Positions 1 to 64,000 of a DNA stretch of 64,000 nucleotides are shown here, piece by piece. The translations under genes and the position numbers were made by a program. This DNA is from Tubiluchus corallicola (lineage: Eukaryota; Priapulida; Priapulimorpha; Priapulimorphida; Tubiluchidae), in contig JAQGDQ010000241.1 in the NCBI GenBank assembly GCA_030141605.1, forward strand, positions 186,001 through 250,000, written 5' to 3'. Position 1 is the first letter of the stretch, and the number at the start of each line of letters is the position of its first letter. A model generated the notes under the pieces. That model was not told where the DNA came from and searched no databases. It was given only the letters and a program-made list of their open reading frames with translations.

Positions 1-116
1 GTCGCCTTCTTCTTGGTAGGTGTGCTGTGGGTGGAGGAGGTTGTTGACACTGACACTGGTGCCGGCGACCCTCTTGAATATGACGCAACACTTACGACGG
101 CAGGCGGTGATGGAAA
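1..116 (-). CDS. Partial exon of an unidentified Ser/Thr/Pro-rich protein (exon B)
   Basis: On the minus strand an acceptor (tttaaatacag, ending at 117) is followed by an open phase-0 frame that runs off the left edge. It reads FPSPPAVVSV..., then a Ser/Thr-rich stretch, and ends in STPTKKKA, a short basic cluster. The phase matches the donor of the exon at 1408-1686, so the two are probably consecutive exons. Low-complexity Pro/Ser/Thr sequence next to a lysine cluster is common just outside DNA-binding domains of transcription factors, but no such domain is visible here and I cannot name the family. Confidence 0.5.
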
Positions 117-1407
117 CTGTATTTAAAAAAATTTAAATTTTACATCAAAACAATTTAAGTATAAAATACTTGCTGAAAAGAGTAGATTTACTGTAAAACT
201 AATTAAGTAAAACACTGCAGATTAAAAACTAGACTCAGAAACTTTATGAAAGAGAAATAATTAAAGGAAAATCCAAGCCTTCTGGGAAGGAAAGTTTACT
301 TCAATGGTCCCGATAAAATATTAAAAGGATTTAGTATATAAAAGTATGATAAGTGCATCGTGTAATTAGTAAAATCACTCTAAAGTCGCGATTATTTCAC
401 GCTTTCACGCTTCCATTTTTAAACGCACATTTTTCCATCAATGACGTCGTTCTTTCGTCGACTGAAAAGCAGCATACTGTGAATTTCAGTCAACAGTATA
501 ATAAATTTTTACAAAAACTTAGATTATGTGATATTTTTACATTAGGCAACTGCTGACTTAGTTAAATTTGTTTATAAAGAGTGCTTACAGAAAGCCACGA
601 TGCACTACGAAACGTCATGAAGCCACTAGTTACGACATAGCTTTCAAGTGAATGGCAACCGAAAATTTCCATACGACAGTGGTGTTAATTAACTTTATGC
701 TTTATATACAGTTTCTCGCAAGTTTTTTCTTATATTTTTCTAACTTTAAGTGTTAACAGAAAAATAAACCCAACATGCTAAGTGACTTGTTCTTTCCTTT
801 AAGTGAAAAACTCTGCTAACTGGGTGATAATCTTATCATGTGAAGATGTCAAACACTTGGATATCATATCAACCACATTTTAAGATATTACGATAAAATA
901 TTAAAAATATGTGAAATGTACATCAAAATAGAAAGAAAAATAACAATGAGTCTCTAAGTTTATTTCTCTAAAATGTATCACGTAAACCCTTGATACGAAA
1001 GACGTGTGCTGGAAAAATTGAATGAACTATAGCTAGATAATTAAGAATAATTCAGAAATGTTACACTCAACTTTTACAAATTAATTAGTTAATTATAACT
1101 ATTGTTATATAGTTATAAAATAACTATATATTTTAACTATTGTTAGCTAACTTTTAATTGAAATCATAAATCGATCATTTTTCAAGGGTTTCTATTAATT
1201 AAATTATCAGTCATAATATTAACCCAGCATTTTTCTGAAAGATGTTAAATTTCTAGCCACAAATTGTGCAACATGGTAGTGCCACCTATGATTAAACTTT
1301 TCCACTAATTGAAATAGAATAAGCTTTAAATGCAAGGAAAGCACAGGGTACGCGTCTAATTAATTGAGGTTTAAAAAGTAAAAAAAGGTAAATTAAATGA
1401 GCTTTAC
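117..1407 (-). other. Intron between exons B and A of the unidentified gene
   Basis: AT-rich sequence with frequent stops in all frames. It is bounded by a consensus acceptor at its minus-strand 3' end and a GTAAAG donor at its 5' end. I see no embedded repeat with clear ends. The 67-codon open frame at 353-556 has no recognisable features and is probably chance. Confidence 0.45.
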
Positions 1408-1686
1408 CTCATGCTTTACCTGGTTAACCTGTGTGCTACGTGGTGGCACTGTAATCGGCGTCATTGATGTTGATGAATGCGTCACCGCCGGATGGTGTAG
1501 TGTCGTCGTGTCCGCATAGTATGAAACACCTGCTAGACTGTGTGAAGAAGGCGGTGGCGGTGGAGGTGGCCCCGGGTGATACTCGGCCATCGTATGAGGG
1601 TGGGGCCAGAATTGAAGCCCAGAGTTTCCAGCGTGATGATAGCCTTTGAAGCCGTTCATTCCAGAAGCGGAATTCATCGCACACAC
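1408..1686 (-). CDS. Exon A of the same unidentified His/Pro/Ser-rich protein
   Basis: A strong acceptor (tgtttttcttacag) precedes an open phase-0 frame beginning VCAMNSASGMNGF. The exon is rich in His, Pro, Ser and Thr, has seven consecutive prolines, and includes LQFWPHPHTMAEYHPG. Two in-frame GTAAAG donors lie at its 3' end (after base 1420 or after base 1408), so the end is ambiguous by four codons. The composition suggests a regulatory nuclear protein. There is no recognisable domain, and the true start may lie in upstream exons I did not find. Its GC content is clearly above the surroundings, which supports it being coding. Confidence 0.5.
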
Positions 1687-3375
1687 CTGTAAGAAAAACA
1701 GAAACCATGACTACCAAATGACAAATACAGTTGTTAACCTTACCGCTTGTTAAAAAAGATCGGATAAAAACTTGTTCAAGTCCAGAAATTGAACGCTTAG
1801 TATTCTGAGTGACATCCAGTTGTGGTACTTAGCAGTAGAGTCGCTCATAGTGATGTACCTGTCTCAAAAGTTACCCACGCTAACTGTAGTCGAAGCATGG
1901 GTAGGAACTTTAGACTCGTCTGTCTGTGTTTGTGTCTGTTCGCACAATGAAATCAAAACAGATGAAGCTATATTTATTAAACCCGATGCGAGTGCAGGTG
2001 AAAGTAAGAGTTAGAAACCAACTGATATTGAGTTCAAAAGGTTAAAGGTCAAGGTTACAAAATTAAAAAATGCCTATAAATCAAAAACAAAATACAAAAT
2101 GCCTGCAAACAACAAACATGGCACAGTAATTGGTCTGGGCAAAAATTGGAAACTGATTGCCTTTTGACTCTTTATGGTCTTTCGCCATCCTATTTCCATT
2201 GTGATAATTAAATGCATTTATTTGTCTTATTTACATCATGAATCTGGAAATAAATGCATGTTCAGAATTTGAATTTGACTCAAAAAATCAAAGTTCCTGG
2301 TGGAAAATCAAAAAATGTCAAAATAAATTTTTGCCCACATACATCTTAGGGCGAGGGTTTGCACCTCGATCGAATGCTCCTATTCTAGTTAACGATAGAA
2401 GCTATGGTTACTTGAACGCATACTCGCTTATTATAACATTGTCTCTTGTTTCCCAAAGGAATGACAATACCCGTTTTACCCAATAAACACCTTGAGTTAC
2501 CGTCTACTGAAAACTATGCTTAAGTTTTTTATTTGAAGAATACTTTGCAGAGGATTATATGAAAGCAATGTTCATTGATTAGTCTAATATCGTTGCGTAA
2601 AAGCAGAACTAATTATGCAAATACTAGAATTTATAGACTGAGGATGAGTGAACAGTTTGCAATAAACCTAGTAAAATTTGGAAAAAAGACACTAACTTTA
2701 CCCTTTTTCCTTTCAATAGCATCACTATGATCACTATAATTAATGTTGGGGCGTTTTTTCTTAAATTTTTAGTAACGTAACATCAACAGTTGCAAAAAGA
2801 TATAAGTTAATATATTTTTGCTCATAACGGAAAAATCTCAACATAAGCATTACTGATGAAAATAGCTGGCTAAATAATTCCTTCATAATCAAACAATCGC
2901 GCAATTGTTGATTTTGCAAAATAAATATTGACGATGACGATTCATTAATAATTTTTATGATAAATATACCACAAAATGAAAAAAATTTCATAACTCGTTT
3001 AGGCAGCTACAATATCTTATTTTTCATTTTACGTGTTATATTATCATCATGTGCTATTACTTACTTCTTTAAATAAAACTTTGTTAAGCAAATAAAGTCC
3101 ACAGAAAAAACCCATAACTTGATCCGCATGTCACAATAACTTGCTTTTAATTGCATGACGTATTATTATTTATATAATTATCTTCTTCTTTAAATAAAGC
3201 TTTTTGGTTAGCAAAATACGTTTTGATTAGTTGATTATTATCAAAATTATTCGATTTCTTTGCTAAAATTCATACACACTGTTTTCCTTACAAGGTCATA
3301 ATAAAATGCGAAATCGCCCTGCTAAAAAGCAGGCATACTGGCTTTCCAAAGCTATCAGGCGACATCCAAACATTT

Positions 3376-3417
3376 GACATATCAAGAGATGTCCAAACAA
3401 TTGACATCTCTTGATGT
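3376..3417. repeat. Short inverted repeat (hairpin)
   Basis: Two perfect 13-bp inverted arms, atcaagagatgtc at 3381-3393 and gacatctcttgat at 3403-3415, are separated by nine bases. It lies in a non-coding region and is probably a remnant of a palindromic element. Confidence 0.6.
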
Positions 3418-4347
3418 TTCTGGTCTCCAAAGCTGAAAACGATGCTAACCCTACAAGAAGAGTTAATGAAAACAAGTAACTACCTTTAACTGAGAAAGCA
3501 TGATACTTGAGACGTCAACACAAGTAGAAAAACATCAACAATTCTCCTGAACACGTAGACAAACGCGAATTTTATACTCAGCCACAACTTTATCAATCGA
3601 TCAAAATCGACCCTAATGGGCACACTAATTAGTTCTGTCACTTTCACCAAATGCTGTTTTTGTAGAGGCTGAAGATTCGGCCACCGATGGCGGATGGGGT
3701 GACAAAGTTATCACAGGTACATCGGCTAATTACAGGTGCATAAAGGTTTGCGTCCTTCTGGATGGAGCTCAGCTGATGATGTGTTAGTCCTGATAAGAGA
3801 TGCTTGGTGCCTCAGCATCCAGGAGGAACAAGGTGGGATATGGCTTGATGCTCTGATGAGCAGAATGGAACGCGGAGGGCAGACCTCCAACTAGAACTCT
3901 CTCTGTGAAGTTCTTCCCTCTCTCAAGATTCTTGGTCCCTTTAATATCTCCTTTTTCAATGGATAGGATAAGCAATTATTTTAGAAACATAATAAAAAAT
4001 TGTTGCATTAAATGTGTTAAGTATTGTTTAACCAAAATATGCTTAAAAATTTCTCCGCGGAAGCTCCTGTCTTACAACCGCCCCATCTCCTAAGGATAAA
4101 CACAGGCATTTAAGCTCTCATCATTCAACCAATGTCTTAACTCTTTCCCACAGGGTATTAGTATTGTTTGATGCAGGTATACCACGCTTAATCTGGTTGC
4201 GAGGGGCAAAATATTACCGCCCAAAGAGTCATTGTCTTGTAAGACAATCGGGGACATCAATGGATGGATAAGAGTAGAGTGTGAATGTACCGTTTATGAG
4301 TTTAGCCCACCTCGGGTTCCCACACTAACACCTGCAATTGATGCACC

Positions 4348-4397
4348 GTTACGTTGACCCTTGTCCACTGTTACGTGACCCTTATCCACTGTTACGA
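4348..4397. repeat. Two-copy 21-22 bp tandem repeat
   Basis: Consecutive copies begin gttacgttgaccc and gttacgtgaccc and both end in tccact. A partial third copy starts gttacga. No gene overlaps it. Confidence 0.6.
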
Positions 4398-5714
4398 GTT
4401 GGAAAGAATGCGTCGCGGACGCGACATTACGAAATTTCTTATAAATTGCAGAATCTGGCACGGGGATGGAACGATTGCGTAGATTCATATAAACGAGGCA
4501 CGCGAACACTTTCGCTTATTGGACCCAGGACAAACTTTCTTCGTTTTATCTTTCTAGCATGATGAAAAATAGGAAAGATAACTTTTGCAATAAACACTTT
4601 TGGAAAAGAAAAATTAATTAAGCAACAATGGTAAAAAGAAAAAGTGATCTTGATATGCGGACGAACTACCGAAAATATGATTTTTGATATGCAGACGAAC
4701 TGTTCTGGAAAAACTGAAGAACACAAGTTCTTCTATAAAAAAAACTTCGCCAGATACGAGTATTCGCGTGGTATGGCCAGTTAAGAAGCTGACATCATTT
4801 CAACTTTGGTGATCTAACTAAAATCAAATTGACCATATGTACATTTTAATCGCCCATTTTTGTTAGCCATCTGTTGGCAAATTAACAGATGACTCTTGTA
4901 GCGAAGTCATCAAAACGTAAAGTGAGAACGTGAAAAATAGCATATCAAGAAAGTCATCCGACACTCAGTACACGCTAAAGAATTGACAACCGAATCAAAA
5001 CAGTTGTATGAGTTTTACGCGATTTTTACTGTTAGTTGGATAGATTTTAGTCGTAATAATTGTGCAAAAGTAAGACATACTTGAAATAATCGTATTAGAT
5101 TAACATATCATCGTAAGGATTGAATTCGCAATATTTCACACAGAAGTGCACATTTGCATTATAAAAGAGAATTCCCGTAATCTAAATCCTGGCCGATACA
5201 TCTAAACGGCGCAATCAAACAAAAACAAACATGCATTGTCCGGCATTTGGTTGTCCACTGACCACTGGTCACGGAGATTACTATCATTAGCCAGTTGACA
5301 GACCAGTCTAACTAGTATAGCTGTGGACAAAACATTACGTAACGCCGATCATCTATAACTACTACCTTCACACATCTTATATCAATAAATCCGCCCTTTG
5401 GAAATTTTGGGAATACGGGTAGGATGGACCCATGCGGGCGCATCAAAGTTCTATGGCGTCCAGCAAATATCATAATTATGTTGCAAGTCTAGTTTAGAAT
5501 TGGGTGCCATGTAATTAAAGCCTTCATAGCTTCACTTTTCTAGTATCCAAAATCATTTGCCTGAAAGTCCGTCACAACAACCTATGCTTTAGTTTAAGAT
5601 AAAACTTGAAATCTAAAAAATGATAGAATGAACCCATGAAAACATTGTTTCACAAACCCCATTTTGTGAAGCAAGTTTGATCGAAGGGGCAGAAAAATGA
5701 GAAAAAAAATGAGA

Positions 5715-5790
5715 CTGACACCTGATTTGAGCCACGGACCTTTTAACTAGTCAGAATTCGTAATTATCTCTGCAAGTAGAAAACCATCAG
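5715..5790 (-). repeat. Possible tRNA-derived SINE remnant
   Basis: Read on the minus strand, the segment contains ggctcaaatc, close to the RNA polymerase III B box GGTTCAAATCC, with an upstream tRNA-like stretch (gactagttaaaaggtcc). It is degraded and no tail or target duplication was found. Confidence 0.3.
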
Positions 5791-8124
5791 AAACTCATAC
5801 AAATCTTTTAGCCCTATGTATTTGGAGTTTTTGTCAGAATGTAATTATGTGGATTTGTTACTCCAACTGTTTACAAAATAGATCTAAAAACCACATACTT
5901 CTGTTTCCTGCCACTTACGTTTTTGTAAAGTATTCTGGTCCATTCTTCCAAAGAATGGCTTCCAAACCTCATGCATGATAATGATATTTGAATGAAAATA
6001 ATTTGCAAGAACCTTGATTCTTTAATCTTTAATACAGGGAATTAAAAAAACCAAAATTACCAAAACGTCTCATAAATAATTCTGTGCATGCACTATACAC
6101 ATCCTAAAAGCTGGCGAACAGCTGAAGTATTCAACAATTTTGTTGTAAAGTAAATCAGAATTTGGTTGCAAAAAGGCAAATAAATTGTGAAAAAAGACAC
6201 TAACAAAAGTTAGGTCTTATCTTTATGTCTCAATTATAAAAAACGCAAGAAGCGCCCGCATATGTACATTTCTGCACACTCAAAGCACCAGATTACAAGC
6301 AAATCCTTGATTAGATTAAAAAATTTTCACCCTTTTTCACAGAAACTAACATCCTGTGAGCTACTTTTCTCTAGCAAATCAGACTATCAATAATTGTTTC
6401 TGGCTTTAACAATTAATTGAGTGATTCTTGACCAGAGTGCAGTTTTAGCTTTTCAAGAAAGGAAAGGGTAGCACAGTTTGGCAGATACAAACTACTTGTA
6501 TTAGATTATCTACAAATTATACGTAATTTGCAGGACGTCACACTATTGAATGTCACAGGCTAAATAAAAACTACTATTTATTCAAGTTTTAAAATCTATT
6601 AATATTTTGTTGCTACTACATTTGTAAGGATTCACTATATAAATCATCCAAGTAAACTTAGAATAGAATCAGACAATCCTGGAAAGGCGGGATGACATTC
6701 TGACACAACATATATTTATATATACTTTATTTGCCATAAAATAGATTTCAGAAAAATTACAATTCTCAGTGCCAAAAGTATTTTCAATATTAAAACATAC
6801 GTCCGGGCCAAAAATATAAACTACTAGCGCATAAGACTAAAAGCAACAATTCAGTATACTCATTTACATATATAGATACAATAGGTACGTAGTACAATAA
6901 ATAGGCACAATACGACAAGTAAGGTACATAATAAACGTAAGACAAAAGCTACATCAATTTATCACAGTATACACATTACATTCATATATATAATACATAA
7001 TATATAACACAAAAGATTACTCAAGTTCGAATTTCTTCGAAAAGACGGAAGGCGGATGATATTCGGATGACATGGTACATGGGGTAAAAAAGGTTGAGAA
7101 CCCCTGAATTAAATCAATAGATGTAAGAATTCCTAAACGTTCCCATGGATGCACCACAGTTCCGGGTTTACTTCTCACTAGGAAATCTCACTAGTATTGA
7201 TCAACTTGAACCGCTGTGATGGACAACTGAGTGGATTTAAACCACTGATTAACCACTGGCCGGCACATTGTCTGAAGTGAAACTTGCAATAGTAAAATCG
7301 CATTCAACACTCATTATTTAGACGCAAGCCATGAAACAATGGCTGGGATGATGCTCTCCGTGGGAGCTGATTCTATAGAAACTCCTCCGCTGACCTACTG
7401 AGAGGTCAATATCGAGAAATGGTGTTTTATGAACAACGCTATCGCATGAATCAACGCAGGATCTCAGTCCTCCGAAAGCTATTCTCCGTTATTACAATCG
7501 CTTTTTCTAGAGCAGCCAGAAAATATGGCTGATATAAGTCTTCGTTGTAACGTGATCAAGAGAGGATATGTAGCGCGTCAACTGGCAGGCGCAGAGCCAC
7601 AAACCATTTCCCAAAGGAGTTACGAGAATATTGAGGATATTTGTTTTAACAACCGCCTTCTGATGACAATTCAATTAGAGAATAAGCTATTTTCTTTTTT
7701 GCATTGCTATAAAAGCCTCTGTTGTACGAAACTGCAAATGATGATTAGAAATAAAACCAAATCATTTATTCGGAATGCTTATATAATTCTAAAGATTTGA
7801 TGTTGTCTTGGACTTAAATCTTTAGTTCAAACTCTGTAGGTTTATGATTATAGATACAAAATATATACATACATATGGAATGTAATTGCTGTAGAATTAG
7901 AAAAGGAAAAGTACAAATAAATACATACAAACAATGCAGAAAGGCAATTATTACAGACAAAATTGGAAAACGACTCAGCGCGTAGCTGAAAATAAGATTA
8001 GTATGCATTGGGTTATAATTTCCTGGATGTGGAACTAATGCATTTTTCATATTCTATTATATCTATTATAAATGGAAAGTTTCTAAACTATTGATGATGA
8101 TAAAAACTCATAACTATTTAGATT

Positions 8125-8260
8125 TTGATACCAAACTTGAGAAACAGGAAATGTGAAAAAGTGGCAAAACAGCTTGTATTTGAACCAGAGACCTTCTTTT
8201 TACAAGATAGACGCCTTAGACCACTGGGTAATTGTATTACTGTGTCACATTACCTGCTCT
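8125..8260. repeat. tRNA-like SINE copy with a head shared with 23178-23207
   Basis: Bases 8129-8160 (ccaaacttgagaaacagga...) closely match 23178-23207, which shows a dispersed repeat. On the minus strand, ggtctaaggcgtc followed by tctggttcaaat resembles the A and B boxes of a tRNA, so the unit is probably a tRNA-derived SINE. Confidence 0.5.
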
Positions 8261-8642
8261 TATAAGTTAAGGCTTGTACCACCTTTACCCATTTCTTGCT
8301 TGGACATTCATAAAACCCTCATTTGGTTTATAGTAATTATGCATAGTACCTTCATTAATATGCATAAGCCTAGTCTGTTCCAGGCACCACGTTTACAACA
8401 ATGCTAATGGCTTGGCTTACAATCAATAACTGTATATCTAATATAGGCTGGAACTTGATTAATCCTTTGCTCACGCTCGTACCCCTAATGGTATCGAGCG
8501 AGTCCGGGTGTTACGTAACTGGCTTCGTGCAAGATCGTGATTCGACGGAGATTCGATAATTGAGCAAAGTACCGTCTAGCCGGCAGAATGGTATGCTAAA
8601 TGATTAGTGTTAGGAATAATTACACGAAGTAATTTAAAATGC

Positions 8643-8706
8643 GTCTCTCTCTCTCTCTCTCCCTTTCTCTCTCTGTCTGTCTGTCTCTCTCTCTTTCTCT
8701 CTTTCT
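8643..8706. repeat. (CT)n microsatellite with TGTC interruptions
   Basis: An imperfect dinucleotide CT tract interrupted by ccc, tgtctgtctg and ttt. No coding sequence overlaps it. Confidence 0.9.
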
Positions 8707-9529
8707 ATTTGTCTTCATTTTTCTCGGAGTCTCTTCCACTCCCTCTTCTTTTCCTCTTGTAAATTTTTGTCTATCTCTGATATTTTGACTTTTTGTACAT
8801 TAAAATGCATTCATGTAATCAAGTAACTCGATTTTACATTCTGCATCTCATTAAAAACTACTAAAACGTCTCGAAGTAAATGACCATAGAAGCATTTTTA
8901 AAGTAATTCACTATAAATATAATAATATGACCATATAGACGTAACGTGTAGTGTGACATTTGAAACTGTTATTCCTGATGTATCGCTTGGTGTAGCATGT
9001 GTGATGATGTTTGTTCACTTTCCCTAGATTAGCTGCTGTTGTACAATATCGTGCAACATACACTCTTTACTTTAACCCTCCATCTATCAAAACAAGGTTC
9101 TTTTTGAGCCCCTAAAATTTAATTTGTTTGCATAAGGAAAGAATAAATTCACTAATTCGTCATCCATTAATCTTTCCATTAAAATATGCCTACAAAAATT
9201 ACGGCTGATTTTCAGTTTTCCAATTCTTACGTGGAAGTGTTAGTGTCATGCTAGCAAAATGGTAGTCCAGGGTTAATGAGGGTTAAAGACTTAGGGAAAG
9301 TGTTTTTCCACTGCTGGGAGCCAAATTGTCCCAAAGCGGTTGTTGACCTCGTGTTGGGTGACATGTGGCAAGTGGGAGTGGAGGGGATTGCATGGAACTG
9401 CATGCAGGCCTGTCCTGCAAAAACGAACATTCGCAAACGAAGGTCATTCGTTTATGTACCAAGTCGGGCTGCTACTATATTCATTATTATTCCAATTTCA
9501 GGAGAAAACGAGTCAGATTTTTTTACGCT

Positions 9530-9563
9530 GTCTCTCGCGCTCTCTCTCTCTCTCTCTCTCCCT

Positions 9564-9629
<66 letters not shown>

Positions 9630-9685
9630 CTCTCCGTCTCCTCTCTCTCTCTCTCTCATTCTTGCTCTCTCTCCCTCGCTTTCCC

Positions 9686-9736
<51 letters not shown>

Positions 9737-9799
9737 TTTTTTCTCTCTCTCTCTCTTGCTTTCTCTCTCTTGCTCTCTCTCCCCTCTCCCTCTCTTACT

Positions 9800-9860
<61 letters not shown>
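9530..9860. repeat. Long compound (TC)n microsatellite, about 330 bp
   Basis: A nearly uninterrupted pyrimidine tract made of TC dinucleotide runs with interspersed ccctcccc, gctctc and tttt segments. It produces long Ser/Leu open frames on the plus strand and an Arg/Glu frame on the minus strand; all are artefacts of the repeat. It is a polypurine/polypyrimidine mirror-type sequence. Confidence 0.95.
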
Positions 9861-9861
<1 letters not shown>

Positions 9862-10809
9862 ATCACTCTCCTTTTCTGTCTCAGACTCTCTTCTAAACGC
9901 AATTTTGATAATCCACTCTATACGTAATCGGTCATAAATAAAAAAATAGCTTTCCATATCTCCCAAAAAATAGAACGTTAGATGGGACCATCGTCGTGTA
10001 CTGTACTAGAGCAGAAGCAACTATAATTAAAAATCTCAAATAGAAACGAAATGAAATTTTAAGCATAGTAGTTCACAAAAACTGCCCACTGTGAAATTAA
10101 ATCTGTATAATGACAGCATTAACAAGAAATGTCCAAAAAGGAAAACAGTCTATACAGCGCTACCGCAAGTGGCTCCTATTGTGGCAGCAGGATCGCAAAA
10201 TACGACGCTCGACTAAAGTGTCCACATTTTGTCAATACGAACTTATTTACTATCACATCGGATAATGACTTCTTGCAGTTACATGACGTATTAAGTAACA
10301 TGACACTGTTTACACTTACGAACGTCAGGTTTCATATTTCGGCTTTAAATTTAAGTTCAGTGTCTTATCTCAGAGTAATTAATTTGATTCCCCTCATTCA
10401 TTCAATAAGTAGGCTTGCCACTAAGAAGTGGATCCTGACTTACAGAGCACTGCACTTGGAAAAAATTAATTGTGTAATTTTTAAGTAATGGTTTTTTCGT
10501 ATCTCACTGTTTCTTTATTTGCAAAAAATTTATTAGATAAGGCCTCGTCTCCTAAAGGAGTCTTGGTATAATAGTACGTTATGCCATATAATGCTACAAA
10601 AAAAAGTTAAAATATAAAATAAATTTATTATGTATAGTGCCAGTAAAAATACTGATCATTATTTTACCAAGAATTAATTAAACAAATGAAAACCGAGCAA
10701 TTTTTATGAAAAATAGTGACCTAAATAGAAGTTCCAACGGGCTGGTAAACAATTAAAATACCAAAAAGCAAACAAACAAAAAAACACAAGCAAACAACAC
10801 GTGAAAGAC

Positions 10810-10837
10810 AATAATAATAATAATAATAATAATAATC
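10810..10837. repeat. (AAT)n microsatellite
   Basis: About nine uninterrupted ataata triplets. They yield a poly-Asn open frame that is not credible as a gene. Confidence 0.9.
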
Positions 10838-12881
10838 TCATTAAAAATATTAACGTGAAGCTAAGAATACGCTGTCATTCAACTGTAAAAATCCTCAATT
10901 ACATAACAAGAAAAACCCCAAAACTTGGCCAATGTGCGCCCAAAGTTCGCAAAAACAGCTATAGCGCCTTTATTCACATTTACATGAGAGACATGAGAGT
11001 ATTGAGCTGATCATTTATGTTAAATGTCTACAACCTATACAATTATATCACACTTAACCTAGATGTTGTCACCGTATGCAAAAGTACGCAATAGCGCAGA
11101 TCAACGTGTCATATTACTCAATATTACTAGATAAAATTTGACTGCCATACATCACATTCAGAAGGTAATTAACCCAGTGAGGCGTCAATACTTACCTTTC
11201 AAGGTAGGAAAGCTTCTTGCACCTGTCTTCTTCTAGCGAAACTTCCAAAAATGGGAAAAAATGAGATTAAATCTTCAAAACACACAGAAGAGTCCTGGGT
11301 GTGGAGAAAGTGATCAATTTTGGTTGCTGCTGTACTGGTCAACTCTTTGTCCACTAGCGTAATGGTCAGCGCAGATGTTACGCAACATCTTCTCTTATCT
11401 AATAATAGGCAACTGACCGCTGATTGGACACAAGCACTGTGGTCAAAGGAGGGGTGGGTTGGGTAGAATGGGATGTTACGCCATGTTTACAGCTATTTGT
11501 CGCTTTTTTCACATGTTTCTAAAAACACCTTAGAAAGACTTTTTGTGAAACACAAGTTCTGTTGCAAATGCAGGCTTTACATAAGAAATAAGCTTCAATA
11601 AGGACTTTAATAAGCCTTGTTTTGATGTATAAAATCTATTCCGGTCCCGCCACAAGCAGAAACACCTGCAAGGTGTCTGTAACTGCTTGCAACTTGACGA
11701 ACTGTATAATTAACGGGTGAACACAAAAAGTACGCCAGTTTAAAAAAATTCATTAAAAATGTATTTCTCTTTCCATTGGTAAAATATTTTTGCCATGAAA
11801 ATAGATGTAAGTATCATTGGAATTACATCAATTTTTAATTAAAAAATAAAAACTTTTGAAATTTTAACGTGGTTTCATTAAAAAAACTCATATTTCCTAA
11901 ATAAACAAAATGGTTATTTATCCTTTATTTTTGTTTATACTTGCATTAAAAAATCGTTCAAGTTTTCCTGGCGCTTTAATTATTTTCTCAGTCGAGACCT
12001 GAATTAATCAACACCTTTATTGGTAATACAGTCATACTAATATATCGTTTTTTTTCATGGGTTAATGCTAGTATAAAATGTTTATTTTTTGGAGTTTCCA
12101 AGCAAAAAAATAGTGGGCAAGTGCTAAAATGTTTCTAGTTTACGATGCTAAATTTATATACAAATTTGTCGGCTCTATGGCATTTCAAAAAGGACTTGCT
12201 TTCTTATGTTAACGCTGTGGTGGCATTAGTACATTCTCTGAAAATTAACAATGACTTAACACTTTTCTAGCTGGTTTGTTTCGACATTGTATAAACGCAA
12301 TATTTTGGCCAATATTGTAATTTTTAGCAAACCTATCTGTAATCCTTAAAATTGTCAATCAAGCCTTTCTTTTGCCAAATTAGACTTTAGCCATAGATCT
12401 TTAAACTGTGGTTGACTTGAGACATAACACTCCCTCGCAAAAATTGTCTTTACTTGCCAATTTTTCTCTTTCCAATAAAACGTCGATTCTTTCCAAAAAT
12501 TTTAATTTGTCAAGTGCTTCTGCTGGGACATGATACATTGCTCTTCTAAACTCCGTCAAGTAAGATCAAATAATCCACCCCTCTGCAAAACCATCCCTTC
12601 AAGCACAGACAAGTTTCTGACCCATCCCGCAGTATTCAATCACTGCTTGCGGATGACCACCAGGCGTTGGCTCTTTTTGTTCATCCACCCAACAAGAATG
12701 GTGCATGTATTCATCTCAACCACCACGCCCACAGATAAATTATCCTGTCCTGCTGGTCGGTCCGTTGTTCTTGTGCTGTCCAAGAACCTGATCATGTTTA
12801 CAAGGGGCATGATTCGCCGGTATTGCACAGCCGAGCTCAAAACAAAACCCCATCTGCACGGCCGGTAGATCACCTGCTCAA

Positions 12882-12883
12882 NN
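12882..12883. other. Two undetermined bases (assembly gap or ambiguity)
   Basis: The only non-ACGT characters in the window, written nn. Sequence on either side may not be contiguous. Confidence 0.95.
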
Positions 12884-14401
12884 TGTCAGATCAAAATTAG
12901 CACCTGTACACAACTGGAGAGCTCAAAACGAAGGCAGTTTAACAAACAAAGGCTATTGTGAACATGTGGCTATTACAGTATTATAGATGCCAAGTGAGCC
13001 TTCGAGGAGGCTTATTTAGTGTCCTCGAAACTATGTTTTCACCTAAAAAGTCGATAACAAAGATACATAAGAATTGTTTTCAAGTCTATTAAACTTATAG
13101 TTTAAATGAGAACAAAAAACAGAAAGTGAACCATCAATTTCGGTCTGTCTTGTCAATAGATGCAACCTATGCTACTACTACTACTACTAATACGTACTGA
13201 TTACAGCGTTAAGAACGCCATCTACTAACCTTTTTACTAAAGTAACAGAAGCTTGTGTACCTTGAAATACAATCATCAATGCAGTACAAACCCTTGAGAC
13301 GTTGATTTGGGTTTGAAGATTTTCAATATTCTTATATTTTGTATTGTATGCGCGCAGTATTCAAATCATATTGATTCTAAAGCTGTTTTTACTCGGAAAG
13401 TAAAAAAGCCCAAAAATGCTGTTCCCAGTGTAAGAAAAATTAGCATTAATAATAACTCTATAAAATTTTCGCGTTCAGTTCGGTTTTCAAGCTATAACAA
13501 GTTAACAGTAAAATATTAAACTATTGCCTAAAAAGTGGCACTAGTATGGGTATAGAACACAAAATGATCTTTTGTACTCTAACGTTGTTTTCGTCCTTTA
13601 ATTTAATTAAAACAGCTGTAGTAAATATTAGCTTTGCAACGTTGCGGCCATGGCTTCTGAGTAGTCAAAGCTAGTTTTTTTGTAATTTGCTCTAGGTTTT
13701 GAAATTTATAACTGACCACTAATTGTTAATCTAGTACCATATCCTGTTATCTTCTGCTTGAACTTGTTTCTTATTATATCAGAAATATTGTAGTTCATAA
13801 CAGATTTATGTACTAAAACGGGTTTTCCGTTCGCAATAAGCTTATAGATTGGTAAGATTTTTGCCGCTTCTAGTGGGTCAGGTTGACTTCCCAGAATAAT
13901 CTTGCCGTAAGTCTCTGAAGGTGCAAGATATACTCTAAATCTTTTTTTTATTTCAAAAACAGTTTCCCAAAATGATATTACATTAGCTAATGTGCGGTTG
14001 TATTATTACATTATGAAGTTTCTTTGCAAGTGGTGCATCTATGTATGGGCACACTTTTTTCAAAATGGCAACCATTTGAGGTATTTTATCTCGCAATCAG
14101 TACAAATTGGTTATTTGTCCGCAAATACAATAACAAATGGTATCTTAATGTATCCAGACAATGTTATATTAAACATATACACATTGGCAAAATGTCACTG
14201 CATCCTATTCCTTAGGTTATATAATAATTAATGAATTGCAGATTTTCCTCTCACAGCATTTTCCATTGTTTCGTATATCTGTTCGAGTAAAAACTTAAAA
14301 TAAAAACTCAATGAAAATAAAATGATTTTGTTTGAACAGAATGCTTTAAATTTAATTTAATTTCGTGAGCGTTAGCAATCAACACTCCCGTAATTAACTA
14401 G

Positions 14402-14459
14402 TAATAATAATAATGATAATGATAATGATAACGATAACGATGATAACAACAGCAACAGC

Positions 14460-14508
<49 letters not shown>

Positions 14509-14544
14509 TTAATATTAATATAATATTAATATTAATATAATAAT
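14402..14544. repeat. Compound microsatellite (TAA/GAT, then CAA, then TTAATA)
   Basis: Runs of taa and gat/gataac grade into about 16 CAA units, then a palindromic attaatatta tract. The minus-strand Leu-rich open frame across it is a repeat artefact. Confidence 0.9.
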
Positions 14545-15026
14545 GACATACATTATAAAAACAAGAGCAAACCATTTACATGAAAGAAATGGAAACCACA
14601 CAGATAACCCCACAAACAACTTTCTATAAAGAATTAGTCATGGTAAATGCAAGGCACTATGATGTAGCTCCCTAAACCACACGCGTTCATTCCTCTCAAA
14701 ACGCGAATAAATCCCTGCTCTCCCCACGCGGTAGACCATCTGAAAAATAAAATTTCAATGTTATTGAAAAAATGTTAAAAAGTTTATCTAGAATCTTGCA
14801 AAACGTCAGGCGTCTTAAATCACCTAATGTATGTTATGTAATTATGTATAATGTTATGAATATATATTATCTTTTGATCTTATAATAACAAATATTGGTC
14901 AATGATGTACGTCTTCAGTTTGTCTTGCAAATAGAAGCAGTTATACAAAGCCGCTGCGTATTCATCATTTCCCAAAGACAAATAAAATTTTCCCCTTTGG
15001 AATGCCGAGCAACATTAGAAAAAACA

Positions 15027-18000
15027 TTATGAGATCAACGGATGTCTGTATAATAATTGTGCTTTTGCCTTAGTGCTTGGAAGTATATGTGAAAAGCTAC
15101 AACTGGATGAGACAGTAGAAACAGTTATCACATTCTCTGGTGCAAATAAACCGAAATTAACAGTGCTGAGGGTGTTACATGCTGCATTCTGTCGGTAAAG
15201 CACACAAGCATTATCGCAAGGTGACATAACGCGCACTATTGGCTTCTAAAACCAAAGACAGTTCGAAAAAGTTTCACACAAGTCAAACAAAAAAGCAGTA
15301 TCACACGCACGTATTTTTGATCAGCCAGAATGGAATTCCGTCTTCCTCTCCTGCTCCAACTACCACTACAGCGTGATTTACAGCACACCCAGGATCACAC
15401 TCCAGAAGAATTCCTAAAAATTAAGAAGTGTGAAAAACTCAGGAATGACAACGACTAGCTGCAGCCATTACCGGATTGAGGCTAGAGCTTTATGGGCTGC
15501 AGCACATGGCCCTCCGCCAGCTGAGGGACCTCCAGAGATTAAGTGAAACTAATTTTCTGTGAGAACTTAATTAGTAGGCCTACACTAGTAACAATATGTT
15601 TTATGATATACGTTAATATACCAATAACTTATTTATTGTAATTTGTATGTACTGTATTTAGAAGTGGTAGAAGTTGAAAAAACTAATTTGAAGAACCTAA
15701 CATTCATGCTTTTGGAGGCCGGGCCTCACAATAACTGTAACCCAGGGACCTACAAAATGAAGATGCAGCTGCAGTGCCACTTAAAGCAACACAAAAACTT
15801 GCCAAGAAAGTTTTCAGGCAATCACTTTAATTATATTGCAGTTATTAAGCCACATACAATGTTCTGTTTTACGCTATAAATTGAAGTCATCCAAAGTCCA
15901 AGTCCCGTTAGCACGCAACTAGTGTTTTGGTCACCCCGCCGTGGATGCAGTTACGGTTTATCAGATCCACATATTACACACATGTTGAACAATAGTGACA
16001 GTGTATAACTATATCAAAGCCTTAAAAACATGTAAGTGGGTTGCTTAGGAAGTGGGTATACTTGTGTACTGTCTCAGGTCGAAACAGTTGCGTATTAGTT
16101 GTTCAAATATTAATTGATCCTTTGATACTGTAAGTTGTCGGTAATTTTTTTCATTTTGTTTACTATTGTGTAGTTGTACTTACGATACATGTATCATGAT
16201 GTATGTGCGTAATTGTAATGGTGTTTTTCTCTAATAAACAAATAAAGCCCAGTGTGTGACGAAAAGAAGAAAAATATGAAAAAATTAGATAGAGTGACAA
16301 AGAGTTAAGAACAACGTTGTGATGGAAGATATCAGATTAAACTGCGCATTAAAGTAAGTAATCAGAGAATGGTGAGTTTGTTGGGTGTTATAGAAAATCA
16401 AGCACAAGAGTTTGAGAGCATTATAGTTCATAGAGCATAGTTGTTTATGTTTCACCTTAAGAAACTTCAGCTTTTGATAAATATAATCACATTACAATGT
16501 ATGTAGGCCTAATTTCGTTATCAAAATTTTTTAAAAGCATTTTGCTTTGAAAAATTTCTACCTCCGCCATAGAAATACCAGTCTTCGTTGTGCGCGCATA
16601 CACCAGTAAGGACAGGTCCATAAGATAGGAATACCATTATCGTATCCTCGCCATCGCCATTTCTACGAGAAAAAGAGGAGGTTGGTTACCACATTTCAAA
16701 GAAAACATGGCGGATTTATGGCGGATTTCTGCCTTGTCAAAACTCCCTCGATTTTTTTCAAAATCAGTTTGGTAGCACCCGGCCTGATGCAGAAGCGAGG
16801 CATTGATATAATTGTTTTTATTAAAATATTCACTCGCTAAGTATAATTACAGGCTAAAAAGTTGCTGTATATATCTGAAACAACAGTACGCTCAATGTTA
16901 TGGAAAATACTGAATTGAACAAATGCAAAAACTTAGTAATAGGTTAGCATCTTTATTTTATGCACATCATTCCAAAAAAATGCCAAAAGGTCCGCGTTGT
17001 ATGGGGCCTCATGAAAAGTTAAGTGAGTGGCCTGCTCATGTGCAAAATTGAGCAAGGTTAAGCATTTACTGCAAGGTTAAGCAACGCAAATTATGTCTAG
17101 ATAGTAAACAGATTCTAGGCAGCCAGGAGAATCTGCATGTAGGCTATGTGTCATACTGTCTACAGTCAGTCTACATCCATTGCGGACGTAGATGCGTCCG
17201 AAAACGTCTAAGAAACCCTTACTATTTCAGCGCCTCATCTCAGATACTTAACGCTGACAATGAAGTTCTGGGCCCCACTACAACCGTCTACGTTTGAGCG
17301 CTGGCTCTTGATTGTATAAAAATGAAAGAGCCATGTTTGCATGTTTTACCGGTTGTCGTAGAAGAATGGCTCATCACAGCCGAGTGGAAGTTCTTGATTG
17401 TCCTGGATTGCTACATCGCAGGTGGAAACCGCTCCCTAGAAGAAGCGGTAAAATAGAAGTTTTTACATCTATATTATAAAAACTTGTATTATAAAAAGGT
17501 GAACAGGTGAACCTAAGGTAATACTTTATGTATTAAAAACAGATTTGTACTCAGGCTTGTACATACATTGAAAATTACAAAGTTTGACTAGAATTCATAA
17601 TAAAGCATCAGAGAAAAATTACTTCAGCAATTATAGTCTGTAAGCTAGCAGATTTCTGACTAATGTAATTACTAAAGTACTATTTTTGCCTAAGTTATAC
17701 GCAGAACTTTTTGGTCTCATTAATATATCTTTGCACTAATTGAAATAACTGTAATACCATTTTTATCATGGCTTAGTTGTGGATTACCAGACAGGACGGT
17801 TGATATTTTATCCTATGCATTGAGACAGCTGTGGTGGTATTAGATATAAATAAATCATAGAGAATTTTTGATGGAGTTGGCATCTGCTAGCAGTATACAA
17901 AGGTGAATCGAGCAGACAATGGCGAATATCTTCAGTATGATATCCACAGAAACAATTTTTACTAACAATGTTGCTATAAATGTTCTTACAACTGTGGCTA

Positions 18001-19766
18001 TGTAGATAATCACTGGGTTTGCTAAAAACCAAGTGCATATCTGGCATGATGAATTGCTTTAGGAGTACCTGTATTTCCACAATGAAAAAATTTCGGTCTA
18101 TTAGGAATTCACTCAAATAGAAATTTTGTATGAGTTAACTAGTGCGCGAACTTCAAATCTGTAGACACCGCTGTATTGCTTTTATTATACCTGGCTTACT
18201 TTAAGTTTATGTTTTTACAGTTAAACGTTGCATCTTTCATGTGAACTGCCTATACTATCCGTTCGCATGATGTATCAGCTCGACAATGGCCTATAGCTTA
18301 TAGCTAAATTGTTAGTACTGTAATTAGTTTTCCATAAATGTGTCGCTAACATTAATTTCTATCTTAGAAGTTTTTGGTTTCGCAAAAAACGCAAGTATTA
18401 CAAATACAGTGTTTTTGTAAACCGGCTTACAACAAATTAAATATGCAGACGTTTGGGTTTAAAAAATTATTGCAAATACACTTATACAACAACTAGCCAA
18501 GCAGGGTGCTTTTATTTCCCGTGACAGGCCTAAGTAACGAGTTTTAGTAAAAGATAACAGCTTGTCATGCAGTCTCTTAATTGGTCGTACGCATCTCTTT
18601 GTCGCTTGCGTGACCTGTTGTCCGTCTGTTCATCCGCCTCGGATCCAGCGTTTAACCTTTCGTTTGTTTTAGACTTACGTCTTTTACTTTTAACTTTTTT
18701 GTTAATTGTGCAGGCGCTATCAAATTGGTCACTGTTCACATTGTGATCTGTTTGCAACCTTTTCTACATTTGTGTATATACTGTTCGTTTAAAACGTACA
18801 TGTGCCCTTTATTTTGCGTTTAGTATAAAAGCTATTTTGCATTTACTGCTGGAATGCGCCAATTAGTTTCCATTCTGTATTTGCCTTTGTAAGAGACATC
18901 TTATATCTTTTCCTGTCGAACGGTTTTATCAAATCTTGCAAAATTGCGTTAGTCAAAAATGACCGCACGCTTCTCATTATACTTTATTAATAACTATATT
19001 TCTTACACAAACGAATGACTGACGCTGCAATTACAACATTACGTACAGAAATGCAAAGATGATCAGAAGTGTCTTAGCATTTTTTAATTTAAACTAGCAA
19101 TGGGTATCGAACCTTGTATGGATACATCTCAGCACTAGCCATGTTTCTCAGGTAGTAATAAGCAAAAATCAGACCATGCCAGACTGATCCACCGGAACAA
19201 CCGAAACAATAAAAATATTCTGCTGGCGCACAGTCGACCACTTGCTGCACAGCTCGTGGACTGAGCTTTACTCCAGCTAAACATGAGTGCTGTTCTATCA
19301 TGTCAACCTAAAATTTGTTTAAACATTATTTTAAAAAAATTGATTGACGCTTGGTCAGCAAGTGCGCGTTCCGATAATTACGATATTGCAGTTAAAACTG
19401 TAATAAGTAAAACTGAGCGAATAGTGAACGTTCTTGATGGTGATGGTGGTAGTGATAATAAAAACAATGACGGCTATGACAACAAATATGTCTACGACGA
19501 CAACAATAGTGACAATAGCAATAAGGTAACAATGTTCCGTAATGATAACAATGAAAACGTCCAAACCAATAACAGCAGGAGTTGTCGCAAATACGAGAAC
19601 AGTAATAGCAGCGACACAACGATGACGACGTTAAATTGTTTCATTTGGGTTGCAGTCAAAGAATGTCTAAAAGCCATACAGACAAAAAGCAAAAAACTTA
19701 TACTAATGGCAATGTATATATATGTGTGCGTGTGTGTGTGTGTGTGTGCGTGCGTGCGTGTGTGTG

Positions 19767-19798
<32 letters not shown>

Positions 19799-19807
19799 TG
19801 TGTGTGT

Positions 19808-19853
<46 letters not shown>

Positions 19854-22800
19854 AGATGTATCTACACATTGTGCCACTGTAGTTTATTGTCTTTACTCTC
19901 AAATAATGTAGTTAGTAAGGCCTAGTTAGTAAATGGATGGGTGCATTTGAGCATCTCTCACCGTGCACTTGATTTTTTCTGTCATTGAGCAACCAGCGTA
20001 AAGGGCCAATATTTTAGATCTAAAATATTATTTAATAGGGCCTAAAGTTCTCATATATTAATAATGCAAAATTAGAAGGGAGTTGGAAAACAAAATTTGA
20101 GTAATAGGCAGCGATGGTTATTAAAGCAAATTACGTGTGGAATTCAGTGACCTTGATGAAATGTTCAAAGTCAATGATTTTAACACCTACTAAACGGCAA
20201 ATCAGCAAGTTGCCGAAAATGACATGATAGAAAAAATGGAATACTACTTCAGTGAATCCAATACTTTGCGTTTGCACTCAAACATTTTTCAACCTTTTCC
20301 TTAACGCCTTGCAGATTATGCAAACATGGACACATATATTTAATATATCACTTACGAGAGTCATTGCATAGCAACATCCACAGCTTCCCTGAAATTAAAA
20401 ATTTTAGTCCTTAGCGTAAATCAAATTAAACCAATAATTTAACTACCTAAAACGTGGCTTATTAGTTTCTTAAGATTAGTGGATATTTTCAATGGTTCCC
20501 AAACGTCAAAAAATGGAACAATTTGAGCGAACTTCTCATAGTTTTACTCTAGACATTCGTAGGGCAGAACAATCACATATCAACCAATTTTTTGCTAGGT
20601 TTGTTAATTTTGAGAAAATATTTCCCGAAATATTGAATATTACAGTAACTTCAATTGAATCTTTATATATTATTACAGTAAATTCATAATAATTACTGTA
20701 TATTCACCCCTGCTAATACATATCATGTAATTTTGTAGAAAGTAGAATATAATTACTGTTACCCTCACTGTGGACCATGAAATAGAGTTCACTTCGTTGA
20801 AATTTACAATCTACCTTAAGTCCATTTCATACCAAGGACGCACAGCCAGCTGCATCGAAGAGAAATTCCTTGCGGCATTCCTCACGAAAATGGAACACAT
20901 TGTCTTTTACGGCGCACGTCACAGTGAGGACGCGAGGCGAAATTCTTCGTGAGGATTTCTGTTGCCAGCTAAAAGCTATGCGTCCTCCTGGCGAGGAAAA
21001 TTGCCGCATGGTAGGAATACTGCAGATTTCATTTTCGTGAGGAATCCTCGCGGAATTCAGATTAAAATTTAACTGCTCAATTACTTCTGTCTTGTTTAGC
21101 GAACAACACTTAACATATTTCATCATAAAATTTTAAGATTTAATCTCGATTTTAACAGACAGACGATTTTATGTTTTATTCGTCGAACAGCCACGGCTAC
21201 ATTAGTGAAAAGGAAAAATTACGGTGCTGTCTTGCTTGGTCAATTGGGTCCGTCCAATAACGACTTTAATTAATACTATCGTAATAATGGTAAGCACTTT
21301 GTCGTCTTCGTGTCCATGTTGACGAGTAATGGCTACAAGCCTGCAACTGGCAAAGTATCTGCAGCTAACTGAACGCGTGGAAAAAAAACAGAATAGTTTC
21401 ACTGTAAAATGAACTTTCTTGCTGCATAGGATTTCGTAAAAATCGGAAATTTTCTGATTTTCGAATCGAACAGCAATTCCATGCGTCATTTTTCCTTGCG
21501 TCCTCACTGTGAAATGGGTCTTAGGTGCAACACGCACACACACCTGTATTGTACACCCCTCTGGGGAGCAAATTTATACCTGATTTTTCACTGGTGTAAT
21601 GCAATTCAAATCCCATGGTACGTTGTACAGTACCGCTTCTCGTTTTTGTATGTCACCTTCCAGTGTCTTCTTTACGTTTCCAAACCCTTTGGGCAACCTT
21701 GGGAATTCTGTACCCTGCACTTCTAGGCCCAGTTTTGTTTCTTTCAGCTCGCTCATATCCTGACAAATAATCTTAAATTAAGTTCAGTTATCCAAAAGCG
21801 AAAAAAAGTATTGCAACGAGTTTCAAAACAACTGGCTTAACTTCATTAAGCAAACTGCTTATAAGCCACTAGAGTGAACCAGACTTCTAGATTCTACAAA
21901 TAATTATAAGATTAAACCCAAAAAAGAAAAACGTGTTGTAGCAAGTAATGAAGTAGATGGAGAAAGTAAAATGTTGATGAACTTACTCATGTAAGAAATG
22001 TCTTACCAAAAAATCATAAGTTTAAATCTAAAAAAGAAAAATGTGTAATGTACAAGGTGGAGAACTATTCAGGTGCCTGCCAACATTGAGTTTCTAGAAA
22101 ACCTTGAAGATAGTTGGTTTTACCTTTGAAATATGTGTTAGAATGATTTAACTGAATAACCCAAATTGTCAGGGTGCAGTTATTGTGTATTAGTGGTTAT
22201 CAATAGAACTGATACAGTAATTGATTGGTGTTTCTATTTGCTTGTGTTATTTTAAATGTTTTGGTTTTGTAATATGTAACTGCATTACGCAAAATGTTAA
22301 ATATGAAATATTGCAACGAGTTTTGAAATACTGTAGTTGGATTAAACAGTTGAAAAAAGTACTGTGTCTCTGTGAATTAAACTCCATTTAACGTAATGAG
22401 ATGTCATATGTGGTGAATACTCAGGTTTGTTGTTTACATTACACTTGTTTAATTTTTTCTTAATCTAACACCATTTTATGCAGTAACTAAGGTCCCAAAT
22501 TTTCCGCGATCGCGGAAAACGGATAGAATTCACGGAAATGAGCAACAGAAACGGAAATAGCTACGAAAACCGGAATTGGCCTGGTTTCCGACTTTCTGTA
22601 AATTGTTTTTAATTTAATTTAATTTAATTTATTTCATATAGACAATAAATAAAAACAAGTGCTTACCTAAAAAATCATGAAATCGAGGTGGAGATTACCT
22701 GCTTATAAGCGCCCTAGAGAATTTATTGCGTACCAGAGACTGAATTTACTTCACTTGATGCTTTACGACAAGTTCTTTAGCCTTTCACACTGTAACTAAC

Positions 22801-24215
22801 TGCATTAGCAAAACATAATTATAGGAGTTACGAAAAACTGAATGTAGTTTCATACCTCGTCAGCCATGAAATTCACAGCCAGAAAATACGTCCTTTTTCC
22901 AATTTTAAAATCGGTATTCTTCTTCTTAATGAATGCTGTTCTCTCTGCGAAGATTTTTCTCCTTCGTGTTTCTTCTTCGGTGTTTCTAAATTTTCTTCCT
23001 GCAAGTTACAAGCATTAAGGAATTTAATATAGCAAAAGAAAATATATACGAAATAAGCTGCAAAAAACTTTTCAACTACATAAGCTTTAGGTATAGGCAG
23101 TTGTTATTATTTATAATCTAATATAATGAGATTATTATTTACGGTAGTACAAGCCCTTACAGCTAGCTGAAATTTGAAACCAAACTTGAAAACAGGAAAT
23201 GTAAAAACATTGGAAGACGGACGCCATAAGCACTAAGCAGCGGTGAATGTTCGCTGCAAAACGGTAGTCTAGCGATTACGATGTTCGCCTCCATGTTCGA
23301 ATCCAGGTTGTTCGCATTTCCTAATTTAAAGTTAAATTTCAAAATTTAATTGTGTAGGTCATTTGTTTAAGTAACTAACCCACCCTTTTTCTTTGCGAAA
23401 TCGTCATACGCTTCAAAATCGCTTTGGGGTCTATTCTTTTTAAGTTTTTTGATGAATCCCGCGGGATCTTTGACTCGTTCTCGTCGACTTTTGCCCAAAT
23501 TGAGCAGCATCGTCTTCGATACAGTTTCAGTCGGCTCATCTTCGGATTCATACTCCGTAATGTTGAATTCAGACCCTAGGGGCAGAGAAGCGGCCTTCGG
23601 CGGAGCTCCTGTTTCTACTGATGGTGGGAAGGTAAATTCAGTCTTCTTCTGTCGTCGTGGCCGTTCTTTGGATGTGGTCGCTGGTTCTGGTATTGTTGGC
23701 AATGTCGCTTTAGGCGTGTTTTGAGAGTAAGGAAGAGATCGTGTAACTTGTGGAACAAATGTAACTGTTGGTGTCTCAGATTTAGAAGTAGTTGTAGGTC
23801 CTAGAATATCTGTCATGGACGAGACAGTGGTCATCTCGGTTGCCGAGTCAGTTTTTTCTATAGCAGCTAGTGCTTCTTCGTTCGCTGACATCAGAACAGC
23901 GCCCGCTAGATCAACCGCGTCAGAATTAGTATCTGACATATCAGTCACAAGGTCAGTCATGTATTCATCGTCACCACATTTTTCGTCTTCTTTTGTAGCT
24001 GCTATAGTGATCAGTCGGAACAATGAAAATAAAAACAAGCTTAATAACACCGTATAGTACCAAATCCTCATTTCTGAAATACTAAGACTTAATTTGTTGA
24101 TATCCTCAGTAAAAGCAATAATAGAGAAGCAGAGAAGTAATATTAATACGTAGCTGTTTCTTATTAAAATCAGGGGCAACAGCTTGCAACACCGCAGAAT
24201 ACTCTGTGAAGGCAT
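15027..24215 (-). CDS. Divergent cathepsin L-like (papain family C1A) cysteine protease with a long N-terminal extension
   Basis: Nine exons, all in compatible phase: 24215 (or 24071)-23384, 22998-22856, 21759-21580, 20388-20356, 19307-19113, 17435-17350, 16662-16562, 15413-15307, 15245-15027. Numbering here starts at the second candidate Met (24071), giving about 583 residues; it opens with a hydrophobic signal-like segment ([15 protein letters not shown]). The upstream ATG at 24215 would add 48 residues with another hydrophobic stretch. Residues 26 to about 220 are Ser/Thr/Glu-rich. An I29-type prodomain follows ([20 protein letters not shown], about 222-277). Mature-domain landmarks are ITPVKNQ (Gln of the oxyanion hole), GSCGCCYAM with the nucleophile at Cys343, [24 protein letters not shown] with His489, and FWLIKNTC with Asn509. 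The family motif CGSCWAF is altered (Ser to Cys, Trp to Tyr, Phe to Met), GYG is GAG, and the NSWG Trp is missing. Likely secreted or endolysosomal; whether it is active is uncertain. The last junction (61-bp intron) is the weakest part of the model. Confidence 0.82.
17808..18116 (-). mobile_element. Reverse-transcriptase C-terminal remnant in a cathepsin intron
   Basis: A minus-strand open frame contains [18 protein letters not shown] followed by an R..LH segment. It resembles the C.CG..E...H.LL.CP.Y...R..L zinc-knuckle-like region at the C-terminal end of many non-LTR retrotransposon polymerases. The second Cys of the usual CP is Ser-Pro here, and no RT catalytic core is visible nearby, so it is a fragment. 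It lies in the intron between the 19113 and 17435 exons. Confidence 0.45.
19721..19852. repeat. (TG)n microsatellite with CG interruptions
   Basis: A tgtg run of about 130 bp with scattered tgcg units, in an intron of the cathepsin gene. The Cys/Val and His/Thr open frames across it are artefacts. Confidence 0.95.
20356..20388 (-). CDS. 33-bp microexon carrying the cathepsin catalytic cysteine
   Basis: Acceptor ttttaatttcag and donor GTAAGTGA flank exactly 11 codons: [11 protein letters not shown]. It joins in phase 0 to the preceding exon ending TPVKNQ and to the following exon beginning VDMIEQ, which reconstructs the papain-family sequence around Gln19 and Cys25. It is too short for ORF-based gene finding but is essential to the enzyme. 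Confidence 0.85.
20763..21505. repeat. Cluster of inverted and direct CCTCACTGTG / TCGTGAGGA motifs
   Basis: cctcactgtg occurs near 20764 and 21500, and its reverse complement cacagtgagg near 20922. The related pieces cgtgaggatttc and cgtgaggaatcc lie between. The segment is GC-richer than the flanking intron and probably contains one or more decayed small transposons. Ends and target duplications are not resolved. Confidence 0.4.
22500..22519. repeat. 20-bp perfect palindrome
   Basis: ttttccgcgatcgcggaaaa is its own reverse complement. It is followed by several cggaaa repeats up to about 22600, all in an intron of the cathepsin gene. It is most likely part of a decayed repeat; a regulatory role cannot be shown. 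Confidence 0.7.
23170..23320 (+). repeat. tRNA-derived SINE-like copy
   Basis: It begins with the block shared with 8129-8160 (ccaaacttgaaaacagga), then carries ggtagtctagcgatta and gttcgaatcc, which look like a tRNA A-box region and a near-perfect B box about 30 bp apart. It lies in the first intron of the cathepsin gene. Confidence 0.6.
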
Positions 24216-25009
24216 TCTGCGCTTAATGAATATTAACGCCGAAAAGCAGAACGTATGACCTTAACTGTCAACCACGAAAATTTTTAATTTGTAGGTCTAT
24301 TCGCGTGCCGGTTGCAACTTGAAATTTTAGTAAAATTCTGTACTGGGTAAATACTTTTGCATATGTATAATAGGCTACTCAGTACTACATGTAGTCTACC
24401 CTAACAGGATTTCGTGCTGTACGACTAAATCAGTTATTAGGATTTTAGCGTGCCTATATTGGTCTGAGATTATTCATGCTCAGTTATTTACTCATCAAAT
24501 TTTGAGACAAATTTTGCGAATCAATCTTTACGAAATTGTACAGACGCTCTTGCAACGGATTTTCATTAAACACCGGGGTACCAGTTTAAATATTTTCCCA
24601 TTCAGTATTCCTCCGGTAATTCAAACCCAGTTTTAAGTTTTTCGGAGGCATATCTAAACTTGGTTGAAAATTTTTTCAGAGGGATCTCAATAGTAGATTC
24701 GAAGAACGTCATCAGGTTCAAAGTACCACCTCCAAAAGTATTTAACCAAAATTATTTGAAAATCTGTGCAAAAACATGCTCTTTATATTTATTAATGTCA
24801 CTGATTTTAAGAACATTGAATGTAATGTTGGTATGTTTGTGGCTGCAAAGAGTGTAGAATTACAACGCGTAACCCTTCGTTGTATATTACTAAGATGGGT
24901 TGGCAATCTGCTGCTTTTTACGTCTTTGATTTTTTACCACACTACTGTAGTTGTGGAGCACGCTTTCATATGTAAGGCGCACGATCACAGATTAAAATAA
25001 AAAGGAAAT

Positions 25010-25036
25010 ACACACACACGCACGCACGCATGCACG

Positions 25037-25121
<85 letters not shown>
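25010..25121. repeat. Compound (CA)n(GA)n microsatellite
   Basis: cacacacg/cacgcacgcatgc units lead into about 36 uninterrupted GA dinucleotides. Confidence 0.95.
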
Positions 25122-25123
<2 letters not shown>

Positions 25124-26361
25124 TTATAACGTCATTAATAATGTAATGATTGTTATGAAGTTTTTATACTTTTCCATATTATTTTTATTTAAAATTTATT
25201 TCATACGTTATTTATTTCTCAGTTTTTTAAATCATTGTACAGCGAGCCTTTTACAGCCTGGGTAATTAGCTGTATTGGTCTTTATTACATTTTGTAGAAG
25301 ATTCAATTAGACCGTAGTCTCGTAAATAAACGGAATTTATAATTTTCTAATCTCCAGTACACGTTTCTTTAGTACATTAATTGATTCAGGCGGAATTGAC
25401 TAATATTAGAAATATATTGTCAATAACGTTCATGAGATTACGTTGATACTTTCGTACGTTCAAACGTTTAAAATATTTACGTTTCCTTTGTAGGTAGCTA
25501 AAGACCAACCGATTTCAAATAGTTTTTTCAATAAATTAAGAGTTCCGGAGTATATTTTTGAACATTTTAGATTTATTGGTATTATGTTCACTAATTCGCT
25601 TTTCGCGAATTTTCTGGTACAAAAAAATATAAAATGCTCACTAATAACAATATCAAAAACAAAATTTCTTACTTTACAATAGTCAGAAACCAGTATTAAA
25701 TTGCCCTAGAAATTGAAGCAGTTCTTGTGGGTTTTAATATAATTTGTTTAAATCCAAATACTTGGCAAAAATGATTCGATTCACTAGACAAAGTGTTATT
25801 CCCCTTTGTGTTTTCATTTAAGCCAAAGTCACATATTTGGTTTGAAATCTTAAATGGAGAACATAAAATTATCATTATTCTAAAATATCCAAAAAAGACA
25901 TGCTGGTACAGCACGAGCCTTTCAGCTTTACTGATCACTGCTAGGTATGTCAAAATAGCGCCATTAGTTTTATTACTTTTTTATTTATAAATTATACACC
26001 TTATTCTTAGGACATTTTTAATTACATTTTTCGTGTATTGACTTGAGTTGTGTGACTTGTGTCATTGGCGCAGAAGGCAGCTGAAAATTACTAGATGTGA
26101 TGCGATTTGGGTGTAATCGCTTTTATGCGTCGTGCCGACAGTAACTGAAAACACAGGTGAATTGGATGACCGAGAACGGCGAGAACAGTGACGAGGTGGG
26201 AATGTGATTGAGTGTTGGAACTGTGTTCAATTTGAGTGCTGAATGTAAACTGAAGTTTAGGCTGAACATAGTGTAAGATCTGAAGAGATTTACATGCGAC
26301 TTTTTAGCTTTCATAGTACTTGCTACTCATTGAGATAAAATAGCACTACGTACACACTACT

Positions 26362-26420
26362 CAGTAGTACTACTAGTACTAGTACAAAAAAATAAACTAC
26401 TAGTATTAGTAGTAGTACTG
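26362..26420. repeat. Imperfect palindrome of TAGTAC-type units
   Basis: cagtagtactactagtac on the left and actagtattagtagtag on the right can pair around an A-rich loop. It sits about 190 bp upstream of the CHCHD3 start. It is probably a trinucleotide-derived hairpin. Confidence 0.5.
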
Positions 26421-26609
26421 GCTTGTTTGATTTTAGACTGAGAGCTAAGACTTCAAGGCTTCTTTTGCATGACTTTTTGTATAGAAAAGGTTTAATTTAA
26501 TTTTTTTTTTGATCTGTAACAATCAGTTGTGCATTTTTTGCATATTAATTATCTCTTTTTATTTATACTAAATTATAGCATCTAATGATCAAGTATATCT
26601 AATAAAAAT

Positions 26610-29600
26610 ATGGGTGGTACAGCATCCCGTCGAGTCACTGTAGAAATGGAAAACGAGGACGGCAGTGGAGTTGTAAAGGTATAAAATTTGTCACTAGAGA
26701 TTCTTTTTTTATTTGTTTGTTTTTTGCATTCACTTATCTTACAGCTTATAAGCTATAGTGTGGGTAGGGGTTAAGCATGACATATCAAGGTTATCTAGTT
26801 TCAACCAAGCTGTCTATTGTGAATGACCGAAAATCATAAAAAATGCATTTAATTTGCAATTAGATTAATAACCTGTAAAACCGCTATTACTGTAGTAGAC
26901 ATGGCTTCTATCATTCTGTTATCTATTCTAAAAATGGGTTTAACCTAATAGTGAACGGTTGCTCTAGTTTTGCTATATTCTGTACTACTAGTTGGCTGTT
27001 ACAAGATATTATATTCCGACAGCTTTTTACCTATATTTCTGTGGCAACTTCTACATCGATAAATGTTTAATGTATCGACACGACATAAGCTTTATGGCCT
27101 GTGTTTCTCTTGGACTGAGAAACTAATCCCGAGTTAAACTACTGAGACTCACTGCATCACCTAGGCATCATTCTTCTCTGATTATGAATCTTAACACCCC
27201 ATACTTCCCTGATCCATCATTTCTGTTAGAAACTCATTTCTGAAGGGGAGGGGGGAGACACATATAGTGTAAAGACAATATTATTGGAATCGTTTTATGT
27301 TCGCTGATAGTAAAATGGCATGTTTTTGCTAGTGTGAATTTTTGCAAGTGTAGGCTTCAAACTGTAGTTGAAGGTTGTATCTGCCACAAATTGTATCAAA
27401 ACTAAACAATTATCTTATATGGAAAAACAATCTATATTAAATTAATTATGAGTCAGTTATAACTAATTACTGAGACTATAGCTCTTACTGATTATAATGA
27501 TTAGTGTTGCTCCGGATACACACTTTTGCCAGATAGCGAATAACTGATATCATCAAATATTTCTTCAGATTGGCTTCTGGATTCGGATTATAACCAGACA
27601 GGTTAACTAAATTTGAATTGAATATTTGGATCAGTTTGGTTAATGAAAAATGGTAACTTTTTGCAAACTTTTAGCTTACACTTATTAGGAGCTATTAAGC
27701 AAAATCTGAAAGGAAAGTAACTCAACGAGAAGCATTTTGCTATTACAGGTGGGTAAATTGTATAAATATATATCAACTTTGATGAAGCCGCATTTACTGT
27801 GAGATTACAAAATTACAGCACTACAAATACGTGAATTTATGTATTTGTAATTAACTCAGTGTTGCAATTTATTTTATGGGAAATCTTTGGATGTCACTTT
27901 GAATGAGTCATTTGTTGTGCGCCAGTGCACAAAGACACATTGTATTATTGCTCACAAACTGAAAAAAATGTGCGTAAAATTTTTGTCAAACACAAACGTG
28001 GTCTAAAACGATCTCTGAGTTTTTTTGGTAATATTTTATTTATTTTAAACTGTTGAATTATTTGAAAACTGCTTTTAATAGCATACTATGAAAATTGGAT
28101 AGCGAATATCGAATTTTTGTAACTACCAGATAACATCGGATACAAATAGCTACAAAATATCACGGATATTACAATTTTAGAAACACGAATCGGATATCCG
28201 GAGCAACACTAATTACTATCTTTGCCCATTCATCAGTAAACATCATTTGTCTAACTGATTTCTTATATCTTAACTAGATCTCAGAATCAATGGCAAGAAG
28301 ACTAGCTGGGCAATCTGGTAACATAGCAGCTACAAAAGAGGTGCCTAGTAAAGGTATGTGTTAAAGTTACTTTGCATGGAGCATTTCACTATTAATCAAG
28401 TCTGAGTTATGTTCATTTTTTTCTGTCATCGCTTATAAGCATATGGGTCTATAGATACTCTAAGGTAAGTCCATTGGTAATTACAATTCCATACATTAGC
28501 GTCTCAGTGGCAAAAAGGTGCTAACGTAGCTGCCTGGAAAAAGAGAAGTCCTGGATTCGAGGCATGGTGAAGATGCAAAACTTTTTCAGTCTTTCTAATT
28601 TAGTGTTGCTCTCATGCACTTATTAGACTAGCCATTCTTATCTTGAGGATGATGCTGCAAAGAAGTTCAGTCATTGCTCATCAGGTAAATTACTAATTTA
28701 TAATTTATGGAAAAGGAGCAGTTGCATGAATAAATGGGGACGTTTTTTAGTACTGTGTTTTGTTAAGTATTGTTTAGCATTTAGTGATTTTTGTAAAATT
28801 CATGCTAAAAGATTCCGTTGAGTTTGCTGCTGGAATGATGTAACAACCAGGGATGTTATTCGTTTTGGTTTGCCGATAATTGCACTGTTGATTAAGTTTT
28901 CGTAGCCGAAAATTTCGGTAATTTTCGGTAGCATTTATCAAGAGATTTTAGTAGTATTTATCCAGCTTGCCTTTTTTCTCCTGGATGTTAAATATGGCTA
29001 AACTTTGGCTAAAATACTGCAAATGAAATGTAACTATAGTTTATTTTACTTTTTGTACCATTTGTAGCATGCTTTTTACTGCAATGCAGCATATCTTCAT
29101 TGATAATGAGTGTCAAACTTTAGAGTCACTAGGCACAATCAACCGAAATATCAAAGCGTAATTTGAGTAAAACCAAGTCTAATTTCGTAATTTATGAAAT
29201 ATAGGCAACAAAATATATACAAAATAAAATTTGTGAAGCACATGAACACGAGCGCATCTTTATCCATAAACATTATTCTGCTTTTTTGGTTAAGATTTTT
29301 TGCCTATCTACTTTGTCAGGCTTGTATCAGAGCAAATAAAAGCAAATAAACAAAAACAAAGTATTATGTTTTATTTCTGAATTTTTTGTTCAGTTTTGAT
29401 AGTAGTTGGTTTTGCAAAAGTGATTTTGGTCTGGTTTCATCTCGGTATCAGTTTCCTATGTTTCGGTTTGTAATTTTAGTTACAGTAACATTCCTGGTAA
29501 CAACACATTATCATGACTACGCATTATTACCATAATCTGTATTCTTGTTCTTTTAACATACCCTAAATCTTTTGGCAAATGACTTAGACAAAGCCTATTC

Positions 29601-32600
29601 CAACTGTTATAAATTATTGTAAATGGTCAGATTAGTAGCAATAATTAATTTGTGGTCTTTGAATCATGTATTTAATAGCTTATTCTGTTAACAGTTAAAA
29701 ATAGCTATCCGGGTTTCTAACTCATTTTGTGTGGAGAGAAGTAAGATATTTATTGCATAAGGTGTTAATTTATTGCCTCCTCCCCAAGTAAATAGATTGT
29801 ATAACTGGAATCTTTTTCTTCACTAAGTATCATGCAAATATTTAGCAAAGTTATTAAACATGACAGTCTTAGTCAAGAATACACAGTATCATGTAAGACA
29901 GTTAGGACTGTGTGCTGAATGTTATGGCTTTTCTCATTTTTTTTGACAATAATTTGCAATTATTTATTTTCTTGACTTAGAAACCATCGCTGCATCATCG
30001 CCTGCTGCAGCAGTGCCTCAAGTTCCACTGCCTCCTTATCCAAGTACATTTCCATCCGGAATTAGTCAGCAGGAGCACGCAGCCGAGATAAAGCGAATAG
30101 AGAACTACTATAAGAACAGACAATCAGACTTAGAGCAACGGGTAAGAGAGATCGCTATTGCATGGTTTCCCATTTTTTTGGTCTCTCTCACTGAATAACT
30201 ACCATTCTCTTATAATTAATTATGTCTTGTCTTTACTAGTTTATTTGAAATTCTGGCAACGTCAAAGATTTTTAAACTAGCAGCACTCTATTTAATTTTG
30301 TATCCACTTTGACATTTGATAGCTTGAATTTTTTCTGCTGACAGCTGAAATAATGACATATACTTTTCAAAAGTATCTATGACTGCAAGTAAAACATAAT
30401 TAAGTTTACTAGTTTACGTGAAATATTGGCAATGTTAATAAAAATTTTTATTAAACCTGCACTAGGTTATTTAAATTTGTATCCATTTTGACATTTGATA
30501 GCCTGAATTTTCTGCTGTTTGAGTATTTGTGCTAGTAATCCGACAGCTTTGTTTGTTCAAATCTGGAATGTATTAATGAATCTTCTATAACAGCTGAAAT
30601 AATGACATATAGTGTCTGTGACTGCAAGCAAAACACAAAATTCAATTGTTATCATGTTTAAATGCCTCACTGCTTTCAAGTAAATGTGATAAAATTTCCA
30701 AAAACAAAAAGACAAAATACTAAAATTTCCCTTTCAAAATATTTGTGTTAAATATGTAAAGACAAGAAATCTTTTTTTCTCAATGTGCAATTGGCAGTGC
30801 ATTGTTAATTTTTGTTTTTATTGTTCTCATGTTAAGGACATTAATAAGTGGTGTTGGTATAGACATGTTATATTTCTTTTGTCTGTGAGTTTTCACACTG
30901 GTTCACAATGTCAGCTATTAGCACTAATAAGCCTTTTTACAGTTTCATTGTGTACGTACAGTTGCTGTAGATCATAGGCTAAGTGAACCACAGCAGCACA
31001 TCTTAATTACAACTGTTATATGACATGTGGGTAAAGCAAAGTCGTCTGCTGCATCAGTTCAGTAAACTTCAGTTGCGATGCCATTCCTTGTTGTTCTTTG
31101 TGGACGTTACTTAATTATACATTAGTCTATGCGATGTAGAGTGATTTACAAGCAGGATCTTGCTTGGGAATAAGAAAAAACGAACTAGGTAAGGTTCTGG
31201 CTCGACAACAGCATGGGCTGCGAGGCATTGTCAAGTGTACACATCAGTTGTCTTACTTAACCTTTGATCTTTTCACAATCATCATAAATCAATGGAACTG
31301 TGAAAAGGCTTATTTAAGTTGTTGCAAAAGCCTTGGGTGCTTCAGAGAAAGCCATACTAAACTGTTTTCTTTTTTTACAGAATAAAGAATTGTATCAAAT
31401 AACAAAAGAACAATTTGAAATGGCACTGAAAGAGGTGGAGGACAAAATTGTTCATCAGACACCACCAACGGTATGCCAAGATGCACAGACTGGTGTAACT
31501 CGTTGCTATGAAAATAATCGTGGTCAAACTTTACTCTGTTCAAAAGAAGCTAGGCATTTCATAGAATGTGTTGAACACATGCGAGGGGTGAGTTAACAAG
31601 TATAACTTAGAGATTTGTTTGTTGTGCTAACTAGTAAAATATAACATACTATACTACGGATGTCAGGAATCTGAAATTACCGAATCCGAATCTCATTTTT
31701 TAATAATTTCTGAAGCCGTATCAAATCCGAATCTCAGTTTAAAATTATTTTCAAATCTGAATCTCAGTTTAAAATAATTTTCAAATCCAAATCTCAAGTT
31801 AAAATAACTTCCAAAACTGAATCGAAATCGAATCTCATTTTTTCAGATAGTTCTTTCAACCGAGTCTCATTAAAATCTACACAGTTTTCAACCAAATTAT
31901 GGCAGATTGATAAGGCAGCGAAGTCTTTCACGAAGATATGACCCATCTCAGCAGTGCATTTGATATTAATTCTGCAATAATAAAGACTAGATGATTTAAT
32001 TATTTTGTAACAGATTTCTTTTGCCGGCAACTAACAATATAAAATTATTTGTTAGTCAAAAAATTCCTTGGCGTGCCTTTATCCACACTGCATGAATCTT
32101 TGTAATGTACGTGACAAAAAAATCAAGCACGTTATTCATCTAAGCCACACCATGTGTTGTTAGCGAAACCATGTTCTGCCAAAGTAATGCAAGAAATCTC
32201 AGCACTTTTGTTGAAACTATATAGTGGTGCTTTCGCGTAGGACTTCATGAGTTGGACGCGCACTGAAACTGAATACGGCGACATTGGTGTATATCGCTTT
32301 TGAGGTTCCGATTCTGTCCGAGTTGCGTGATATCCCTACACTCTAGTCCTTTTTATTTACTCACGAATTTTATTTTGTAATTGTTGCCATTTGAAGCATT
32401 AAGCTTTAAAATCAGTACTGGTAAGTACTACAGGTCTTGGAAAATATATGGAATTTTTGAACTTCCCAGTGAGTGTTAAAAAATAAGTAACTTTATCATT
32501 GTTATTAAAGAACCTAGACTTTAGTGCATCACTTTTGTGTTCTCTGACTGACAGACTAATTTACTCACTCAGTCTCCATTATAGTTGTCAATATATATAT

Positions 32601-32668
32601 TTAGATTGCGTAAAGTAATTTCAAACTGTCATTTTCTTTAATAGGCAGTTGTGACAAAAAGTGCGTAA
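26610..32668 (+). CDS. CHCHD3: MICOS complex subunit MIC19 (CHCHD3/CHCHD6 type)
   Basis: Five exons: 26610-26678, 28278-28353, 29981-30141, 31381-31587 and 32645-32668, in consistent phase, giving 178 residues. The protein starts MGGTASRRVTVEM, matching the family's N-myristoylated MGGT.S.RRVT start. A Pro/Ala-rich linker (VPLPPYPSTFPSG) and a short helical region (about 85-125) follow. The C-terminal CHCH domain has twin CX9C pairs (CQDAQTGVTRC and CSKEARHFIEC). MIC19 is imported into the mitochondrial intermembrane space, where the cysteines form disulfides. There it helps hold cristae junctions together and bridges MIC60 to outer-membrane partners. It is clearly shorter than vertebrate CHCHD3 (about 227 residues), mostly through loss of coiled-coil sequence in the middle. 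The last exon encodes only AVVTKSA. Confidence 0.93.
27502..28211. mobile_element. Non-autonomous hAT-like element, about 710 bp, in CHCHD3 intron 1
   Basis: The left end tagtgttgctccggata and the right end, whose reverse complement is tagtgttgctccggata, form a 17-bp perfect terminal inverted repeat. The flanking 8-mers (ataatgat and attactat) match at 5 of 8 positions, consistent with an old 8-bp target duplication. There is no transposase open frame, so it is a MITE-type element. Confidence 0.75.
28495..28690 (+). repeat. tRNA-derived SINE-like copy in CHCHD3 intron 2
   Basis: gtctcagtggcaaaaagg and, about 40 bp later, ctggattcgaggc resemble the A- and B-box region. The downstream part (taatttagtgttgctctcatg) matches the repeat at 50000-50260 (taatttaatattgctttcatg), which indicates one family. 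Confidence 0.6.
28848..29496. mobile_element. Non-autonomous hAT element with perfect 8-bp target duplication, CHCHD3 intron 2
   Basis: The ends are cagggatgttatt on the left and, reverse-complemented, caggaatgttact on the right; CAGGG-type termini are characteristic of hAT transposons. Both flanks carry the identical octamer gtaacaac (28840-28847 and 29497-29504), the 8-bp duplication expected for hAT. The 649-bp interior has tandem-like ttttcggta motifs and no transposase frame. Confidence 0.88.
30235..30640. repeat. Two-copy tandem segmental duplication in CHCHD3 intron 3
   Basis: The first copy (from ctagtttatttgaaattctgg, about 30237) and the second (from ctagtttacgtgaaatattgg, about 30408) share several blocks in the same order: ttgtatccactttgacatttg, gaattt.tctgctg, and cagctgaaataatgacatata with gactgcaag. 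The second copy has an extra segment of about 75 bp before its last block. Intronic, so unlikely to affect the protein. Confidence 0.8.
31655..32338. mobile_element. Decayed hAT-like element with internal ~30-bp tandem repeats, CHCHD3 intron 4
   Basis: The left end tacggatgtca and the reverse complement of the right end, tagggatatca, give an imperfect terminal inverted repeat. Directly inside the left end the unit aatctcagtttaaaattattttcaaat is repeated four to five times with drift (about 31690-31850). The adjacent octamers tactatac and cactctag match at 5 of 8 positions. No transposase frame. Confidence 0.55.
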
Positions 32669-33405
32669 CATTGAAGATATTAGTAGAAATCTCCAAGATA
32701 TCCTTAGATCTCCAGTAAGTAGGTTCTGCATACTGATGGCTTTCAATTAATTGGTTAAGTAGAATAATTAGTGCTTGATTACCACATCACCAACTTTCTT
32801 GCTATGTAAGGCGAGTTATTATGTGATAGTATATCTACAGTGTTGTATCTTACTACCTTACGTTAAAAGTGGATTGGGCTTGAGTTATTAAAATTGTACT
32901 TTTTCGTCTGAAATAGTGCAATGCTTAACTTTTGTACTGTAATGTACTATTGCTTACAATGCTGTAGTCATTGTTAATTTATTCGTTAAGCTTATGAGAC
33001 TAATATTGTGCAAGATTTCGACGTGTAAGATTTTTAACCATTATACAAAAAATACAGTTTGTTAGAGTTGATGCTGGAATACTGGTCCGAATTAAATCAA
33101 CTGTAAATACCCGAGTTTTCGAGTAGTTGCTTCTTTAAATAGTAGTGCTGTTTGTTAAATATAGTACAATTTGTAATAGTTTTTGTCATCCGGCCATTTA
33201 CATGCTTCTGTTTATTATACTAGCTTAGTTGGTTTTAAACAGTCCTATAGGAATCATCTGTGATTTATTCATAAAGTTGCAGGTTTGTATGTTACGAAAA
33301 ATTTAAAAAGATTTCCAGCTTAACACTTTTGTTAGAATAATTTTTATATATGCGTGACATTACCTGTAATGTTAGTCACAAAAGATGCCATATAGTTAAT
33401 TTATC

Positions 33406-33411
33406 AATAAA
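33406..33411 (+). terminator. Polyadenylation signal for CHCHD3
   Basis: An AATAAA hexamer about 740 bp past the CHCHD3 stop, followed by a T-rich stretch. It is the clearest plus-strand signal before the region changes orientation. Confidence 0.5.
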
Positions 33412-34997
33412 ATGGTTATGAAACTATCTTACTTTGAGTAACTTGTCGTATCTAAACAGTACCAACTGTAGTCTGTAACTGTGAACTACGCCACTTTCTT
33501 TTAAAACCTCCACAAAAGCCACATTATAAGCAAAATTTTATTCGTAAAAATAACAAAAATTAACAACAATTTAACAATAATAACAATACAAAAGATATCC
33601 ATCATTTTCATTTGTAATGATCCTTCACAGATAACAATGTTAGTAGCAGATATAATACAAATTTTCTACAAATAAAATACGTAATAAAATTGGCCACTGC
33701 TGTTGCTCGCTGTATCAGTCTAAGAAATGAACATTTTAGTATCACAGAATTGTTGAAGATGGTGACCAAACACTTAAGCCAGAATTTAAGCCGTGTGGCA
33801 TTGGCAAAACAGTGGCAAAATTGGTACATCGATGAATATCAAGAATAATCTACTAAGATTAGACACTGAATTGGCAGAAAAATGTCTTAGCCACGTTTCC
33901 ATGCTTACACTTCTGTTCTTAATAAGAGAGATAGCTTCTCAGCAATCATCCATCCAGAACCAGCCTCAGTGTTGTTTAACTTTGCTAGATGATCACACAA
34001 TGTGACTAATCAGTAGCAAAATACTACTGATTTAAAGTCACTTTTACTTTATTTAAACTTCAACATAAAAGTGCTTGTTAGGTTTTAAAAAAAGAAATGG
34101 CAGTGTTTGAATGCCTCAACTAAAATTAGCTTTTTTACAGAACACGTTGAATTAAACTAACTGCAAATAATTGGTAACATGAAAAAAAACATGTGCAGGC
34201 GCATTTAGGAAGACTGAAATTCAACTGACCGTCTTACAGAAAGTTTACAGTGAAGCTGCAGTTTAGCCAACAGTTCTTTCTAACACTGCTACTACCACAG
34301 TTATATATTTACCTCGATTTTATTTTATATAAAAACTGCAAGGCTTCAAATCGTATATGACTATTAATTATCGTTAAAGCTGATTGTTTCCTGCTAGGGA
34401 AAGTATTCAACTTGGATAGAAAATTCACCATCAGTATATATGTAAACCATCGATGTACTATAAGTCACCTGCTGCTGCTCACTATATATCATTTTGTATA
34501 TGCTCCTTTCTTAGCAAACCCAATATACAAATGCTATACTACCCATAAGTTAAAAATACTTGACACAATTTATAGAAACTTCAAAAAATGTTTTTAAAGC
34601 TTTCTGGTTAAACTGGCCATGCAACTGAATTCTCAGCTTCCCAGGCAAATACTAAAAGATGCGTTGCATGTTTGAATAGGGAACTCAGTTTACAACTTCT
34701 CAGGCAAATACTAGATATCGGGCACCTAAAAGATGTGTGTCGCATGATACAACAGGGGGCAGAATTTCAGGGCTTGCTATAGGTGCCATTTTCCATAGAT
34801 ACGCAACTGTACTATCAACCAATTTTTTTAACGTTTTACTGTATATGTGCAAAACATAGATAGGTCATTTCGGTGGGTAAAATTCAACGCTTTTTGTGAA
34901 TTTTGTGCCTTACAAATACTAGTAAATTCTATCAATTTATAAGTGCATGATGTAAAATGAATTAAGTAAAATTTCAGAGCGAGAAGTGACTCGTTTC

Positions 34998-35003
34998 TTT
35001 ATT
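34998..35003 (-). terminator. Polyadenylation signal for SLC35E3
   Basis: AATAAA on the minus strand (tttatt on plus), about 250 bp downstream of the SLC35E3 stop codon. Confidence 0.5.
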
Positions 35004-35255
35004 CAGCAGAACTTTTTGTGCATCGTATGTATTGCCAGACATTGTACAATGACAATAAATGATCAATTGACTGAATGAATAACACAAATGACTGTAATGA
35101 TAAATGAAAAGCTTTTTAAATATTCATAGTCTGGAAAAAGCTGACAGAGATTCTAAATGCATGAAGGCAAATGCATACAAGACCACACACATAGGACATT
35201 TAGCTTTTAGCACCAATATACTAAACCCCCATTCAATATAAGAAGCCTCAAATGA

Positions 35256-41906
<6,651 letters not shown>

Positions 41907-42279
41907 GTCGCCAGATATGCCACGAATGTGGCTTGTGATTGGCTGATTAACTTTCCAGGTCGTCAAGGAGGCTAAGTAGCCTATGAAGCTATTTTTTAAA
42001 ACAATTTGATACCTTTAAAAATTATATTATAGTGCTATATAATTTCAAATATTACTAATTGTAATCGCTTTTATTGGACGTTTTTACTTTTGTTTTGTTA
42101 TAGGTAGTATGCGTTTGACGGAAAACTTTACGTTTTATAATTTAGAATCGGTCGGTTGTGTCAGGCGAACACAGTACCTGATGTACAGCATGATCGTTTA
42201 CCTGCAGTCGTGTTTTTACATGGAGAGTTTCAAAAATGTGTAATTTTTTTTGTATATCCGTAGCGTGAAATTGATCACT
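41907..42279. promoter_or_regulatory. Shared bidirectional promoter region
   Basis: 373 bp separate the start codons of the minus-strand SLC35E3 and the plus-strand ankyrin/discoidin/SAM gene, leaving room for both 5' UTRs and one common promoter. CCAAT-type pentamers (attgg on the plus strand) occur at 41938-41942 and 42073-42077. No clear TATA box. Confidence 0.55.
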
Positions 42280-45200
42280 ATGACCAACCAAGTTGTGAAA
42301 GTGCCAGTGTATTCTAGTTCAGCTAACGACCAATATGATAAATTGTTTGAAGCAATTCGAAGTGGAGCTAATCAAGAAATTAAAGTAAACTTTCCTCTCT
42401 CAAATGCCTTTTTGAATATTTAATACTTATATTAGTTTATTATTGGAATATTACTAATTTGCTTTTCTACATCAATTTACATTACGTGACATTAAATACA
42501 CAAAAATACAAACAGAAGAAGGGTGGTGACAAACCAATGGTCACCCACCTTCTCAGAAGGCAATGATAAACAAATGACAGAGTATTTAAAACATCTTCGA
42601 AAAATGTAACTTATCATAAGTCTGAGCAGCGCAGCTACAGAATTAGTTCACTTTATGAAAAAGTCACTTCAGGTAAAATACTAAAGTTTGATATCGTAAT
42701 GGCAATGGTAAGTATAGTACTATTAGTATTAGAAGCAAAAATTTTGTTTATTGCCAAAATTTTACAAAAAGCAGCATTAGTCATTTGCTATTTTCCAACA
42801 GATGAAAAATAAAAAACAAAACAAAAAAAATTCTAAAACAATGTTTGCAATGTAATTAGGAATTCAGAACACATTTTACAGTAAACTACGGAGCTGCCAT
42901 CTGTGGGCAGCAACACATTTTACTGTAGATGATTGCAAGGTGTATAACAATTGATGAGTCTAAGGAAGTTTGAGAAGTTGTATTGACGAGGACCGCGATG
43001 CACAAACACACCTTTGAACCAGCCAATCATACATTATTATTGCTAAATCAGTAAAGATTTATACTGGGGTGACCACCGTAAAAAGCGATTTTCTCTGACA
43101 CCTAGGACAGTTGGGGTGGTGGTGGTAAGATGCACAAACTTGCAATGCATGAAACAGCAATGTCTATGGCACCCCAACAAGCTCAGTCCAGCATTTATAT
43201 GTTATTATTGTTTTCACTGCATCAGTTGTGGCAGTATGTATGTTGGACACACAAGAAGGCATCTAAAGAGGCTCAAATTTAATTTGATCAGTAAAGTGTA
43301 GAGTTATACCTAGAATTTGCTTTTCTAAAATCATAACTGTTCCCAATCGTAAATGCCCTTGTAATGTACCTTCCAAACTAATTTAATATGACTCTGCATG
43401 TTTCATCAATGCAGCTGAATATTAACATTACTGTTAACATTACAATTGAAAAAGGTTAAGCATAATAGCTTATAAACCTCTCCACTCTTTCTTGTTTACT
43501 TTTTGAGAGGAAACCATGTGGGACCACACCAGATCTTGGCAATAGAAATAGTCAGCTAAATTTTCCAATTGTGCAAAATAATTGTATTAACACATCATCT
43601 GCAGTAAGTGGGTCAGTCTTGGAACATGCTTCCACTAAGTATTCCATTAATATTCTTAATATGTTTAGAAAGGATAGACTTAGATTCCAAACAAATTGCC
43701 AAGGTGTTTTTCAACTGTCCCAAGATCTAACCTTTTTCATTTTTATTTCAGAAAATACTTCTTCCAGACACGATTCGTCAAGTTACGGTAGCAAGAAACA
43801 AGGAGTCAGTGTCCGTCTATGAGCAGTATTATATTCCTCAGTTCTATCGGCTACGGCATATAGATGTGAACATTCAGGAAGTTGAAACCGGTTATACACC
43901 ACTACTGCTAGCCACAAAACTTGGTAAACTGATAGCTTAAAGTAGTGTATTTAGCAAAAATGTCCTCACCTATAACGGTGGGGTGGGTTCTATAGTATTT
44001 AAGGTTTCTTATCCAGCTGCTATAAACTAAGCTTTCTGTTATATTATATTGGAGATAAACTTTGCCAAACAATGTCAGGACGGCCTCAGTTGGTGTAAAT
44101 AGCAGGCATGCAATGGCTTATTGTGAGGTGAAAAATTGCTTAGGAGTAGTGCTGTTCCGATTGATGTTTTTTCGAATGTCACGTGTGACTAAGCGCTTGA
44201 CCATAAATGAACATAATCGATGATCGCTTAATACAATATGTAAGATTTTGCACACTTTGACACCAGTTTCTGCCGTTTAATTACAGTTGATAGCAACAAA
44301 TGTCGTTACTAAAATATTTTTGAATATTGACTCATAGCAAGGTTCAATATGGAATATCTGTGCGGCGCTTTCCTCTTTGTGACATTCTTACTTGATCTCC
44401 TGCTGTAAGGCGCAGGAGTGAAACAACAGGCAGTTAACGTCCTAATATAATATTTTACCCTGACATAACTGTATGAAATATTGCGATCAATCATTAGTCA
44501 GTCACCAATCGTAATTGAAGGTCAATGATCGATCATAGAAATGAGACCAACTCCCAGCACTACTTAGGAGCTAAGCATGTGATAGATGCCGTGTGACCAG
44601 ATTCAATGTCGATCAGCTTTATGCACTTTTAAATATTTTTGGATCGGATTAGTAGACCTGTACGGAAGTAGACCTGTAGAATAACACTTTTGGCAATTTC
44701 TTGTAGATATGTAAAAAGCACTCAGATTGCATCTGTGCTTTAAGGTTATTTGAAGATGTGGAAATCAGTTTAAAATTAAATTAATTGTTTTTCTGCATAC
44801 TGAATTTTGGGCTGTAGGTTTCTAACTGTTCAAGTTGCAGAAGTTAGTCTGCTTGGAAGTGAAAAAACCTGGCATATACATTGTTTGTAATTTATTGTTA
44901 TTTTTTAATGTAATTTATTGCTTTATTCAGTTGTGACCTGAAAGCATTTATCTTCTTATTATAGAAGTAGTGTGTTTTTGTCACAGGTAATAAACAGCTG
45001 GTACATGCCCTGTTGGTCTGTTCATCATCTGTCAATTGCCGTGATGACAATGGGTAGGTAAACAGAAATTTCATTATGAGTGAAACTTTATTACTGTCAT
45101 GTACCTTACACCAGTCGCACATGGCAAAAATTTGTCTGCATCATTCTATCTGATGCAAGTTATTTTAAACAAAATTTCCCTGCAGATGGTAACTTCTGCA

Positions 45201-48200
45201 TTAAGCAGACTGTGTCAAGTTTAACCTCGGTAAAGTGTTATTAAATGACACAATGACTAAGCGATCGATTGCTTCTTATTGGTTTGATGTTTTTGTTGAT
45301 GCTAATTTTTACATTGTGCTGGATTAGTTTGTCTGAAGCAGAAAATTGAACACGTTTAATAAAAAATCTACATACGAAAAGTTAGTAAAATAGCATTTAT
45401 AGAGACGAGCAAAAATCTGTGTCAGGCAAGACGTAGCAGACAGATTTTGCACTGTGTTTGCCCTTTATTAGATATTTATAAATTTTTTGCAGAATAACTG
45501 CATGAGATTTAGTTATTATCAATTTATTTTGGTGGTTTTTGGTACTAACAACGACTGCACACCTGATTTCTAATAGATGACATGGTAAAATTTTAGCAAG
45601 ATATAAATCACTGCCTGGATGATGTTTGCCTGAACCATTTTAACCAGCATTTTATTATTAGTTATTTAGTTTTAAAAAAATTGCATTACTTTATTTTTTA
45701 CCTGCTTAATAAAACCTGGTGTTTATTTATCAATATTTGTTCACAGATCAGTTTGGTTTTTTACACTTCTTGAAATATCCAGTTCAAGTATTGAATATGA
45801 ATTATTATAATCATACTGTTGTAGTCATTTATACAAGCTTCTTGAACATTTTTAGTACGAAAAGCAAAATCCAGTGTCTTTTTTTAACCGTTGGGCTCGC
45901 ATCTGTGATAATTTCAAAAATGGTGAATATTTCAAGAAGTTGTTTTATGGTGGCATGAAGCACGTGCATGATACTAATGTTAACTACTATAATTTCATGG
46001 TTGTGGTCGTTGATATAAAGCAATTCTTCACTGCACGTAGCCGTCATGACAGAAAGACCTGATATTATGGACCTGCTCATCTGTAACAAAGCAGACGTAA
46101 GACTTCTTAGTGTGTAGAATATTAGACTTAATGTACTGCTTTTTAACACTTAAAAGACACAGAAAAGAAAACAGGATGATTTTTCATATTCTGTGCCATT
46201 TTGAATTGTGATAAAAATATGCTTTTTCATGTAAAAATGCCAAAGTGTTTCTGATAGTTGAATGTTAGCTCAGAAATTTAATGAACTGCGAGTGAGTATG
46301 GCTTTTGATGACATCATAACTGGATATAATTTTTAATGGTAGAAACATTTCACAATCATGCTGTACACATTTGCAGAGTGAAAATCGAAATACAGTACTA
46401 CTGCCTAGCACTGACTATGACTTGCACAACTCAGCAAATTTTAAGTTAAAAATTTGAAGACCCTTTTGTGTAGGTCACTTATAGGAAATAATGTTGTTTA
46501 TTGAAAAGTTGATTCGTTTAGTAACCTAAACTACAGTACTAAATGTTAGACCAATTTTGAACGGTTAACTTTTCTGTGTTGAAATGGAAATTCAAACTAG
46601 TTTCTCAAATTACATAACTTTTGAAACACTCGGGCTTATTTTTAAGCCTTGTCACCCAGTGTTGGACATAATCCATAAGGCATAAGCTGTGAGGAGAAAA
46701 AGCCACTTCATGAAGAATGAACGTATGCTAGGAAAGGGTCCCGGCCACACTGATAATCCAGTTGCCGTTCATCAGCCATAATCCACGGTGGGCTTCTCAC
46801 AATCCGTTTTGAATGGTTCATAAGGCACCTTTTTGCGAAAAGAATTTGGCCATTAATTTCATTTGCCGTAAGACACTTTGGGTTATCCCTAATGCGGATG
46901 TAATTAGCATGTTTGTGGTTTTCACCGTTCACAATTCATTTATGTCATAAGAATTCATAACAGGATGGTCTCATAAACATTAAAAAGTAGTTTTTAAGTG
47001 TGACATTTCAATAATACTGCAACCAGATATGTGCATTGCCGAAATGGATTATTGCAAAATGCCTTACTGTTTACACAGTAAGGAGCATGCCACTGATTAT
47101 GATATACGCCTTATGGAAGATGGAAGACACCTTGTGGCTTACGGATTATGGCTTGCCCCTTATACTTCCCTCTGTGTGACATAGGCCTTACTTGATTGTT
47201 TTCCAGCTACATGATAGCACTACTACAACATTTATAATTTTTATTAGTGCACGGAAATAAACTGCACCTTTTGTATGCATGTTTGTATGTACACCTAATG
47301 TTTGCATTTTTACTAGAACTTCATAAATTTTTACCATAAAACTAAGATAAATGGCATACGTAAGCAAAAGTCATATTTATATCCCCGTGTTGTTTGTTTG
47401 ACCGTTTTAATGAAAACATTATTCCTGCAGCATGAGACAATTAAATACTAGTAACTTTAATGTTCAATATGCATGCTTGTATATGTTTTTGCAGTTAATT
47501 TTTTATTTAGGTGAATGTTTTTAACAAGGCTGGAAATACACCGCTACACATTGCTTGCAAGCAGTGCAAAAGTGGCAATCGTTTCATCGTGCTTAAACTT
47601 CTGAAGGTGATTTAAAACCCTTACGCCTTACCAGTGGCAGCTCGTAACTAAAATTAGTGGGGGTGCTGCAAAATTAAAAAAAATTTAGCCATTGTTTTAA
47701 TACTCTGTAATACAAAACAAACATATGTAATTATAATGTTGTAATTGTAATTTTAAAAAAACAAACTAATTTAAACATAACCTTGATAAACTTCTTAAAC
47801 AAAAAATATTGTTTTCTTACGAATAGCCTAAATTGTCGCAATTCAAGAATATCCCGATACACGGCTTTTAAGCATGTGCTAACTGACAACAGTGGGTGAC
47901 AGTGAGTCTTTCTTCCTAAAGTACAATGTGTTATCTCAGAAATGAGCACATGGCCACATGCACACAGCAGCCAAACACCGTGTTGCTTGGGCTGTGAACC
48001 AAATTATACTTCCCTCACGTGCTCTGGTTCCCCACAAGTATAAAGAAATAAGTAAAGAAAAAAGATTATTATATTGAATATTATCGATATTAATGAGTGA
48101 AAACGGGGGATGCTGCAGTACCACAGTACCTATACAAGAGCCGCCACTGCACCCTACTTCATTTATCTGTTGCTACAACTAGAATTACTAGCATACTACA

Positions 48201-51200
48201 TACTTAGGACGTACGATTCTTGTAGTCTTTTAGAAGGCAGCTTGGGGTCCTCTTATTTTCATTTCTGGTTGTTGTCATCATCTTTTGTTGTTATCACGGT
48301 CATCCAGCTGCTGCTACTCTGACCAGAAAAGTTGGGAGACTATTTGGTCTTGTATTTTTCAAATATGTGCACAAGCAGAATATAAGCAAGTTCCGGCTTA
48401 AACTATTTTAAAGGTTTATCTTAAATTCTATTTTAGGCTGGGGCAAATGTGTTTAAAACTAATAAGGAAGGATACACGGCATTGGATCTTGCTGCTATGC
48501 AAAATAGTATTGGTAATAAATTATGAAAATCAACTGTTTATTTGTCTTAGTTTGCCCATTATAAAGTTGCAGAAAATCTTGTTTTGAATTGTCTGTCAGT
48601 AATACAGTTTAATTAGTTAGTACACTTCACTAGAACCAGTTTTCATGTTTCACTTTTCCCTCAGTTAATAGAAACTGTTTATTATTATTTATAGTAGTTA
48701 AATTTGATTATGAATGACATAACTCGTAGGATTATATATCAATGATTTTAACTATTTGAACTTAATTTGCTACTTAAATAGGAGTAAAAATGTCCTGAGA
48801 CTTTATAATATTGATGAAGTATCTAATAGTTAATTAGTTAATTTAATTCAAAATTGAATGTTGAGGAAATATGAAAATATATCTACTGATGAATAGGGCG
48901 CTTACGTCCTTAACCCTACCATCCCTCCCCCTTTCCTAAACAAACGAAAAAACAAAATGAACCTGACAATACTGTCTTCACCTGCTCCGGTCCATTTTAC
49001 AATAGGAGTGCATTCATGTGAAATTAATACTTTTTGGTACTCGTAACCTAGGAAATTATTATATCTTTTGATGTTGAAACATTTCAGAATCTGTTTCTTT
49101 GCTGCTTGAGTCCAATCCAGACCTCGCCTTACGATCCACATTGTCCCTCCTTGAGGCTTCGAGACTGGGCCACAGTGAAGTAGTTGAGCTGCTGCTGAAT
49201 TACGGAATGGAACCGAGCTTCATTCATCTCCAGAAAGGAACTGGACCACTACATGAGGCCATACGGAATGTTTGGTTAGTTCATTTTTTTGCATTTTTTG
49301 TTGGAATGAGCTCAAATTGTTAAATTTTTAAAACCATGATATTAACCACAAGGAAAATATGAAATTATTAGGATTGATAGCCTGGCCTGACACTTTGCTT
49401 CGTAAACATCTTTGGTTTAACTTTTTCTTTATTTCCAATCTTTTTCTTGTTCATTTTTTTGTCTTTGTCGTACATATATCACAAATTTAATAAATGTATC
49501 TTTGTGCTCGCACTACTTTCTGATCTGGTTCCCTATGTTTAGCTTTGTGCACGCTGCAGAATTAATAAATTGTAAAAGTCAACAAATAAAATCTCACTTC
49601 ATTTTATGTTCATTGTCATCAGAGAACTTAATTTTCAAAATTTTATTGAACAGTAGCTTTTTTCAATTTACGTGTAAATATGCAGCTCCAGTTCTTAATC
49701 TGTGACTTTGATGTACAATAATAACACAATTACAGTATCTTTGTAACAGCACACATTTTATTTTTGCAATTACTGTATTACAATAAAAGGACATGTTTTA
49801 TTTTGCAAAATTACGATAATATAGTAATAGCACGCATGTTATTTTGCAAGATTTTGACACATTTTACTCTTATTTCTTAATGATGTGTACTTATATCTAG
49901 TCTACCATTTTGCACAACTACAAGTTTTAAGATGTTTCATCATTGCAACCATGGTAGCTTCATTTAGTATACTGTCATACTGTATATCTGGGTAGGGATC
50001 CATCTATTCTATCATGGCTAACATATAGGTGCCCGAAAAGCAAAAAGGTTTTTATGTTCGAGTCCGAATTGAGGTGCAAAACTGTTTAGACTTTACAATA
50101 TAAACAACAATTTTTTGTTGATAGATCTCTTGTTGCTTATAAGTAAATTTCTGAGTGAAAAAGGCTAGTACCTATTAAATTTTTCGAACTATTTAATTTA
50201 ATATTGCTTTCATGGATTTATTTGGTTTGAATTAATTAGCAGATCATCAGAGTGGCTATTAGTAACAAATCTAGTGGTTTTGCAGGTACGATGTTGTGCG
50301 AGTTTTGCTGGCATTTGGTGCTAATCCCGACCTAGAAAACAGAAAAAATGAGGTAGTAACTTATTATTCTATCGCTTATCACTAACTCTAAGAATTGTAA
50401 TTTTGATTTCATTTACATCTTTCTTGTATAGAATTTTATTCTAGACCCAAAAACTAATCTAGTCAGCTAAATCTTGAAGTGAATACTTACAAATTTTGGC
50501 AGAAATCCAACTAGCAGTCCAGTCACTTTTGCTTTTCTGTTACATCTTAAAAAGTGCTTGTATGTTTAGCACATTCCTCGGTTTTGAAATATCTCTGATT
50601 AATATGTACATGGAATGAAAAAGACTTTCAAATCCGTCTGTATATGTCACCCAAAAGAATTCTGTGGTTGGTGATTTAGTTGTACTGTACTGCAGAGGAG
50701 CTAATCTTGTCTCATTAAGCATATTGGTTAGAAAAATATTCTTTCTTCTGAAATATCACTTTGCGAAACATCTTACTTACAATTAAAAAAATGCCTCCAA
50801 CACGCAAGTTAAACTTACATATTTAGGTATCATTTCTGTGGTTGTGTGGGGAACTGCTAGATCTGCTTAATAACTATTGAGAACAGTCATAGTAATTAAG
50901 GAAATGATAATGAGGCAGTTAATAACCTTATGAGAGTTGTTACAGATTGAAATATACTCATTTGCTCATTTTGTACTTGTCAAACAGAGTTCGTTTATTC
51001 TAAAAAATAAAGTAATAATGAAATTATAAACTGTGTTCTTTTTGCTGCAGATTCACTGTTTTAGACAATTATGAATAAATTATAAGTTTCACTTACATCA
51101 TTGAGCATATTTATTGCTGATTTTAGTGTATTTCTACATTTCTTAGCCATATTATAGACAAAAGAGAAATTCTAAGCCGCATCAGCTCTTGAGAAAAACA

Positions 51201-54200
51201 CAACATGCATGCTCTGCAATGTGGCCTCTCTTCCACGGCCGTAACAACAGCGTTTTAATACCAAACAATAAATTAGCTTACGAGCAAATGTATTTTCTAA
51301 GTTAAAAATATGTAATTGTTATTGCAAATTTTAACTACAAAGCTCAGGTCAAAAATCATTTGAAGAATGCAGGAAACAGTCCAGATAGTGAAATAGCTTA
51401 CTCTTGTGAATGGCTCTTAATTTGACCATATCAGCTTTTAGTTTCGGGTTTGTTTATATTAAATTAAATCTAATTTGCAAACGATTTACTTTCAATAGTT
51501 ACTGATTTAGTTTTAACTTTGGGTATTGGTTCACAAGTGATAACTGAGACGATTGTGATATGATAATGCAGAAAGGTAAATTATATGCTCGCATTAATTT
51601 GCTCATGTTGCTCATGTTTGCAGTCTAACAGCAGAAATGCTACTTTTCAAAACTTTGGGACAAAACACTTACGGTTTATCATGTTTGGAGACAATTTGGA
51701 GATCAGTGCTGCATTTAATAAAGCCAAATTTTTGGGGATTGAATATTCATACACTGCAAGCAGATTTACAGTCAAATTGAATTTTTGCCGCATTTCAAAG
51801 TGCTATAAAGCAAGTGTTTTTATAGTGCCATGTGCTGTACAATGAAAGTAAACAATTCTGTTTTAGCTAATATTGTAAATGGTAACATACTTGCATTCTT
51901 TAATATGGATCAAGTGGAGAGCAAGCTATTCGTACATTAGTTTTATTTTAACTTTGTCATTTGTATTTGTAAATATTGATATATTTTTTAATTTTTTATA
52001 TAATTATATTTTATGCAATATGGTACAAGAAGTCTGAATTAAAGGTGTTTATCTATGTCTATCTATAATAGCATCACTGGTTTGACATAGCAAAATGTGT
52101 CCCCAGCTCTTTACTGTTTTATATTACAGACACCCCGTGCTCTTCTAGCAGCTTATCCACCTATCAAAGCTGAAGCATTCATTGTACTTTTATCAGGTAA
52201 ATAAAGTACATTTTCCTGCCATTGTATTTTTATCAGGTAAATAAAGTACATGGTCCTGCCTGCCATTGTACTTTTATCAGGTAAATAAAATACATACTAC
52301 TGCATGCTGGATTACTTTACATGTACAGGTATTTTTAGGGAAAAAATACTGGTCTATATTGCCTTAGTTGGGTTGGTACGCTTATTTTTCCATGTTATTT
52401 AAAGGAAAGGACAAGTCACTTCACATCTTGAGCTTATTTTACTGCTATCACTTAAACTTAGAAAAATACAGAATGAAATTTGTGAAAAACTGCCTGTAAA
52501 GCATAAAGGTGATTTATACTACCGCTCTACAGAAATTTTCAGACTCAGTGATAGCCATTATTTTCTTGAAAATTGTGACCTTACTATTGGACTTCGTGAC
52601 TTTTCGTAAGAGCATCGGTGCTTTCTGTGAACGCGAAATGCTTAAACAAATAGAAACTTTTAGAGCCTACCCAGTGTTCATGCAAAATTATCACAAAAGC
52701 TAACAGCTATACAAAAAGTATTTTGAAGTGATGATGTTATTTTACTAATAACCTTCTTTTTTGGGTTTCCCTTTTGCGACTAGTTTCAAATAATTGCTAG
52801 CTTCTGCTGATATACTATTTAGGTTACCTGAATGTGAAATATGAATCTTATTAAAATGAATGTTATAAGCACTTGTTGTTTAAGATTATATTATCCATTA
52901 TATAGAATATGAAAATCGTCCCCGACAGCTTCCGCTGTACGCAGACTGGGATGATGAACTCGTTACTCCCCCAACACCTGTACTCATCGAAGGAAATTTG
53001 TTATTGCGACACGGTTCAGAAGGTAATAGTTGCTTTAAATGATTTTCTTTTGCAATTATTAATTTCAGTCACATCATAAACATACTGGGGAAAAAGTCCT
53101 AATTAATAACATTTTGAATTGTTTTTTCATCTTAGCTGTTTAGTATTACTTTAAAAAGCGAGATGCAGACGTTTACTTACATATGCACAACTTCAAGCAA
53201 TTGTACCTCAAAATTATCACTTCACAAGTAGATTGTGAAGCTCAAAACATACTTTTGAGACAATTAGAAGTAGTTTCTGATATTATGACCATATTAAAAA
53301 CAAATTTTCATTGTTTGGTCAAGTTGTAAAATTTTTTAGCTTTACTCTAAAGCTTCAAAACTGATTTTTTTTAGTCGCACGTATGTGGTGAGGTGTGGAT
53401 AAGGTGCCCATGCGAATATTGACGTGAGTTCGATACTCACTGTGGACAGTATCATTCATAAATCTTATAGTATCTAGACACATCCAAACATGACTGAGAC
53501 ACCTCTTCCTGTTCAGTGACTCATGTCCGAGAACTGTCCTTGATAATGAGTTAGGCTTCAGTCATGCTGCAAACATCTCCTTGAGTAGGCTCTGCATCTG
53601 ACTGCTTTCAGGCATGCTGTGTGCCGAAGTGTATAAAAATAGCACAATAAGCTATACACAACTTGGATTTGTATTCCTTTTTCAGCTTTTACTCCTTATG
53701 ATTGCAGATCTTTAGTGAGGTTTTTCAGCTTTGTACATTTGAGTTTTACTCTGTTGTTGACCAGTTACTGTTATTGTAATGTAATTAAACTTTTTTGCAT
53801 GTTAAAATAACATTTAAATTTTTGTGTTGTAGCTTCTGATATAGAAGTTATTAGTTTATTGGAGAATGAAAGACACTGGACAAGCGCCAATGACAAATTT
53901 TGTAACAGCTTCTCAGAGATGAATCCCAACACTAACATACTTGATGGTAAACTATTTTATGTAATCAAATTAGCTATCGTTCGCTCAAGACATATTGAAC
54001 AGTGATCAAGTAAAACCTAACATTTTCACTATATTAGTTTCATCTTTACTGTGGATAGGTGGCTGTAAGTGAGTGGGTGTTGCTAATATGAGAATTCAGA
54101 CCTGTTCTGCCATATGAGTTGTCGCCTTAAGTGGGACAGCATGTAGCCTGATTCCATAAAGTTCTGGATTCAAATCCTGATTTACCACTTTCTTCTTTTC

Positions 54201-57200
54201 AGTGCCTTTTTCTTTCAATTAATTAACAGTTTAATATTAATAACAGATTAATATTTGAATACATATTTCCCATTAGGTTTACTAATTCTGACTTATGTTA
54301 TATATCTATAAATCATGTAAATCACTTTACTTGGGTTATTGATGATCCAGACATTCAAACTTTAAATTAAAGACGTAATAATAATATTATAATTTTTAGA
54401 ATTTTGAAAATGTTGTTTTGTGACAATATATCAAGATGATTTAACAGCTGTAGCATTATGAGCTATCTTAGCTGTAGATTTTCATTAAAAAAAATTTCAT
54501 TGATGAGAAGATCGAACCTGCTTTCTCGGCTATTTTAACTTTAAATTTGTAATTTTGAAAGTTTGCGAATTCGGTCTCCTTTTCCATGAGATGTCTATAG
54601 TGATGCAACTCAAATAATTCTAAGGACAACTGTATATAATTCTTCTATAATCAGTACATAATCTAAAATCTGCAGTTTACTGTCAAAATTCATTTCATTG
54701 TTTATTTAACAGCAGAATCACATAGAGTGAATGAAGCTAATGTGTGATGTAACGATCTTTTACAATTACAACATGTTTTTAATGTTCAACCAGTTTTTCT
54801 CACATTGGAACAATTTTGAACTTATCTTTTTTGTTTCCATTTAGATTTTGATTCATACCATTTTCGCATAGTAAACAGTTTCAAAATGTTTTGAGCAAAA
54901 CCTACATTTTTTTCCCACACCATTTTTCAAACGGTTTGAGTATTTATGCGCTCAATGAACAAAGCGTTTTGAGGGTCTTGTATTGCTTGCTGACATCATT
55001 GGATTTTAGTGCAAAGTAGTTTGAAGTGTTTTCAAACTACCTTCCAAAAATGATTTCAAAAAGTTTGTGAAAATGTGTTATGAACTAGTGTGGGAACATG
55101 CAAAACCATTTTGAAAAATTTTTGACATGTGAAAAGGTATAACCCTTTCTGTGTACATGACTCAATTTTTTATAACCTTTGCTGGCTGTCATTTGCAGGA
55201 GATCCGTGTTCATTTTGGTTAATTCCACAAAAAGAAGACGCCTGGGTTGTGTTTGATTTTGGCAGCAGATACACACTTTCCGGAGTTCGCATTTATGGCT
55301 GGGATAGCCCTCAAATGATACGTACCGTCCATGTCCAAATTTCGCGCAGTGGCCTAGAGTAAGTTTTTGTAAAAAAATTGCATCCCTTCTTGCTGGTGTC
55401 ATTCAAAGTAATAGGCTATCACCATGGAGATTATACATTATGGCATTTCTTTGCATTTCATTGATTTGAAATTTCTTGTGTGTATTCAACTCGTGTGTAT
55501 TCAACTCTATGTTTATGGTGCGAATGGAGCCTGACTTTTCAAGAATAACTTTCTAAAATGAACTACTAAACCGAAAGAGGTATTACCGCCACATTCGGAT
55601 ATGTATGCATCGTCTCCCTACGAAGTAAACAGAATCAGCATTGGGACTGAAACCACCAGAGCAAATATTGAACCCAAGTGTGATGGGCTTTTATTACACA
55701 GGGCCTCATACTGCCTTAACCCTTTCACACAAAGTTCTGATTGTTTGATTAAAAGGATAAATTTTGTAGTAGTTGCTGTTACCATTTTGCCACTTCCACC
55801 ATGCATTATATTTTTCTTGGATTTCACGTAAAACTGTATATTACAGGTGTGCTTTTTTTATTTCGTTTTAGTGGCAGTTACGTGACAGTTGCATCATTTG
55901 TCTGCCGGCGATTAGGTTGTGATGATCCAGCTGATCCAGGTAACGCATAAGAACTATCATTAAAAATACACAATATTGCTACTTCTACACTTTGCAGAAA
56001 AACCCTTTTCGCAGTTTTACTATGTACACGTGAAGTTGCAGTTTAGGTTGTAGTTCAAACTTTAGCTTGGTATTTGACCACCTCATTCATGTATGAGACT
56101 GCTGGTCAATGTTGAGTAGTAGTGCTACTGTTGTAGTGCCACTACATATGTAGCGTCACAACTAAAATTAAAAACACTGGAGTAGTGTTACTAATGATCT
56201 TGCACACAGTGATACAAATCTTTAATGTGTCACTAGCCTCCTTGTTGATCATCCCTTTAATGTGCCCTTTCATTTTGCAGTGTGCTATGTCAATGATGAT
56301 CGGAAGTTGTGGCAAGATGAATGTAGTGGCTATTGTATTTTCATACAGTAATTATAGTTGCAACAACTACTTTTTTAAAAAAAGTAATTGTAGCGGTAGC
56401 TCTACTACTATAGTAATAACTGTATCTGTAGTGATACTATATTTTAAATGTAACTGAACCAACACTGCTGCTGATACTCTGATGTGACTATGACCTGATT
56501 GCACTTGAAAACACATTTGGAATTTCAAAAGTACCACATGTAATGCAAGTTTTTTGTGCAGAATTTAATGAACATCAATATAAGATAAGCTGGTAGCTAA
56601 ATTGAATTGTTTAACTAATATTAATGTAAATCTAACATGATTGTCTTTTCCGAAGTTTTTCGTTGTGAATAAACATCCCTTCAACTGCCATAACAACAAA
56701 AGCTTGGCATTATCCATGCACACAAACCATTCGCTGTTTTGTACAAGGTACTAATAATGCTGACATCACTTTCACAATCATCGTCAATTGCTGGAGCTCT
56801 GAAAGTGGTCTAAGTAGTCTTCGTTGCAGCAATTTGTATAGAAAGCTCATAGTAAGCTGTTGATGAGGGCTAGCATTTGCTTTATTATTTGTTGACAGGC
56901 ATTTTGTCTATTTGCATTGGCTTCTCAATGGATTAAACCGAAAAAGTTGATAATTTCTCAATTCGATGCAACTTTGTTGCCAGTTAGTATCATAAAAACT
57001 CATGAAAAGGAAATTATTTCAAAATTGTTTTATTTCTATAGCCGCTCCTCAGGATTTTCATGGATTTCGGGAAACGTCCCGTTACTGGAGACTGCTGATC
57101 GTCGATGGTCATGGCGGTCGCTGCATGTGCTTTCAGGTATTATTAGTGTATTAAGATACGAAATTTACTACATTGTGACAGCTCTATCAGAATGGGTAAT

Positions 57201-60090
57201 TTTGTGTTTCAACCCCAAACAAGGCCCCTTATTACTCGGGGCAAGAGACTAAGGTAGAAAGATGGAGCAAAGGATAGATAGAGGGAGCAGATGGGGCGGT
57301 CTGCCCCAAACATCATTTTTTGATTAAGTGGACTTGAAAATTGATTCTGATAGAGCAGTAGAAAGGCAAAACACCCGAGAAAATTTAGTTTTCCATGAAA
57401 TGCTGCTTACAGCATCTTCTGCATAAAGTCCTTATAACGGTTACATAGTTTCTTTTTGTTGTCAAGATTTCTTTGAGTACAGTTCGTGAGTTAACTGTTA
57501 AGTACATTTTAAAACACACACTTTTCTGTGTTAACATTTAAGGAAGCCTCTGAGTGGGCCTATCTTAGATTTTCAATCATGCAGGGAACATTTATAAAAT
57601 TTGCTTCTTTTCAGACAATTTTTCAGTAATGCCTTATTATTTTATCAATTTATCTTCACATCTTATTGCAACTGCAATGCTGCACTACTAAATTTTGCAA
57701 ATCTAAAATCTGAAATCACAAGGTTGTTGCTAGGTTGTATTTTTCATGGGAAGAACAGCAAACTCACAAGCTGTAGCTGTTTTTCACACTCATTATTTAG
57801 GGAGTTCAGTTTTACGGTTATGATAGAGAAGTCTGGAACTTCTTCAAAAACCTAGATCTGGAAGAGTATGCTCTCACGTTTATAAACCATGGATTCAACA
57901 AACATAACCAGCTGGCAGAAATAACTCCCGATGACATTGCAGCGATTGTAAGTTTATCTAGTCAACTTATTTTCATTAGTTTAAATGTGCCACAGTAATG
58001 AGCATTACCAGGATATTAGTTTGTGCATTGGCTTTAGGGATTGCTTGGTTACTTAGCAGATTCACTGTTGTTAACCAGTTTTCACAGCAGTAGGTAAAAC
58101 AAACATTGAGGAGGGTTTCCCTTCACTGAGGAGGACTTTTACAGCCCAGAACTCATTTTGAATAAATTTCCAGAATTTTATGACATAGAAAAAGAGATTC
58201 ACATTTATGGATTCACTCGCTCACTCTGTCCATCTCAATTTTTCAATTTTAAAAGTATTTATCCATTTGAACTGAAATTTGGTAGTTTAAAGTAACATGC
58301 AAAATTTGTGATACATCATTATTGTTGATACATTACTCACTAGTCAAGTAAGATTTGTTGTGCCTGTATGAAAGATCGTCAAGCATAATGAAGGTCATTA
58401 AGCAAAGGTCATCAGCATAACTCAAGTGATTATAGACATACAGCATAAGTGGCGGAATACATCAGTAATAACTGTTTTGAAGTACGGTATTTGTTAACAT
58501 ATGGTGATTGAAAGGAAGCTCCACCCCAATGAATGCCATTACTCACAAAAAATGGAACACTCAGTAGAATGCATTGCACCCAAACAGCAGTTTTAATACA
58601 GGTTACAGCTAAGCTATATGTTTTTGTACTTCTGGGAAATGGCCCTTGTTTAGATTATCGTGGGTCCTGTCATGGCTGAGTGACCCTCAAAAGTTGTCAT
58701 TCTGTCACCTCACATGTCCTTATGGAGGGTTGTGTGTCTAGACAATCTGGCTTTCTTGATGACAAGGAAAATCTTGTTGGGAAAAAGTTATCCAGAAAAC
58801 ATGTTACTCAAGAATAAGAATTACGCGGTATTATGCAAAGCTGTCATTTATGTGTGTTTAGACCTTCGGGAAAATGTGTCACTCACATTCACAATGAATC
58901 TGATAGTTTAAAGCTGTCCTTAATTCTTTAAAAGAGCTTTACTAGTGTTTACAAAAGGACATAATTGGTTTTCGCATCATTTTTGCACTTAAGTTAAATT
59001 CAAATTTCAATAAATTCAAATTTGAATTGATTAGTCAGTATAAGAATACATAGTCAAATTAATAAATTTATTAACTTTTATTGTTAGTCATTTTAACTGA
59101 CACTTTCAGATTCAGGATGAAGAGTATGCTGATAAAGTCAGTAACCTGGTTAAAAGTGTCGAGGAACGACGAAGTAAAGGTATTATATGTATGATTCATT
59201 CATTACAAAAAGTTTGTTTGCATTTGTCAGTTCACTTGTTTACATTTAGTCATAGAAAAATGTCTAATTTGCATTTATGGAACTTGAATAAGTTATCTTT
59301 TTTCCCAAAACATGCACAGCAGTGAATCGTATTAACAATCATTATGTGAGTTAACTTTAACTGAAGTTTGGAGCAACTTGTTTTGGCTGATGCCACATTG
59401 ATAAACTAGCTAACTAGCTGGCGTTACTTTTTTCTTGCTTTGTAACTCTATCAGAATGGGAACCATTGTCGCAGACAGGAAAAATTATGTGTTTAAGTTA
59501 CATTCCTTTGCTATGGCTACCAAACCCATGCTACTCCAAGAATTAGCAATGTATTTAAAGCAAAAGGCTTCTCAAGATAAAGATGTGCAAAATGTTAAAT
59601 GGCATTATAAAAGACATCTCAGTATGCAGTAGGCAGATACATTGCCACATGACCTTGTACTGTTTTATCACAAGTAATCCATCACTGCAGTATGGCATGC
59701 ATAATTCAGTAGTTACCATATTTTGCAAACCCATCCATGACAATTCAGGTTGAAGCTAATTAAGCACAATATATATGGTGGTTTTTATCGCTGCAGGAAT
59801 ATTTGCACCTCAACAACATTAAACCTTAATTAATTACATCTTGTGTTAAGTTTCACAATTTACACGTGATTTTTTGTCATGATGTAATAAGCCCATACAG
59901 GTGTTGAATTTTGACACCAGTTTTATGGATTTATTCACCATTGATAATAATCTTGAAATTAAGGTTACGCATAATTCAACGTCACTTTACAATATTGTTT
60001 ATTATTAAATTTGCAGATGGAAAGCAATTATCTCCACGACACCTGGAGCATGTTTTTACCCGTTTGGATGATGCATCCAATGCTTTGTAG
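42280..60090 (+). CDS. Ankyrin-repeat, F5/8 type C (discoidin-like) and SAM domain protein
   Basis: Seventeen exons in fully compatible phase: 42280-42384, 43752-43923, 44987-45053, 46021-46096, 47511-47606, 48437-48512, 49088-49274, 50286-50352, 52130-52196, 52906-53022, 53833-53946, 55199-55358, 55872-55939, 57042-57136, 57801-57947, 59110-59179, 60017-60090; 585 residues. About six to seven ankyrin repeats span residues 80-305 (TGYTPLLLATK, NSSLHVAVMTERPDIMDLL, GNTPLHIACK, GYTALDLAA, GHSEVVELLLNYG, GTGPLHEAI, VRVLLAFGANPD). A galactose-binding-like fold (about 382-497) has WVVFDFGSRYTLSGVRIYGWD and YWRLLIVDG and ends FQGVQFYGYD. The C-terminal SAM domain (about 498-565) starts VWNFFKNLDLEEYALTF. 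There is no signal peptide, so it is probably an intracellular scaffold. I do not recognise a named vertebrate orthologue. The exon at 46021 has a purine-rich acceptor but restores phase and the ankyrin consensus. Confidence 0.88.
43110..43310 (+). mobile_element. GIY-YIG/retroelement remnant in intron 1 of the ankyrin/SAM gene
   Basis: The open frame contains CISCGSMYVGHTRRHL, which matches the ...C..C...YVGET.R.L... core of GIY-YIG endonuclease domains carried by Penelope-like retroelements. Degraded sequence with SVLEHASTKYSINI continues near 43600-43690, resembling the following H..... segment of such domains. It is a fragment without a detectable reverse transcriptase. Confidence 0.5.
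44147..44562. mobile_element. Non-autonomous hAT-like element with perfect 8-bp target duplication
   Basis: The termini are tagtgctg on both ends (left tagtgctgttccg, right reverse complement tagtgctgggag). Identical octamers cttaggag flank it at 44139-44146 and 44563-44570. The 416-bp interior has many gatcgat/aatcgat motifs and no transposase frame. It lies in intron 2 of the ankyrin/SAM gene. Confidence 0.85.
46669..47160. repeat. Possible MITE with cataatccRtaag inverted motifs
   Basis: cataatccataag near 46669 has a reverse-complement partner, cttacggattatg, near 47137. Further copies of cataatcc, cataagg and cacaatcc lie between. Terminal repeats and target duplications are not clear. 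Located in intron 4 of the ankyrin/SAM gene. Confidence 0.4.
47607..48436. other. Intron 5 of the ankyrin/SAM gene
   Basis: Non-coding, with stops in every frame. A GC-richer, repeat-like segment around 47620-48150 (ccagtggcagctcgtaac, and gccgccactgca near 48140) has partly complementary ends, agtggcagct versus agccgccact, and may be another decayed transposon. Confidence 0.35.
50000..50260 (+). repeat. tRNA-derived SINE-like copy in intron 7 of the ankyrin/SAM gene
   Basis: atggctaacatataggtgcccg followed about 35 bp later by gttcgagtcc resembles A- and B-box sequence. The 3' part (taatttaatattgctttcatgga) matches the repeat at 28495-28690. Confidence 0.6.
52181..52297. repeat. Three-copy 40-bp tandem repeat containing a splice donor
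   Basis: The unit attgtacttttatcaggtaa + ataaagtacat...cctgcc is repeated at 52181-52220, 52221-52260 and 52265-52297. Each copy contains the exon 3' end TTATCAG and the donor GTAAATAAA. The first copy supplies the donor of the 52130-52196 exon; the other two are potential alternative donors. Confidence 0.92.
53370..53650 (+). repeat. tRNA-derived SINE-like copy in intron 10 of the ankyrin/SAM gene
   Basis: gtggataaggtgcccatgcg with gagttcgatactc about 20 bp later is a good match to tRNA A- and B-box sequence. A body of about 200 bp follows, containing a palindromic-looking ctgactg...caggcatgc segment. Confidence 0.6.
54120..54200 (+). repeat. Short tRNA-like repeat in intron 11 of the ankyrin/SAM gene
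   Basis: gtcgccttaagtgggacagc followed by tggattcaaatcctg, a near-consensus B box with its own inverted stem. A pyrimidine-rich tail follows. Confidence 0.45.
54873..55115. repeat. Possible small palindromic MITE upstream of the discoidin exon
   Basis: The left arm tttcaaaatgttttgagcaaa and the reverse complement of the right arm, tttcaaaatggttttgcatg, are imperfect inverted repeats about 240 bp apart. The interior has further caaa..gtttgag repeats. It ends about 80 bp before the exon at 55199. Confidence 0.45.
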
Positions 60091-60143
60091 ATGATAATGC
60101 TTTGTTTTCCTCCATATTCATAAAGGCTGAAATGTTTCATGGA

Positions 60144-60690
60144 AAAGATGTAAATACCTTGGCAGCTTGTTAGACACCGAAGCGGACATACAACGAAGGA
60201 AAATTCTAGCAGTGTCTGCCTATTCAAGTCTCCCAATGGTTTTTGAAAACAATAGACTCTCTCTTGAAACCAAAATCCAGATCCTTTCAACTTTAGTTGT
60301 AACTCATGTTTTTATATGATTCTGAGCTATGGACAATAAAACACCAGAAGGAAGCAGAAGGGCTTTTCCAAGACATTGAATGGCCTGACGGAAGATTCGA
60401 TGATCTGTATAATATGGTGGAGAAGAACCTTTGAGGTAAACTAATACAAGTAAGAAGATTGCATTGGATTGGGCATACACTAAAACTGCCTCAAGAGTCT
60501 CATATTCCTATAGTATTACGTAAAGCTCTTGAAGTAACAAAAAAGCCGAGGGGGAGTCAACTACTGACGTATATAGATATACTGCAAATACAACTTTAGA
60601 TTTGCGAGATGATGCTTCGTGGGCAGTAGCGGTGAACAGGAGTGCATGGCATCAACATGTGGGATGCGCTAAGATAATAATGGATTAATA
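60144..60690 (+). mobile_element. Non-LTR retrotransposon (LINE) reverse-transcriptase remnant
   Basis: Read across a frameshift, the segment shows the typical C-terminal LINE polymerase order: KYLGSLLDTEADIQRR, LSLETKIQILSTLVV, DSELWTIK, VRRLHWIGHTLKLP, RKALE, KKPRGSQ and ASWAVAVNRSAWHQHV. In-frame stops and the frameshift show it is dead. It begins only 54 bp after the stop codon of the ankyrin/SAM gene, so it probably forms part of that gene's 3' UTR or lies just beyond it. An AATAAA occurs within it at 60335. Confidence 0.8.
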
Positions 60691-62058
60691 ATTATTTAAT
60701 GAATGAAGTATATAATAGCTAAACTGACTTTGTTACTTTGATGATAACTTTGATTTGCAATTTTGGCGATTTACAGTAAGCTTTATAGTACTTTATATGA
60801 ATGGATAGAACCGATAGCTGCATTAGTTGTTTGGTGATGTCAACTTTGTTATGTATCTTTAACAAGTTTATTTATGTTTTTTGTTTACACAACTTTTTAT
60901 CTTGTCAGCAACTGTGTCTTTTGAATTTCAATGTTGGGTAAAAAGATTTGGCCATGCGGAGTAGAGTGTGGTCCTCCTTAAGGCTTCAAATATACCAAAG
61001 ATATGCCAAGTGACAATCAATAACCAAAAATATGTTCAATCCTCATGACAATAATTTAGTTTTACGGATGGGTGATGTGGAACTAGTTTGTTTTGAAGGA
61101 AATTTGTGATTTTATATTTATTTATAAAAAGTAATTACGTGCCATTTAAACAGTTACTGTGATAATGTTATATTTTTAAACCGGTTTTTGTAAGTTTTAT
61201 AGTGATAATAATAATAATATCAAATTACTGTCATGGTTGTACAACCCCTACAGTATACCTAATTATTTTATGTATAAAGTAGTCAAATTTGTAAGTTTTC
61301 TAAAATTACTGTTACCAATGATTGTTTTGTTGGTAATCTTGCATATTGTGGACCATATATACACATGTAGTGGAATTTTTAGTTTTTGTTTACTATATCA
61401 AAACTTGCGTTTCTCCTATTTTAGTAAAGAAGATGCACTTATTACATTTTTAATTAAATAAAATTGAATTTTATTCAAAATGAAAAATTCGACCTAATGG
61501 AAAATTTAATGTTGTTTTTTAACTTAAAATTTGAAAGATTCTATTATTTTTTCGAAGTAAAAGAGCTTAAAACTAAGTTTTACCTATTCAGAAGATTAAA
61601 AATCGAACTCGATCATTTGACTGGACTTACATGTTATGTAGTTCAAAATGATCATTTCTGGCATTTATTTTTCAGAGTAGATAACGTGTTTACTACTACT
61701 GCTGCTGCTACTACTATTACTACTACAACTACTACATTTGGATTTCATATATTGCTACATTTTTATATTTATACATTTTGGGTTAAATAGATATCTTAAA
61801 TTTAGTTCCAACATCATGATTACCTTTTTATGTATAGTTTAAACAATGTAATGGACTCGTTAAACAAGTAATGAACTCCTCTGGTAGACTGGGCAAAGAA
61901 AGTCCGTTTTCTTGCAAAAAAATAAAATTTTACGTGCTTTAGAAAAATAATTTTGTATTTTTATTTTTTATTTTAGGGTGGGTGGATGAAATAATTGAAA
62001 TTTCAAACATTTTAGCGGTGCGTATATTTGCTGCAAAATATTTGTTACAGTATACAGT
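60691..62058. other. Intergenic region before DNAJC1
   Basis: AT-rich, with no recognisable exon. It contains a short AAT run near 61205 and the TAC-type microsatellite at 61692-61738. AATAAA near 61457 could also serve the upstream gene. Confidence 0.5.
61692..61738. repeat. (TAC/TGC)n trinucleotide microsatellite
   Basis: About fifteen triplets of tac, tgc and tat type. Confidence 0.85.
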
Positions 62059-64000
62059 ATGTCCGTACACCGGTTTAGAAGCTTCAGTCTTTCGGTTCTT
62101 TTAATCAGTTTCACTCTTTTAAACCTAGTGCAAAATGTTTTATCTTGGGACACCGAATACATTCAACTGTTAGATTTAGTTGAAGAGCTGAAAGAAAATT
62201 TTTACGATGTTCTTGGGGTAGAACACGTAAGTGTAATAGGACCCACTCAACATTTTTAGCCAAATATTTTATGTCGTTTTATAATAATTAATTTCTGTGA
62301 TTTAGCATGTAAGATAAGTTTTTATTAATTCTTACTAGATTAGCAGAATCCAGCTAAATTCATAGATCCCATGTTAGCTCAACGAGAACAAAATGTTCTA
62401 ATAGTACATTGATACCAATTGTGGTGGTGCAACAATACAAGTTGCAACCATTACTCAGTTACAACATTATTAGTACAAGTGCTATGACTTACGGATTAGG
62501 TAAATCATGAATGAAAGTGAAACTGGACATTTTGCATCTGTATGGGTCATTAGCAACTGATAAAAGGATTTTAAGATTTTTTGGATTGCTAAACAATTAT
62601 ACAATGTTATACTAGTAGTACTAGTACTATTAGTAATGTGACTATTTAAGGCCTCTATCATTTAGCTGAAAGCGTATTTAGAACACATTAAATTGTATTT
62701 TTTCAGACTGCCACAACATCAGAAATACGTAAAGCGTATCGACGTTTGTCACTGAAATGGCATCCGGACAAAAATGATGCCGACAATGCTGAGGAAATGT
62801 TTCTAAAAATAACGTCAGTTCACGAGGTGTTAAAGGATGCAGAGAAAAGATCACAGTAAGCAAAGTACTTAAAAAAGTCTCATAAGTACTGGCAATGTTC
62901 TCTCTCTCTGTCTAATTAGTCAGATTATTTTTCAAACCAAAGTGGTAGTAGTAAAGATTTAATAGCCCCCTTAGATTGGCCTCTTAGTGCATTACATACA
63001 GTGAGAGATGGAGTGCCAGGAAGGCCAAGTGTCACCGAGTCACACAACCCAAATTCTGAAAATAATATAATGTGAGGTCATTATTCATTGCTCATTTATT
63101 TTCACTCCTTTTAACCCTTTTTTGCTTATTTTACACTTCTAATTATAAAGTGTAATATTGACAGTGGTAACTGTTGTTGTGTCAACTAATTACTGTTGTT
63201 TTCTGAGTGAATATATCTCACTTTATCTTTGTTGGGAGTTGTCACTTCAAAATCGACCATGAAGGATATAATCATTTCTTAGTAAAACAGTTGAACACAT
63301 TAAAATGGATTATTAGCAGAATTTTGTTGTTTTGAAGTAGCTTTTAATTGAGTATTATAATTTATGTTAAACTAACTGAGTTTAGTATTGTATATTGTAA
63401 GATATCCTTAATAATAAACTAGATTCTGGTTCTGCTACAGCCAAAACATTAGTGTTCCTTGCTGCTGAATTCGGGATTCCAGCTTACAGTATATCAGACT
63501 GTGGTAAAAAGCAAAGTGCGTAATGCAAAAGAAGTAGATCTATGGACTATGTTCATTACCCGAAAGGATATAATGAATGTAACCGCATGAAACTTCAAAC
63601 TTTTAATAAAAACTGAAATTTTGAATTTCCAACTGTTTTCTTTCTATTTCATAAATTTATTCAATTTAAATTGTTAGTTTGTTTAATTTGTAAAGCAAAA
63701 CTTTAAGTATCATGCTTGTTTCTTACTGATTTCTAGACATTCTTGTGTAGCAATATTTACAAGTGTCATGCCTCTGCATCACTGCTGTGCTTCAGAATTA
63801 ACTGTGCCTAGAAATTTTATGAATACAGACATAGTACATAAGCTGCTTCGAAAAGGCCTGCTTACCTAAATCTTCTATGAATACTGTGTAGACATATTGA
63901 AGCCTATAATCTTCATGTCTGATAGTAAATTGTTATTAAGATTTATATTATTATATTATTTAAATTACAGATATAATGACATACTAGTTAATGGTTTACC
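62059..64000 (+). CDS. DNAJC1: DnaJ homolog subfamily C member 1 (ERdj1/MTJ1), 5' part
   Basis: Three exons are visible: 62059-62226, 62707-62855, and 63971 to the window edge. The protein starts with a signal sequence (MSVHRFRSFSLSVLLISFTL, about residues 1-29). It continues with LLDLVEELKENFYDVLGVEH, then the J domain with IRKAYRRLSLKWHPDKN (the HPD motif that stimulates Hsp70 ATPase) and VHEVLKDAEKRSQ, and finally YNDILVNGLP. This matches DNAJC1 closely, including the family phrase Y.DIL.NGLP after the J domain. DNAJC1 is an ER membrane co-chaperone: its lumenal J domain recruits BiP, and its cytosolic part with SANT domains contacts ribosomes. The membrane span and SANT region lie beyond the right edge. 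Confidence 0.95.

Follow-up and report, generated by a model that had tools for sequence, protein, structure and literature searches.

A gene on the minus strand of a 64,000-nucleotide stretch of DNA from Tubiluchus corallicola (hereafter the window; C831:186001-250000 of an assembly of 2344 contigs totalling 343.5 Mb, whose intron-rich genes are those of a eukaryote) is intact and under selection, and most likely encodes a catalytically active, secreted zymogen of the C1A (papain-family) cysteine proteases. Its proteolytic activity and secretion are probable from the predicted protein, which probably works like a cathepsin. The product would begin with an N-terminus resembling a signal peptide, followed by a long extension of low complexity, an I29 propeptide and then the mature enzyme, in which Gln19, Cys25, His159, Asn175 and Trp177 are kept; these positions and those of the cysteines follow papain numbering. 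Such an enzyme would employ the ordinary cysteine protease mechanism and be inhibited by its propeptide, Cys24 would be tolerated beside the nucleophile as in the CGCC enzymes of plants, and disulfides formed by the extra cysteines would stiffen the secreted enzyme. The gene is placed in C1A and, together with a paralogue on contig C2233, constitutes a two-gene clade marked in the predicted proteins by the motif CGCC[Y/F]A[M/F] together with six extra cysteines.

Gene structure and the 3' end

The gene (24071..14634, minus strand) consists of nine exons encoding a product of 544 residues; the eight introns are all GT-AG with consistent phases, and no internal stop occurs across the nine exons. 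Gene structure was derived by homology, with exon ends set by eye and afterwards checked. The spliced protein matches the Pfam families Peptidase_C1 (PF00112, 2.3e-40, residues 330-538; 139.5 bits against a curated cut-off of 20.7) and I29 (4.8e-8, residues 222-278; 33.6 bits against 24.4). Of the eight single open frames tested, four reach the curated Pfam cut-off on their own, three for C1 and one for I29; PF00112 is matched by the open frames of exon 5 (3.2e-4), exon 8 (4.8e-5) and exon 9 (3.9e-5, profile positions 189-219). The C1A protease gene with Gln, Cys, His and Asn in order, recognised in the initial annotation, is confirmed, with matches far stronger than chance would give.

Table. 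Exons of the C1A protease gene of the window (C2233 is the contig carrying the paralogue)
Exon	Position in window	Strand	Content
1	23384..24071	-	N-terminal extension, then first I29 residues
2	22856..22998	-	I29 propeptide; open frame alone matches Pfam PF08246 (1.1e-7)
3	21580..21759	-	Propeptide end and mature enzyme start; 180 bases; Gln19 is the final codon (21582-21580)
4	20356..20388	-	33 bases; encodes CGCCYAM, including Cys22; extra Cys24 20376-20374, nucleophile Cys25 20373-20371, Tyr26 20370-20368
5	19113..19307	-	Post-nucleophile helix, VVDC, extra loop Cys (FYCFGC), GCSGG
6	17350..17435	-	Compared with the C2233 paralogue model
7	16562..16662	-	64% identity with its C2233 counterpart where the two match
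8	15311..15413	-	Catalytic His 15375-15373, VGAG, Asn 15315-15313
9	14634..14739	-	(T)WSTAWGEQGFIRVLRGMNACGLGSYIIVPCIYHD stop; Trp177 at 14738-14736

Judged by eye, the N-terminus encoded by exon 1 is hydrophobic and resembles a signal peptide or anchor; the Thr/Glu/Ser/Pro-rich, low-complexity extension that precedes I29 is about 194 residues long. An upstream ATG at 24215, the coordinate given in the initial annotation, is in frame with the ATG at 24071, and either may be the start codon. The I29 propeptide, present here, and the motifs ERFNIN and GNFD mark the cathepsin L-like subgroup of C1A. Inspection of the I29 region by eye found that ERFNIN keeps its E, R, F and I and its final N, with Arg at the inner N, and that AVNFMAD stands in place of GxNxFxD.

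The NTC earlier reported in place of NSWG results from a reading that crosses the donor AAT AC/GTGCGT into intron 8, the ACG TGC GTG TGA after AAT (Asn) being intron sequence. This donor splits the Thr codon of N-T-W and exon 9 opens A TGG TCT ACC GCG TGG GGA; the join yields N-T-W-S-T-A-W-G-E-Q-G, so that the Trp following the catalytic Asn is kept (AAT AC/A TGG across intron 8). Since the ninth exon lies at 14739-14634, outside the span first noted, the earlier 3' limit of 15027 was wrong and the gene ends at 14634.

The predicted junction of exons 8 and 9 is supported by the C2233 paralogue, by a phase-2 intron shared with other loci of the genome and by a partial copy on contig C2317. The same phase-2 intron past the Asn is present in 10 of the 23 further loci modelled in the genome (L010, L011, L012, L013, L017, L021, L022, L023, L024 and L025), the remaining 13 either having the motif without that intron (e.g. 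L006) or lacking the region in the model. In the C2233 gene, which is also counted among the ten, NSWSASWGE is split by this intron. Exon 9 is conserved in both the paralogue and the C2317 copy, the latter keeping the acceptor and the exon with differences at 2 of 106 bases and one Ala to Thr change. The open frame 15245-15027 seems to be the last exon used in the initial annotation; Pfam gives no match for it at E values up to 10, but it remains open in the C2317 copy and may represent an alternative transcript end. Where an intron interrupts NSWG, as here, a reader of the genome can be led to call a false pseudoprotease.

The sister gene and purifying selection

The paralogue (loci L022 and L029 on C2233) was rebuilt by spliced alignment; its product matches Pfam C1 (6.4e-50) and I29 (1.1e-7), and its mature domain is 53% identical to that of the window gene. 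Its motifs are CGCCFAF, HAVLVVGVG and KNSWSASWGE, and its 33-base exon reads QACGCCFAFAV. Exons 3, 4 and 7 are equal in length in both genes (180, 33 and 101), intron phases are equal, and the first C2233 exon, on L029, ends G/GTAAGT in the phase seen in the window gene. That exon encodes a signal-like N-terminus and a 187-residue Lys/Glu-rich stretch leading into I29; as both proteins carry a signal-like N-terminus and a long extension of unlike composition, the architecture is common to them and the composition of the extension is not. The two genes are further alike in CGCC followed by a non-Trp aromatic, in the loop Cys and in the W-S past the Asn motif, and unlike in that C2233 has Phe for Tyr and NSW for NTW.

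Codons were compared between the two genes over 314 aligned positions, at which 154 residues are identical. The NG86 dS of 2.749 is at saturation; therefore, pS and pN were judged against shuffled codon pairing and no dN/dS value was used. The observed pS of 0.731 equals that of random pairing (0.729), whereas the pN of 0.332 lies far below it (0.734): saturation has been reached at synonymous sites, and purifying selection has preserved the protein between the paralogues. A pN well below random while pS is saturated is a strong argument against a pseudogene, and the codon comparison rules against this candidate. A decaying pseudogene or a mis-assembled mosaic is regarded as extremely improbable. 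Such a reading could draw on the end of contig C2317, which carries a copy of 12895-15275 at 93% identity that holds exon 9 without exon 8, the match stopping within intron 8. However, the nine exons are without stop or frame break, the protein is kept despite the saturated synonymous change, and the C2317 piece reaches the contig end with an exon 9 that differs at 2 of 106 bases; an allele left uncollapsed in the assembly, or a duplication of part of the gene, would look like this. The existence of another complete copy was also considered, using the DNA of exons 7-8 with the intervening intron as a query against the genome, and was rejected: with 40 of 210 candidates scored, the sole full-length match was the window itself. 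The search gave 75 matches in all; the other 74 were short (71 to 92% identity) and were placed in part, and the longer of them, within the intron, look like interspersed repeats.

Loci L001-L028 were scanned for the nucleophile motif and L006-L028 (n=23) were modelled by spliced alignment, the weaker models (scores about 200 and less) being rough. A credible motif was found in 22 of the 28 loci. CGCC occurs, besides the window gene, in one of these 22, the C2233 gene. Tyr after the nucleophile is also present on C1008, C1173 and near-identical copies on C80 and C367, the nucleophile Cys is changed to Ser (CNASWAF) in two of the 22, on C1796 and C889, and the remaining loci carry either CGSCWAF itself or a close variant of it (CGACWAF, CGSCWSF, CNSCWAF, CANCWAF).

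An alignment of 25 rows comprised 14 of the 23 modelled loci, the window gene, five single-frame genes and five PDB chains; L008, L014, L016, L019, L023, L024, L026, L027 and L028, which were partial, near-copies or poor, were left out. The tree was inferred from 23 rows, C792 and C1796 having been dropped beforehand. Phylogeny had been proposed earlier as a check on whether CGCC homologues form a clade, and the window gene and the C2233 gene do so with support of 97/94. Half of the inner branches (10 of 20), deep ones included, are open; the window pair groups with C1173/C367 at only 80/66, and in this tree with its open deep branches the window gene stands apart from the cathepsin L genes of its own genome. 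The paired cysteines with a non-Trp aromatic are, as judged from one paralogue in the same genome, an old and kept trait of the two-gene clade.

Active-site residues and extra cysteines

CGSCWAF, which is usual in C1A proteases and not defining for them, is absent from the window gene, and the CGCCYAM and VGAG described in the initial annotation are both present in the DNA. The change of Trp26 to Tyr is likewise real, a non-Trp aromatic being found in other genes of the genome as well. The stretch corresponding to VGYG is variable among the genome's own C1A genes (VGVG, TGAG, VGFG, IGDG). Position 24 varies in solved chains, with CGACWAF in cathepsin S and CGGCWAF in actinidin, and cathepsin H has CGSCWTF; these solved enzymes are active. 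In cathepsin C, Tyr directly follows the nucleophile. The changes of Trp26 to Tyr and of Phe28 to Met differ from every solved chain among the matches listed (18 alignments with overlaps, from searches that each matched 132 to 175 sequences). The catalytic centre described earlier as rewritten is so only with respect to Cys24, Tyr26, Met28 and VGAG; the loss of NSWG was a splice error.

The earlier choice between an active enzyme and a pseudoprotease is weak in its second half, since neither of the two sister genes has lost a catalytic residue. A pseudoprotease that retains the fold for binding instead of cleavage is considered unlikely. The odd surroundings of the nucleophile (Cys24, Tyr26 and Met28) would suit it, as would the two Cys-to-Ser genes, which are likely pseudoproteases elsewhere in the genome; against it, Gln, Cys, His, Asn and the subsequent Trp, and likewise the propeptide domain, are kept in both genes. 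The sequence flanking the C1A nucleophile, which often serves as a signature, can evidently change to CGCC[Y/F] with selection still acting on the catalytic residues.

The mature domains of the two proteins contain 15 and 14 cysteines, of which 13 columns are common to both. Seven of these are canonical by alignment (Cys22, 25, 56, 65, 98, about 155 and about 208) and six are extra: Cys24, the FYCxGC Cys, those of LGC/MDC and GVC, one member of the C[D/E]PGC pair, and that of PC-IYH. Six being an even number suits added disulfides, which the extra cysteines perhaps form in both paralogues. The extra loop Cys lies three residues ahead of Cys65 (FYC-x-G-C) in both. As Cys24 and this Cys flank the Cys22-Cys65 bond in sequence, a double-clamped active site can be proposed, in which a Cys24 bond to the loop Cys would create two parallel disulfides at the S1 subsite wall beside the nucleophile, possibly redox-gated; this arrangement is speculative and rather unlikely. 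The two bacterial CGCC homologues described below have no loop cysteine at the corresponding place, so that Cys24 can do without such a partner, and literature text searches found no description of a double-clamped C1A active site.

The initial annotation had also raised altered specificity, which the enzyme may have, and redox control through the vicinal cysteines. A reversible Cys24-Cys25 disulfide turning the enzyme off would be in keeping with the conservation of this pair in both paralogues across saturated synonymous divergence, but vicinal disulfides are strained and the extra loop Cys is another possible partner for Cys24. Moreover, CGCC is present in plant and bacterial relatives too, and the excerpts of PMC4243279 and PMC11434725 at hand mention no switch for the plant CGCC proteases. 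Such a switch is therefore judged very unlikely. In literature text, 'vicinal cysteine' together with papain returned the phrase in excerpts concerning ADAM17 and thioredoxin. An ordinary, propeptide-inhibited protease that tolerates Cys24 is the preferred reading.

Comparison with known C1A proteases

Among solved chains, the full protein gives its best matches to 3qt4, a midgut cathepsin L-like proteinase (3.1e-33), and to procathepsin S (1.3e-32); with the mature part alone, cathepsin H (1e-31) leads together with actinidin and cathepsin S. Searches of literature text for CGCCFAF, CGSCYSF and CGSCYA gave no match, and those for CGCCYA gave matches that appear unrelated. A scan of genome contigs gave 58 pattern matches including two relatives, both from Bacteroidetes, with CGCCWTF and CGCCWAF and an intact NSWG; as the scan pattern itself contained CGC, these show the existence of CGCC and not its frequency. 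A scan of viral sequences gave 61 pattern matches and no relatives.

Like the animal C1A cathepsins of the L/S/K/H type (PDB 3qt4, 2c0y, 1nb3), the window gene has I29 followed by C1, and it shares with them the catalytic residues, GCxGG and the canonical disulfide cysteines; it is unlike them in the long extension before I29, CGCCYAM, VGAG and the extra cysteines. In plants, the additional C of the CGCCWAFS motif is mentioned in connection with the SAG12 subfamily in an excerpt of PMC4243279, and QGQCGCCWAFS is printed for a plant C1A protease in that of PMC11434725. Going by these excerpts and the two Bacteroidetes homologues, Cys in place of Ser24 is a variant already on record. Nothing indicates that the plant CGCCWAFS proteases and the window gene are closely related. 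As described in the excerpts, the plant enzymes (SAG12-type, CaZingipain2) have, like the window gene, a second Cys before the nucleophile, and keep the Trp after it where the window gene has Tyr. CGCC before the nucleophile is thus already in print for plants, as far as these excerpts extend, and in the window gene it is followed by a non-Trp aromatic.

Repeated DNA at the protease gene

The 3' end of the nine-exon protease gene is covered by a second copy of 93% identity at the end of contig C2317, where the match stops within intron 8 of the gene; this copy probably arose by partial duplication or represents an allele that was not collapsed in the assembly. With exons 7 and 8 and their intron used as a DNA query, 74 further matches of 71-92% identity were obtained in the genome (40 of the 210 candidates scored), and these probably represent interspersed repeats within the intron.

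Elsewhere in the window, an open frame resembling that of an SLC35E-type transporter matched Pfam TPT at only 16.7 bits, below the cut-off of 30.

Positions of the features discussed
Feature	Sequence	Position	Strand
Region matched by L034 (C2317)	window	12895-15275	
Query of exons 7-8 with intron	window	15311-16700	-
Open frame	window	41463-42014	-
First exon of paralogue (L029)	C2233	near 12889	
CNASWAF (L018)	C1796	near 9363	
CNASWAF (L021)	C889	near 3720	

Other C1A genes of the genome

The entire C1 domain is held in one open frame in five C1A genes (L001-L005, on C529, C1395 and C1209), presumably cathepsin L-, F- and O-like, three of which lie in tandem on C529, whereas the divergent C1A genes of this genome have many exons. 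The first exon of the sister gene on C2233 encodes a Lys/Glu-rich N-terminal extension; in this extension, a segment roughly 33 residues long (VDVDKKEKPKKEKPEKKKKGSKAPKDAEDSAIE) occurs in two consecutive copies. A scan of the C1A loci L001-L028 for the nucleophile motif revealed CNASWAF, with the catalytic Cys replaced by Ser, at L018 and L021; both genes are candidate pseudoproteases, the former presumably TINAG-like.
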